64,000 nt of DNA from NCBI GenBank assembly GCA_002104905.1, contig MCFE01000033.1, forward strand, positions 150,923-214,922, read 5' to 3'. The DNA comes from Basidiobolus meristosporus CBS 931.73 (taxonomy: Eukaryota; Basidiobolomycota; Basidiobolomycetes; Basidiobolales; Basidiobolaceae). This document shows positions 1 through 64,000 of the stretch, in pieces. Made by a program: the position numbers and the translations under genes. The notes under the pieces are model-generated. The model saw only the letters and a program-made list of their open reading frames with translations, ran no database searches and was not told the DNA's origin. Every line of letters starts with the position of its first letter. Within the stretch, counting starts at the first letter, position 1.

Positions 1-1196
1 AGACCGATTCAAGCAGCTCAAGGTTTGCCAAGAATTCGAGCCTCGAACACCTCCCCAACAGACTCTCACGCACATTGAATCTCATACAGTCCCTGTGTTT
101 CCGGCAAAACTTGATAGAGAAGATCGAATCCTTGGACGAACTTGTACAGCTGGAAGAACTCGATTTCTACGACAACCGACTCTCACGCATCGAGAACCTG
201 GAGACTCTTGTGAACCTGGAGTAAGAGCATCTCCTTCGACCCCCTTCCTGAAGCCTGTCGCTGAAACCCATTTGCTTTCAGAACGCTCGATTTGTCCTTC
301 AACGGCATCAAGCACATCAAGAATCTCGAGAACCTCACCAAGCTGGTAAACCTGTATTTCGTGAGCAACAAGATCGCAAAGATCCAAGGGCTGGATACTC
401 TTGTGAATGTCACCAACCTGGAGCTTGGCGCCAACCGGATTAGGGTATATGGGCAGGGTTTCGTCGCCACAGTGGATCACCCTTTGCTAACCCGTCAGAT
501 CAGACCATCGAAAACCTAGATTATCTAGTTAACCTGGAGCAGCTCTGGCTGGGTAAAAATAAGATCACCCAATTCCAGGTAACTGCGCCTGTGTCACTCC
601 GTTCAAACAAGCATCTGTGCTAATGATTGTCTCCGCTGCAGAATCTGGGCGCGCTACGAAACCTGAAGATCCTTAGTATTCAGAGCAATCGATTGACCAA
701 GATCGAAGGGTTGGAACAGCTGGTCAATTTGGAGGAGCTCTACCTGAGCCACAACGGGGTTGAAAAGATCGAGGGACTAGAGAACAATGTATGTATTCCA
801 ATACCCCCACTGTGTCGTTGATCTTTGGTAACCTTTCGTACTAGACGAAGCTTAGGGTTCTGGATGTGTCCAACAACCGAGTGAGTAAGCTGGAGAACCT
901 CTCACATCTGACGCAGCTCGAGGAATTCTGGGTAACAGCGAGCATTGAACACCCCGAAGCGGGCCCAAGCTAATGTCCAGTTGATCGATCTCTAGGCTAG
1001 CTACAATCAGATCTCCTCATTTGAGGACTTGGAGAGCTGCTTCCGCAACACCACCACCCTAACGACCGTTTATCTCGAGGGAAACCCTATGCACAGGGAA
1101 AATGCCGCCACTTACAGACTGAAGGTCAAGCTGGCGCTACCCAATCTTGAGCAGATCGACGCCACCCTTTGTAACACCTCCACCTCTCCCCGATAG
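1..1196 (+). CDS. sds22: Protein phosphatase 1 regulatory subunit SDS22 (5' partial)
   Basis: Leucine-rich-repeat regulator of type 1 protein phosphatase; the 5' end lies outside the window. Exons read as 62-220, 282-444, 504-578, 642-788, 845-931 and 996-1196, all joined in frame by GT-AG introns; a further exon probably ends near 22, but that junction is uncertain. The product is a ladder of 22-residue SDS22-type repeats (for example LTKIEGLEQLVNLEELYLSHN) ending in the family cap LEGNPMHR...LPNLEQIDAT, which closely follows animal PPP1R7. In this family the concave LRR face binds the PP1 catalytic subunit in nucleus and cytoplasm. The terminal exon ends with TAG at 1194-1196. Identity is secure; only the missing N-terminus and first intron are unclear. 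Confidence 0.93.
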
Positions 1197-1418
1197 ATAT
1201 GCAATGTATCAAGACATTAAACCATTAAACTGTTTTCATGCACTGAAATCAAATCAACATTTAGCCAAGATACGGGATCAATGAAAAAAAGTGTGCGTTT
1301 TTTTTTCACCGAAAATGGAGGAAAAATTTCCGCTCAGTTAGGCCAAGTGGTGGATTTTAAGCGTACTCTAGTTGCTCACGTTAGTTCGTTTTCCCCTTCT
1401 CTCGTTTATTCTCTCAAC

Positions 1419-1676
1419 ATGCATTTGATGTACTATCTCGGTTCCGACGGCAAGCGCGTCTACACCCTCAAGAAGACCACCCCCACCGGTGGAGTCACCA
1501 AATCTGCCCATCCTGGTAAGCAACCACTCTACACCCACCACCCACCTGCCGCTAGGTACTAACTTTCCCTTCCTACAGCCCGTTTCTCCCCTGACGACAA
1601 GTTCTCCCGTCACCGTGTCACCCTCAAGAAGCGTTTCGGCCTTCTCTTGACCCAGCATGCTGATTTCGAGTTGTAA
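1419..1676 (+). CDS. NOP10: H/ACA snoRNP subunit NOP10
   Basis: 64-residue core protein of H/ACA small nucleolar RNPs, which guide pseudouridylation of rRNA and, in some lineages, stabilise telomerase RNA. Two exons, 1419-1515 and 1579-1676, join in frame (phase 1). The protein shows family blocks [15 protein letters not shown] near the start, [17 protein letters not shown] in the middle and KKRFG after it; length matches the usual 60-65 residues. The start is the first ATG after a T-rich leader. An in-frame ATG at 1281 with a poly-Phe stretch lies upstream but is separated from the conserved part by stops. NOP10 is normally essential and single copy. Confidence 0.95.
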
Positions 1677-2056
1677 ACGAGCTACCTCGTTGAATTTTTT
1701 TTACTGCGAGAGCACCGAGGGAGAGGATCACAACGTCCGCACGGGGGCTGATGGTTTATTCCTTGGCGTTATTTCGATATCAGGAATACTGAATTGAAAT
1801 TGTAAACTTTTTCCTCCCTTTGATCGATAGAGTACACCACACAATAAAGTACCAATTTTTTTTTGTTTCTGACAAATCCACCGGGTTCGTTCAAGTGGCG
1901 AGGTGAGATGGGCTGGGAAGGGATGCCAGTGAGGGGAGGGAGGAGAAGGGTAGTGTTGCGAAGGTGAAAAAGGGCACTCAAAAAATGGGAAAAATCGCTA
2001 CGGTGGCATCCATTAACCACCCATATCGCACCTGACCCCCTTCTCCTGCTTCACCA
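1677..2056. other. Intergenic region NOP10 / Gemin6-like gene
   Basis: 380 bp without a supported gene. It holds the 3' UTR of NOP10 (an AATAAA-type signal at about 1843-1848) and a G/A-rich stretch just before the next start. Short ORFs here are low-complexity and not conserved-looking. Confidence 0.5.
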
Positions 2057-2776
2057 ATGTCATCCATCAAACCAACGTGGCTAGCTTATGATTGTTCGTA
2101 TATACTGGCAAATATCGGCTCCAAGGTTAGGGTCACGCTGAAGGAAGGGGGCATTGTCGAAGGAGGTCTTTTCAACCTTGACCCCAGCACGTACAGTTTA
2201 TTTCTGATACAAAAGGTAAGCCGCAACTTAGGTATTGTACTTTCGTGGGTGGTGGGAGTGGCTGATCTGGGCTGCTTTAGATTCCCGACGAGACGGCGGA
2301 GTCGAGCAAGGGGAAAGTGCTAGTGATCTTGGAACACGCGGTGGCAAACTTGGAAAGTACGGGGTAGATTTGGTGGTGGATACGCTGGACAAGAAGGGTT
2401 AACCGTTTTCTGCTTCAAAATAGTTTTGGAAGGAGAGACACTGTTTTCGTCTGACCAGCTGTCTTCTCTGCTTCTGGAGGAAGTTGCAAAGTATGACCTG
2501 GGCAGCTCAGAGCTGGAAAGAAGGAAGGCGATACTAATGGAGCATCTCAAAGAGGTACTCCCACTCTTCATTCACTCTTTCCAACCTCACAACCTCACAA
2601 CCTCAATATAATCCCTGTAGAGTCGAGTGCCCGCTATTACCACGCCTGAGGACCGGACCGTGCATATTATGGATAGCGCCCATGTGGACCCGCCCTATAT
2701 TTCTACTTCAGTCCGATGCGATAACGATGTAGTGAAACAGAGAGTCCAAAAGATACTCACTTTCATAGAGTACTAA
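2057..2776 (+). CDS. GEMIN6: Gemin6-like Sm-fold protein
   Basis: 173-residue protein resembling Gemin6, a component of the SMN complex that loads Sm rings on snRNAs. Four exons, 2057-2215, 2281-2356, 2424-2554 and 2621-2776, are joined in frame. Residues about 15-80 form an Sm-like beta fold (GSKVRVTLKEGGIVEGGLFNLDPSTYSLFLI, then VLVILEHAVANLE). The C-terminal half is helical, followed by the motif VDPPY, which matches IDPPY of animal Gemin6. It lacks the two canonical Sm motifs of Lsm ring proteins, which argues against LSM8 or another ring subunit. It sits between NOP10 and a mitochondrial carrier with no obvious functional link. Function is inferred from fold and motif only. Confidence 0.72.
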
Positions 2777-2912
2777 ATGATCGATTGATCCCAAAGATTG
2801 ATCCCAAATAAACCTACCAATGATGAATTTTATTCCATAACACAAGCATACAAGCCTCCCTATTTACCCTTCGTCCCTGTTTCTTCGTTTTCCTTGCCCA
2901 CCCAAGCTTGAC

Positions 2913-4179
2913 ATGACATTGACAGCTATCTGGGAGCTGGGCTTTGGTTCCCGGCCCATTTTGCCCACCGACAACCGCACCTCCGAAGCGGACGTTCAGC
3001 ACGTAGAGAACGAAATCCTCACCTCCATTGGCTTCTACAACACCCCCAATGAGAGTAAAGGTAAGCCGGCACACGCCGTAAGCCACCCTCGCCGTATCGT
3101 ATTTGACTGAGTTCTCTAGAGCAGTATGAGAATATCTTCGGCCTCACCTCTGCGGTGACTTCTCTCGTGTTCAGCTCGTTTCTATCGTATCCCTTTATAT
3201 CGATCCGAAACAGACACCAAGTACAGTGCTAAATACGGCCACAATAACGCACCATTCCCCCTCCTAACGTATCTCTCCCAAGGTGTTCCCTACCAAATCC
3301 CCCACATCCAACCATCCCTTCCAGAATCTGTCCGTCCTGAAGGAGGTGATACGTAAAGAAGGGCTAAGATCTTTGTGGGTCGGTTATGGAGCAGGACTTC
3401 TCTGTCAGAGCGCCTTTGTTGTGTACGAGACGGGTTGCAACGTAGTGAGTGTCACAGGTAACCGACTCCGCAGTAAGAGCGATTTCCCTCGTCGGGTTTG
3501 GGACTTGGGCATGGCTAGGTAAATGATAGCGTACAGGCCAGGAATTTGCGAGGCGAAAACTCACCCATATTTATCAAGTGTCCACTTCCTCCTATACATC
3601 CCGCTCTATCCATTCTACCGCACTTCGGTGTTGTTGCGCTTGGGCGGATACGAGGCCAACCGGCTGACGAGCAAAAGCGAAGTCACCAGCATCAAGAGGT
3701 TGACGTTGGATTTCTGGGGGAGCTTGCTTCGCCCGCGCGTCGACAGGATACCATGGACCACTCTGACCAGCGCCTACATCCATCATTATATATTCGATTA
3801 CGTCCAGGCAGCATGTCACCTGAGATTCTGCCGTCTTCTCCTCTCGACCAAAAAATCCAACAAGCGAGAAACCATGCTGCACAGCTTCTTCCCGGAGTTG
3901 GTGTGTGTCGTTGGGAGTCATCTGCTGGCTAGACTGATCACCTACCCCATGGAGACCATCGTCTACTCCTTGATCGCCCAGGACGGTCGTCTCACGGATA
4001 CCAAATACACCAGTTTACTCCATTGCGCCCTCTCGATCTGGCGTGAGCGAGGATGGAGGGGGCTTTACTCGGGAATGAACGGGTTCTTTGTCGAAGCTTG
4101 CGTGAGTTGGACGGTCCTGGAGGGGACATATTACATCTACACCGCCACCGCCAACTTTCTGGATTGGGTTTATCGCTAG
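2913..4179 (+). CDS. SLC25A46/Ugo1-like mitochondrial outer membrane carrier protein
   Basis: 345-residue modified mitochondrial carrier of the SLC25A46/Ugo1 group, degenerate carriers of the outer membrane that act in mitochondrial fusion and lipid handling rather than classical metabolite exchange. Exons 2913-3060, 3120-3220, 3283-3444 and 3553-4179; the third intron (3445-3552) was chosen because it is the phase-compatible one, but its exact ends are the least certain. Family features include GLRSLWVGYGAGLL in the middle and FFPELVCVVGSHLLARLITYPMETI near the C-terminus, then RERGWRGLYSGM, a relaxed carrier repeat. The canonical PxD/ExxK/R signature is incomplete (YPMET), typical of this group. 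Downstream it converges on the flavin reductase-like gene. Confidence 0.75.
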
Positions 4180-4261
4180 ATCGTGTGCATTGCCCGTTAA
4201 TAAAAGAAATCGAATTTATTAATACGTCTAAATGGAATGTTTATGAAGTTGTTGCATGGGA

Positions 4262-4302
4262 TGTGGGTGTGGGTGTGGGTGTAGGTGTAGGTGTAGGTGT
4301 GG
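4262..4302. repeat. GTGGGT/GTAGGT hexamer tract
   Basis: Three GTGGGT units followed by three GTAGGT units in the convergent gap between the carrier gene and the flavin reductase-like gene; a simple repeat probably within both 3' UTRs. Confidence 0.8.
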
Positions 4303-4327
4303 ATATGCAGTTGTGGGTGGGTGGTGA

Positions 4328-5206
4328 TCAGTCCATCTTCTCAGTGGCACCCAAGGTCTGTATATCTTTCACCGTGGCATAGCTGCGGTTATGGTACACG
4401 AGTGGAGCATCCCCAGCGTCCGAGGAGTTGTTTTCCACCTGAACCACTTCGCCCATCCAGACCTCATGATCACCCACGTTCAACACACGCTCCGTGGTGC
4501 AATGCAATGTAACGAGATTTCCGTTCAAAATTGGGTTCCCGTGGGGGCAGATACTGTGTGGGACCATTTCGAACGGATCCTTGGGAAGGTTTGGGGTGGA
4601 GAAGGCGCGGCTGCATCGGACTTGTTCGGTGCCAAGTATGTTGACCACGAACCTGTTGGACTCGTGGAGGGTCTTGGAGAAACGGGACGGTGGCTTGACG
4701 CAAAAGGAAATGATCGGTGGTTTCAACGAGACTGAGGTGAACGAGCTGAGGGTGATGCCGACTTTCTCCGAGGGGTTTTGCGGATGCGCCGTTGTAACTA
4801 CCACCACTACGGCGAGGTAAGAGGAGATCGGGGTTGGGTTAGGCCGGTGTCTTTCGGGAAGCGTGAAATAGGAATGGAAACTTGAGTTGAGCCTACCTGA
4901 AGATGCGAAATTGCGAAGAGCCAGACGAAGCTCTTGCGCTGTTGAATTGGTATCTAATAACAAGGGTTTCGGTTAATAGCCTGGTTTTGTAAAGTTTAGT
5001 ATCCATTACAAGCTGCTCTTGGCAAAGTTGAGGGGGTAGTGAGTCAACTTGCACATACCAGTGTTGGCATTCTGAAAACTGTTGGCAGCAGCCGTATGGA
5101 TCGGGTGACTCCTACAGGAAGGGCGAGGGTACAGTGAATTCAACCAGAACTTGTGTCGAGGTAGACACGGCCTAGAGAGGGCCACAACACGGGTGAAAAG
5201 CGGCAT
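4328..5206 (-). CDS. Mitochondrial flavin reductase-like protein (FMN-binding split barrel)
   Basis: 227-residue protein with a split-barrel flavin-binding domain of the DIM6/NtaB flavin reductase-like family. Exons on the minus strand: 5206-5059, 4953-4897 and 4806-4328, in frame. Exon 1 encodes an Arg/Ser-rich N-terminus without acidic residues (MPLFTRVVALSRPCLPRHKF), a good mitochondrial presequence. The domain starts at VVVVTTAHPQN, followed by GITLSSFTSVSLKPPIISFC, the usual FMN-contacting region, and RFVVNILGTEQ. Such proteins reduce or bind FMN; the substrate here cannot be told. The divergent neighbour is CNOT10, sharing about 250 bp of promoter. A longer unspliced reading is possible but contains an intron-like stretch and an upstream stop. 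Confidence 0.8.
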
Positions 5207-5459
5207 AGGTTGTTGGGGAGGCCGTTGCTTGGGAGTATCTCAGTTCAATGTTCAAGGGAAATAATAAGGAGCCATCGAAGATTTTGCTCTCGGATAAATT
5301 GGAAAAGTCCCTTTTGATTTATGACCCCAGGCTGCGTGGATTATTATATCATTCAACGGATCGATTTGACGATTTATTACGGCCCTAATCTCCCATATTT
5401 CCATTGGAGACATGCTAATTCTGTGTTCATCTCACTAGTTTCCTATATTGCCCCTACAC

Positions 5460-6892
5460 ATGGCTAGTCTAGAGACAGCACTCTCCCGAGCAGCCACCGC
5501 ATATTATCAAGCAGGAGACTATCTATCCTCCCAAAAATGTTTACGTGAATTGTCGGCGTTACGTCAACACAAGGATGTCAAAGTGTTGCACAATTTAAAC
5601 TTGACTAACTATTTGTTGGAGAGCACAACCCCTTCCATCGCCAAAGTCACCACCTCTTTTCAAGCACTGATTACTACCCCAGGACCAGAAATCCCGACCG
5701 AAGGTGGTTTCTACGACTGGTGTAGAAAAAGAACCCTCGATCTGGCCGTAACCAGATACAATATTGCCGTGTTGACCTTTCAACAACGTCGGTTTGGTGA
5801 GTGTATTGAGCTGATCACCTCCATACTTCGGGAAACCGGAAATGGCTACTGGTTGAACACGGCCATACGGCAGAAGTTTTTGTGGCTCTTGGTGGATGCC
5901 TATTTGAATATTTCCCAAGGCGAGAAGGCCGAGATGATAGTGAAGGAAATCGAAAGACTCCTCTCGGAAGAGGAGCGAGCGTTGCCAGACAATGCGCCCA
6001 CGTCAGCCGAGTCAGGTGGCAGAGTTGAAGATTTATGGTTGGCGAAGCTCACTAACAACTCCAGCAAAGAGGCCCTCCTGGAAGGAGACCAAAAGCAAGC
6101 AAAGGAGATCTTATCGGCCATAACGCCCCTTGGAGAATCCGAGGCCCAAGGGCGAAAGGTCAAGTTAGCCTTTGATAACGCGAGGTATAGAGTCGCGCTG
6201 ACTCGGGCGTACATCTCCATATTGCAAGGGAATTACGACTCGGCTGGTGTGCAGTTGAATCGATTACTTCCCCGAAGCTTCGACGAAGACCAAAAGAGCG
6301 TCGACTACAACGACAACCAGCTGGAACGATATCTCACTGCTGCCTACCTGGCTACCAGGATAGAGTATGCGAAGGGGGACATGGCGCGGGCTGTGGATCT
6401 ATTGGAGACGTGTCGCATCATCCACGGCCGCATTCGGTGCCCGATAAAGGCGAAGAAGTTTCAGCTGTGCAGACAAAACAACCTTGGATGCATCGCTTTC
6501 TGCCAAGGGGAAGTCAAACTGGCACGAGGGTTATTCTCGGCCGTGCTGATTGAAATAGAGGATGCTCTCGAAAGCCATGAAGAGGAGTCGACTGGTTAGT
6601 GTCGTCACTGTCGTCATGGTGCAAAGATATACTCACGCATGATTGTTTAGTCCTCAAAAGGGATCTGGAATTCTCGCATGCAACCTACCTCCAAGCATTG
6701 CAGAACTTTACCCTGGCCAGCTTGATGTGTAACGAGCCGAAGCAAATCGATGAATGTTTTGAAAAGATTGCCCGCTCCAAAGTTTGTCCCAGAAACCCCA
6801 TGTTCTGGTTAAGATGTGCCGAGGGCCTGCTCTATTCCCATGCAGTTAAGGTAGGACCGATCACCGTCATGACTCAGAGGAGAGATCATTAA

Positions 6893-6932
<40 letters not shown>

Positions 6933-7158
6933 GCAGCAATCTATAGCCCATCGCGTTGTTGAGCTTGCCAGGGCGGCCAGCTATGTCGAAAACGCGCTGG
7001 TGTTACTGAATATGATGACAGAGGAGGAGATCAACCAAATCCAGAAATGCTCCGCCAATCTACGTCAATTCTCCATCGCAGCGCGAGCCTATTGTGCTTG
7101 GGAACTGGGAGACAAAGCCACAGCCAGAAATCACCTCAGCAAGCTAGATGAAGATTGA
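5460..7158 (+). CDS. CNOT10: CCR4-NOT complex subunit 10 (CNOT10-like, TPR protein)
   Basis: 520-residue helical-repeat protein resembling CNOT10, which with CNOT11 forms a module of the CCR4-NOT deadenylase complex. Exons 5460-6594, 6651-6850 and 6931-7158 join in frame. The N-terminus AYYQAGDYLSSQKCLRELSALRQHKDVKVLHNL matches the CNOT10 start; later TPR-like pairs include QNNLGCIAFCQGEVKLARGLFSAVL and a C-terminal FWLRCAEGLL, both typical of the family. It is shorter than animal CNOT10 (about 740 residues), mainly through a reduced middle. ATG 5460 is preferred over an upstream TTG. The second intron contains a (CA)18 microsatellite running straight into the acceptor AG. Confidence 0.82.
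6894..6929. repeat. (CA)18 microsatellite inside CNOT10 intron 2
   Basis: An uninterrupted dinucleotide tract that replaces the usual pyrimidine tract immediately before the splice acceptor CAG. Confidence 0.95.
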
Positions 7159-7171
7159 AAATGTAAATACC

Positions 7172-7345
7172 AAGCTAATAATAAAGCAGCCTAGCACACA
7201 AGCTAATAATAAAGCAGCCTAGCACACATCTCCATGGAAGATAATCAGCATCTGATCTGGCCCATCCATCATGAGCAACCACCGAGTCAGTACTTTCGAT
7301 TGAATCCATCGTGAACAACCACCGAGTCAGTACTTTTGATTGAAT
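7172..7345. repeat. Two consecutive tandem duplications between CNOT10 and GCSH
   Basis: A 28-bp unit is repeated exactly at 7172-7199 and 7200-7227 and carries AATAAA poly(A)-type signals. A 40-bp unit is repeated at 7266-7305 and 7306-7345 with a few mismatches. The first lies in the CNOT10 3' UTR, the second in the upstream region of the H-protein gene. Confidence 0.9.
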
Positions 7346-7482
7346 AGGATTGATTAAACGGGTGGATTATGCGCGACGGAGTTTCGTATTGGCTGGAGCT
7401 CGGTTGGGTCCAATTTGGGGGTGATTCCCGAACCACTATTAAACGAGCCTCTACGCACCATTGATTCTTCACCTCGATTAAG

Positions 7483-7941
7483 ATGTCTCTTCGCGCCTTC
7501 TCCTCTTCCCTTTTCCGTAACTACACCGCTTCTGTTAGAGCCTCCCCTCTCTACAGAGCCGCATACTACTCTACTATCAAGAGATACACTGAAGACCACG
7601 AATGGGTCTCAGTTACCGATGGTGTTGGAACCGTCGGCGTCACTGACTACGCTCAAAAGGCCTTGGGAGACGTCGTCTTTGTAGATATCCCCGAGACCGG
7701 AGTCACCGTCGAGGCCAACGCTCAAATCGGCGCTGTCGAGTCGGTCAAGGCTGCCTCTGATATCTACTCTCCTCTTGCCGGAGAGATCGTCGAGTCCAAC
7801 AGCGCTTTGGACTCCAGCCCTGGTTTGATCAACACCTCCCCCGAGAATGAAGGCTGGATTTGCAAGATCAAGCTCGCCGATGCCTCTGAGTTGGATGGCT
7901 TGATGGACGAAGACGCCTACAAGACTCACTGCGAGCACTAA
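7483..7941 (+). CDS. GCSH: Glycine cleavage system H protein, mitochondrial
   Basis: Lipoyl carrier of the mitochondrial glycine decarboxylase complex; it shuttles the aminomethyl group from P to T protein and presents dihydrolipoamide to L protein. Single-exon 152-residue ORF. Residues 1-27 form a Ser/Arg-rich presequence without acidic residues, followed by YTEDHEWV, the start of the mature H domain. The lipoylation site is Lys89 in ESVKAASDIYSP, and the SPLAGEIVESN and NTSPENEGW blocks are conserved. The length is normal for the family. It is unusual here in having no intron. The ATG at 7483 is the only one giving a complete targeting peptide. Confidence 0.96.
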   Translation: MSLRAFSSSLFRNYTASVRASPLYRAAYYSTIKRYTEDHEWVSVTDGVGTVGVTDYAQKALGDVVFVDIPETGVTVEANAQIGAVESVKAASDIYSPLAGEIVESNSALDSSPGLINTSPENEGWICKIKLADASELDGLMDEDAYKTHCEH

Positions 7942-8028
7942 TCCGTATACAAATGCATTTACTCTCATCACAATAAACAGACCAATCTCCACTGCATGTT
8001 GTGACTTGTGAATTTCGTGGTTGGGGCT

Positions 8029-9235
8029 TTATTGTGGATTCTGGATGTAGCTAACAAACAACGGTATCCCACGGTCGGTGTGTATGACGAAGTAGAAAGG
8101 CCGGTTGCATTCGAATCGGAATGGCGGCGGTGGGAGGCAGAATGCCACCATAAGTATTGCGGTGGCCGCACTTGCCGTGGAGCCTGAGGAAAGGTTAGAG
8201 GGGCAGTCGCATATAAGAAAAAGAAACCCCACCAATACCTGTTTCGTCCACTTGAATTCTGCACTTGTGATGGATTTCTTTGACCTCAATAGGTAGCGCG
8301 GACAGCTCGTTCAACCCGGATACCGTTCTATCGAACACCTTCTTCACCCCGAATTGTTCAAGCCCTTCCTTTAGCTGGAAGCTTAGCTCCAGGTCGAACT
8401 TCGGAAGGACTACGCTTCCCTCACGGTCCATAGAGCGCTGTAAATAAACAAAGTCCCACTCCTCTTGAGTCATCATGGACTCAGCCTCCTGGAAAGTCAG
8501 CACCTCCCGAGGGAGCACTATGCTGGCAGAGAATTTCTCCTCATTATACGGTAGTCTAAGGACTTGATATTTCTCCGTCTCTTTGTATTCCCACTTCTTC
8601 CCGTCCGAGTGCATCATCGAAGTCTGCACCTTTTGGGTTTTACCGGTGGAGAATTCTCCGCTACGCGTGTGCACGGGATCGAACGACTTGGCCCAAGTGC
8701 CACGGAAGTATACGGAATTCAGCAGCATAACCGAGTTATGGGAGAAGCGCTTGTCGTCCTCAAAAAACTGCTTGAGGTGGCCGTTCGTCTTTCGCTCTAT
8801 CCAGTCGTTCACCTCCTTGCCGTTCTTTGGAACCGGGAACCCCTCGGCCTCGAAAAGCCTTTGGATTTTATCAGCATAGGAAGGTAGTACGTGGTTTCCC
8901 CAGAGGGAATTCCCCACGATAAACTCGGTATGTTCCTTATCCTCTGTGCCGCCCACACTCTGGCTAAGGTACTCTTTCAGAGAGGTGCTTATGACCGAGT
9001 TGAGCTGTGCTAGTTGTCCGCACTTGTCGCCCTCGATGCTGAAATATGCCAAAAGCTCGTCCCTACTCTCTGCTTGCTCCGAGGTACCGTTTAGCAATAA
9101 CAACAGGGCCAAGCTTATGGAGAGGGGTGAGTACAAAACGTTGCCTTCTTGGGCACTCAGATACTTGGAGAGTTTGGTGGAGATGCTGGTGACACTCTTG
9201 TAGAGCAAGGCATCTTGGTCGGATTCAAAATACAT
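8029..9235 (-). CDS. Serpin, predicted inhibitory, intracellular
   Basis: 383-residue serpin from exons 9235-8239 and 8183-8029. The core shows NVLYSPLSISLALLLLLNGTS, NDWIERKTNGHLKQFF, LLNSVYFRGTWAKSFD and the C-terminal RPFYFVIHTDRGIPLFVSYIQNP, all serpin signatures. The hinge before the reactive loop reads VDETGSTASAATA: small residues from P14 to P8, as needed for loop insertion, so it should be inhibitory. Aligned to alpha-1-antitrypsin the loop is about 3 residues longer, and the P1 residue is near AFCL, suggesting chymotrypsin-, elastase- or cysteine-protease-like targets. No signal peptide follows the first ATG, and a TATA-like box lies about 43 nt upstream, supporting this start and a cytoplasmic or nuclear role. 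Serpins are rare in fungi. Confidence 0.9.
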
Positions 9236-9575
9236 GGGAATAGGCGGGTTGGTGTTGAGCAAATTGCTTTCCCGGTGATTTATAGTGATATTGGGCCTGT
9301 GGCGTCGCCTTGCCCAGCTCTCCTTTCTAGGCAATCATGTAACTCTATTGGTGACACAAAGACATCATCGAATAGTTCTCAAAATACATCAAATGGGCAG
9401 GACTAATTGGAAATGCAGCAACACCGCCCTTCCGGGTATGGGGAAGGGGGTTTGATTTGGTTTGGTGAAGGCTCATTTATTTCGCGCCAAGCCTTGGGAC
9501 CCACTGCCATATTCGAACATGATTACGAGCTTCGTTGCACTGCAGCATTCTAATGATGGGGGAAGAGGAGCCGGT
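9236..9575. other. Region between serpin start and p44 stop
   Basis: 340 bp holding the serpin promoter (TATA-like box) and the p44 3' UTR; both genes lie on the minus strand. No further gene seen. Confidence 0.6.
9278..9285 (-). promoter_or_regulatory. TATA-like box of serpin gene
   Basis: CTATAAAT on the minus strand, about 43 nt before the chosen serpin ATG. Confidence 0.55.
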
Positions 9576-11164
9576 TCACTTCTGCGAACATCCCGGGCAG
9601 TTATGCAGGATGTCGTGAACAAACAGATCGCACTCGATGCAGAAATGCTGATCGCACTTGGGACACCGGAAACGCGGGGTGATGTCCGACGGCGGGGACC
9701 CGTCAGTGGGCTCGTCCCGCTTGTTCTCGAAGGCTACCTGGCAAGCAAAGCAACAGGTGCTGGTGCAACTGGTTGGTGTGGCGGTGGGTTAATGGAAAGC
9801 ATGGTCGGAGACGATCACGATGGGGGAACTTACTGCTGTGTATCGACATCCACGAAATTATCTACCGGAAATAGATGATGGTACGAACGCGCCAAGTGTG
9901 GACTGGACACCAGCGTTAGGTTACACACGTCGCAATCAGTGGGCAACTCGCAGATCTTGGATTTGCATCGCGGACACACATACCCACCGAGCACTAGCTT
10001 CTGGTGGCTACACATCAATCAGTTACTGGGATGAAACGCTTGGCCAAGTGCCTCGTTCTACTCCAACCTTACCATACACAAAATGACGGGATGGACTCGA
10101 CTATCCGCGTGGGGAATCCCATCTTGACTAGATTCGAGGAACTCTTGGCGGCTGTGGTGGGTGGGGGTGGAATCGTCTCAAACATGATGTCTCGGTAATG
10201 GTTGTCGTTCATGGCGACCGCAAATTTGCCCCCGGTCTCCCTACATAGGGTCTTGAACACTTGGACCTCTGCGGACAACTGCACCATGGAGCACCGGATC
10301 TCCTCATCCTTCAGTAGCTGAATGGTTTCGTGGATGTTCCCGGGGTCGCAGGTCGTCAATGAGCCAAAGATCGCCAGGATTTCCCGTGATCCATGGGCGG
10401 GTACGTGGCTAGTAAAGGGGAGATTAGACATTGGCGTCAATCAAACTTGTCAAGCGGTGGTGCTCGAACCTGAGCGAGCTCCGCGCCATCTCGAGAGCAT
10501 TCTGCAGCGACGGCTCACCAATACAATCCTGATTGTTCTTGTTCCTTATGGCTCTGATGTGGTCCATGGGGTTACCTGCGTGTCGGAAGAATGTTTAGAA
10601 TGGCCATCATTGGGCAACATCGGGCACAAACGTACCGCTCAGCTCAGTTAGCTTCTCGGCAATTCCATCTCGAGTGATAATCAGTCCCAATTGACTGATA
10701 GGGTTCTGATCAAAATACTCCAAAACGAACGCTTCCACATAATTCACCGTAAGGCCTAGCCTGTGTGGGCGATAATCCTTCTCCATCATGTCCGCCGACA
10801 TGTCCAAGATCAAGTACAAGTGGCGAATAATCCCACGGCGGATGGTCGATGTATCGCGTAAGAGGCTAGGTGGAGGGGAACAAAGAAGGATTAAAACCAA
10901 ATCGCAAATTACGAAACTGGATCCTCAGGCCCAAACGTATCCACAGCGTTGATGGTGCCACTTCGGAGAAGGAAACACTCACCGTCGACGCTTTTGTTGT
11001 TGTAGATTGGCGACCACGCTTCGTAGCGAGCCTTGCTCGTCTTCCTGAACCACATCCCAACTTCTTTTGTACTCTTCTTCCCAGGCGTAGCCTAAATTAT
11101 TGTTGTTGGCATCATCGTCATCTTCCACTTCGTGTATTTTTGGGGGTTTGGTAGCTTGTGACAT
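9576..11164 (-). CDS. SSL1: TFIIH subunit p44 (SSL1/GTF2H2)
   Basis: 406-residue core subunit of transcription/repair factor TFIIH that stimulates the XPD helicase. Six exons on the minus strand: 11164-10983, 10865-10636, 10575-10470, 10408-10073, 10007-9834 and 9768-9576, all in phase. An acidic N-terminus is followed by a von Willebrand A domain starting [17 protein letters not shown], then [15 protein letters not shown]-like and [16 protein letters not shown] segments. Next come the zinc module [19 protein letters not shown] and the family hallmark [15 protein letters not shown]. The C-terminal RING-like C4C4 domain ends [18 protein letters not shown]. Length matches human p44 (395). It is divergent from GCN20 with a 437-bp shared upstream region. 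Confidence 0.95.
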
Positions 11165-11601
11165 GCTCTTTGAATGGAGGGAGTTTGCTTTCTATGACTC
11201 GCCTCAATCAACTGGCCATACTCCAACCCGGAGCATATAAATTATTTATGGAGCAGATTTATCTACTTCGTATCACATGACCCCTCAGTTGTGCACTCTG
11301 CCTGTTGAGGGTGAAGGGCAACAAGTGAAAAGGCCCAATTAATCCTAGCCATACCCCTATTTCCCACCGAAATCATCGTATTCTCCCTTGAGCAGCAATC
11401 AGCAATCAGTAATCGAGCAACAAAAAAAAACCAACCTTCCTGATGGTTTGGTCAATGCCAAATGCTGATTGTTTTTTTTCCAATCAGTCACCAGCTGGGC
11501 CGTAGTAAGTGGTATACTGACTCGGTGACCTGCGGACAGAACTAGTCGTCTTGATTCATTAAAGCTCCCCCCTTCCTCGGGTTCAACAAGACAGGTCAAA
11601 A
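11165..11601. promoter_or_regulatory. Divergent promoter region p44 / GCN20
   Basis: 437 bp between two outward-facing genes. A/T-rich blocks and a short direct repeat (AGCAATCAGCAATCAGTAATC, about 11393-11413) are visible; no clear TATA box. No coding signal. Confidence 0.5.
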
Positions 11602-13849
11602 ATGGTCGCAGAAACGATAAACGCCAAGGCAGAGAAGCTGATGCGCGAAGCAGTCCCCAACGTAGATGATCCCATCGTCGATTATCTCCTTGGTTGGCTA
11701 GCGGAACCCCAAAATGAAGACGAAGACATTCCGGTCCACGATTTCGTTGGGCCCATGCTGGTTGACGCAGGTGGCAACACCGCCGCTGTCAATGCTCTAT
11801 GCCAGGAACTCTCGAAGATGTTCGACTACCATGGCTTGGCCAAGGAACAGAAATCGAGCGGCTTAACCAAGCTCGAGACCCCCATCCACATGCTTTCCCA
11901 GAGCCACATCTCAGCCACTGCCAAGCTGGCGGCCAGAAACATCGATTTGGAGGCGGTCAGCGGTAGAAAGATTGCCTCTCAGGTGGACCAGAAGAAGTTG
12001 GAGAAGGCAGAGAAGAAGATTCGGGAGAAACTTCTCAAGAGAGAACGCAAGTCCAACTACGAGGGCAGCAAGCTTCTGGTGAAGCAAGAGGAGGTGGAGC
12101 TCCTCGCCATCAATCCTATTCTGGATTACACCACCACTCGCGGGAAATCGAAGGACATCAAATTGGACAACTTCGATATCTCCTTTGCTGGCAAGCGTAT
12201 TCTTACAGACGCTTCCCTCACCATTGCTTTCGGTAGACGTTACGGTCTCATCGGTAGGAACGGTATCGGAAAGTCCACCCTGCTACGTACCATTTCTAGA
12301 CGTGAGGTAAACATCCCCACTCACGTTAGTATCCTACACGTGGAACAGGAAATGGTTGGAGATGACACCCCTGCCATCGAATCAGTACTCAAGGCCGATT
12401 ACTTCCGTGAGCATCTGTTGCAGGAGGAAAGAAAGCTTACTGCCAGAATGACCGAGTTGGAGCAATCAACGGAGACCAACAACGACGAAATCGAGAACGA
12501 AAAGGGCGAGATCGAGCTCAAGCTCCGTGGAGTTTATTCCAAGCTCAACGATATCGAATCGGACAAGGCCGAGGCCAGGGCAGCCGCCATCCTTTCTGGT
12601 TTAGGATTCCGCACCGAGCAAATCCGCAACCCTACCTCCTCCTTCTCCGGTGGTTGGCGTATGCGTCTCTCCCTTGCCCGTGCGCTCTTCTGCAAGCCCG
12701 ATCTTCTACTTCTTGATGAACCTACCAATATGTTGGATATTCCAGCGGTGGTGTGGTTGGAATCCTATCTCAAAACATGGCCCAACAGTTTACTCGTCGT
12801 CTCCCACGACAGAGAGTTTCTGGACGAGGTTGCTACCGATATCCTCCATCAACACTCCGAGAAGCTCGATTACTACAAAGGAAACTTCACCCAGTTCTAC
12901 GCCACCAAAGAAGAGCGTCGCAAGAACCAACTGCGCGAGTACGAATCGCAGATGCAGTATCGCCAACATCTGCAAGACTTTATTGACCGTTGGAGATACA
13001 ATGCTAACCGTGCTGCCCAGGCTCAGATGAAAATCAAGATTCTGGAGAAGCTGCCCGAACTTGAGAAGCCTGAGGATGAGACCATCGTGACGTTCAGCTT
13101 CCCAGAGACCGAGAAGTTGAGTCCACCAATCCTGCAGATGGATGAGGTGACATTCGGCTACGGCGACGGACGAACCATTCTTGGCGGTATCAGCTTTGAC
13201 ATGCAAATGGATTCTCGTATCGCCGTGGTGGGTCCCAACGGTGCGGGTAAATCCACCATGCTGAAACTCTTAACCGGTCAGTTAGAGCCTAGAACCGGCA
13301 TGGTTCACAGACACGGCCGCCTTCGTCTGGCCTACTTTACCCAGCATCACGTCGACCAGTTAGATTTGAATCTTTCCCCCGTTGGATATATGGCCAAGGC
13401 GTTCCCTGGACGAACTGAAGAAGAATATCGTCGCTACCTTGGTAGATTCGGTATCTCTGGAATGGTTGGCCTGCAACCTATCCAAACTCTGTCTGGTGGT
13501 CAAAAGAGTAGAGTGGCATTTGCCTGTTTGGCCATCCAAGATCCACACTTCTTGGTGCTCGATGAAGTAAGAAACTCCCCCCTAACAGATTACCCTCACG
13601 GCAGACTAACCTGAAACTAATTGATCACCTCTTTAGCCTACAAATCATTTGGACATGGACTCCATTGATGCCCTGACGAACGCTCTCAAGCAATTCACTG
13701 GTGGTGTCGCAGTGGTTTCTCACGATGAGCGTTTCATCGACTCTGTGTGTAACGAAATCTGGGTCTGTGACAATGCCAAACTCACCAAATTCACAGGAGA
13801 GGGCATCAAGGACTACAAGAGAATCATATGCCCCGAGGGAAATTTCTAA
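11602..13849 (+). CDS. GCN20: GCN20-type ABCF ATPase
   Basis: 725-residue soluble twin-ATPase of the ABCF3/GCN20 group, which with GCN1 on ribosomes activates the eIF2alpha kinase GCN2 during amino-acid starvation. Exons 11602-13566 and 13637-13849; the intron splits the second Walker B motif between LDE and PTNHLD. An N-terminal region of about 190 residues resembles the GCN1-binding part. ABC1: Walker A GRNGIGKST near residue 218, signature FSGGWRMRLSLARAL near 348, Walker B LLLLDEPTN near 370. ABC2: Walker A GPNGAGKST near 544, signature LSGGQKSRVAFA near 630, then SHDERF. No membrane segments. The length fits yeast GCN20 (752). Confidence 0.95.
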
Positions 13850-13861
13850 GCTTGATGTAGA

Positions 13862-13863
13862 AT

Positions 13864-13895
<32 letters not shown>

Positions 13896-13900
13896 CACTA
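13862..13900. repeat. (CCCTCA)n simple repeat
   Basis: Four imperfect hexamers just after the GCN20 stop, in its 3' UTR. It resembles but does not equal the telomeric hexamer. Confidence 0.8.
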
Positions 13901-14197
13901 CCCGTTCCCACCTTTGTGCCCTTCACCCATTCATCGTTTTCAGGAAAATACACACTGTCAAAAAACTGCCTCGGGGTTGGATCATTCTATACAGAACAGA
14001 AAAGCGATCGCTGCACTTTAATGATGACTCTATAACTTTGCTAAAATACATGAATTTTCTGATATTACATAAATACGATACATGCTTAGAACACCAATCC
14101 AGCATAATATATACGCGGCAGACCTGGGAAATTGTTGGAACAATTCGGATTCGGAGGAGTTGCTAGATTAGGTTGTTTGCAACAACTCCTGGCTCCG
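13901..14197. other. Convergent 3' region GCN20 / GATA-finger gene
   Basis: About 300 bp between two converging genes; A/T-rich with no coding signal recognised. Confidence 0.55.
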
Positions 14198-15489
14198 CTA
14201 TTCGTCAGCGCAATCCTCATCGCATGTTGAAGAGGCAGGCGTAGTGTTGCGAGATCTACGGGTATCGATCAATACTATCGGCAGTACCTTGGTCGATAAA
14301 TCTCTCGAGCTACCGGCTCTGCCACGGGTGCTTCCCAGCAACTTTTCGTATTTGACCGACTGCTCCTGCATGATCTTTCCATGCTTCCACTTCACACCGC
14401 AGGCATTACAAAGTGTTCCAGGACCCGCTGGACCCCTCCTCCACATAGGGGTGCTTTTACACCCACAGTAGCCACACTTCTTACCAATGCCGCCTGAATT
14501 GGGGGAGGTGTTCACGCGTTTGGCTATGATTGACATTTTGTCCGGCACTTTGTCTTTAGAAAACGATTACTAAGGATGTCGGTCGATCGTGTATTCGAGA
14601 AAACGAATGCAAACCTGTTAACCCATGACCGTGGACCTTCGGGAACTTACGGGGACAGGGGCTTGAACCCCACGGGTCACTCGCGAAGTCGGAATCCGAG
14701 TCGGACTGCGAGAGGCAGTAGTACTTGTCAACCGAGTCGTTGTGGTGGTTTTGAGACTGTTTGAGGATGATCTTTGGTCGAGGATGGTACGCTTCGAACT
14801 CATCATCCACACAAAAATCAATCAGTGCTAATTGAAGCTCGGCCCATAGCTCCTTTTGAACTCCGTAAATGTAGACATAGCTTTGATTCGCTTGCTGATA
14901 GAAAGGATCCGGCAATGACTTGATCGCACGCTGAGGGAATGATACTGTGACTTGATAGGGCTCCTTCAGAGACTGTGTCTTGAGCTTGACATCTCTAGGT
15001 AACAGCCACCATACGCCGGGGCTATCTTGAAACTCGAAGATAATATCAAATCTATCTATGGGGGATGCTAAGGGTGATGTTGGCGGAGTCGATATATGAC
15101 TGATATTCTTTGGCGGCGAATATGTTGGCTTGCTCGAGCGATGGTTTGACAAAGGTCCAATTTTGGCGCGTGTCTTGTAGAATTGACAATTCGCGAATAC
15201 GTGTGGTCCTATCAATATGGTGCAGCTACCCAAGGGGAGGTGGAGTGTTTTGTCGGAAGTAACCGAAACAAATACCGAAGAAAGCCATTCCCTTCTCGAG
15301 GTGGCAAAACTATCCAAAATATCGCTAGAGGAGGAACGTTAAACTCGCTTGCTCTCGACATGGCAAGTGTGATTGAGGCACCTACGTTTTTGAACAGTCA
15401 ATTGAGTTGGCGGTGGGACTCAAATCGACGGAATTATATCTCGAGGTGGCTAAAAGCCCCATTTCATTCGATATCAGTAAAGGCTCCAT
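14198..15489 (-). CDS. GATA-type zinc-finger protein
   Basis: 372-residue putative transcription factor assembled from exons 15489-15386, 15309-14651 and 14553-14198 (phases agree). The single C-terminal finger reads CGYC, then 18 residues including [15 protein letters not shown], then NACG: the CX2CX18CX2C loop of plant-like and WC-2-like fungal GATA factors rather than the CX2CX17CX2C loop of nitrogen or iron regulators. A basic tail follows (KWKHGKI). The N-terminal 250 residues match nothing I recognise, and no PAS domain is visible. They contain a segment [20 protein letters not shown] and an acidic Ser/Asp patch just before the second intron. The start at 15489 is the first ATG in frame; an upstream exon is possible. 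Confidence 0.75.
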
Positions 15490-16995
15490 ATCACACTGTT
15501 CACAGAGGAGATATCCAAACTTTGAAGTTGGCGGTTCGGTTAAATAGATACGTGGGCAGGATTGCTGAGGTTTGGCATACAACGTTTGTTAAAGTGACAC
15601 AGCAATGAATGTTATGATAGAAATGCCGAAATGGCGTCACTAAATTTAAGAGCAAACGAAAAGAAAAACAAAGCTGAATCCAGAGAAAAATTCTGATCAA
15701 AACAACAGAGTGCCGAAATTTATAAGCTCCATTGTATGCCCACGCGAAATCACAATTTGATTGGATTGCTCTAGCGAAAGAATGGTTCCAAAACTGAGCT
15801 AGCATTCATACAAATTAGGCCCGAATGCTGGAAGATCACATAATCTTGGTTTTCGTAACACAGATGTAATTGATGCGCATTTCATGACGAAATTAAACAG
15901 GATTTCCATCCAGATAAAAACGCGATCGAGTTACCTGTCTTGATCAGATTGCAAATCAAAACCAATGCGTCGAACCAAACGCGTAACAATTTCATCCTCA
16001 GGTTTTTGTTCCAACTTGATTAAATTTTGGCTTGACATCGGTAGCGTGTTGGGTAAATTACCCGATTTTGGATCGTACTAATTAGAAGTGGCGTGCGAGC
16101 CAGATGTAATTAACAATGTTAACCAGGAATACAAACATGTACAATCAGCAAATAGGTGCTAATGTGGCTTAAGATTCGAAATACCAAAAAGTAACCTTGG
16201 TCAGTTTCCACTTGGGTCAATACAATGCATACATATTCTGAAAGAATTTTGGCGCTAGACCTTTATGTAGTGTGGCTGCTGCCTGGTCGCGGTCTAGTGA
16301 GCTAGACCAAATATGTGTCTGCAATGAAAGCCTAAGGTTTTGTGTGACAATATTGCACACGACTAAGGTCTAGTGTTCACAGTGTACCTCAGGTGAGGAT
16401 AATAAGGGGCAAGTAATGGAGCAGCGACGAGTAGAGCATTAAAGCTAACGGTCATTTGGATTGTGTGGTTGCGGACTTCATTAGGAAAGATACATACAAA
16501 TATAGAATACACAATTATAGAAGTGGTGGATCTCAGGTTCCTAGCGAATAATAGGCGGTATGTGGATGAAACATCAACATCACAATGGCACCAAACTCGT
16601 CGTGGTGAAGTTTCTAAAGAGGCAGTGCCTTCCACGGATCAATGGATTACACCGGGGACCACTTACGTAGAGGAACGGTTTTGAGCCACCACATCAGTGG
16701 AGTCAGTTTGCCAAAGAAAGTAAACAAGAGTAGTGAAAATAGTAGGAAACCAATTCAGTAACTCAGTTTTCAACTGCTGAACTGCCAATACAAACTGAAA
16801 TCCGAGATTCACCAAGATCTTCCACGGATAGAACTAGGCCTAAACTGGGCCCAATAGGACAAAGCCAACTCCAGTAAAATAAAACCTATTTAGCAATGGT
16901 GTAAAACCACTCACCGACCACAATAGAAAGTCTTCAAGTCCAGAAGTTCCATCGCCGCAACCCAAATAAACTTCCACAAAGCGTGGATGAGAAGG
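15490..16995. other. Intergenic region upstream of CNT copy 1
   Basis: About 1.5 kb without a credible ORF, A/T-richer than the flanking genes. It marks the change from housekeeping genes to the subtelomeric CNT array. It contains the repeated heptamer GGTCTAG described separately. Confidence 0.6.
16291..16308. promoter_or_regulatory. GGTCTAG inverted repeat, candidate operator
   Basis: GGTCTAG-4 nt-CTAGACC is a perfect 7-bp inverted repeat. Extra single heptamers occur at about 16255-16261 (CTAGACC) and in the stretch near 16366. All lie 0.7-0.8 kb before CNT copy 1. Confidence 0.4.
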
Positions 16996-17003
16996 TATAA
17001 AAG
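16996..17003 (+). promoter_or_regulatory. TATA box, CNT copy 1
   Basis: TATAAAAG, 67 nt before the copy 1 ATG; the same octamer precedes every copy of the family. Confidence 0.8.
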
Positions 17004-17069
17004 ACCTAGCACATTAGTTAGAATTTACTCAAATCATCTCAAGCTTATTCCTTTTCATTCTTTTTCATC

Positions 17070-18774
17070 ATGGATATAGAGATGTCAGCGCATGAAAGTC
17101 AAGACCAAAAGCCCGAAGTTGTCTCAGCTGATACGGCGAGTGGATCCCATCCTGTTTCATTTTTACCAACATCGACAAGCGATAAGTATCCAGATCATGA
17201 GAAAAAGATGTCTGAGGAGCCAGAGGAGAAAAAATCCCTTTATCAACGCTTTCGCCTTTACATCCATATTGCTATTGTACTCCTCTACACTGGGTATATG
17301 ATTGCTGCATGGATTCTTCATGGAAAAAAGACCCTTGTGGCTTCCTTGCTCTGGGCCTTTGTTTCGTTAAAGATCATGTTCTACCACGTTCCTACCACCA
17401 TTCTCACTAAGCCCTTAGGCTGGTTCTTCTCCAATCTAATTGCATTTGCTATGAGGTTCCCAAGCAAAGTTCGCTGGATTGTATCTGTTGTCTTCACCGT
17501 CGGTCTGATTGTTGGTGTCACTCTGGGACTACCCGTGCATGAAGGCCAAGGAACCCTGGTCGACAGAGTGAGATCGTTGGCCGGCTTGTTCGTGTTTGTG
17601 CTAGTGCTCTACGCTACCTCTACTGATCGCAAGCGGATTCGTTGGGCCACTGTACTCTCCGGGCTTTTGCTTCAGTATCTTCTCGGATTGTTCATCCTCA
17701 AGACCTCGGTTGGTTACGACATCTTCCACTGGATCTCGCACATGTGCACCACCCTCCTCGAGTTCTCCAACAGTGGTTTCGCTTTCATTGTTGGTGATAA
17801 GGTAGCCGCCATGGGAACATTCGCTACTGGAGTTCTGCCAGCTGTCCTCTTCTTCGCTGCTATCGTGAAGATCGTGTACTTCTTTGGAGGCATGCAAGTG
17901 GATGGTGAAGAAGATCGCCTGGCTCATGGTCAGACTGATGAACACCAGTGGTGCCGAGTCCACCGTAGCCGCCGCCTCGCCCTTCGTTGGTATGGGTGAA
18001 TCATCATTGCTGGTTCTTCCCTTCTTGGAAACCATGACCAAGTCGGAGATCCACTCCACCATGACATCAGGATTTGCCACTATCTCCGGCTCAGTGCTGG
18101 TCGGATTCATTTCCATGGGAGTCAACCCACAACCACTCGTCACCTCATGTGTCATGTCAGTTCCATGCGGTATGCTTATCTCCAAGATGCGCTATCCTGA
18201 GGATGGCGAGCCAGTGACCAAGGGTAAGGTTCGCATTCCACCAGCCGCTGAAGAGGAGTGTAATTTCTTGCATGCAGCATCCAACGGAGCTGCTCAAGGT
18301 ATCCACTTGGTGCTGTTGATTGCTGCCACTGTTCTTGCCTTCATGTCACTCCTCGCCTTGGTGAACGCTTTCCTTACCTGGTTTGGTAGCTTCATCAACA
18401 TCGACCACCTAACTCTTCAGTTGGTCATGGGATACATCTATGTGCCATTCATCTGGTTTGTTGGTGTCGCCCAGAAGGACGTGTTGGTTGTTTCTCGCTT
18501 GATGGCCACCAAGACATTCGTCAACGAGTTCGTCGCCTTCGGTGAGCTCACCACCCCAGCTGTAGCTGATGCATTGACCGCTCGCTCCAAACATGTTGCG
18601 GTGTACTGCCTCTGTGGATTCGCCAACTTCGGATCGATCGGTATTCAGATCGGATCATTGGGATCCATGGCACCTTCCCGCAGACAAGATCTTGCCGAAC
18701 TATCGTTCTCAGCCATGTTGTGTGGCACCATGTCAACCTTGATGAGTGCCGCCATTGCAGGAATGCTAATGTAG
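17070..18774 (+). pseudogene. Concentrative nucleoside transporter, copy 1 (one +1 frameshift)
   Basis: CNT family (SLC28/NupC) cation-coupled nucleoside transporter of the plasma membrane; 567 residues if the shift is ignored. The hydrophilic N-terminus of about 60 residues is followed by membrane helices beginning IHIAIVLLYTGYMIAAWIL, re-entrant loop HP1 (PFVGMGESSLLVLPF), MTSGFATISGSVLVGF, the hallmark ATKTFVNEFVAFGEL and CGFANFGSIGIQIG. The frame is broken by one extra A at 17896/17897 (ATGCAAGTGG where copies 2-4 have ATGCAGTGG). No stop codon or other damage is seen, so an assembly error is as likely as a real pseudogene. Met replaces the canonical Gln in HP1 (codon 17992-17994). Confidence 0.85.
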
Positions 18775-19333
18775 GCTATCAAATTGAACTTCACCAAAGC
18801 AGTAAATGTAAATAGTATCAGTATTTTCAACAAAAATTTGTGAAATCATTATTCCTATTGGTCCATGAATATATGAATCTGTTTAGAAATACATAAGTCC
18901 AGCGCAATGCAAATAGTATCATAAATAAAACGCCATACAAAGTATACCCAGAGTTAACCCGCTGAGGGTAGAGTCAATCGAATATCACTTTGTGTTACAT
19001 AGTGTGCCAAAGCCGAAAATGACCAAATAATGATTTTGGATTTGTTGAAAGCCACCGGCACTCATTGGCAGGGCCCAAGGAAGTGTTAACGATTTGATTG
19101 AATGATCGAAGCTATATCTGACCCCGCGCAATCGCCACATATTTGGTAAATATCAGGTGAGGCACCTTCTTCCTGAATGGATGGGTGATAATGGAAGGAA
19201 ATCTCATTCTCAGTGATCTAGGTCAGAGTCTAGATGGATGAAATTACCATATTCGTTTTAGCGATTCCTGTAGGAACTCCATGTGTTCCCAAGAATAAAG
19301 TTTAGCGTGTGCAGGGTAGCGTGCAACTTCACA
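18775..19333. other. Intergenic region CNT copies 1-2
   Basis: Copy 1 3' UTR, then a block (from about 19090) shared with the upstream regions of copies 3 and 4, including GATTTGATTGAATGATCGAA and the stretch around GAATGGATGGGTGA. No gene. Confidence 0.65.
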
Positions 19334-19341
19334 TATAAAAG
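19334..19341 (+). promoter_or_regulatory. TATA box, CNT copy 2
   Basis: TATAAAAG, 86 nt before the copy 2 ATG; preceded by the shared AATAAAGTTTAGCGTGTGC block. Confidence 0.8.
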
Positions 19342-19426
19342 AACTCCCACACCTCCATTCGAATCATCAACCTACAAGCTCAACGCATTCTAACTTCCTA
19401 TTCCACATTTCTTTGTGAATATTGAA

Positions 19427-21104
19427 ATGTCTACCCACGAAGCCTCGGACCAAAAAGTCGAATCGGTCCCCGTCTCCTTGTTGCCCACCACTGTCCACGA
19501 CACTTACATTGAGGATGACTGTGAGAAAAAGCAGGAGGTAACCGAAGTGACTGAGGAAAAGAAGTCGCTTTACCAACGCTGCCGCATTTACATTCATATT
19601 GCCGCTGTATTGCTCTACACTGGCTACATGATTGCCGCGTGGATTCTCCATGGAAAGAAGACCCTTGTGGCCTCCTTGCTCTGGGCTTTTGTATGTCTTA
19701 AGATCATGTTCTACCACGTTCCTACCTCCATTGTCGCCAAGCCATTGGGCTGGTTCTTCTCTCAGCTGATCTCATTTGCCATGAGATTCTCGAGCCGAGT
19801 TCGCTGGATTGTATCTGTTGTCTTTACCGTCGGTCTGATTGTTGGTGTCACCCTGGGACTACCTGTGCATGAAGGCCAAGGAACCCTGGTTGACAGAGTG
19901 AGATCGTTAGCCGGCTTGTTCGTGTTTGTGCTAGTGCTCTTCGCGACCTCCACCGACCGCAAGCGGATTCGTTGGGCCACTGTACTCTCGGGACTTTTGA
20001 TCCAGTATCTTCTCGGTTTGTTCATCCTCAAGACCTCGGTTGGTTACGACATCTTCCACTGGATCTCGCACATGTGCACCACCCTCCTCGAGTTCTCCAA
20101 CACTGGCTTCGCTTTCATTGTTGGCGATAAGGTAGCCGCCATGGGAACGTTCGCTACTGGAGTTCTGCCAGCTGTCCTCTTCTTCGCTGCCATCGTGAAG
20201 GTCGTGTACTTCTTTGGAGGCATGCAGTGGATGGTGAAGAAGATCGCCTGGCTCATGGTCAGACTGATGAACACCAGTGGTGCCGAGTCCACCGTAGCCG
20301 CCGCCTCGCCCTTCGTTGGTATGGGTGAATCATCATTGCTGGTTCTTCCCTTCTTGGAAACCATGACCAAGTCAGAGATCCACTCCACCATGACATCAGG
20401 ATTTGCCACCATCTCCGGCTCAGTGCTGGTCGGATTCATTTCCATGGGAGTCAACCCACAACCACTCGTCACCTCATGTGTCATGTCAGTTCCATGTGGT
20501 ATGCTTATCTCCAAGATGCGCTATCCTGAGACTGGTGAGCCAGTGACCAAGGGCAAGGTTCGCATTCCACCCGCCCCCGAAGAGGAGTGTAACTTCTTGC
20601 ATGCAGCTGCTAACGGAGCTGCTCAAGGTATCCACTTGGTGCTGTTGATTGCTGCCACCGTTCTTGCCTTCATGTCACTCCTCGCCTTGGTGAACGCTTT
20701 CCTTCACCTGGTTTGGCAACTTCATCAACATCGATAACTTGACTCTTCAGTTGGTCATGGGATACATCTATGTGCCATTCATCTGGTTTGTTGGTGTCGC
20801 CCAGAAGGACGTGTTGACTGTGTCTCGCTTGATGGCCACCAAGACATTCGTCAATGAGTTCGTCGCCTTCGGTGAGCTCACCACCCCAGCTGTAGCTGAT
20901 GCATTGACTGCTCGCTCCAAGCATCTTGCGGTGTACTGCCTCTGTGGATTCGCCAACTTCGGATCGATTGGTATTCAGATCGGATCATTGGGATCCATGG
21001 CACCTTCCCGTAAACAAGATCTTGCCGAACTATCGTTCTCAGCCATGTTGTGTGGCACCATGTCAACCCTGATGAGTGCCAACATTGCGGGATTGCTGAT
21101 GTAA
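19427..21104 (+). pseudogene. Concentrative nucleoside transporter, copy 2 (one +1 frameshift)
   Basis: 558-residue CNT if the single extra base is ignored. ATG 19427 is used; the codon where copies 1, 5 and 6 have their first Met is GTG here, so translation probably starts four codons later. The extra C is at 20705 (CCTTCACCTGG versus CCTTACCTGG in copies 3 and 4), within the helix after LALVNAFL; reading resumes unchanged to the stop. HP1 reads GMGESSLL, and NEFVAF and CGFAN are intact. It is nearly identical to copies 3 and 4, marking a recent duplication. Confidence 0.85.
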
Positions 21105-22152
21105 ACCACGAATTTCTCCAGGTATCCTAACATGGATGAGCAACCAAAATTATGTGTGTATCTGTATATAGACCAGGAGTACCAGTGGTAAACTGTAAAT
21201 AGCCAGAGATTATCGAATAGTATATCATGTAGAGCCCTTCTTCTCATCACTGCCAAACTTACCCTAGATCTTTATATTTACGCGCAATGAATATCACTGT
21301 GACCAATATATTATTAAATTGATAGATACCCTACATGGTTTTCATTCATACGATTACTCATCAACTAAGTTGCAGACTGGCTTAATAGCCCCATTCCAGG
21401 GTTCGTGATAGCCTTTAAAACGGGTCGTGGGTATCTACAGTCCTCCCATAACAGAAATATCCCACTGAACCAAAATGCTTAAATATGCTGCATTAGGCAT
21501 GGTGTTGATCCAGCTTTAGTAAAGGTTCGAATGGATGTTGACCAATACACAATATTGGTATTTTCATAGCGGATCTCGACAGAATAATTGATCAACCACC
21601 GCAGCCTGCAGATGGCAACCTTTAAATGTTTGTACAATGCATATAGTGCCATAAATATGGACCAACACAAGTTTATCAGTACATTATATTGGCTGACGAT
21701 TTCCGTCTAACTAAATGGGCTAACAAATAAATGCAATAGTCGTGGTTTCGAAATCTTATCTTACCTAATATAATTTTGACAACAGTGGTGTTCAAGCCTA
21801 TGATGATCATTACTCAAATCATTTCGCGAGAATTCCTGGGTCCACTAAGCCATCGATCTGCAGAGCGCCACTCCTTCGCATTGGTAGATTCAAAGAAGGG
21901 GTCAATGATTTGATTGAATGATCGAACAAGCTATATCTGACCCCACGGAGTAATCCCACAATTAATGAAAATCAGGTGAGACACCTTCTTCCTGAATGGA
22001 TGGGTGACAATGGAAGGATATCTCATTCTCAGTAATCTCGACCGGAGTCCAGATGGATGAAATTACCATATTCGTTTTAGCGATTCCTGTAGGAACTCCA
22101 TGTGTTCCCAAGAATAAAGTTTAGCGTGTGCAGGGTAGCGTGCAACTTCACA
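21105..22152. other. Intergenic region CNT copies 2-3
   Basis: About 1 kb, A/T-rich. The last 250 bp are nearly identical to the promoters of copies 2 and 4. The first part is unique; no gene recognised. Confidence 0.65.
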
Positions 22153-22160
22153 TATAAAAG
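22153..22160 (+). promoter_or_regulatory. TATA box, CNT copy 3
   Basis: TATAAAAG in a promoter almost identical to copies 2 and 4. Confidence 0.8.
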
Positions 22161-22245
22161 AACTCCCACACCTCCATTTGAATCATCAACCTACAAGCTC
22201 AACGCATTCTAACTTCCTATTCCACATTTCTTTGTGAATATTGAA

Positions 22246-23923
22246 ATGTCTACCCACGAAGCCTCGGACCAAAAAGTCGAATCGGTCCCCGTCTCCTTGT
22301 TGCCCACCACTGTCCACGACACTTACATTGAGGATGACTGTGAGAAAAAGCAGGAGGTAACCGAAGTGACTGAGGAAAAGAAGTCGCTTTACCAACGCTG
22401 CCGCATTTACATTCATATTGCTGCTGTATTGCTCTACACTGGCTACATGATTGCCGCGTGGATTCTCCACGGAAAGAAGACCCTTGTGGCCTCCTTGCTC
22501 TGGGCTTTTGTGTGTCTGAAGATCATGTTCTACCACGTTCCTACCTCCATTGTCGCCAAGCCATTGGGCTGGTTCTTCTCTCAGCTGATCTCATTTGCCA
22601 TGAGATTCTCGAGCCGAGTTCGCTGGATTGTATCTGTTGTCTTTACCGTCGGTCTGATTGTTGGTGTCACCCTGGGACTACCCGTGCATGAAGGCCAAGG
22701 AACCCTGGTTGACAGAGTGAGATCGTTGGCCGGCTTGTTCGTGTTTGTGCTAGTGCTCTTCGCGACCTCCACCGACCGCAAGCGGATTCGTTGGGCCACT
22801 GTACTCTCGGGACTTTTGATCCAGTATCTTCTCGGTTTGTTCATCCTCAAGACCTCGGTTGGTTACGACATCTTCCACTGGATCTCGCACATGTGCACCA
22901 CCCTCCTCGAGTTCTCCAACACTGGCTTCGCTTTCATTGTTGGCGATAAGGTGGCCGCCATGGGAACGTTCGCTACTGGAGTTCTGCCAGCTGTCCTCTT
23001 CTTCGCTGCCATCGTGAAGGTCGTGTACTTCTTTGGAGGCATGCAGTGGATGGTGAAGAAGATCGCCTGGCTCATGGTCAGACTGAATGAACACCAGTGG
23101 TGCCGAGTCCACCGTAGCCGCCGCCTCGCCCTTCGTTGGTATGGGTGAATCATCATTGCTGGTTCTTCCCTTCTTGGAAACCATGACCAAGTCAGAGATC
23201 CACTCCACCATGACATCAGGATTTGCCACTATCTCCGGCTCAGTGCTGGTCGGATTCATTTCCATGGGAGTCAACCCACAACCACTCGTCACCTCATGTG
23301 TCATGTCCGTTCCATGCGGTATGCTTATCTCCAAGATGCGCTATCCTGAGACTGGCGAGCCAGTGACCAAGGGCAAGGTTCGCATTCCACCCGCCCCCGA
23401 AGAGGAGTGTAACTTCTTGCATGCAGCTGCTAACGGAGCTGCTCAAGGTATCCACTTGGTGCTGTTGATTGCTGCCACCGTTCTTGCCTTCATGTCACTC
23501 CTCGCCTTGGTGAACGCTTTCCTTACCTGGTTCGGCAACTTCATCAACATCGATAACTTGACTCTTCAGTTGGTCATGGGATACATCTATGTGCCATTCA
23601 TCTGGTTTGTTGGTGTCGCCCAGAAGGACGTGTTGACTGTGTCTCGCTTGATGGCCACCAAGACATTCGTCAACGAGTTCGTCGCCTTCGGTGAGCTCAC
23701 CACCCCAGCTGTAGCTGATGCATTGACCGCTCGCTCCAAGCATCTTGCGGTGTACTGCCTCTGTGGATTCGCCAACTTCGGATCGATCGGTATTCAGATC
23801 GGATCATTGGGATCCATGGCACCCTCCCGCAAACAAGATCTTGCCGAACTATCATTCTCGGCCATGTTGTGTGGCACCATGTCAACCTTGATGAGTGCTA
23901 ACATCGCCGGATTGTTGATGTAA
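22246..23923 (+). pseudogene. Concentrative nucleoside transporter, copy 3 (one +1 frameshift)
   Basis: 558-residue CNT if one extra base is ignored. The extra A is at 23086/23087 (GACTGAATGAAC versus GACTGATGAAC), just before HP1. The rest is open, and differences from copies 2 and 4 are mostly synonymous. HP1 is GMGESSLL (Met codon 23141-23143). The spacing to copy 2 is 2819 bp start to start. Confidence 0.85.
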
Positions 23924-24892
23924 GCTCTGACTCTCTAATTGTCGAGGTTTCTATCTATATCGACCGGAAAGAATGATGGAAATGGTGTCGATCTGTAAAT
24001 AGCCCTAGTTCTATATTCTTTATTCGGGGTATTTGTGAAGTATACTATATAGAGTACCTGTTCATATCTCTCTTTGCTTTGTTTCGTTTATGCCATAACT
24101 CAAAAATTAAACTGATTAGTAACATACCTACTGACTTGGTATTCGCCTCTGTTTCCCAGCAGCCAATAGTAGATCCGAGATCTTTCATCCAACCAAACTT
24201 ATTTCGATTTAATGGCCGATTTCGCAAACTGATAATCAAGCGATATGCCAATCGTGTAAATATGGTTTCGCAACATGCCCATACATTGTAGTTCCATGTC
24301 AATGATATCAATCAGACTAAGTAGACACGGACTTGTATGTGGTGTTGGTATGAAAATTATCCTGCTTGTAAATAGACAGACTCGGTTCAAAGCAAAAAAC
24401 ATCACTAAAGGAGGTTCATATAAATCCGATATATTGTTGCCGTCTGGCCAAATGCACCAAAGCCTGCGCCCATTCCTATCACTTTGTGCCATAGAAAGCT
24501 ACTAAATCCCATTTGTGGTAAGGCCAATGATGGTCGGTACTGAAATCATGTCACGAGAATTCCTGTTGCCACCAAGCCATGAAGCTACAAAACGCCACGC
24601 CCTCGCATTGGTGGATGGTTGGAAGTTGCCAATCTAGTTTCAGCAGTGGATTTGATTGAATGATCGAACAAGCTATATCTGACCCCAGGCAGTAATCCTA
24701 TATTTGATGAAACTCAGGTGACACGGAATTCTGGAATGGATGGGTAAGAATCGAAAGAAATCTTACTCGGAGTAATCTCGAACGGAGTCCAGATGGATGA
24801 AATTACCATATTCGTTTTAGCGGTTCCTGTGGGAACTCTATGTGTTCCCAAGAATAAAGTTTAGCGTGTGCAGGGTAGCGTGCAACTTCACA
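23924..24892. other. Intergenic region CNT copies 3-4
   Basis: About 970 bp. A central unique part is followed by the shared promoter block beginning about 24640. No credible gene; short ORFs lack codon structure. Confidence 0.65.
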
Positions 24893-24900
24893 TATAAAAG
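24893..24900 (+). promoter_or_regulatory. TATA box, CNT copy 4
   Basis: TATAAAAG, 86 nt before the copy 4 ATG, in the shared promoter block. Confidence 0.8.
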
Positions 24901-24985
24901 AACTCCCACACCTCCATTCGAATCATCAACCTACAAGCTCAACGCATTCTAACTTCCTATTCCACATTTCTTTGTGAATATTGAA

Positions 24986-26663
24986 ATGTCTACCCACGAA
25001 GTCTCGGACCAAAAAGTCGAATCGGTCCCCGTCTCCTTGTTGCCCACCACTGTCCACGACACTTACATCGAGGATGACTGTGAGAAAAAGCGGGAGGTAA
25101 CTGAAGTGACTGAGGAAAAGAAGTCGCTTTACCAACGCTGCCGCATTTACATTCATATTGCCGCTGTATTGCTCTACACTGGCTACATGATTGCCGCGTG
25201 GATTCTCCATGGAAAGAAGACCCTTGTGGCCTCCTTGCTCTGGGCTTTTGTGTGTCTTAAGATCATGTTCTACCACGTTCCTACCTCCATTGTCGCCAAG
25301 CCATTGGGCTGGTTCTTCTCTCAGCTGATCTCATTTGCCATGAGATTCTCGAGCCGAGTTCGCTGGATTGTATCTGTTGTCTTCACCGTCGGTCTGATTG
25401 TTGGTGTCACCCTGGGACTACCCGTGCATGAAGGCCAAGGAACCTTGGTTGACAGAGTGAGATCGTTAGCCGGCTTGTTCGTGTTTGTGCTAGTGCTCTT
25501 CGCGACCTCCACCGACCGCAAGCGGATTCGTTGGGCCACTGTACTCTCGGGACTTTTGATCCAGTATCTTCTTGGTTTGTTCATCCTCAAGACCTCGGTT
25601 GGTTACGACATCTTCCACTGGATCTCGCACATGTGCACCACCCTCCTCGAGTTCTCCAACACTGGCTTCGCTTTCATTGTTGGCGATAAGGTAGCCGCCA
25701 TGGGAACGTTCGCTACTGGAGTTCTGCCAGCTGTCCTCTTCTTCGCTGCCATCGTGAAGGTCGTGTACTTCTTTGGAGGCATGCAGTGGATGGTGAAGAA
25801 GATCGCCTGGCTCATGGTCAGACTGATGAACACCAGTGGTGCCGAGTCCACCGTAGCCGCCGCCTCGCCCTTCGTTGGTATGGGTGAATCATCATTGCTG
25901 GTTCTTCCCTTCTTGGAAACCATGACCAAGTCAGAGATCCACTCCACCATGACATCAGGATTTGCCACCATCTCCGGCTCAGTGCTGGTCGGATTCATTT
26001 CCATGGGAGTCAACCCACAACCACTCGTCACCTCATGTGTCATGTCAGTTCCATGTGGTATGCTTATCTCCAAGATGCGCTATCCTGAGACTGGTGAGCC
26101 GGTGACCAAGGGCAAGGTTCGCATTCCACCCGCCCCCGAAGAGGAGTGTAACTTCTTGCATGCAGCTGCTAACGGAGCTGCTCAAGGTATCCACTTGGTG
26201 CTGTTGATTGCTGCCACCGTTCTTGCCTTCATGTCACTCCTTGCCTTGGTGAACGCTTTCCTTACCTGGTTTGGCAACTTCATCAACATCGATAACTTGA
26301 CTCTTCAGTTGGTCATGGGATACATCTATGTGCCATTCATCTGGTTTGTTGGTGTCGCCCAGAAAGGACGTGTTGACTGTGTCTCGCTTGATGGCCACCA
26401 AGACATTCGTCAACGAGTTCGTCGCCTTCGGTGAGCTCACCACCCCAGCTGTAGCTGATGCATTGACCGCTCGCTCCAAGCATCTTGCGGTGTACTGCCT
26501 CTGTGGATTCGCCAACTTCGGATCGATTGGTATTCAGATCGGATCATTGGGATCCATGGCACCCTCCCGCAAACAAGATCTTGCCGAACTATCGTTCTCA
26601 GCCATGTTGTGTGGCACCATGTCAACCTTGATGAGTGCCAACATTGCGGGGTTGCTGATGTAA
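24986..26663 (+). pseudogene. Concentrative nucleoside transporter, copy 4 (one +1 frameshift)
   Basis: 558-residue CNT if one extra base is ignored. The extra A is in a short run at 26363-26365 (CAGAAAGGACG versus CAGAAGGACG), just before the SRLMATKTFVNEFVAF motif. Upstream the frame is open for about 460 codons, covering HP1 (GMGESSLL) and FATISGSVLVGF. Highly similar to copies 2 and 3. Confidence 0.85.
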
Positions 26664-28106
26664 ACTGTGCCTTTACTTGGAAAGCGCAAACATTGCTTCA
26701 CTAATCAGCCAGATAGAGCGATGGAAAGAGTGTACATAGCCAGAATTTATCCATCAACAAAAATTTCCCAGCAAAATAGTATATTTTATAGAAAAACGAT
26801 TTACAGCTTACCATATATACATATATATATACCCTGACCCATTATTTGCCACATATTTGAATTCCACTACCCCTTATACATAAATAAATTGTTTAGTACT
26901 CTACTTCTCTGCATTCTCGTTACGTCCATTATTCACCACAAGTAGGATGGCTACTAAACCCGCTATTTTAAAGCAGGAGTTTCATGTTTGCCCTCTTGTG
27001 GTTATCAGCGTTATCTTACAATAGATATGCCTCCTCAGCCAACAATTTCTTTAACTTTGATCAGGTCGTAAAGAAATTAAACCCTAGAAGATGAGCAATG
27101 TAGTTTGCTTCTACCTCATTGTGTAAGTAAATCAACACGTGAAGGTTTCAACCGAAGGCACCCACTTATTTTACGTCCTCTATATCTTTTCACAATGTCA
27201 AATTTTTTGGAATTAGTGAGCCTTTCACAGGACTGCGCAGAGCATACACACAAGTTCGTCTTGATGTCATTAAGGACCCAGCCAAGAATCAATTAACAAG
27301 TAGTGCATTCATCGTTACTGGATCCGCACCACAGTTACCAACATATCTGGGTTACCCCCACACGTTAAGGGTTTGCAATTTAGGCTAACTGATTCCGCCA
27401 GCTTAGGGCAAACGCGGTATTAAAAGACATCTAATGCCCCTTTATGTAGTCAACATGTCGGAAAAGATTTGTTTTTTATCGTTTCATATGGTAATACATT
27501 ACAAGAATCCCTGGCCTTAGGAATTTGTTTAGAGTATAGAAAAATCCAGCGGCCACTTGAGGCGAAGGTTGAACCCATGATTGATGGAGAATATTAATGC
27601 TTACGCCTTGAGCAAAAGCGTACTCCAGGTGGGTGCATTTGTCGTCTGATCTAATCTACTGACCAAATATCCGTAATCTTATCTTGCTCGATAGAATGCA
27701 GATATTGCCTGATGCAAAGTAACCAAGTATGCGGTAAGGCCAATGATAATCAATAATCAAATCATATCGCGAAAATATCTGTTATCACGACGTGTTGGAT
27801 TTGATAAAAAGTCCTCATTGGTGGGCTTAAGACAGTTGGTAACTTGACCTCGGCATCTAATCCACTCGAATCAACAAATTAAGTATATCTAACCTCATAC
27901 AGTCAATATGAATTTGGTAACTGACATTTGAGACAACAATTTACCAAAATGATCGTTGATAATTGGAAGAAATCCCCATTCAGATTAATCTCGACCGGAG
28001 TCCAGGTGCGAGAAATTCCCATATTCGTCCGGCTACTTCAAGTGGGAACTCCCTGTTTACCGAGGAAATAAAGTTAGGTGTGCGTGATGAAGCGTACATT
28101 AGCGAA
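26664..28106. other. Intergenic region CNT copies 4-5
   Basis: About 1.4 kb, A/T-rich. The promoter of copy 5 at its end retains diverged versions of the shared blocks (GGAGTCCAGGTG, ATATTCGTCCGG, AATAAAGTTAGGTGTG). An open frame before the ATG from about 27963 is promoter DNA, not coding. Confidence 0.6.
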
Positions 28107-28114
28107 TATAAAAG
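28107..28114 (+). promoter_or_regulatory. TATA box, CNT copy 5
   Basis: TATAAAAG, 74 nt before the copy 5 ATG. Confidence 0.8.
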
Positions 28115-28187
28115 AACTCCAAGGTCGCACCTTCAATCTTCAAACCACAGGCTCTGCGTACTCTACCGACCCAACCTTGCTTTCCGT

Positions 28188-29874
28188 ATGGAGATTGAAA
28201 TGACAGTTCGCGAAGACCCGGATCAAAAGGTTGAATCTGTTCCCGTCTCTTTGCTGCCTACCACTGTTCATGATACTTATATCGACGACGAATGCGAGAA
28301 AAAAAAGGCCAGCGAGGAACCTGTGGTTGAAAAAACATTGTATCAGCGCTACCGACTTTACCTTCATATTGCTGCTGTACTGCTCTACACTGGTTACATG
28401 ATTGCCGCATGGATTCTTCACGGAAAGAAGACCCTTGTGGCCTCCTTGCTCTGGGCCTTTGTTTGTCTGAAGATCATGTTCTACCATGTCCCTACCACCA
28501 TTCTCACGAAGCCATTGGGCTGGTTCTTCTCTCGGCTGATCTCATTTGCCATGAGATTCCCAAGTCGAGTTCGCTGGATTGTATCTGTTGCCTTCACTGT
28601 GGGTCTAATTGTTGGGGTCACTCTGGGATTACCTGTGCATAAGGGTCAAGGAACCCTAGTCGACAGAGTGAGGTCGTTGGCCGGCATGTGTGTGTTTGTG
28701 CTAGGGCTCTACGCTACCTCCACTGACCGCAAGCGGATTCGTTGGGCCACTGTGCTCGCTGGTATTTTGATCCAGTATCTTCTCGGTTTGTTCATCCTCA
28801 AGACCTCGGTTGGTTACGACATCTTCCACTGGATTTCCAATCTGTGTACGACACTCCTTGAATTCTCCAACACTGGCTTCGCTTTCATTGTTGGTGATAA
28901 GGTGGCTGCTATGGGAACATTCGCCACCTCAGTTTTACCAGCAGTCCTGTTCTTTGCCTCCATTGTGAAGATTGTGTACTATTTCGGAGGAATGCAATGG
29001 ATGGTCAAGAAGATCGCCTGGCTCATGGTCAGACTGATGAACACCAGTGGTGCCGAGTCCACCAGTAGCCGCTGCCTCCCCCTTCGTTGGTATGGGTGAA
29101 TCATCATTGCTGGTCCTTCCCTTCCTGGAATCCATGACCAAATCGGAGATTCATTCTACCATGACCTCGGGATTTGCCACTATCTCCGGATCAGTGTTGG
29201 TCGGATTCATTTCCATGGGAGTCCATCCGCAACCACTTGTCACCTCATGTGTCATGTCCGTCCCATGCGGTATGCTTATTGCTAAGATGCGCTACCCCGA
29301 AACTGGTGAGCCAGTGACCAAGGGCAAGGTTCGCATTCCACCCGCCCCCGAGGAGGAGTGTAACTTCTTGCATGCAGCATCCAACGGAGCTGCGCAAGGT
29401 ATCCACTTGGTGCTGTTGATTGCTGCCACCGTTCTTGCCTTCATGTCACTCCTCGCCTTGGTGAACGCTTTCCTTACCTGGTTTGGCAACTTTATCGATA
29501 TTGACCACCTGACTCTTCAGTTGGTCATGGGATACATCTATGTGCCATTCATCTGGTTTGTTGGTGTCGCCCAGAAGGACGTGTTGACTGTGTCTCGCTT
29601 GATGGCCACCAAGACATTCGTCAACGAGTTCGTCGCCTTCGGTGAACTTACCACCCCAGCCATCGCTGATTCCTTGACTGACCGCTCCAAGCATCTTGCG
29701 GTGTACTGCCTCTGTGGATTCGCCAACTTCGGATCGATTGGTATTCAGATCGGATCATTGGGTTCCATGGCGCCTTCCCGCAAACAAGATCTTGCCGAAC
29801 TATCGTTCTCAGCCATGTTGTGTGGCACCATGTCGACCTTAATGAGTGCCAACATTGCAGGAATGTTGATGTAG
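28188..29874 (+). pseudogene. Concentrative nucleoside transporter, copy 5 (one +1 frameshift)
   Basis: 561-residue CNT if one extra base is ignored. ATG 28188 begins MEIEMTVRED, retaining the first Met lost in copies 2-4. The extra A is at 29064 (TCCACCAGTAGCC versus TCCACCGTAGCC), a few codons before HP1. It is more diverged than copies 2-4, yet the segment carrying the indel is identical to them. HP1 is GMGESSLL (Met codon 29092-29094); NEFVAF and CGFAN are intact. Confidence 0.85.
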
Positions 29875-30446
29875 ACGAACGGCCATAAGAAATGCAATCA
29901 TCGCAGGCATTGCTGTATAATTCGAGCAGAAAGAACGATGGATATAGTGTAGATCTGTAAATAGCTGAATTTAATATCATGAACAATAGATTCCAACATA
30001 TTCTATATGGAACGCCCGCTTATTCCTCACCTTTACATGGCTCTGTTTCGTATATGTCAGGAATTTCACTACAATTGATACATAATTAAATCGATTAGTA
30101 CTGTACGTCGCGCCTTCAGTTACCAATCGAGCATCATCTTATCTGTATCCTGGAGATATCCTGGTATCGTGCTTGATGTCTACCTATATGTCAAGTCCGA
30201 TAGTTGCCTAGCATCAAATCATTGCGCTTGGATACGAGTGGTAACAAATCACAAAGCGCACCTTCTCTCAAACATCCGAACCGCACTGATATGGCAAATC
30301 TAAATATACATAAATGTCTGTAATATGATTTTTTTGCTAGTCCAGATGCTCTATGTTACCATTTATTGCCACCAAGTTCCGATCAGAATTCCGCTGGAGC
30401 TACCAAAATAAAATTAAGCGTGTGTTGAGTAACGTACGCTCGAAAC
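29875..30446. other. Intergenic region CNT copies 5-6
   Basis: About 570 bp; 3' UTR of copy 5 and promoter of copy 6, with a diverged AATAAAATTAAGCGTGTG block before the TATA box. No gene. Confidence 0.6.
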
Positions 30447-30454
30447 TATAAAAG
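30447..30454 (+). promoter_or_regulatory. TATA box, CNT copy 6
   Basis: TATAAAAG, 74 nt before the copy 6 ATG. Confidence 0.8.
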
Positions 30455-30527
30455 GGCATCAAGTGGTGTAGCTCCTTAAGCAGATCACAAACTCCACTCT
30501 TTTTACCCTAAACGTTATAACATTCCC

Positions 30528-32210
30528 ATGGATTTAGAAATGTCAACTCGGGAAAACCAGGATCAGAAGGTTGAATCCGTTCCTGCTTCTCTATTGCCTA
30601 CCAACGTCCATGAAACCTTTGTTGAAGACGAGTCGGAGAAGAAAAAGAGTTCGGAGCAAGTGGTGAAGCCTACACTGTATCAGCGCTACCGACTTTACAT
30701 TCACATTGCTGCTGTGCTTCTCTACACCGGTTATATTATTGCCGCATGGATTCTCCACGGCAGACAGAGTCTCGTGGCCTCCTTGCTCTGGGCATTTGTT
30801 TGCCTTAAGATCATGTTTTACCATGTCCCTACTACCATTCTCACAACACCATTGGGCTGGTTCTTCACCTTCTGGATCGACTTTGCCATGAAATTCTCGC
30901 TGAGGGTGCGCTGGATAGTCTCCCTTGTTTTCACTGTGGCCTTGATTGTTGGTGTGACATTGGGATTGCCAGTGGATGAGAGCAAAGGTACCCTAGCTCA
31001 AAGAGGTCGATCATTAGGCGGCTTGTGCGTTTTCATTATCGTACTCTATGTCACATCGAAGGATCGCAAAAAGATTCGTTGGGCCACTGTCATTGTTGGA
31101 GTCCTTATGCAATATCTTCTTGGCCTGTTCATCCTCAAGACTTCTGTCGGTTATGACATCTTCAACTGGTTGTCACATCTGTGTACCACACTCCTTGATT
31201 TCTCCAACACTGGTATGGCGTTCATCGTTGGTGACAAGGTGGCCAATTCAGGATCATTCGCCACCGCAGTTTTACCAGCAGTTCTATTCTTCGCTTCTAT
31301 CGTCAAGATTGTTTACTTTCTTGGAGGTATGCAATGGATTGTCAGTAAGATTGCCTGGTTCATGGTTAGAGTAATGAGTACCAGCGGTGCTGAATCCACT
31401 GTTGCTGCGGCTTCGCCTTTTGTTGGTCAGGGAGAATCGTCATTACTGGTACTTCCATTCTTGGAAACCATGACCAAATCGGAGATTCATTCTACCATGA
31501 CATCTGGCTTTGCCACCATTTCTGGATCAGTATTGGTTGGATTCATCTCCATGGGTGCCGACCCGCAGACACTCATTACCTCATGTGTCATGTCAACTCC
31601 ATGCGGTTTAGCCATCTCTAAGATGCGTATTCCTGAGACTGGGGAGCCAGTTACAAAAGGAAAGGTTCATATTCCACAAACAGAGGAGAAGGAATCTAAT
31701 TTCCTACACGCTGCGGCCAACGGTGCCGCTCAAGGTATTCATCTGGCGCTTTTGATTGCGGCCACCGTTCTTGCCTTCATGTCGCTGCTAGCCTTGGTGA
31801 ACGCATTCCTTACCTGGTTTGGCCGCTTTATTAACATCGAGCAGTTAACCCTTCAGTTGATCATGGGATACATCTATGTTCCATTCATCTGGTTTGTTGG
31901 TATTCCCCAAGAAAATGTGTTGACTGTTTCTCGCTTGATGGCCACCAAGACATTCGTCAACGAGTTCGTCGCCTTCGGTGAGCTCACCACCCCAGCCATT
32001 GCCGACGTATTACTCCCTCGCTCCAAGCATCTTGCGGTGTACTGTCTCTGTGGATTCGCCAACTTCGGATCAATCGGTATTCAAATCGGAGCATTGGGAT
32101 CGATGGCCCCTTCACGTAGACAGGATCTTGCCGAACTGGCGTTCTCGGCCATGTTGTGCGGTACCATGTCGACCTTGATGAGCGCTACCATCGCTGGTAT
32201 GCTAATGTAG
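30528..32210 (+). CDS. Concentrative nucleoside transporter, copy 6 (intact)
   Basis: Intact 560-residue CNT. Hydrophilic N-terminus (residues 1-55), then helices from IHIAAVLLYTGYIIAAWIL onward. HP1 is PFVGQGESSLLVLPF with Gln301 and Glu303, the canonical nucleobase contacts of the family. MTSGFATISGSVLVGF, ATKTFVNEFVAFGEL and CGFANFGS carry the ribose-contacting Glu, Phe, Asn and Ser. No intron. It is clearly diverged from copies 1-5 in the N-terminal third and at synonymous sites. Expected function is Na+- or H+-coupled nucleoside uptake at the plasma membrane; specificity is unknown. Confidence 0.95.
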   Translation: MDLEMSTRENQDQKVESVPASLLPTNVHETFVEDESEKKKSSEQVVKPTLYQRYRLYIHIAAVLLYTGYIIAAWILHGRQSLVASLLWAFVCLKIMFYHVPTTILTTPLGWFFTFWIDFAMKFSLRVRWIVSLVFTVALIVGVTLGLPVDESKGTLAQRGRSLGGLCVFIIVLYVTSKDRKKIRWATVIVGVLMQYLLGLFILKTSVGYDIFNWLSHLCTTLLDFSNTGMAFIVGDKVANSGSFATAVLPAVLFFASIVKIVYFLGGMQWIVSKIAWFMVRVMSTSGAESTVAAASPFVGQGESSLLVLPFLETMTKSEIHSTMTSGFATISGSVLVGFISMGADPQTLITSCVMSTPCGLAISKMRIPETGEPVTKGKVHIPQTEEKESNFLHAAANGAAQGIHLALLIAATVLAFMSLLALVNAFLTWFGRFINIEQLTLQLIMGYIYVPFIWFVGIPQENVLTVSRLMATKTFVNEFVAFGELTTPAIADVLLPRSKHLAVYCLCGFANFGSIGIQIGALGSMAPSRRQDLAELAFSAMLCGTMSTLMSATIAGMLM

Positions 32211-32800
32211 GCTACGGTTTTCTTGAAGATCTGTATATAGTATCAAATCATCAATATCTTTAAATCAAATTTTAATTATCCAACGGTAGTTTTAATAATT
32301 ATGTTACATACACCTTAATATTAACACCTGTACATATCACCAGTAAATATAACCACTCATTCATTTCACATTTACATTTCCGTATCTGTTTTGTCACTTT
32401 TTCTGATTCGGATTCATTTTGTTTTTTGGTTTCCATTTCTAAAAATATCCTAGTGCCTGAAGGAGATACTGATTTTCGGATAACACTGAAAATCCGAATA
32501 TCCGCACAAATCCTTGCGGTTTTCCCAATTTTTTTCCACTGCAATCGACAATCGCCAATCTAGAAAGAATTCGTGGAATTCAGGTGACAGCCAGATATGG
32601 TAATAACAGCTTTCTGGAATGGCTCGCATACCAAATCAGGGATATTTCCAGGGTTCAATTTAGGGATTGCCAAAAATGTTGCAATAATTATATTATGGTT
32701 TGTGGTTGGTGTGGTGCTAGGACATATGATTTTCGCTGCAGCAGAATCAAAATTTACATTGTACAACGAGATTCATCGGAATGCTATAGATGAGGACAGC
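32211..32800. other. Convergent gap between CNT copies 6 and 7
   Basis: 590 bp between the two stop codons, very A/T-rich. Small ORFs here look random. No repeat or terminator-like hairpin is obvious. Confidence 0.6.
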
Positions 32801-34468
32801 CTACATTAGCATACCAGCGATGGTGGCGCTCATCAAGGTCGACATGGTACCGCACAACATGGCCGAGAACGCCAGTTCGGCAAGATCCTGTCTACGTGAA
32901 GGGGCCATCGATCCCAATGCTCCGATTTGAATACCGATTGATCCGAAGTTGGCGAATCCGCAGAGACAGTACACTGCCAAGGACTGAGTACGTGGAAGCA
33001 ATTTGGCAACCATTTCTTTGCTGGTCAGTGTTCCAAAGGCCACAAACTCGTTCACAAACATCTTGGTAGCCATCAGACGAGCTACATCCACGCAATCGCG
33101 CTGAGGAATGCCAACAAGCCAGATGAATGGAACAAAAATATATCCCATAATCAACTGCAGGGTCAAGTTGTCAATGTTGATAAAGTTCCCGAACCAAGTG
33201 AGCAGAGCGTTCACCAAAGCAAGAAGTGACATGAATGCAAGCACCGTAGCTCCGATCAAAAGTGCCAAGTGGATACCCTGGGCCGCACCGTTGGCAGCAG
33301 CGTGTAGGAAATTGGCTTCCTTGTCCTCAGAAGGTGGGATACGCACTTTTCCTTTTGTAACTGGCTCTCCAGTCTCGGGGATACGCATCTTCGAGATGGC
33401 TAAACCGCAAGGGGTTGACATGACACAGGAGGTAATGAGAGACTGGGAATCAACGCCCATGGAGATGAATCCAACCAACACTGATCCAGAAATGGTGGCA
33501 AAACCGGACACCATTGTTGAGTGAATCTCGGCCTTTGTCATGGTTTCTAAGAACGGTAGAACCAGTAATGCCGATTCACCTTGGCCAACGAAGGGAGAAG
33601 CAGCGGCAACAGTGGATTCCGCTCCGCTGGTGCCCATAACTCTGACCATGAACCAGGCTACCTTTCTCACCATCCATTGCATACCTCCAAAGAAGTACAC
33701 GATCTTCACGATAGCCGCAAAGAAGAGCACAGCTGGAAGAACAGTGGTAGCGAATACCTTGGTGTTTGCAACATCGTCGCCAGCAATGAAGGCCAAACCG
33801 TTGTTCGAGAACTCGAGAAGAGTCGAGCACAAGTCAGATAACCAATGGAAAATATCGTAGCCAACCGATGTCTTGAGGATAAACAAGCCCAAGATGAACT
33901 GCATCAAGATGCCTACAATGACGGTGGCCCAGCGGATCTTCTTACGGTTGGACGAGGTTGCATATAGCACGAGAAGGAATACACATAGACCGCAAAGCGA
34001 TCTGACTCTGTCAACAAGGCTGCTGTGACCTTCTTTCACAGGAAGCCCGAGCGTCACACCGGCAATGAGGCCAACGGTGAAAATGATCGCGCTGATCCAG
34101 CGAACTTTACTAGGGAATCTCATGGCAAATCTAATCAAGGTCGAAAAGAACCAGCCCAAAGGCTTGGTAAGGATGGTGGTGGGCACGTGGTAGAACATAA
34201 TCTTTAACGAAACAAATGCCCAGATCAGCGACATGACAAGGGTGTCACGTCCATGAAGAATCCATGCGGCGATCATATATCCAGTATACAATACCACCGC
34301 AGCGATATGGAAGTAGAGACGATAGCGTTGATAAAGTGATCCCTTTTCCTCGGGCTTTTCGGGTTGCTTCTTTTCATCTTCATCAATGTAAGAGTCATTT
34401 GCAGTGGTAGGCAAGAAAGAGACCGGGACTGACTCCGTTTGCGCGTTTTGAGCTTCGTGGACAGACAT
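32801..34468 (-). CDS. Concentrative nucleoside transporter, copy 7 (intact, inverted)
   Basis: Intact 555-residue CNT on the minus strand, tail to tail with copy 6. It starts MSVHEAQN, at the second Met position of its paralogues. HP1 is PFVGQGESALLVLPF (Gln codon at 33581-33583 on the + strand), so it keeps canonical Gln and Glu. The family motif appears as ATKMFVNEFVAFGTL and CGFANFGSIGIQIG is present. It is the most diverged of the seven and is probably, with copy 6, closest to the ancestral transporter. Confidence 0.95.
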   Translation of the reverse strand: MSVHEAQNAQTESVPVSFLPTTANDSYIDEDEKKQPEKPEEKGSLYQRYRLYFHIAAVVLYTGYMIAAWILHGRDTLVMSLIWAFVSLKIMFYHVPTTILTKPLGWFFSTLIRFAMRFPSKVRWISAIIFTVGLIAGVTLGLPVKEGHSSLVDRVRSLCGLCVFLLVLYATSSNRKKIRWATVIVGILMQFILGLFILKTSVGYDIFHWLSDLCSTLLEFSNNGLAFIAGDDVANTKVFATTVLPAVLFFAAIVKIVYFFGGMQWMVRKVAWFMVRVMGTSGAESTVAAASPFVGQGESALLVLPFLETMTKAEIHSTMVSGFATISGSVLVGFISMGVDSQSLITSCVMSTPCGLAISKMRIPETGEPVTKGKVRIPPSEDKEANFLHAAANGAAQGIHLALLIGATVLAFMSLLALVNALLTWFGNFINIDNLTLQLIMGYIFVPFIWLVGIPQRDCVDVARLMATKMFVNEFVAFGTLTSKEMVAKLLPRTQSLAVYCLCGFANFGSIGIQIGALGSMAPSRRQDLAELAFSAMLCGTMSTLMSATIAGMLM

Positions 34469-34552
34469 TTTTGGTCACGAATCTTTGGTGGAAAGTGTAG
34501 AAATTGTAAGAGTAGAAGAGAAGAATGGTTTGCGGATAATCAGGTAAAAGCA

Positions 34553-34560
34553 CTTTTATA
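34553..34560 (-). promoter_or_regulatory. TATA box, CNT copy 7
   Basis: TATAAAAG on the minus strand, 85 nt before the copy 7 ATG. Confidence 0.8.
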
Positions 34561-35829
34561 GGCTTCGATAAATTTTCCAAACCACCCTTCCTAATCTGGA
34601 TCATTTCTTTATAACGAATAATCTTAACATTGTTTGACTAGCGCCCCGATTCGAATGTTAATTCATTTTGAATGATACCATAAAGAGAATACTGGGCTTC
34701 AATTCACCACAATCGTCGGTTCTTGATGCCCCTCGACCCTATTGGATTCGATCAAAAAATTTCTGCTCCAAATACAGCAACGTCTCAAACAATGATTCTT
34801 CCCGCTCATTAGAAGTGCTTGAGAGTGCTAACAAGAGCGCTTTACCTGGAATGCTCTTTTTATTGCCATCGCATCAGCGGTTCCCTCTTTTTCGCCATAT
34901 TTGTCTCTTTAATCCTGGGAAAGAGAGGATGGTGTTACCGCTGAAAGCCACAGCATAATACGGCACACGAGAATAGAATTTCCCTGCATACATGTCAAGC
35001 CCTATATGGGTCATTCGCGTTGAAGTGCGTATTTCTATGAGCTTTCGGTTACTCCACTCGCATTATACATATCGAGTCCTTTGCCTCGTTACCTTCACAT
35101 ATCGAGTCTGAATTCTTTGCCGACGGTTGCTTTTCGCATATCGAGCCTAGCGCCTAAGGACTTTGAGTGCAACCATGCATATTCCGGTCCCTCATCGATG
35201 CTAATGCTTATTTATAGCTGGTCGTTGACTACGTATATATTCCACCCCAGCACCAAGTACCGAGTGAATATTCATTCATTGGCTCTTGAGCACGGTGACG
35301 CAGGCAATCATCAACGACCTCAAAAGAGAAAAATGAGGGCAAAAAAGGAATCTCCGATGAGCTGCCCAGTCCAATCCTTGGCAACTCCGGTGTGGACACA
35401 ATACCATTACTGGCATCGAAGTGCTAATTTCTCAGGATCAGAAATTTATCCATTTTGAGGTTCTCTTGACGAGGAATTTCTTGCTATATCCATACACCTG
35501 TCCTACAGCGCCATCACATGGTCTACCATGGCAACTGCCCATCTTACACAGTAAGGAGGCTTGTAAGATGCTGATCTTTGCCAACTAAGTACCGCTGCCA
35601 GTAGGTCAAGCAATCTCTCGCTAACCAACACTGTCGACTGTGACCTGATAAATTGCCGGAGGACCAAAATGGTAAAATTAAGTATCACGAATTACCCATG
35701 TAATGAGCTAACGGTGCAGTGAACTAAAGAGATTCCGCTGGTGTGAAGCGTCTTGCGGAGGTAAGAAAGTATAAAAGTTCCCGTGCTATTGATCAGAACT
35801 TCAGAAAGCGTCCAATTCTCTTAGTCCCT
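34561..35829. other. Divergent region CNT copy 7 / chitinase
   Basis: About 1.27 kb without a supported gene. The motif CATATCGAG occurs three times within 80 bp (about 35068, 35098 and 35138), the first two each followed by a TTTGCC stretch. A TATAAAAG octamer lies at about 35770, some 60 nt before the chitinase ATG. Confidence 0.55.
35770..35777 (+). promoter_or_regulatory. TATA box, chitinase gene
   Basis: TATAAAAG about 60 nt upstream of the chitinase start codon, the same octamer used by the CNT genes. Confidence 0.7.
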
Positions 35830-38483
35830 ATGGGTCCTCGCGCAAAAACTCTCCTTGCTTTGGCTGGTTCCTTCTTGGTCACCCGTTCCGCTGTAGCGTT
35901 TGATGTAGGTGCCATTTACGATGTAAAGTAGAGGGAAATGTTCTAAATACGTTGAACGCTTTCTGATAGGCCACTTGCAATAACAATCTTGTAGCATGTA
36001 TGTATCTTTGTTTAACACTAATCAACCTTGTAACGTTCACTAAATTCTCATCCTGTAGACTGGTAAAGCACCGTTATAACCAAGTGAATCTACTGGCGTT
36101 ACTAAATGGATTACTTTTCATGTCAATCTTTCACAAATCCAGGGGTCAGAACAGTTACGGTGGTGGTGGCGGCGACTCTAGTGGTTGGCAGAAGAATTTG
36201 GCTTATTATTGCCAAGATGACACCGTTGATGTGATCCCAGTTTGTAAGTTCTACAAGTGGCGTACAAAAATCCCAATAGGAACTAATGACCTCTACGCAC
36301 GCAGCTTTTCTGAACACCTTCTTTGGCAAGGGCGGATTTCCTGAGCTGAACCTGGCTAATGTACTTCATCAGTCCTCAGCCATTGCTCCACTTTTCTCTA
36401 ACAGTTTCCTCTTTAGACTTGCAACGTCAAAGACAATGCCACCTTCCCGGGAACCAACATGGTCAATTGCCCTAGCATTGGTGATGATATCAAGTACTGT
36501 CAATCCCGTGGTAAATCGATCATTCTTTCTCTGGGAGGAGCAGGTGGATCGTACGGATTCCAGAATGACGCACAAGCCCAAGGTTTTGCCACCCAAGTTT
36601 GGTAAGTTTCTGATTGGTCAGATTAAATTCCGTACTGAGAATAACAATGCTGGCAATTAGGAACCTATTCCTTGGTGGAAAGTCCGATACTAGACCATTT
36701 GGTGACGCCGTCTTTGATGGAGTTGATCTCGATATCGAAGGCGGAGGTCCTACTGGGTATGTGGCATTTGTCAACCAGCTTCGCTCATACTACCAGCAAG
36801 ATAAAAGCAAGAAATACTTGATTGCTGCTGCTCCCCAATGTGTTTACCCTGGTACGTACTGGTGACTTCTTATCCAAATGAAAACGAGTGTTTTCTGATT
36901 GTTGCATCTACCGAAATCTTAGATGGCCAGCTAAGCAGCACCTTGAACAATGCGTGGTTCGATTTAGTTTTTGTCCAGTTTTACAACAATCCATGTAAGT
37001 GGATCTCCTATATCGAACGTACAGCTCCAGACTGATACGTTGTTCGACCTATAGGTGGTTTGCAGTATTACAACAACTTCCAAGCTTGGAACTACGGCAT
37101 TTGGGACTATTGGGCAACTCACATCTCTCCAAACCCCAACGTTAAAGTTTACATCGGTGCCCCGGCTGCACCTAAAGCTGCTGGATCAGGGTGAGATATT
37201 CTTCCTGATTAGGACTAGTTGCTTACGTTGCTAATTTTGCATCCGCAGCTATATTACTATTGATCAGTTACAGACTGTCGCTCAACAAACCAGAGCCAAT
37301 TTCACCAGTTTTGGCGGTGTAATGTTCTGGGATGCTTCACAAGCGTGGGGAAATAGTGTTGGCAGCCAGAACTATGGACAAGCAACCAAAGCGGTAACTT
37401 AGCAGTAACCACTTAGCTACAAGGCTACTTTTCTCATCAAATTTTTTTCTATGGAAAATCATGTAGTTCCTGAAGAATGGGGGTGGCTGCAACGTCAAAC
37501 CAAATCTTCCTTCCTGCAAATCCGCCAGTACTTGGGCTCAATCCGTTTCTTATCCTGGAGGCTCTGTCGTTTCGTACGACGGGTATATTTGGAAGGCGCT
37601 TTGGTATACCCAAGGTCAGGCCCCTGGTGTGACCGCTGGTTATTGGAATGCTATTAGTGGATGTACTGGAAATGGTTCTGGTACCACTATAACTGCGACA
37701 TCCACTACTTCGTCTGCTACCACTGTTCCACCCACCTCAACCGTTGTAACTACCTCCGTATCTAGCACCAAGCCCACCTCAAGCGTTCCTTCGACAACAA
37801 GTGCGACTTCCTCAACACCCACTACTACACCAGGGGGTTCATGCAGTGGAGTAGCCGCTTGGAGTTCAAGTACCGCTTATAACGGTGCTCAAAAGGTCAC
37901 CTATAATGGCCATCTCTGGCAAGCGAAATGGTGGACTCAGAACGATACTCCGGGATCCAATTCCCAGAATGTCTGGACAGACCTAGGCACTTGCACCACT
38001 CTCCGTAGAAGGGCTCGCCGTGGTATCCCTGACGCTTCCGTGCCAGCAACTCAACCTAGCGACTTTTTAATTCATAGAACCATTGGCGACTTTTTGGTGA
38101 CCTTCAGCAATCTCAAGTTAGAATCTAACCAATTCCAGATGGGTGTAAGTAAACCAGTGAAACATCATCTATCTGATTACAGGGCTAATTTCGGTTGTCA
38201 AACACTATTGTAGATCAAAGTCTCCTCCCAAAAGCCCGGAAGTGTTATCTCTGACCAATGGAAGCTTTCCTTCCCATTCAACTCCACCCTAGTTCAGGTC
38301 AATGGCGCTGTTCAAGGCCAAGAGAAGGGAGCAGTGGTGCTTACCGCCCCTAGTATCCAGGATGACTTTAAGGCCAACCAATTCATGTCAGTATTTGTCG
38401 ATATCACTGGTAGGGACAATGCCCGCTCGGCTTTGGACAAGTTCCCCTTCCCTGATATCAACAAGGTGACCTTTGCACCCTGA
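35830..38483 (+). CDS. Secreted class III GH18 chitinase with two CBM5/12-like domains
   Basis: 646-residue endochitinase. Twelve exons: 35830-35904, 35970-35997, 36059-36062, 36143-36243, 36305-36360, 36417-36601, 36661-36851, 36923-36994, 37055-37190, 37249-37393, 37467-38144, 38214-38483; phases all agree. Signal peptide about 1-23 ([16 protein letters not shown]). The GH18 domain begins [19 protein letters not shown], with SLGGAGGS and catalytic DGVDLDIE (Glu is the acid/base). Two Trp-rich chitin-binding modules of CBM5/12 type follow (CKSASTWAQ...; [15 protein letters not shown]...), separated by a Thr/Ser-rich linker. The C-terminal beta domain ends the protein and resembles the extra domain of zygomycete-type chitinases. 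Exon 3 is only 4 nt; without it the YWGQ motif cannot be read. Likely role: cell-wall remodelling or chitin breakdown. Confidence 0.9.
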
Positions 38484-38846
38484 ATTGAATTACGCTTAAA
38501 TCAAGCGATCGCACCTTAGATTGTGTGAAATAAATTGTGGGTTTTTAAACTCTAACCAAGCAACCATACTTTCAAAATAATGGCATTGAGTAGCCCCAAA
38601 GGTATCCTGGGGCCTGTGAGCCGCACAATCTTACATAAAGTTTAGTGATAGGATTTTATTTTGTAGCCAAAGCAACCTTACAAGCACCTTTCGATTTAAT
38701 GGCATTGAGTAGCCATGGTGGCATGAAGTTCAGTGATGTTTATTTTAGATCAATCGAATATTAGTAATGAATTTCAAGAAGCTTTATAAAACAAAAATTC
38801 TTTGTGTGGGAGGGAATTTTACAGAGAAGTATCAGCAGGATGGTAT
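38484..38846. other. Convergent gap chitinase / FTR1
   Basis: 363 bp of 3' flanks. A segment beginning TTAATGGCATTGAGTAGCC or close to it occurs twice (about 38579 and 38697), an imperfect direct repeat. No gene. Confidence 0.6.
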
Positions 38847-39972
38847 TTATGGACCGTTGGTTATCCCCAAGCTTTTGTACTCAATATCAGATTTGTCGTT
38901 CGAATCAACTCTTCTTCTGGTACGACCTTGGTGAAGTTTCAAGAAGATGAGATATACAGCGATTGCTAACCAATACAGCACGTATCCAAGAATGGTGCCT
39001 ATCGATGCAACATTATTCCAACCAAGAATAGCATTGAAAATTTGCCAGCCGCCAGCGTTAGGGTTCTCAGGATTACAGCAGTCAAGATACCTACATGGAG
39101 ATATCGATTAGAACACCGCACAGTGGAGCTCAATCTATGTATTCCTTACCAAACATTTGTGCGGACATCGAAGGTAATCCCACCTTCCTCGTCAGCCTCG
39201 GCATTGGCAGCGTCGGTTCTAAGTGCCCATACATGAGCTTCAAGGAACCCGATGGCTCTGGCAAAGAGTCCAGCTGCCACCAAGAACAAGATGCAGGTAG
39301 AAGCCACGAAAAACCATTGGAATTTTACAATGTTCCCACCCCTAAGATCCAGTCAGTACAGGAAAATCAGCCATCCTATTTGGCGAAAACAACATACCTG
39401 TACAGCAACCAGCCAACGAAACAACCCGCAAGAATACCACAGATGGCAGCGATAGGAATCGAGCTGGCAGGCTCACTGATAGATATACCACCGATGAACA
39501 CGAGCCCTTCAAGACCCTCTCTCATTACCGTGATAAACGGTAATAGAAACAGGGCGTATTTCTTTGATTTGGCACGAATCCCTTTGGCTTCTTTGTCGTT
39601 CATGGAGTTGGCAAGTTTGACCTTCCATTTCTCCTGCATACGTTTTGTTTTCAGCATGGCAAGTCCCATTACGCTAATCATGATCACAGCAATCAATGAG
39701 AAGCATCCTTCCCACAGCTTTTCGCTCTTGGCCCACAAGTTGGAGGCAACAGTGTACCATACTGCGATAAAAGCTCCACCAATGCATAAACTAACCAGAA
39801 GACCAAGTAGTGTACCAAACCAAACTTGCTTTCTCAGGCGCCGGTGCAATGCAGTATCATTATGGTATACTTGGGACAGGAAAGAAAGCAGCACCGAAAC
39901 AATGATGGCAGCTTCAATTGTCTCTCGGAAGAGAATGAAAAAGATCGGAATACTGAATAAATCCTTGGCCAT
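38847..39972 (-). CDS. FTR1: High-affinity iron permease FTR1
   Basis: 336-residue plasma-membrane permease that takes up Fe3+ produced by its partner ferroxidase. Exons on minus: 39972-39398, 39341-39150, 39090-38847, in frame. Seven predicted helices; iron-binding REXXE motifs are RETIE (residues 16-20, first helix) and REGLE (151-155, fourth helix). C-terminal NPENPNAGGWQIFNAILGWNN is the family block before the last helix. It is divergent from the FET3-type ferroxidase, the standard arrangement in many fungi. The intergenic region carries iron-GATA sites, one near-match overlapping the start codon. Confidence 0.96.
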
Positions 39973-40964
39973 CTGATATAGAATAAGGAATCACCTCAGC
40001 TAGGCTACGGTTTGGTGACAAGGAGAAGAATAGAGAAGGATTCTAATGCGGAGGGTAACGATGCAACTTCATTTTATGTGCAAAATTTTAGAAAGGCAAT
40101 CAGCGACCGTCTTTGATCCTAACCAACCGTTGTGCTATTTCACTCCTTATGAATTACTACGTCCACTTAATCATTAATAAATGTGGAATTAGAGAGGATT
40201 CGGCGCCAGGGAATCAGATAGCACATAACCGTAAGGAGCCAGCCCGTTTCAATGTGACGTTTTAATCGGCATTATTGTTGTTCATTGTTCTTGTGATAAG
40301 CACGACCGGAGAGTAGTAACACAAAGACATGGAAAAATTACTTAATACTGGATGACTTGGCTGTTGTCACCTGTTGAATTATACCACTTGGAGCCTAGGC
40401 AGTTCCCAAACAAGGTTTTGTGAAAAATTGGGGCCAACTATTGCCCGTTGCAATGAAAACAAAAGGTTATATCCGGAAAAAATGGTACACAAAGAGCACT
40501 ATTTGTGACTCAGACAGATGTATAGGGAGAGTACCCAGTTATGTTGTTGAACGTATGAAAGTTTTCGATACAAAAGTTGGTTACATTTTTAAACAGTATG
40601 GTCGCTTTATCAGATAATCTTGGTCTGATCGAACATCCTTACCAATCATTGCTCAGGCCAGGGTTGAGGATACACACGAGCGCATTTTGCTAGTCAGTCA
40701 AACAGATCACTCATTCTTCACTCATTCCTCACTCATTCCTCAATTACCCCATCTTGTTGGAATTTCCCCAAATGGGTCTGAATCTGAGTCATGCAATCCA
40801 ACTTACCCCCTTAATTTCACTACAGTGGTCTGCGATATATTTATTTCTACTATGATCTGATAAGTTCAGGTTTGCAGCGACCCATGGCTGGTTGCTTTTA
40901 AACGCAACTGATGTTCCCCATTTTTTCACTCTTCATCATTCCTATTGTGCACAAGGAGTCAATC
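39973..40964. promoter_or_regulatory. Bidirectional FTR1-FET3 control region with ATCWGATAA sites
   Basis: Perfect matches to ATCWGATAA, the site of fungal iron-repressing GATA factors (Urbs1/SREA/Fep1 type), occur at 40855-40863 (ATCTGATAA) and 40609-40617 (ATCAGATAA). The latter overlaps a reverse match at 40607-40615, making a palindrome. Near-matches lie at 40213-40221 and 39971-39979. A GATAAG is also at 40295-40300. Expected effect: repression of both genes in iron-replete cells. Confidence 0.7.
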
Positions 40965-42909
40965 ATGATAGCCAAGTCTCTCAATAGGATACTTCTTGCT
41001 TGCATCGCTCTAGGTTCATTGGCTCGAGGCGCCGACAAGGTCTACAACTGGGAGCTTACCTATGTGAACAACGTTGATCTAACCGGTGGTCATCCACGAA
41101 GAGCCATTGGCGTGAACGGACAATTCCCGTACTTGAGTTTTCTTGAGCCTTATCGCATCAAGCTTATCTGATTTTTTTCTTTATTTAAGAGCTCCCCCTT
41201 TGGAGGCGACTGTGGGTGATAATTTGATCATCAATGTGGTAAGTGGTTGTTTTATGATATTCTCCCGATCGTCCTCATTCTCACCTCTGCCATTTACTAG
41301 CGCAACTCACTAGATGTTGGCAGCACTCTGCATGCTCACGGAATTCTACAGAATGGAACAAACTACTATGACGGGGCAGCCATGGTTCACCAATGGTAGG
41401 CAATCTTGGCAAAACATTTTTAGTTGAGACCACTGAATAACACTCGGCTTCACCAGCCCCATCCCACCCGGTGGAAATTATACATACAACATTCCAATCG
41501 CGCAACATGGGACCTACTGGATTCACAGTCATTTCCGCGGCCAATACGTAGACGGCCTCCGTGCACCAATTGTGCTGCATGCACAAAAGGAACAGTATAC
41601 CTACGATGCCGAGTATATCGTAACCCTGGCTGACTGGTATTATGAAGAGCACCACGTACTCTTGGCCAAGTATCTAAGTATTTTCAACCCATCTGGAGGG
41701 GAGCCAGTCCCAGATGCTGGCGGGATAAATGGATCGCAGAACGCTACGTTCAGCTTCGTCCCAGGGAAAGTCTACCGTTTACGGATAGTCAACATGTCTG
41801 CCTTCTCTATGTTTGATTTCCATATTGACGGTCACGACCTGGAAATTATTGAGGTAGACGGGGTTGATGTAAACACCAAAATTGTCCAAAGTCTACCGAT
41901 CACTGCGGCTCAGCGCTATTCGGTGTTGGTGCGCGCGAAAAATTCCACCAGCAACAACTTCGTTATGCATGCCGATATTGATGTTGGCATGTTCCCTGCC
42001 GTAAACCCAAACCTAAACCCAAACATTAACGCAACTATCATCTACGACAACAACGCCCCACTGTACGTCCCTCAGAGCACTGCTGCAGAAGCATCGTTTG
42101 ATGACACTAGCTTGGTGCCAGTCACTGCCGCATCCTCCGCACCCCCGGACAACCGCATAGAAATCAATGTCTTTTTTAATGTCTTGGATAATGGGGTCAA
42201 CCGTGGCATGTTCAACAATGTGACATACCTCCCTTCACAGGTACCGCCTCTGTTTACAGCAGCTAGTATGGGTCAATTGGCCAGTGATGTGAGGGTCTAC
42301 GGCAAGCATAGTAATGCCTTTGTCATTGAGCATAATCAAATGATCGAGTTGGTAATCAACAACTGGGATGCCGACGCCCATCCCTTCCATCTACATGGGC
42401 ATCAGTTCCAGGTGATGGGACGTAGTGCGGAGAATGCTGGCGGATACGACCACATCAACAATCCCGTAAAAGAACAGGCCAACCCAGTTCGCAGAGATAC
42501 CGTTCAGGTTCCTGCACAGGGTTATGTAGTAATCAGGTTCCGAGCGGATAACCCAGGTATCTGGCTCTTCCACTGCCACATTGAATGGCATCTGGAGTCT
42601 GGCTTGGCCGCCACCATTGTAGAGGCACCTCAGCAGATACAGGCTAGTATGAAGATACCACAGCAATCGATTGATCATTGTGTTGCTCAAGGAATCAAGA
42701 CCACCGGGAATGCGGTAGGAAAGGAAGGGCTGGACCTGGGTGGTTATTACGATGGACCCAGTCCATTGCCTGGGAAATTTACAGCCAAAGGAATCTGGGC
42801 GCTTGTGGGATGCATCCTATCTGCCATCCTTGGCATTGCAACTTTGATATGGTTTGCTCGGGATGACGATTCTCTGGCGGTCAATAAAACCGATCCTGCT
42901 GAGAAATAG
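40965..42909 (+). CDS. FET3: FET3-type multicopper ferroxidase
   Basis: 586-residue membrane-anchored multicopper oxidase that oxidises Fe2+ for FTR1. Exons 40965-41128, 41190-41238, 41301-41395 and 41457-42909, in frame. Signal peptide IAKSLNRILLACIALGSLARG, three cupredoxin domains, and copper ligands in TLHAHG, WIHSH, HPFHLHGHQF and HCHIEWHLESGL. A single C-terminal helix (GIWALVGCILSAILGIATLIWF) and short acidic tail anchor it with the catalytic part outside. ATG 40965 gives the best signal peptide; an in-frame ATG at 40911 would add 18 hydrophobic residues and is less likely. Confidence 0.95.
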
Positions 42910-43140
42910 TTAGACTTGCCGTTCTTTTGTCTATAGCGTTTACCAATTCCTGTCCTATTTTTGTTTAATAAAAGGATTTATTAATAATGATAACAACATA
43001 TGATGAGTATTTTTTTTTCCTAAAAATTTGATGGACCTTCCATACCGGCTCAGAGATAACCAGGGATTAACCAAGCAATTCCATTGATATCCCAAGTTTT
43101 CCCTTCCTTTTCCTAACCCACCCAGAGGTAGAACTTTAAA

Positions 43141-44581
43141 ATGGACAGTCATCCAGGTACCGGATTCTTTTCAATACACGAGTTCTTCTGTTTCCAAGAA
43201 AATAATCTGAGGTCGCTTTTCTTTTTCCTCTGTTTCATCTAGCTGGTGTAGATATCAAGAACAATAGAAACTCCGATTTTGTTTCCCCCACACCCAACAA
43301 TACGCCTAGCTTCACTTCACCCATCAGTTCTTCGAAGCCCCCTGGTTTGTCTAGCTTGAGCGAGGAGATTTCCTCCAATTTCGAGGATTTGGAGGGAAGG
43401 ATTGGTGCTTTGATGGGTGATTCTGCCAATATCAGAGCCTTGCCAATGGAGGTTAAAGAGCGTGTATTTGCTTTAAAGAATTTGCAAGTAAGATGATGCG
43501 TTCTTTGCTCTCGAGTATTCTCTATTTATCGTTTATCTGGCCTACAGACCAAGTACCTTGCTCTCGAGGCCAAATTCCACATGGAAATTCTGGAATTGGA
43601 GAAGAAATACAACAAGCTGAGCGAACCACTCTTCCAACAGCGTAGTCAGATCATCCAAGGTGAGGTTCAACCTGCTACTGAGGAAATCGAAGCCGGGAAG
43701 AAGGTGGACGAAGAGCTAACAGAAGAACTGCTGGCCGAAAACGAAGAGGAGGTTTCCGAGGAAAGTGCACGTGGAATTCCCGAGTTTTGGTTGACAGCCT
43801 TGAGCAATCACTTTCATATCAGTGAGTTGATTACCGAGAATGACCAAGAGCCACTGAAGCAATTGAAGGATATCCGTTTGTCCTACTTGGACAGCAATCC
43901 GGTAAGTCTTAATAGTACGGGTGTTGAGTCGTGAGCCACTATTTACCCCCTGCTCCCAAGGGCTTTAAACTTGACTTCGAGTTCTCGGAAAATGAGTACT
44001 TCGAAAACTCCGTTTTAAGCAAGACTTATTACTACAAGCAATCCTCGGAGAACGGAGAGCTGGTGTTTGACCACTCTGAAGGGTTAGTTCCACATGGCTT
44101 ATATTTGATGATGGTACAGGTGGATGTTAACTCGGTTTTCAGAACAAAGATCCAGTGGAAAGAGGGCAAGGATCTCAGTGTGACTGTTGAAACCAAGAAG
44201 CAACGTCATAAGAGCTCCAACAAAACCCGTGTTGTTAAGCGCACCGTCCCGGCTGAGACTTTCTTCCGTTTCTTCGAAACCGTGGAGCTTCCTGACGATA
44301 TCTCCGAGACTGAGGAAGATGAGTTCAATGAGAGACTGGACGCTGATTATGAACTCGGTGAGGAGTTCAAGGAGAAGATTATTCCCAATGCTATCGACTG
44401 GTTCACTGGCAAAGCCTTGGAATATGAAAACATGAGCGATGACGAATACCCTCAGGACTTCTCTGAAGGTGAGTTCGACATGGACGAAGATGAGGTCGAT
44501 GACGACGACGATGATGATGATGATGATGAAGTCACGAATCCTACTGCCAACGCCCAAGCGCCTGAGTGCAAACAACAGTAA
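43141..44581 (+). CDS. NAP1: Nucleosome assembly protein NAP1
   Basis: 391-residue histone chaperone for H2A-H2B. Exons 43141-43156, 43243-43487, 43548-43901, 43961-44082 and 44143-44581, in frame. Exon 1 codes only five residues. A Ser/Pro-rich head is followed by the long dimerisation helix (RVFALKNLQTKYLALEAKFHMEI), the earmuff core with GIPEFWLTALSNH and YYYKQSSENGELVFDHSEG, KIQWKEGKDL and the C-terminal core block IPNAIDWFTGKALEYE. It ends in a poly-Asp acidic tail (GAT/GAC repeats at about 44498-44530). Length and order match yeast Nap1 (417). Confidence 0.95.
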
Positions 44582-44855
44582 ACCTTAGTTGAGATCCTCG
44601 TCTTAGACCACTTTTATATTTAATCTTCGTCCACATCCCATATGTTAGTAATCTCGATATCAACTCATTAGAACTAAGTGACGTTTTATATGGAAAATTT
44701 TGCGTTTTGGTGTATTGCACGTATTTCTGTAAGAAATAAATCCACTATATAATGTTACTTCAAACAAGTAGACTCTTTATTCGAATTTTGGTTGTGAGAT
44801 GTCTTTGCGTGATGTGAATTATGGATATGATAGAGAGTGTTGATCGAATGAATTT

Positions 44856-45382
44856 CTAAGAACGAACGGGCCAAGGCTTCCAGTTGAACTTGAGGCCACC
44901 TCGAATCTCCTGTACTTTGCCGGTCTCAGGGCGTCCTGAGGGAAAATCGTGATTAGAAGGAGGTCTAATAAAAAGCAGTGTAATGTATAAACCAACCTTT
45001 CCAGTATTTGACTCCCCAAGCTTTTCCATGTTGTAAATCCTATATGCGGAGAAGAGTATTGCTTAGCAAATGAAGTTTACAAAGGACCGCCGCAGCGAAA
45101 CGATACTCTACGGTTCTCAGGTTGACTTTTGTGACGAGGTAGTAGCTGTCTTTGTAACCTTTATCCAGCCATTTGGTGATGGTCTGCAACAGAAGTAAGA
45201 GAAGAGGTTTAGTCAGAAGATCGGGCGGTCTAGTTGAAAAATACCAGCCATACCACTTTAGTTCCAACACCATTGTCTTTCAATAGGTTCAAATGCTGGA
45301 ACAGGGACTTGTTGCTGTTTGCAGCACGAACGATAGGGGGATATCCATGGGTTCTGAAGATCTTGTTCACTACAGACGACAT
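44856..45382 (-). CDS. Mitochondrial small ribosomal subunit protein mS34-like
   Basis: 107-residue protein from exons 45382-45254, 45183-45112, 45039-44997 and 44935-44856. It has SYYLVTKVNLRT followed by HGKAWGVKYWKG, which lines up with CYWRLTRVRPD and HGKAWGILTFKG of animal MRPS34. The N-terminal NKSLFQHLNLLKDNGVGT matches the upstream helix region. It is much shorter than the animal protein, as for fungal relatives. The second donor was chosen at 45111 because it is the phase-compatible one; a donor nine bases later would break the frame. The identification rests on two short blocks. Confidence 0.7.
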
Positions 45383-45627
45383 GCTGGCTATGTTACTGAC
45401 ACCAAAGTTTGAACAACGAGAGTGAATGCTTTCTGCACAATAAAATCCTGTTCACCAAAATCAGGAAAAAATTCAAATTCTTCATTCTCGAGAACCCCAA
45501 ATTCAAAATATCAAGATCAATTAACTTTGGCGTAAATGCTCGGTGTTAGGATAAAATCAAACGATTAAATCCGCTTTGTGACTACAAATCAGTTTCTAGT
45601 TACATTCATCTGAATGCACATATACGT

Positions 45628-46810
45628 TTATTCTTTCGCAGTGTCTATGTGCTCATCAAGCACAACTGAGAACCATTCATTTGTTAGTAAATTCTTATAT
45701 CCACACTTGTGCATCATTTCTACGGTGGCTTCATTCCAAATTTCCGTATCAGCGTGCACATATACCGTTTCACCGGCTTTGTATGGTAGGTGCCTTTGAT
45801 GAAGCGCAACATGCTTCAAGGCTAATTCGTACATGACTTTACGGCCTAGAGAACGTTGACGATACTCCCCTAGTGTATGTAGGCAGGCCACGGCCATATC
45901 TCCATGTGTCATGCCCCATGAAACTGGCTGTCCAGTACGGCTACTACGTAGACAGTGCGAGATTTTAGCGCAATCATCCATATACGCTCGTGGAAATTTG
46001 AGCTTGTTGTATTCGAGCGTCTGACCAATCATTAGTAGGGATATTGTAGGCACAATCATTTATCTTACCTGTTCAAGGTCTTTATCGGAGAGACTATCAT
46101 CAATTAATTCTTGATTGTGCTTCATCTTCTCTGCGACGTTCACTCCTTCCAAGGGCAAACTCGAGGAAGCGAGAGACAACTTGAAGGATGGAATTCGATA
46201 TCCCACTTTTCCTCGAGAGGTGAAGCATGTGCTCCATAGCTGATTTACGCTAGAAAGATTTACTGGTAACTTGTGAATTCTGGTCTTTTTTTGGACGGGT
46301 TGGGGCTTCCCTCTTACCTGTCAAACGGAAGTTGAAGCAGTTATCAAGGATATCTGTCAACACTCTAACACTCTCATCGTATAGCGTTTGCATTTCCTCT
46401 CTCTCAAATACTGCATATCCATTTTCTTGAACATTGTGCTTTTCGAAGGACAGCACACTCTCAGTGGACACATACACTTTTAGGCTTGAACCGAAGTAGT
46501 GCAGAAAGACTCCGACCTGCCCCACATCACTTAGCTCCCCGGTTATGAGTGATTGAACGTTGGTAAAAAGTAGTGGAGTACCACTTGGACAATCTGAAGG
46601 TATCCTTCCGTCTTCCTCTGTGCTGTTGGGAAACTGGGAGGGCGTGGCAAAGGGTCGTACTAAAACACCTAGTAACGAGGAACTAGTAGGTAAATTGGAG
46701 ATAAGCCATCTAAATACTGAGGTTTCGGTTTCTTTATCGGTGAATGGATATTCAATTTGTTCAAGATATTTCGCAGCTGGCGTGATAGGAATTGAGTTTT
46801 GGATAGTCAT
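45628..46810 (-). CDS. GNAT-family N-acetyltransferase (GLYAT/FR47-like)
   Basis: 342-residue acyltransferase from exons 46810-46318, 46211-46069 and 46020-45628. The C-terminal half carries the acetyl-CoA fold: PVSWGMTHGDMAVACLHTLGEY, the pyrophosphate-binding turn RQRSLGRKVMYELALKH, then NEATVEMMHKCGYKNLLTNEW. This pattern resembles glycine N-acyltransferase-like and FR47 proteins. The acceptor of the first intron is uncertain: the nearest AG leads to a stop, so a site after TCGAG at 46212 was chosen to hold frame. Substrate unknown; no targeting signal seen. Confidence 0.75.
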
Positions 46811-46960
46811 ACTTGCAAGACGGGTGAAGATCCGCCGCCAGATTGATATTTAACTGAGATGGACGTGACTGGGAATTGCTTACTCAGAAAGCCTAGGAAT
46901 CGCTCACCATGACTCACATGGTAGCATCCCGCGATTTATTTAGTGCAACCAACTCTACAA

Positions 46961-47103
46961 ATGTTGATTTGCTTATTAGGTAGTGTAGCTAATGTTCTAA
47001 GATGTTGATTTGCTATTTCTTGAATCTATTACAAAATGTTGATTTGCGCTTTCCTGAATCTGTTACAAAATGTTGATTTGCTCTTTCTTGAATCCAACAT
47101 CAT
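46961..47103. repeat. 34-bp tandem repeat overlapping the end of the cytochrome b5 reductase gene
   Basis: Units starting ATGTTGATTTGC at 47002, 47036 and 47070 (34-bp spacing), with a partial unit at 46961. The 47070 unit contains the last codons of the reductase, so its C-terminal coding end, including the stop, has been duplicated into the 3' UTR. Confidence 0.85.
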
Positions 47104-48204
47104 TCAATATACCAGTTGTAGAGCCAAAGAATCTCTTCTTCCCCGCAAGAGATGACTCAAATCCGGGTGGCCCGCAAATCAAAACCCGGGTTGTATCTAC
47201 ACCCGCTTCGTGAAGATCTACTGTTTTCTGAATCATGCTCTGGTCAATCCTACCAACAAAGCCTTGCCACGAGGCGGGTGCATCAGTAACAGTGTAATGA
47301 ACCTTCAGTTGCTCCGGGTAAGTTTTGGCCAACGTATCCAGTTCGGAACGTAGAAGAATATCACTGGGAGAGCGATTGGCATAGAGCAGGGTGATACGGG
47401 AGTTTTTTGATTCGGGCTTCAGCAGATGCAGCAGCATCTGGTACTAGAACAAATGTCAATGTCAAGAGCAGCATGAGAGAAGTAGGTTTCATGCTTACCA
47501 CTGGGTTTATCCCTGTGCCGGCCGCCATGATGACAAGGTTGGGATGCTTATCCGCATTGTGACGGTAGGCTGTCATAGGACCGTATACAGTGATTTGGTC
47601 GCCAGGAGCTAGTGAGCAGAGATGGCCGGACATTTTGCCACCTGCAATTGAGGCCACTGGTTAGTCAATGGCAAGTCTAAATCGCTTAATAGATCACCCC
47701 GATCCTACCAGGATAGTGTTTGATCTGCAACTCCATCTCTCCAAGTCTGTGCGGCTCTGAAATGGGGGAATATGGTCTGATCGTCCATCCATTCCTGACC
47801 AACACGTGGGAGGTGGCATAGTTCTTCAGTGTCTGAGTTGGCTCGGGTAAGGAAAACACAAGTCGTTTGCAATCAGGAGACACCTCTTGGCTAGATTTAA
47901 GCTACAGGGTTGCGATTTCATAAGCTGCCTAATCAGGTTACTTGATGACCATCCATACTACATACCGTAGCAGTGAATCCGAATTTTGGTAAGGGGGTAC
48001 TATCCGCATTTAGTCTGGTTTGTCTTGCACTAATCGCGGCCTTGCTTGAGCTTGAGAAGAATTTCGCTGCAGAGAGTTAGTAAAGGAAGCTGAAGGTTTT
48101 GTTCCTGATGTCTTACTACCTGAGAGATGGTAAGTTACCGCAACTCCTCCAACAATCCCAATCCCCGCTAATACTGAGCGTGATGAAAGCATAGAGTAGT
48201 TCAT
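47063..48204 (-). CDS. NADH-cytochrome b5 reductase
   Basis: 300-residue FAD enzyme passing electrons from NADH to cytochrome b5. Exons on minus: 48204-48120, 48066-47966, 47901-47709, 47641-47499, 47443-47063; phases agree. An N-terminal helix (SVLAGIGIVGGVAVTYHLSG) suggests a mitochondrial outer or intermembrane-space anchor, as in Mcr1. The FAD motif is RPYSPIS, followed by MELQIKHYPGGKMSGHL. The NADH-binding part shows MAAGTGINPV, LLYANRSPSDILLR and the CGPPGFESSLAGKK block. A five-exon structure places it close to fungal MCR1/CBR1. Confidence 0.95.
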
Positions 48205-49250
48205 TTGGTGATGCTGGTGTAGAAGAATGATCTGTAGGATGAGGTATGGGAGAATGACCTGGAGACGACTATTTTATACAATACTTTAGCCCCACCTATA
48301 CCCCCATTCTTGAACTTCCGCAGAATCCTTGCGAGAACCTGTCCAGATGCATCCTTGTCTTTACTGGCGATAAAATTGCTCCAATTTTCAGGTGCGCCTC
48401 GCCCTAGTTTGGTTAGAATATTCACCGACTGTCGCGAATATCATTAGTTGCCGTTGAATTTTGTCGGAATTCCATCGGGTAAACGGAGTAGTAGGTGTCC
48501 ATGATAGGATAATCAAATCCCCATTCAATTTCTTCGAAATACCGGTGATTTGATATTGTATGCGTTCCACATTGTATGCGTTCCAAATCCAAATTTAAGA
48601 CTTCTCCTCAGCAAACTTCCGTAGCCCGGCCAATGTTCGCCAACCTAAATACTGTTTTGGCTCGCTTTCACGCATGTACCAAAGATCGGCTTTCTTTATT
48701 AAGCTCTAATACTTGTTCTTGTTGGTATCTCTTCTCTGTATTTTTATTAGTCCTTGTGCGTGAAACGTTATGGTTTCTATACACAGCGGTGGTAATGGAT
48801 GGAGTTAGTATTCCCACATATAGTAAAGATTCAAGAAATTACGTAATAACACGCGGTTGTATTTGTTATTCTAGTCTTGTTAACGGAAATCATTTCATAT
48901 GTCAAGATTTGTGGAAACAATGAAAAATCCGCCATTACTAGCCATGTTTTCTCCAAATTCATCGCGTTTCCTTAAAAAGTGCCTAACACTACCTCTTAAA
49001 TGCCCCCGCTCATTGACTGCTAGCTGTAAAGGTTGCTGGTCTATCCGCAGCAGTCATGTGAACTTATAGGCAGAATCGAAAGATATGGAATCCAAAAAGG
49101 TAATGCCAAAATTGTTTGGGAAGTGACATTTGGAATTTTTCTGACTTCCAATAATGATTTAAATCGGACATTGATACTACACCTGCTGCAATTGACATAC
49201 TTCTATTACCTGGAATCAACAACTTTTCACTACAATGCTTACAAAGTTGC
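48205..49250. other. Boundary region between last host gene and transposon zone
   Basis: About 1 kb. The first part is the reductase promoter. A 115-codon ORF at 48576-48923 has no recognisable feature and an unusual composition. Nothing else supported. Confidence 0.5.
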
Positions 49251-49618
49251 TGTTGTAAATTTCTTAATTACACTTAAATATTCACCTAACTTAGTCACTT
49301 AGATCATTGGCTAAAAATCGTGGAGAATTCTGGCTAATCTTAGAGTATACTGACCAAATTCCTTGTTGGGATTTACTCGGATTATTTCCACCACAATATC
49401 AGGGTTCCAGAGTATTAGAGATTGATAAGTTGTTCAAACAGCCCAAAGCTTTGTACATATGTTCTTGTGACCTTCCTAAAGATATTCTGCATGTTTGCTC
49501 TGCCAAAACCAAGTAAAAGTATTAATACTACTTTTATACTCAATAAAGCATTAAGTAAGAACCACATATTTGGCTTGTTCTCTAAATCACTCCTAATATC
49601 TCTAAAAATCTTGCAACA
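49251..49618 (+). repeat. Degenerate copia LTR remnant
   Basis: Begins TGTTGTAAA and ends TTGCAACA, with recognisable blocks of the 349-bp LTR (CACCTAACTTAGTCACTTAG, GTTCAAACAGCCC, CTCAATAAAGCATTAAGTAA). Many substitutions mark an old insertion; it is followed by a few bases resembling the gag start. Confidence 0.8.
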
Positions 49619-49713
49619 ATCTGAATGCATGTCACTATCTTGGTCCATTGGTATCATCCAGAGTTGTAATAAAGCAATGGTTCCTATGTAAGACTGATTG
49701 AAAGCACTAATAG

Positions 49714-50335
49714 TGCTGTAAGGGTCTTGGAGATATTGGAAGCAATTGAGAGGCGAAGTAGATTATGTGGTGTTCACTCAATGAAATATTGAATGTAAAA
49801 GTAGTATTTTTACTTTTACATGATCTTGGCATAACAAACACATAGAATAGGCTTAAGAAGATCCCAAAAACATATGTGCAAAGCTTGGGGCTGTTTGGGC
49901 AACTTATCTAATTTTCATGTTCTGGGTATCTCATATTTTGGTGAAATATTTCAAGTAAATCCCAACAAGAAATTTGGTCAGTATTTTTTAGGATTTGAAG
50001 GTAATTGTATAAGTGACAAAGTTAGGTAAATATTTAGGTGGAGCTGCAAATCTCTACAACACTCCCACTCAACTAAATGTTCACACTGACTAGTCCTAAT
50101 CTTGACCTAAGATATTCAAATTTTTCTATAGTTAATACTTAGGTAAATATGCCTGCAATCATTGCATCTGTAAGACAGTAAACTAAGCTAACTAGACTAT
50201 TCTCTATAGCTTCACATATGAAGCAATGTCTAATATCCACGTGCTTAGTACTGGTATGAAAAATTGGATTTCTACCTAATTGTATACATCGTTGATTATC
50301 TTAAAATGAAGTAATAGGCATTCTTTGACATAAGC
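49714..50335 (-). mobile_element. Inverted, degenerate copia 3' fragment
   Basis: 49714-50061 is a 348-bp copia LTR in reverse orientation. From 50062 it continues into the reverse complement of the RNase H end of the copia pol region (match to about 56030-56289 of the complete element), with substitutions and stops. The 5' part of this old element is missing. Confidence 0.8.
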
Positions 50336-51005
50336 CTGGGAGATGCAGTCCACTAGAGAATAAAAATGCCAGGGGTCTGGGGGATGTAATACCCTATACT
50401 GCTCTCAAACTCTTTAGAATTGCTTTGGATTAGTTTTCTTACATTCTTGATTCTGATCCCTCAGGGTTACAATTCCTCCTCCTAACCCTTATCACCCTTA
50501 TTGTAAATATTCTTAACCTACAATTGGCACATTTTCTGGTCATATAGTTGGCATGTCTGGGTCAATATTTGTCTCCCTATGCATTCTGTAGGCTTTGTAT
50601 AAGTCATGATGATTATTTGATTAATAAAGTTGTTACTTTTAATGCTATATCTAATAGTTAATGTGAATCATCCCAATCTGGTCACAATCCCATACTTCAA
50701 TAAGCTTTGGGCACTATAAATTGCGCAGCCCTAATATGATAAAAAAATCCATGACCAATGCAAATTTTCTATAACCCAACTGCATTTGCCAGATCCAAAA
50801 TGTATCCCAAAGTTAAATATATATTATGGTTTTAATAGAAACTTTATTTGTTAGCATTGCAACTGCTACTTGTGTTCCATACACACATGCATCCTGCAGG
50901 GATTGTAAAGACTTAGCAGTGCAGTATAAAAGTGCTTTTATTTATCATCATGGTAGTTTACATGAATTCCTAACTCACTTTCATAGTGTGCAGTAACCAT
51001 ACCCC
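50336..51005. other. A/T-rich DNA between copia copies
   Basis: 670 bp without a gene or a match to the surrounding elements that I can see. Confidence 0.5.
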
Positions 51006-51954
51006 TGTTGTAAAAATTTGCATTTCCATCTAAATATTCACCTAACTTAGTCACTTAGATCATTACCTTCATATCCTAGAGAATACTGACCAAATTCCTT
51101 GTCTGGATTTACTTAGAATATTTTCACCAAAATACCAGGTGCCCAGAACATCAAAATTCTTAAAGCTGTCCAAACAGCCTCAAACTTTGCACACATGTTC
51201 TTGGGAGCTTCCTTAACCTATTCTACATCTTTGTTATGCCAAGATCAGGTATAAAGTATAAATACTACTTTTACATTCAATAAATCATTAAGTGAAAACC
51301 ACATAATCTACTTGTCCTCCAAATCACTTCCAATATCTCCAAGACTCTTACAACAGGTTATGAGCCCCAAGCTGTCACTCTCTGCAATGTCCACTACTGC
51401 TACTACTGGAATTTTTCCCTCTGCTGAAAAGTTGGATGGATCTAACTACCAAGTGTGGAAGGTCAAGATGAAGATGCTGCTACAAGAAAGAGGCCTTTGG
51501 GATATTGTTATAGGAGAAGAATGCCCTCCAAAAAACATGGGAGAGGAAGCCTTGAAGTACCAGAAGAAAGAACAAAGTGCCTTTGACTGCATTTGCCTTA
51601 ATGTTAAAGACAAATTGCTAATTCAATGCTCAAGAGCAAAAATAGCAAAGAATGCCTGGAAGGCATTAGAAGACAACTACCAGTTATGTTCAGCTGCTAA
51701 GAAAGTGTATCTGAGACAAAAATTCTTTAGTACAAAGATGCTGCCAGGAGAAGAAATCAAAATCTAATTAACAGAATTACCCTGCTGGTAGATGAGATGG
51801 AATCTGTGGGCATACCAACTACTGATGAGGATGTGATAGTTACCATCCTGAATAGCCTGGCAGACAAATTTCAGGGCCTTGTATCAGCCCTAGAGTCCAG
51901 AACTGAAGAATTGACCTTAAATTACCCATATGGAAGGCTCCTGGATGAAGAATT
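51006..51954 (+). mobile_element. Older copia element, segment 1 (5' LTR and gag)
   Basis: 5' LTR 51006-51355 (TGTTGT...ACAACA), then PBS GGTTATGAGCCCC at 51356-51368 and gag from ATG 51360. The gag frame ends at 51767 with TAA and continues one frame back (SVGIPTTDEDVIV...). It is interrupted at 51954 by the complete copia copy and resumes at 56639 and again at 59552. Confidence 0.88.
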
Positions 51955-52303
51955 TGTTGTAAAAATTTGTATTTCCACCTAAATATTCACCTAACTTAGT
52001 CACTTAGATCATTACCTTCAAATCCTAGAAAATACTGACCAAATTCCTTGTCGGGATTTACTTAGAATATTTTCACCAAAATACCAGGTACCCAGAACAT
52101 GAAAATTCTCAAAGTTGTCCAAACAGCCCCAAACTTTGCACACATGTTCTTGGGACCTTCCTTAACCTATTCTACGTGTTTGTAATGCCAAGACCAGGTA
52201 AAAGTATAAATACCACTTTTACATTCAATAAATCATTAAGTGAAAACCACATAATCTACTTGTTCTCCCAATCACTTCCAATATCTCCAAGACTCTTACA
52301 ACA
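51955..52303 (+). repeat. 5' LTR of complete copia
   Basis: TGTTGT...ACAACA, 349 bp; a TATA-like AAGTATAAATACC lies near its 3' half, the likely promoter. Confidence 0.95.
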
Positions 52304-52316
52304 GGTTATGAGCCCC
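52304..52316 (+). promoter_or_regulatory. Primer binding site, tRNA-iMet anticodon-arm type
   Basis: GGTTATGAGCCCC is complementary to GGGCTCATAACC, the anticodon stem-loop of initiator tRNA-Met. Drosophila copia and yeast Ty5 prime from a half tRNA-iMet cut in this loop. The gag ATG overlaps the site. Confidence 0.7.
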
Positions 52317-55222
52317 AAGCTGTCACTCTCTGCAATGTCTACTACTGCTATTACTGGAATTTTTCCCTCTGCTGAAAAGTTGGATGGATCTAACTATCAA
52401 GTGTGGAAGGTGAAGATGAAGATGCTGCTACAAGAAAGAGGCCTTTGGGATATTGTCATGGGAGAAGAATGCCCTCCTAAAAACGTGGGAGAGGAAGCCT
52501 TAAAGTACCAGAAGAAAGAACAAAGTGCCTTTAACTGCATTTGCCTTAATGTCAAGGACAAATTGCTAATTCAATGCTCAAGAGCAAAAACGGCAAAGAA
52601 TGCCTGGAAAGCGTTAGAAGACACCTACCAGTCTTGTTCAGCTGCCAAGAAAATGTATCTGAGAAGAAAATTCTTTACTACAAAGATGCTGCCAGGAGAA
52701 GAAATCAAAATCTAATTAACAGAATTACCCTGCTGGTAGATGAGATGGAATCTGTGGGCGTACCAACTACTGATGAGGATGTGATAGTTACCATCCTGAA
52801 TAGCCTGACAGACAAGTTTCAGGGCCTTGTATCAGCCCTAGAGTCCAGAACTGAAGATTTGACCTTAAATTACGTATATGGAAGGCTCCTGGATGAAGAA
52901 TTAAGAAAATCAAGCGCCAATAAGAAGGAAGAAGAAAATGCTTTAATAAGCAATGATAACCAACAAAGGAGGTACCCAAGACCCTACAAAGGCAACAGCA
53001 ACCTATTTTGCAACTACTGCAAAAGGAAAGGACACACCTCAGACCGGTGTTTCAAAAAGAGAGATTATCAGCAAAAGAAGCCTGAATATGGAAATGCTGC
53101 AACAACTGAAGATAGACTATTCATATCTGCACTAAATATGACCACAAACAAGGATTCTCAGACGTGGTATATTGACTCTGGAGCTTCTCAACACTTTACA
53201 CACCAAAAAGAACTTTTTACCCAATATCAAGAAATTCTAATTAAGAAGGTTTTCATGGGTGACGATAGAACACTTGATGCAGTGGGAGAAGGAACTATCC
53301 AAGTAAACCTTAGAAGCAGTGAAGGAAGCCATACACTGACCTTTAAAGAAGTACTCTATGTACCAGAAATAGCCAAGAACCTACTCTCTGTAAGCAAGGC
53401 CACAGCAGAAGGACTCAGTTTCAGTTTTGACAATTCTGGATGCAGGATCACTGATCAAAATGGTGCCCATATTGCTTCGGGCATCAGAGATCAGAATCTA
53501 TACAAGTTGACTTATATTCCATCATATCTGGAAGCCAATATAAGTAACTTAAATGAAGAAACACCAATGCTTTGGCACAGGAGATTTGGACACATCAATT
53601 TTGATTATTTGCGTAAAATGATCAAAGATCAGCTAATTTCTGGAGTGAAAATTGATCCCCCAGCTAATTTGGAGCACTGTGAAGCCTGCATATATGGGAA
53701 ACAAGCCAGACAACCGTTCAAGAGCTCTGGGTTAATCAAAACTAAGAAAAAATTAGATCTAATTCACTCAGATCTGTGTGGACCTATGCAAAATTTATCC
53801 TTAGGCGGGATGAAGTATTTAATCACTTTTATTGATGATTATACAAGATACACATGGGTCTACTTCATGGAGAGAAAGGAAGAAGCTCTGTCTAAGCTCA
53901 GGGAGTTTAAAGCCATGGTGGAGAGAGAAACTGGTGAAAAAATCAAGAAAATACGCTCTGACAATGGTGGAGAATATACCTCAAAACTCTTCATCCACTT
54001 CTGCAAAATTCATGGGATAAAGCAAGAGACTACTGTACCATACTTGCCACAGCAAAATGGAGTAGCAGAACAAGCTAACAGATCAATAATTGATATGGCA
54101 AGATCTATGATCCATGATCAAAAATTATCCTATGATTTTTGGGCGGAATCAGTTGCCACTGCTGTATATCTTAAAAATAGGAGTTATAACAGAATACTTT
54201 GTGATTCTACTCCATTTGAAGCATGGTATGGATACAGACCAAGTGCAGAACATCTAAGAATATTTGGGTGTACAGCATATGCCAAAAAACTGGCCGGAAA
54301 TCAGTCAAAATTTGAGCCAAAAAGTGTAAAATGCATATTTTTGGGCTACTGCAATGAGAGTAAGGCATACAGACTCTACAATACCAAAGCAAAGAAGCTG
54401 ATCAAGTCCAGGGATGTGTTGTTTGATGAAAATTCAAAATTTTCACAAAAAATGACATCAGATGATGACAAAAATTTGATCTCAAGTCCACCAATTGTCA
54501 GGGTTGAATCAGAGCAAAACAATGAAAATTTTTTCACTCCAGAGGACTCTACAACCGTGGTTCAGCCAGAATCAGTGCCCAGGAATATCCCAGAAGTGAG
54601 CATTCCAGTATCAAATGCCCGGAGATCAAATCGGACAAGAAATAGCTCAAATTACTATATTAATGAGGGTACAAACTTAGCCTATGCCTATTCAGTCCAT
54701 ATTGATGAACCCCAGACTGTAAAAGAGGCCCTAAATAGCCCTCAGACAAAGTTTTGGAGATCTGCAATGACTGAGGAATATCAGGCCCTGATGGAAAATC
54801 AAACTTGGGACTTAGTCAAATTACCAATCAACCGAAAATCAATCGGATGCAGATGGGTCTTCAAGACAAAGTACAAGGCTGATGGTACAATTGAAAGATA
54901 CAAAGCAAGACTTGTAGCCAAAGGATACTCTCAAACAAAAGGACTTGACTATACTGAGACCTTTGCACCGGTAGCCAAGTTTAATTCCATCAGATTAATA
55001 TTGGCTGTTGCAGCCAAATATAAGTTTTTTATTCATCAAATGGATGTAAAAACTGCATTTTTGAATGGAGAACTTGATGAGGACGTGTATATGGACCAGC
55101 CTGATGGGTTTGTTGACCAAGATAACCCCCATTTGGTCTGCAAGCTTAAAAAGTCACTATATGGTCTCAAACAATCACCGAGAGCCTGGAATTGCAAGAT
55201 AGATTCTTATTTGGAATCTTAG
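52308..55222 (+). pseudogene. copia gag-pol, first part (frame change at about 52710; in-frame TAG at 55220)
   Basis: The Gag frame runs 52308-52715 (DGSNYQVWKVKMKMLLQERG, UBN2-type). At the sequence ATCAAAATCTAA the meaningful frame moves by -1 and continues through the Gag end, zinc knuckle CNYCKRKGHTSDRC, protease WYIDSGASQHFT, the GAG-pre-integrase LWHRRFGHIN, integrase (DLIHSDLCGPM, RSDNGGEYTS, QQNGVAEQANR) and the start of reverse transcriptase (CRWVFKTKYKADG, MDVKTAFLNGELDEDVYMDQP). An amber codon at 55220-55222 then interrupts RT, after YLES. The same frame step occurs in the older copy. Confidence 0.9.
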
Positions 55223-56278
55223 AGTTTCAAAAGGAGTAATACTGACTATAGTATATACTATAAGCCAGATAGAGCAAATCCAGTTCTATTAGCTCTATAT
55301 GTAGATGATCTTATTATAGCCACCAATAACCTAGAAACATTGGAAGACACTAAATCCAGCCTATCTAAGGAGTTCAAGATGTCCAATCTAGGAGAACTCA
55401 GTTACTACTTAGGGATTAAGTTCTCCATAGACAGAAGTACCCAGACTATTACCCTAAGCCAATCCAAGTATATTCAAGATATACTAAAGAAGTACAAAAT
55501 GGAAGACTGTAAACCGGCAGCTACCCCAATGGAGACAAACCTTAACTTGGTCAAAACTCAACCAAATCAAGAGAGCTTGGTGCCATCTGAAAGCCCTGAC
55601 TTTCCTTATCAATCTATGGTCGGCAGTCTGATGTATATCATGCTTGGAACACGTCCAGATATCTCATATTCAGTGGGAGTTGTCAGCCAACATAATCAGA
55701 ATTATGGATCTGATCATATTGCAGCAGTTAAGCGGATTTTTAGATACCTAAAAGGAACTGCTGATATCTGCTTAAGATACACTTATAAGGATTCAGAACA
55801 GGATCTTGTGGGATACTCTGATGCTGATTGGGGACAAAATTTAGAAGACAGAAGATCCACCACAGGATACACCTTTCTTTACTGTAAAGGAGCAATTTCA
55901 TGGAATTCAAGAAAGCAACCAACCGTAGCACTTTCTACTACAGAGGCAGAATATATGGCAGCCTGTGAAGCTACAAAAGAAGCAATGTGGTTAAGAAAGC
56001 TCTTTACAGATTTAGGCCTATGTCAAAAAATGCCTATTACTTTATTTCAGGATAATCAAGGATGTATACAATTAGGTAGAAATCCAACTTTTCATGCTAG
56101 AACCAAGCACATAGATATTAGACATCATTTCATACGTGAAGCTATAGAGAGTAACTTAGTTAGATTAGTTTACTGTCCTACCGATGAAATGATTGCAGAC
56201 ATACTTACCAAACCATTAGCTAGAGACAAGTTTGAATATCTTAGGTCAAAATTAGGACTAGTCAGTATGAACATTTAG
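55223..56278 (+). pseudogene. copia pol, rest of reverse transcriptase and RNase H
   Basis: In the same frame as the preceding part, after a single TAG. It contains the RT active site YVDDLI (55298 onward), YYLGIKF, and RNase H with YSDADWGQN, WNSRKQPTVALSTTEAEYMA and KHIDIRHHFIREAI; TAG ends it at 56278, 11 bp before the 3' LTR. One nonsense codon is the only visible damage to the polymerase. Confidence 0.9.
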
Positions 56279-56289
56279 CTGAGTGGGAG

Positions 56290-56638
56290 TGTTGTAAAAA
56301 TTCGTATTTCCACCTAAATATTCACCTAACTTAGTCACTTAGATCATTACCTTCAAATCCTAGAAAATACTGACCAAATTCCTTGTTGGGATTTACTTAG
56401 AATATTTTCACCAAAATACCAGGTACCCAGAACATGAAAATTCTCAAAGTTGTCCAAACAGCCCCAAACTTTGCACACATGTTCTTGGGACCTTCCTTAA
56501 CCTATTCTACGTGTTTGTAATGCCAAGACCAGGTAAAAGTATAAATACCACTTTTACATTCAATAAATCATTAAGTGAAAACCACATAATCTACTTGTTC
56601 TCCCAATCACTTCCAATATCTCCAAGACTCTTACAACA
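56290..56638 (+). repeat. 3' LTR of complete copia
   Basis: 349 bp, matches the 5' LTR except for two C/T differences noticed (near positions 14 and 97). Confidence 0.95.
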
Positions 56639-56692
56639 GAATTAAGAAAATCCAGTGTTAATAAGAAGGAAGAAGAAAATGCTTTAATACGC
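56639..56692 (+). mobile_element. Older copia element, segment 2
   Basis: 54 bp continuing the older gag (ELRKSSVNKKEEENAL) between the complete copia and the Gag-protease LTR element; begins with the GAATT target duplication. Confidence 0.85.
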
Positions 56693-56730
56693 TGTGGTGG
56701 TGTAGAGGTACTCCTGGGAGAAGCTACACA
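56693..56730. repeat. Inverted 38-bp copy of LTR terminus
   Basis: Starts TGTGGTGGTGTAGAGG and is the exact reverse complement of 59514-59551, giving the element perfect terminal inverted repeats. Confidence 0.9.
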
Positions 56731-56742
56731 CCACCACATATT

Positions 56743-56759
56743 TGGCACCCAACGTGGGG
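56743..56759 (+). promoter_or_regulatory. Primer binding site of Gag-protease element
   Basis: TGGCACCCAACGTGGGG, resembling tRNA-Lys-type sites with the CCCAACGTGGGG core, two bases after the LTR end. Confidence 0.6.
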
Positions 56760-56812
56760 GGTTTGACTGAACTGCCCCTAGAAGACTTAAGAAAGAACAA
56801 ATTATCAAGACC

Positions 56813-58669
56813 ATGGATCTACCTTTACCAGGAATGCAAGGAACCCCTTTCTTTGATGGAACTAAAGTCAAAGCTTTCATCAAGAGGTGGGAGCTTTTCT
56901 GCAGAGCCCACAAAATACCTGAGGCCATTATGGCTGAAGAGATGCCCCCCTACAGCACTGATGAGATCATGCTCTCATTATATGAAAGAAATGATCTGCT
57001 GACAAATTGGACCCTCTTGAAGAGCTACTTGATTGATGAATATGGAGAGAGACAAGTTGACTACACACTGCAAGACTTGGAGAACTTTGCTTATAGCAAG
57101 TTTAAGCAGCTACCATTGAAAGAATACTTGAGTGGCCTTGAGCAAATTGGAGAGTCACTGAAAGCCCAAGGCATTATCACTGATCTGACTTTATCTGCCT
57201 ATCTGCTCAGAGCACTACCAGAAGGCCTGGTGAGAAGGATTGAAAACAATCCTACTGTGAAAGCTATGAGTTCACTGCCTGCATTTCAGTTAGCTAAGCA
57301 GATTCTATTTGCCCCTGAAGAAACCTCACCAATCAGAAAGCTTCTTTCAAGCCCAGAACAAAACCAAGATAGCCAAGACATACTTAATCCCAGCAATCAA
57401 AGCACTCAAATTCAGGAGCTGACACAGCAACTAGAGAAACACTCTTTGCTACTTGCCAGCAAAGCATATGGTCAGAAGCCAGTAGAGAAAGAAGTCAAAT
57501 ATACATGCATGTGGTGTGACTCTGCCAACCATTCCAAGAGAAATTGCCAAGAGCTTCAGTCATTACTATCCACAGGTGATGTCCTATATAGTCCTCAGGG
57601 ATACATAGTCAGTAAACATGGTGACAAATTATCCACAGCATTTGGACAAGGAGGAATGAGAGTTCACTACAAGCAAGTCACCTCTCATACAAGAAAGGTT
57701 CACCTCCATGAAGAAGAAGATCCTGACTACTTTGATCCAGCTGAAGTTCTGAACTTTGACTATGAGGACCCCAGAGAGGCCCAAGATCATATAGCTTCAA
57801 TTTATGCTTCAAAGAGACACCATCCTGAAAAAATGGCTAATCCAGGCCCAGCAACAAAAGTACCAAGATGTGAGCCAGAAGTTGTGATTGAGAAGAAAGC
57901 ATCACCCCCATTAATTTTACAAGAGTCTGCCAAGGCCAACAACTACCACATGCAGCCTAGAGTCAAGCAAAATGGTACCCCAGAGGCTCTGACAAGTCAT
58001 ATACTAGGAAGCAACATATCAATCAAGGTTGGAGAGCTACTCAGTGTATCACCATCTGTAAGAAAGACTCTGGATGAGCATATCAGAATAAGAAAGCATC
58101 CAATTGAAGCAACTCAAGGCAACCAGGTCAGGACAGTTCAAGGAAGCCAAGATATCAGTAAGCTGCATCAAAGCAAGAAACACTACTACTCAGTGGCAAC
58201 TGCAACAACTACAGGAACTGTGCATAATCAAGAAATCCTATGTCATATAGACAGTGGATCTGAGATATGTGTGATGCCTTTGGAGGCTTGGAAACAACTA
58301 CCATGCAAAGACCTATTGCCCATAGACACCAATATCAATTGGAGCATGAAGGATGCCAACTCAGGGCAATCAAAGCTTCTAGGAATTATTCACAGCTTCC
58401 CTCTCATCATTGAAGGAATACCCCATGAGATCCCAGTATTCATTTGTGCAAAGGCTAACTTTGAATTACTTCTTGGAAGACCATGGGAAGTAAAAGCAAG
58501 AGCAACTGCAGTGAACTACCCAGATGGTTCAGCATGGTATACTATATACTCAGAGAGCCCAGGACTAACAGCAACCTTCTGTGGTGTGGACTCAAACAAT
58601 ATCCGATCAATGACATCATGTAGATTTCTATCTCAAGAAAGGACAGGTGGCTTCATTGAGGAAGACTGA
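56813..58669 (+). CDS. Retrotransposon Gag-protease polyprotein
   Basis: 618-residue uninterrupted ORF. The N-terminal Gag resembles gypsy-type capsid of fungal elements (FFDGTKVKAFIKRWELF...), then a CX2CX4HX4C zinc knuckle (CMWCDSANHSKRNC, about residues 226-239), a low-complexity middle, and a retropepsin domain with the active site HIDSGSEICVM and the second block FELLLGRPWE near the C-terminus. Translation stops before any polymerase, and only about 80 bp separate it from the LTR, so polymerase must come in trans. The open frame suggests recent activity. Confidence 0.88.
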   Translation: MDLPLPGMQGTPFFDGTKVKAFIKRWELFCRAHKIPEAIMAEEMPPYSTDEIMLSLYERNDLLTNWTLLKSYLIDEYGERQVDYTLQDLENFAYSKFKQLPLKEYLSGLEQIGESLKAQGIITDLTLSAYLLRALPEGLVRRIENNPTVKAMSSLPAFQLAKQILFAPEETSPIRKLLSSPEQNQDSQDILNPSNQSTQIQELTQQLEKHSLLLASKAYGQKPVEKEVKYTCMWCDSANHSKRNCQELQSLLSTGDVLYSPQGYIVSKHGDKLSTAFGQGGMRVHYKQVTSHTRKVHLHEEEDPDYFDPAEVLNFDYEDPREAQDHIASIYASKRHHPEKMANPGPATKVPRCEPEVVIEKKASPPLILQESAKANNYHMQPRVKQNGTPEALTSHILGSNISIKVGELLSVSPSVRKTLDEHIRIRKHPIEATQGNQVRTVQGSQDISKLHQSKKHYYSVATATTTGTVHNQEILCHIDSGSEICVMPLEAWKQLPCKDLLPIDTNINWSMKDANSGQSKLLGIIHSFPLIIEGIPHEIPVFICAKANFELLLGRPWEVKARATAVNYPDGSAWYTIYSESPGLTATFCGVDSNNIRSMTSCRFLSQERTGGFIEED

Positions 58670-58747
58670 GAGAGCACTTTGTTCTCCAAACTTACAGTGG
58701 TTAGCTAAAAAGTTCCCTGAAACTTTTTAGCTCAAGTGCGGGGTGGA

Positions 58748-59551
58748 TGTGGTAGGGTAAACATACCTCCCACAGACAAGTTTATTCATATAGTCATTAT
58801 GATATACTTATCCATATTTTATCTTATCAGTATTATCCCATTCTTCTTTTGCCCATATTATCAGTATTATCCCCATATGATGTTTACCCTGATTAGTTAT
58901 TAGCATTAGTTATCGCAGATGTTATTCAGCTTTGTGATCAGTAGATGTATCTATATAAGGCAAGTACCCGCGTCAGTACCCGTGACACATGACCTAGGTC
59001 TGTGTTACCATCTCTACCATTTCAATACCATATATGGTATTTCTATGTTGCACAGGCTTCAGACTACTGATTCCTGATTGGTTGAGAGTGCTGTGCCTTT
59101 TAGAACCTTCCAGGACATTCTTGGCATATTTTTAGCTCATAGTGATGTCATCAAGAATTCCACTGATACCTAGAATCTTCTAGAACCTTGTCATTAGTAA
59201 TCACTTGGCAATCAGGAAAAGTATTTAAGGGAAAGCAATCCCTCATCAATAAATCATCCCTTCTATCAGTAACACTTCTACCTTATTGATTAGCAGTTGA
59301 TCACTGCACCTGCCTTCAACAGTACATCTCAGACCTGCCATCAAGGAGCTTTTCAGGGTAGTGCACAAGACACACAGAGGCCTTTGGAGACACTTGGAGC
59401 ACCTAGGAAGCTAGAGAAGCAGGAGCTTTTACCATAGTGACATATTGACAAAGACACCAGCAGTTTAGACACAGAGGTTATTGCACCCATCAGACACCTC
59501 ACACACCTTGAGTTGTGTAGCTTCTCCCAGGAGTACCTCTACACCACCACA
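58748..59551 (+). repeat. 3' LTR of Gag-protease element
   Basis: Begins TGTGGTAGGG after the purine-rich AAGTGCGGGGTGGA and ends CACCACCACA next to the target duplication; contains an AATAAATC poly(A)-type signal at about 59249. The 5' boundary is inferred from TG and the purine tract. Confidence 0.7.
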
Positions 59552-60340
59552 ACGCAATGATAGCCAACAAAGGAGGTACCCAAGACCCTACAAAGGCAAT
59601 AGCCACCTGTTTTGCAACTACTGCAAAAGGAAAGGACACACATCAGACCAGTGTGTCAAAAAGAGATATTATCAGCAAAAGAAGCCTGAATATGGAAATG
59701 CTGCAACAACTGAAGATAGACTACTCATATCTGCATTAAGTATGACCACAAGCTAGGATTCTTAGATGTGGTATATTGACTCTGGAGCTTCTCAACACTT
59801 TACACACCAAAAAGGACTTTTTACCCAATATCAAGAAGTTCCAATTAAGAAGGTTTTCATGGGTGACAATAGAACACATGATCCAGTGGGAGAAGGAACT
59901 ATCAAAGTAAACCTTAGAAGCAGTGAAGGAAGCCATACACTGACCTTTAAAGAAGTACTCTATGTACCAGAAATAGCCAAGAACCTACTCTCTGTAACCA
60001 AGGCCACAGCAGAAGGACTCAGTTTCAGTTTTGGCAATTCTGGATGCAGGCTCACTGATCAAAATGGTGCCCATATTGCTTTGGGCATCAGAGATCAGAA
60101 TCTATACAAGCTGACTTCTAATCCATCATATCTGGAAGCCAATAAAAGTAACTTAAACATAGAAATACCAATGCTTTGGCACAGGAGATTTGGGCACATC
60201 AATTTTGAATATTTGCGCAAAATGATCAAAGATCAGCTAATTTCTGGTGTGAAAATTGATCCACTAGCTAATTTGGAGCACTGTGAAGCCTGCATACAAG
60301 GGAAACAAGCCAGACAACCGTTCAAGAGCCCAGGGTTAAT
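59552..60340 (+). pseudogene. Older copia element, segment 3 (gag end, protease, pre-integrase), truncated
   Basis: Continues the older element: zinc knuckle CNYCKRKGHTSDQC, then two premature TAG codons where the complete copy has AAG and CAG (about 59755 and 59764), protease WYIDSGASQHFT, LWHRRFGHIN and CEACIQGKQARQPF. It breaks off at about 60340, after GGGTTAAT, where telomere-like CTTAGGG starts. Integrase, RT, RNase H and 3' LTR are absent. Confidence 0.9.
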
Positions 60341-60640
60341 CTTAGGGTTATGGGAGGGAAAGTCATCAAGGTAGGTGAAAACTGTATTTGATTTCAGACA
60401 AGTCTAACTACAAATAAAGAAGCCAGCTGGGAATAGAAGATTCCCAAAGTAAACACTAAGTTGAATATGAATAAATCTAAGCTAAAGTTAAGGCAGTATC
60501 CCAGAGTACACTGGAGTTCAGGTTCATGGGAGAGTGAAGTAGATAAGCTTGAGAGATATAATAATCTTTGAGGAAGTGGGTAACAGCAGGTGAAGGGGAG
60601 TTTTTGATAAGTGAAGTGAATCTTGAGAGCAGAGATGCCT
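60341..60640 (-). mobile_element. Telomeric LINE segment C (3' end only)
   Basis: 300-bp 3' fragment of a non-LTR element on the minus strand. At its 3' end (low coordinates) it has the shared 3'-UTR blocks GGCTTCTTTATTTGTA and TTTCACC, a hairpin, TTTCCCTCCC and then TAACCCTAAG. No recognisable coding part. Confidence 0.75.
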
Positions 60641-60662
60641 CTTAGGGTAGGGGGGGAGACAG

Positions 60663-60676
60663 TCACCAACAGGTGA
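60663..60676. other. LINE 3' hairpin, segment B
   Basis: TCACC-AACA-GGTGA stem-loop (read on +), about 20 nt from the telomere-like tail. Confidence 0.7.
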
Positions 60677-60710
60677 AATCTTTATTTCAGTTGAAACAAA
60701 GTAGCCAGCG

Positions 60711-63080
60711 CTACTGTTGTAGCTTTGATACAAGAGTGTGTAGCTGAGGGGAATTTGTAGGTAAGTTAATAAGAAGTGATGATAGTTCTTCAGTGCTCAA
60801 GACACTGTTCAGTGGGAAGGGGGGTAGCAAGAGAGGTAAGAATGACTTGTGAACAACATTAATGAGGGGAATGTGATAAGGATTGATATTCATCATAAAG
60901 GGAGTGTGCTGCTGCAGATATTGCTGCCAAAGGACTGTCAAGTACTTCAGGTAGGACAGCTTGGGTTTTTCTGACTGCAGAATATATTGAGCAAACTTCT
61001 TGACTTCAGGATCTCCAAGTATAGTTCTCCAGCAGGAGCCAGGTGTAGTGTGATGTGTTCTCTTCCAGGCCTTAATCAGTGGGTTGTTGCAGTGGTGAAG
61101 TCTGAGATATAATCTGGTTCTAAGGTAGAGAAGTCTGATCTTATAGGGCATAAACCCAAAAGCACCAAGAATAGCATGTCTGTAGGGGCATTCAGGCAAA
61201 TGAGGCACCAAGGAGGTAATGCACCATACTGCAAACTTGTCAAGCTTAGTGCAGTCTCTAGAAGTAAGAGAGAGAAGTGGTAAGCCAAACTCCAGGACAG
61301 GGAAGACAAACTGCTTGAGTAGAAGGAGGCAGCTGGGAGCTGAAGTTGTTGGAGGAGCAACAGCCAGTAGCTTGTGGAGTGCCTGTCTTGCCAGGATAAT
61401 TCTCTTCTTCAGGTGTGCTCCAGAGTCTAGTCCAGTAGGAAGGAAAGGAAAGCCAAGATATGTAGCAGAAGCCTGAGCAGGTAGAGTGGAGTTCTCCAAG
61501 TTGATGGGAGAGCCCAAAGGTACTGTCTTTGCAATGGAAAGCTGAAGATTATTCTTCTGCAGATACTGGTGGATGGTCTGGGAGTCTTGTTGCACATTGG
61601 AGGAGGATATTCTGATGTCATCAGCAAAGAGACTAACCAGGCAGTCAGCTGAGAGTCTTGGGAAATCATTCAGGAAGATGGCAAACAGTATAGGACCAAG
61701 CACAGAGCCTTGAACCACTCCATTAGGAACTGAGAACACAGCTGATTGCTCACTTGGGTGCAGAATTCTTGCTTGTGGATCCAGAAACAGAGACCTGACA
61801 AGGAGGGTGAGAGAGGTACTGGAGAAGCATTGCAACTTGGACCAAAGCAGATTTCTGTCAACTGAATCAAAGGCCTTAGTAATATCAAACAGAACTGAGG
61901 GATACTTGCACTGGAGAGAGTGATCTTGGCCAAGTATGACTGCATATTCCAAGGAGAGGCCAGGAACAAAGCCAAACTGTGCAGGATGAAACTTGAGGGA
62001 GTCAGAGTAGAGCTCCTGAGCAAGCAGAAGCTCAAACACCTTTCTGCAGGTGGGCAGCAGAGATATTGGCCTGTAGGAGCTAGGATCCAGGTGCTTTCCT
62101 TTACCCTTGTACAGTGGCAAAACATTTGCAAAGGACCATTCCTCAGGAGTAGAAAGCTGGGCTGAGCATTGCTGAAACAGTGGAAGCAGAAGTGCAGACA
62201 TGGCCTTGGTACTAGTCTTCAGAAGCTCATAGGAGATTGTGTCCACACCTGGAGCAGTAGAGTTGGGAAGCCTCTTGAGCACATTATGGATTCTCCTTTG
62301 ATCAAGTGCAAGTGGGATGGGCAGAGTTGTGAAGTCAGGATGAAAGCCAGGAGTTCAGTACTGCTTTGTAGAGAAGAAGATGTTAGCCAGCTGTTCTGTT
62401 GAAGGTAACTTCCTGGAAGAGGGCCTCATTGCCCTGTAGAGTCTTAATACTGTTCTTGTTATAGAGTTGGAAGATTGCAGAGGCAAAGAACTCATAATAT
62501 GATCCCAGAGCTGAGTATGCAGAGTGTGGTGAATTGCCTTGGAGTGGTGTATGGCTGTCAGGAGGAGTTTCTCTGTTTTTGGGTTAGGGAAACTCAGGTA
62601 GCTTTGTTGCAGGGCTGAAACAATGAATTCCCATTTTCTTGATATAACAGCAGTAGTCTTGCATGGCAGTGAGAGGGAGGCAGACACCAGAATCAGATGC
62701 TTCACAAAGAGCCAGGCATAGTTGAGATCATCTGGCAGAGAAAGTAGCAAACAGGCAAGCTTCAAGTAGTTCCCAAAGTCTTTCTTCTGATTCTTGGTAG
62801 CTTTGTGGGTGAGCACAGTAAGTTTTGGCAGCTTCTTCTTCACAACTGGTTGCATAGAAAGGGACCAGGCTGGGTGGTCAGAGGCTCTCAAGGATCCTAG
62901 CTCAGCTCCAGAGAATTGCTTGACTTCATTCACAAAGTAGAGGGCAGCAGCAGAAGGACAGATCCAGTCAACACATCTTTTCTCAGATTGAGCACCTAGT
63001 GCTAGCAGGTGGCTTTCTCTCAGGAAGTTCAGTAGGAATGTAGACCTTGGCTTCATTCTTGCAGTCAGAGTAGTCTTGTT
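60711..63080 (-). pseudogene. LINE ORF: APE endonuclease end plus reverse transcriptase, one in-frame TGA
   Basis: One reading frame from the left-over endonuclease to the stop at 60711, broken only by TGA at 62355-62357. The first part retains the C-terminus of an AP-endonuclease domain (RCVDWICPSA...ASDHPAWSL; the SDH motif), so this is an APE-type LINE. Then come the RT blocks APGVDTISYELLK, LYKGKGKHLDPSSYRPISLLP, DITKAFDSVDRNLLW, NGVVQGSVLGPILF and the active site SLFADDIRI. The C-terminal region includes PVLEFGLPLLSLTSR and GAFGFMPYKIRLLYLR. The N-terminal ORF extension from 63167 is translated segment A 3' UTR. The family name cannot be assigned by eye. Confidence 0.85.
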
Positions 63081-63766
63081 CTTAGGGGTTAGGGGAGGGA
63101 AAGTCACCAAGTTGGTGAAATCTTTATTTGAGTTAAGACCTAATCTAGGTACAAATAAAGAAGCCAATTAAGAGGTCTAGAACCTCTCTAATAAATAATC
63201 TAATTTATGTTTTGTTTCATCTCTAATGTTTGTTTCAATAAAGTAAAGCTCATCAGGGGTAAATATAAAATTCAGGGGTTTTGGGGGAAGTACAAATTGT
63301 AGATGTTTCTGATCAATATAATCCAAGACTGGAACCCAGCCTGGGATTAGGTGTAGTAGGAAGGGTGTGTGGACTTGTAAGTAGCTCTGCCACATAGATC
63401 TTAGATGGTCCTGAGCCAGTAGTCTTGGTTTCTCAGCTTTTTGAAGTTTTGAAGCAAGCTCTGTTACTACAGCAGAGCCAACCAGGGTGTGCCAGCAAGA
63501 AGATTTCAGGGAGGAGTTAGATTGAAGCCATTGTTTGATGGAGGGGTTATGTGATTTCTGAAGTTTGACTAGGAAGGAAGCACAGAGATAGACCATTCGG
63601 ATTTGGTATGGGTAGAAGCCAAAGGCTCCATTAGTTGCATGGATATAGGGAGATACTGGAAGATAAGGTACCAAGGATCTGATACACTGATGGAGAAATT
63701 TATCCAGGCGGTGAAGTTCTCTGGAGGTTAGGGGTATAATGTGGAGACCAAACTCAAGTACCGGCA
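63081..63766 (-). mobile_element. Telomeric LINE segment A (5'-truncated, adjoining telomere)
   Basis: 686-bp copy whose 5' truncation abuts the terminal TTAGGG tract. The 3' end carries the hairpin at 63104-63118 and ends CCCTCCCCTAACCCCTAAG. Confidence 0.85.
63104..63118. other. LINE 3' hairpin, segment A
   Basis: TCACC-AAGTT-GGTGA perfect 5-bp stem, 5-nt loop, about 20 nt from the CCCTAAG end. Confidence 0.7.
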
Positions 63767-63767
63767 C
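63177..63767 (-). pseudogene. LINE reverse transcriptase C-terminal fragment
   Basis: About 196 codons open to a stop at 63177. PVLEFGLHIIPLTSRE, SLVPYLPVSPYIHATNGAFGFYPYQIRMVYL and KAEKPRLLAQDHLRSMWQSYLQVHTPF align with the end of the segment B ORF but differ at roughly half the positions, so A and B belong to distinct subfamilies. The catalytic RT part is lost. Confidence 0.85.
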
Positions 63768-64000
63768 TTAGGGTTAGGGTTAGGGTTAGGGTTAGGGTTA
63801 GGGTTAGGGTTAGGGTTAGGGTTAGGGTTAGGGTTAGGGTTAGGGTTAGGGTTAGGGTTAGGTAGGTTAGGGTTAGGGTTAGGGTTAGGGTTAGGGTTAG
63901 GGTTAGGGTTAGGGTTAGGGTTAGGGTTAGGGTTAGGGTTAGGGTTAGGGTTAGGGTTAGGGTTAGGGTTAGGGTTAGGGTTAGGGTTAGGGTTAGGTTA
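63767..64000 (+). repeat. Telomere, (TTAGGG)n
   Basis: Starts CTTAGGG and continues to the end of the window, about 38 units, with one variant (TTAGGTAGG, about 63859-63866). The G-rich strand runs toward the right end, so this is a true chromosome terminus. Confidence 0.98.

What the first reader, a model, noticed from the sequence alone, without database searches (positions are those of the whole stretch)
60341..64000. Array of 5'-truncated LINEs at the chromosome end, 3' ends inward, stacked directly on one another
Three non-LTR segments (C, B, A) lie head to tail between a broken copia element and the telomere, all on the minus strand with 3' ends toward the centromere. Each 5' truncation is fused directly to the 3' tail of the next, with no other sequence. 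Known precedents for this polarity are Drosophila HeT-A/TART, telomeric elements of Giardia and MoTeR of Magnaporthe. Bombyx TRAS/SART insert into telomeric repeats. Here the element has an APE-type endonuclease remnant (SDH motif), unlike MoTeR, which has a restriction-like nuclease. It may be an undescribed fungal telomere-targeting LINE that extends or caps ends together with telomerase.
Basis: partly seen in the sequence, partly recalled or inferred. Interest (0 to 1): 0.9.

Follow-up and report, generated by a model that had tools for sequence, protein, structure and literature searches.

The report
Fungal chromosome-end LINE and SINE arrays
The chromosome ends of this fungus carry stacked, shortened copies of related copy-and-paste elements, all facing the same way and capped by ordinary telomere repeats, which suggests that these elements and telomerase build chromosome ends together.

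Summary
The window is a contig end in an 89-Mb genome that fits Basidiobolus meristosporus CBS 931.73. C, B and A are 5'-truncated pieces of three different elements, 3' ends inward, separated by 1-2 telomeric units and capped by TTAGGG. Genome-wide, 70 of 70 RT copies placed on long contigs lie within 17 kb of a contig end with this polarity; a copia control is dispersed. At least five families share one 3' end finishing in CCCCTAA: two LINEs with ORF1 and an endonuclease-RT ORF2 (A, B), two ORF1-only elements (C, D) and a tRNA-like SINE (S). The endonuclease has the APE fold, with Asp at the catalytic Glu position. ORF1 and ORF2 of A and B are in one frame across a UGA-CUA stop. The RTs form an isolated clade without the MoTeR-type nuclease. 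Inner joints and tips share a C|TTAGGG healing mark, and TERT is present. Best reading: telomerase reseals broken or eroded ends, element RNAs are then copied from the end, and the cycle repeats. Location, polarity and shared 3' end are shown; end priming and use of the A/B enzyme by C, D and S are inferred.

The parts
59554..60341 (+). truncated copia copy: the internal sequence exposed when the chromosome end broke
   Evidence: 94.4% over 788 bp to copia in the same window, which continues
60342..60350 (+). telomeric tract TTAGGGTTA, preceded by C, between copia and C
   Evidence: sequence
60348..60642 (-). segment C: 3' piece of the ORF1-only family C, 5'-truncated
   Evidence: 97.6% to nt 1-295 of C element L135; hairpin region 60363-60388 carries changes
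60642..60656 (+). telomeric tract TTAGGGTAGGGGGGG, preceded by C, between C and B
   Evidence: sequence
60644..63086 (-). segment B: 3' part of LINE family B (3' end, RT, end of the endonuclease), 5'-truncated and broken
   Evidence: 98.6% to nt 5-2448 of 4131; shared 3' motif 60663-60686
61446..62084 (-). reverse transcriptase domain (RVT_1) of B
   Evidence: Pfam E 1.9e-25, residues 67-279 of ORF 60711-62282
62870..62885 (-). SDH motif of the APE-type endonuclease remnant
   Evidence: position; motif aligned
63082..63095 (+). telomeric tract TTAGGGGTTAGGGG, preceded by C, between B and A
   Evidence: sequence
63086..63766 (-). segment A: 3' piece of LINE family A, 5'-truncated
   Evidence: 99.3% to nt 2-682 of 4682; shared 3' motif 63104-63128
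63768..64000 (+). terminal TTAGGG array, preceded by C at 63767, up to the contig end
   Evidence: TRF 63768-63997, 38.8 copies; contig end

Best explanation
These are telomere-specific non-LTR elements of Basidiobolus: two LINE families with an APE-type endonuclease (A, B), two ORF1-only families (C, D) and a tRNA-like SINE (S), which share one 3' end. Proposed cycle: (1) a broken or eroded end is resealed by telomerase, leaving C|TTAGGG or a G-seeded start; (2) the C-run and CUAA at the 3' end of an element RNA pair with the terminal TTAGGG; (3) the A/B reverse transcriptase copies the RNA from the chromosome's own 3' end, or from a nick in the G-strand very near it, so the 3' end of the element points inward; (4) incomplete copying or later erosion leaves a 5'-truncated tip; (5) telomerase reseals the tip and the cycle repeats. 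Shown here: location, polarity, stacking, truncation, shared 3' end, common healing mark at joints and tips, presence of a TERT gene, selection on ORF1-only proteins. Inferred: RNA pairing, priming from the end, service of C, D and S by the A/B enzyme, readthrough expression of ORF2, and any benefit to the cell.
For: Polarity and place: 70 of 70 RT copies and 28 of 28 ORF1-only copies on long contigs of known length; copia control 641 forward to 687 reverse and 3 of 14 near an end. Tips: 13 of 20 TTAGGG tips abut A, B, C or S, all with the same polarity. Shared 3' end with 42 invariant columns in five families. Joints: 102 of 113 hold 0-2 telomeric units and 106 of 113 flanks differ. Where the tract starts with TTAG, the base before it is C in 25 of 29 joints; 15 of 20 tips show the same. 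TERT RNA-binding domain over cut-off on C880. pN/pS 0.21-0.39 between open ORF1-only copies.
Against: No RNA ends, new insertions or enzyme activity were seen. The few telomeric units at inner joints could also come from later shrinkage of longer tracts. The endonuclease motifs other than Glu are kept, which argues for some use of the nuclease. Ten of 109 classed joints have a G-run only and no TTAG unit. Seven of 20 tips abut copia or other sequence, so telomerase alone can cap ends. Contigs often stop inside the arrays, so full ends are seen for a part only.
Confidence: 0.72

Rival explanations
1. SART/TRAS-like insertion: the endonuclease nicks inside long TTAGGG arrays, elements insert there, and the repeats left on the inner side later shrink to one or two units.
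Against: 102 of 113 joints hold 0-2 units, while tips hold about 18-50; a random site in a long tract would leave many units unless every tract shrank. The catalytic Glu is Asp.
Confidence: 0.2
2. Passive subtelomeric repeats: elements inserted rarely, and the arrays grew and spread by recombination or break-induced replication between ends, with 5' truncation caused by end erosion and telomerase healing, as described for part of the MoTeR changes.
For: MoTeR truncation, healing and BIR are documented (PMC7367193, passages); healing mark at joints; the full-length S 5' end recurs at several joints.
Against: 106 distinct flanks among 113 joints need many separate additions; copied arrays would share joints. 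Open ORFs and pN/pS near 0.3 in ORF1-only copies point to continuing retrotransposition.
Confidence: 0.12
3. Assembly artefact: contigs break at repeats, so any repeat looks terminal.
For: 1311 contigs; many stop inside the arrays.
Against: The copia repeat (1328 tag copies) shows no such place or orientation bias; polarity is fixed relative to the end; TTAGGG tips abut the elements.
Confidence: 0.02

Closest known systems
MoTeR1/2 (Magnaporthe oryzae), FoTeR (Fusarium oxysporum), Cnl1 (Cryptococcus neoformans)
   Same: Fungal non-LTR elements at chromosome ends beside telomerase-type repeats, truncated copies, short inner telomere tracts, healing from short seeds (PMC7367193, PMC12857005, PMC12810828; passages).
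   Different: FoTeR and MoTeR1 have a restriction-like endonuclease, and FoTeR, MoTeR1 and Cnl1 group with CRE-type elements in those papers; here an N-terminal APE-type endonuclease, two ORFs, no CRE-type zinc/RHD motif, ORF1-only and SINE partners.
HeT-A / TART / TAHRE (Drosophila)
   Same: Head-to-tail arrays in one direction, Gag-only members beside Gag+Pol members, APE-type endonuclease in Pol, proposed priming from the chromosome end (PMC5537684, passages).
   Different: Here telomerase repeats and TERT are present, the 3' end is a C-run plus CTAA instead of oligo(A), and there is a SINE.
SART / TRAS (Bombyx, Tribolium)
   Same: APE-type endonuclease (TRAS1 EN among the best fold matches), telomere-only location together with telomere repeats.
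   Different: SART/TRAS insert inside telomeric repeats guided by the endonuclease (PMC5537684); here joints hold few units and the catalytic Glu is Asp.
Athena Penelope-like elements (rotifers); Coprina in fungi (recalled)
   Same: Added to ends, short telomeric stretches at the 3' end, 5' truncation (Athena: PMC5537684, passage).
   Different: Athena is a Penelope-like element without endonuclease; here a LINE RT with APE-type endonuclease. Coprina is recalled only; a search for it found no paper.
GilM / GilT (Giardia), Zepp (Chlorella), Tx1-1_ACar (Anolis)
   Same: Telomeric non-LTR elements listed in PMC10088271 (passages).
   Different: Other hosts; GilM/GilT placed in the CRE clade by RT in that paper. 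Not compared by sequence here.

Membership tests
Telomere-specific non-LTR retrotransposon (functional class) | copies confined to chromosome ends with one polarity | tested here: met
   70 of 70 RT copies and 28 of 28 ORF1-only copies on long contigs of known length; copia control dispersed
Telomere-specific non-LTR retrotransposon (functional class) | LINE-type reverse transcriptase, no LTRs | tested here: met
   RVT_1; L1 ORF2p best by sequence and fold
Telomere-specific non-LTR retrotransposon (functional class) | 3' end joined to telomeric sequence | tested here: met
   98 of 113 joints have at least one TTAG unit, the rest mostly a G-run
Telomere-specific non-LTR retrotransposon (functional class) | target-primed reverse transcription at telomeres | not testable with these tools
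   needs new insertions or biochemistry
CRE-type telomeric LINEs (MoTeR, FoTeR, Cnl1) | C-terminal restriction-like endonuclease with CCHC and RHD/N motifs | tested here: not met
   no such motif in 7 of 7 proteins, of which P0002 and P0004 are partial; APE-type fold at the N-terminus
CRE-type telomeric LINEs (MoTeR, FoTeR, Cnl1) | RT in the CRE clade | not tested
   no labelled CRE rows were at hand; R2 scores below L1
R1-clade SART/TRAS | APE-type endonuclease | tested here: met
R1-clade SART/TRAS | insertion inside long telomeric repeat arrays | tested here: inconclusive
   0-2 units at 102 of 113 joints; later shrinkage not excluded
R1-clade SART/TRAS | RT in the R1 clade | not tested
   no labelled R1 rows at hand; the seven RTs form an isolated clade
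Drosophila HeT-A/TART/TAHRE | Gag-only elements beside Gag+Pol elements in the same arrays | tested here: met
   C and D encode ORF1 only, homologous to ORF1 of A and B; both kinds in L069 and L070
Drosophila HeT-A/TART/TAHRE | telomerase lost | tested here: not met
   PF12009 over cut-off; TTAGGG tips
Drosophila HeT-A/TART/TAHRE | 3' oligo(A) | tested here: not met
   3' ends finish in a C-run and CTAA
Penelope-like Athena | Penelope-like RT without endonuclease | tested here: not met
   LINE RT and APE-type endonuclease

The most novel reading that the evidence does not exclude
Basidiobolus builds its chromosome ends with a composite system: telomerase supplies short seeds and caps, while a cooperating set of elements (APE-type LINEs, HeT-A-like ORF1-only elements and a telomeric SINE, all recognised by one 3' end) supplies the bulk of terminal DNA. 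The endonuclease, with a conserved Glu-to-Asp change, has been reshaped for work at ends instead of nicking interior DNA, and the enzyme is made by UGA readthrough from ORF1. This would be an independently evolved counterpart of the Drosophila system in a fungus that kept telomerase.
Probability: 0.35. Interest if true: 0.88.

Novelty: new variant of a known kind. Interest (0 to 1): 0.78.

Why it matters
The fungal telomeric LINEs that I found in print group with CRE-type elements. A telomere-only lineage with an APE-type endonuclease in an early-diverging fungus would make telomere targeting a repeated invention in fungi. ORF1-only and SINE partners would let the division of labour known from Drosophila be studied in a cell that still has telomerase. 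The many recorded joints give a readable history of breakage, healing and element addition, so that the question of how retroelements and telomerase share an end becomes directly testable.

Tried and rejected
Rejected: assembly-break artefact (copia control); membership in the CRE/MoTeR lineage (no CRE-type nuclease motif, APE-type fold); loss of telomerase.

Led nowhere or weak: ARAGORN found no tRNA in L072, so the tRNA origin of S rests on A and B boxes, matched as well in 2 of 2000 shuffles (shuffled in blocks of two bases). Rfam on S gave one match below its gathering score (E 0.14). NCBIfam gave only RT-like and chance matches under the cut-offs. Pfam found no endonuclease in family A alone or in the window's 62355-63167 ORF. 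PDB search with the A1 profile found no endonuclease chain by sequence; only the fold did. The RT tree could not name the clade for want of labelled rows.

Rows dropped or limits: one search lists 100 of 361 copies; one of the 100 (C324) had no known length and 29 on contigs under 20 kb cannot discriminate. One search lists 100 of 1646. One search used 28 of 143 ORF1 matches; the other 115 lie on short contigs or on contigs of unknown length. In one search one of 114 ends had too little flank and 4 could not be classed; one search left these 5 out. Loci came from A or B queries, so family shares among the 114 are biased. The 20 tips came from a pattern that asks for a non-G before the array, so their share of C is conditional; I took mostly contigs that had not come in through element queries. 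Pooled ratios count overlapping loci twice and include broken copies, so only pairs of open copies are quoted. One search scored 7983 candidates and listed 120 of 2485; one search scored 7993.
Full report
Source. The window is G000:C569:150923-214922, the last 64 kb of a 214,922-bp contig in an assembly of 89,006,234 bp and 1311 contigs. The nearest named proteins are from Basidiobolus meristosporus CBS 931.73, and one of them (P0006) lies on a contig of 117,348 bp, the exact length of C473 here. I take the organism to be this fungus (lineage).

The array in the window. From the inside outward: a copia copy broken at 60341, a 295-nt 3' piece of element C, a 2.4-kb 3' piece of element B, a 681-nt 3' piece of element A, then TTAGGG to the contig end. 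All three pieces are on the minus strand with 3' ends inward. All four boundaries read C|TTAGGG. At the tip the C is not from element A: the copy in L069 reads G there.

Location and polarity genome-wide. A 32-nt tag in the B RT (up to 3 mismatches) occurs 361 times, 340 forward and 21 reverse. Contigs are mostly written with the telomere at the right (TTAGGGx4: 7428 forward, 81 reverse). Of the 100 copies listed, 99 have known contig lengths; 70 are on contigs of 50 kb or more, and 70 of 70 lie within 16.7 kb (median 3.1 kb) of the end to which their 5' side points. The other 29, on contigs under 20 kb, cannot discriminate. ORF1-only copies: 28 of 28 on long contigs of known length, at most 9.2 kb from the end. 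Control: a copia tag occurs 641 times forward and 687 reverse; 3 of 14 copies on long contigs of known length lie within 20 kb of an end, near the 27% expected.

Tips. In 17 of 18 contigs of known length the listed TTAGGG array starts 109-239 bp from the contig end; the 18th is internal. In 20 further tips it starts 130-297 bp from the end. Of these 20, 13 abut A, B, C or S, all with the same polarity; 3 abut copia and 4 other sequence, one of them a tRNA-Lys gene. So TTAGGG is added to whatever is exposed, and in this sample that is mostly one of these elements.

Families. Five 3' ends can be told apart, and they share about 60 nt with 42 invariant columns; in the sense strand GGCTTCTTT, AAATAAAGATTTCACC-loop-GGTGA, then a C-run and CTAA. 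The core motif occurs 1646 times, reversed control 0. A: 4.7 kb, with ORF1 (556 codons) and ORF2 (949 codons, both stop to stop) open in one copy that is capped at once by TTAGGG at a contig end (L072). B: ORF1 (429 codons) and a 917-codon ORF2 seen in different copies. C and D: about 1.0-1.1 kb, ORF1 only, 242 and 266 residues. S: about 528 bp, with tRNA-like A and B boxes 32 nt apart at its 5' end. Among the 100 motif sites listed: B 46 (plus 2 probable), S 28, C 12, A 6, D 6.

ORF1 and ORF2 share a frame. In A and B, ORF2 follows ORF1 in the same frame after one stop codon in the context TCTGCC-TGA-CTA, and no ATG precedes the endonuclease motifs of ORF2. Among 30 sites found in the loci (27 B, 3 A; four are the same place in overlapping loci, so 26 distinct), all keep TGA and all but one keep CTA (L050 has TTA). 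UGA-CUA is, as I recall, a strong readthrough context; I did not look this up. I infer that ORF2 is made by readthrough.

ORF1-only elements are selected. The D protein is homologous to the C-terminal part of ORF1 of A and B (E 6e-11 and 5e-18). A search with D found 143 matches, C and D together, of which 120 have no stop in the matched stretch. pN/pS between pairs of open copies is 0.21-0.31 for D (three copies) and 0.26-0.39 for C (three copies). D has a relative of nearly equal length, 269 residues, in Basidiobolus ranarum at 60% identity. This is the Gag-only arrangement known from HeT-A.

Joints. Of 114 3' ends, 113 had enough flank. Telomeric units: 0 in 15, 1 in 62, 2 in 25, 3 or more in 11; 106 distinct 14-nt flanks, so most joints arose separately. 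The flank seen most often is the 5' end of S. No 3' motif lies in the opposite orientation in the 64 pieces read. Of 109 classed joints, 49 start with G before TTAGGG, 29 with TTAG, 13 with TTTAG, 10 are a G-run only, 7 start with TAG and 1 is other. Where the tract starts with TTAG, the base before it is C in 25 of 29 (37% expected among A and C alone, p 6e-8), and 15 of 20 tips show the same. Inner joints and tips thus carry the same mark, which I read as telomerase aligning C, CT or CTT to a template 5'-CCCUAAG-3' (inference). MoTeR joints show short seeds and, in five of six exceptions, a terminal C (PMC7367193, passages).

Mechanism. The polarity is what copying an RNA from the 3' end of the G-strand gives. 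Inner tracts of 0-2 units against about 18-50 at tips suggest that elements are added to nearly bare ends just after healing, or that inner tracts shrink; I cannot separate these. The shared 3' end suggests that one kind of RT serves all five families. TERT is present: two stretches of PF12009 over cut-off, one with an in-frame TAG.

Known relatives. PMC10088271 (passages) lists telomeric retroelements, with MoTeR1 as the fungal one. FoTeR (PMC12857005, abstract and passages) groups with MoTeR1, Cnl1 and CRE elements and has the restriction-like endonuclease. Cnl1 is closest to MoTeR (PMC12810828, passages). PMC5537684 (passages) describes HeT-A without RT, APE-type endonuclease in TART and TAHRE, SART/TRAS and Athena. 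I found no report of telomeric elements in Basidiobolus, nor of an APE-type telomeric LINE in a fungus, in searches; these cover open-licence PMC papers, and I saw listings except for the papers named.

Verdict. It works like HeT-A/TART and like MoTeR arrays, and by the features tested it is a member of neither.

Noticed in passing
L072:8120-8122 (A) and L070:6807-6809 (B): ORF1 and ORF2 lie in one frame, separated by a TGA followed by CTA; kept in 26 distinct sites for TGA and 25 for CTA.
   Followed up: partly
L135:898-1027 and L069:6130-6350: C and D carry a repeated 5' leader: a stretch of about 26 nt near the 5' end recurs further in, with a TATAAA-like sequence and a CCTAACCC stretch between; it may keep a promoter inside the element.
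   Followed up: no
L072:1322-2380: S, a non-coding element of about 528 bp with tRNA-like A and B boxes and the LINE 3' end, looks like a telomeric SINE.
   Followed up: partly
G000:C424 (312,558 bp) and G000:C523 (102,848 bp): Elements or TTAGGG lie near both ends (C424: D match at 1646 and RT tag at 311029; C523: RT tag at 5200 and TTAGGG at 102637), so these may be near-complete small chromosomes.
   Followed up: no
joints and tips genome-wide: Telomere addition favours C|TTAGGG, which suggests a telomerase RNA template 5'-CCCUAAG-3'.
   Followed up: partly
L144:84-156: One TTAGGG tip is added directly next to a tRNA-Lys gene, as if a break there had been healed.
   Followed up: partly
P0001 and P0006: Public Basidiobolus gene models contain pieces of B ORF2; P0001 holds several C-terminal pieces in a row, as stacked truncated copies would give.
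   Followed up: no
window:19415-34468: Four ORFs with nucleoside-transporter (CNT) domains lie close together, three on the plus and one on the minus strand.
   Followed up: no
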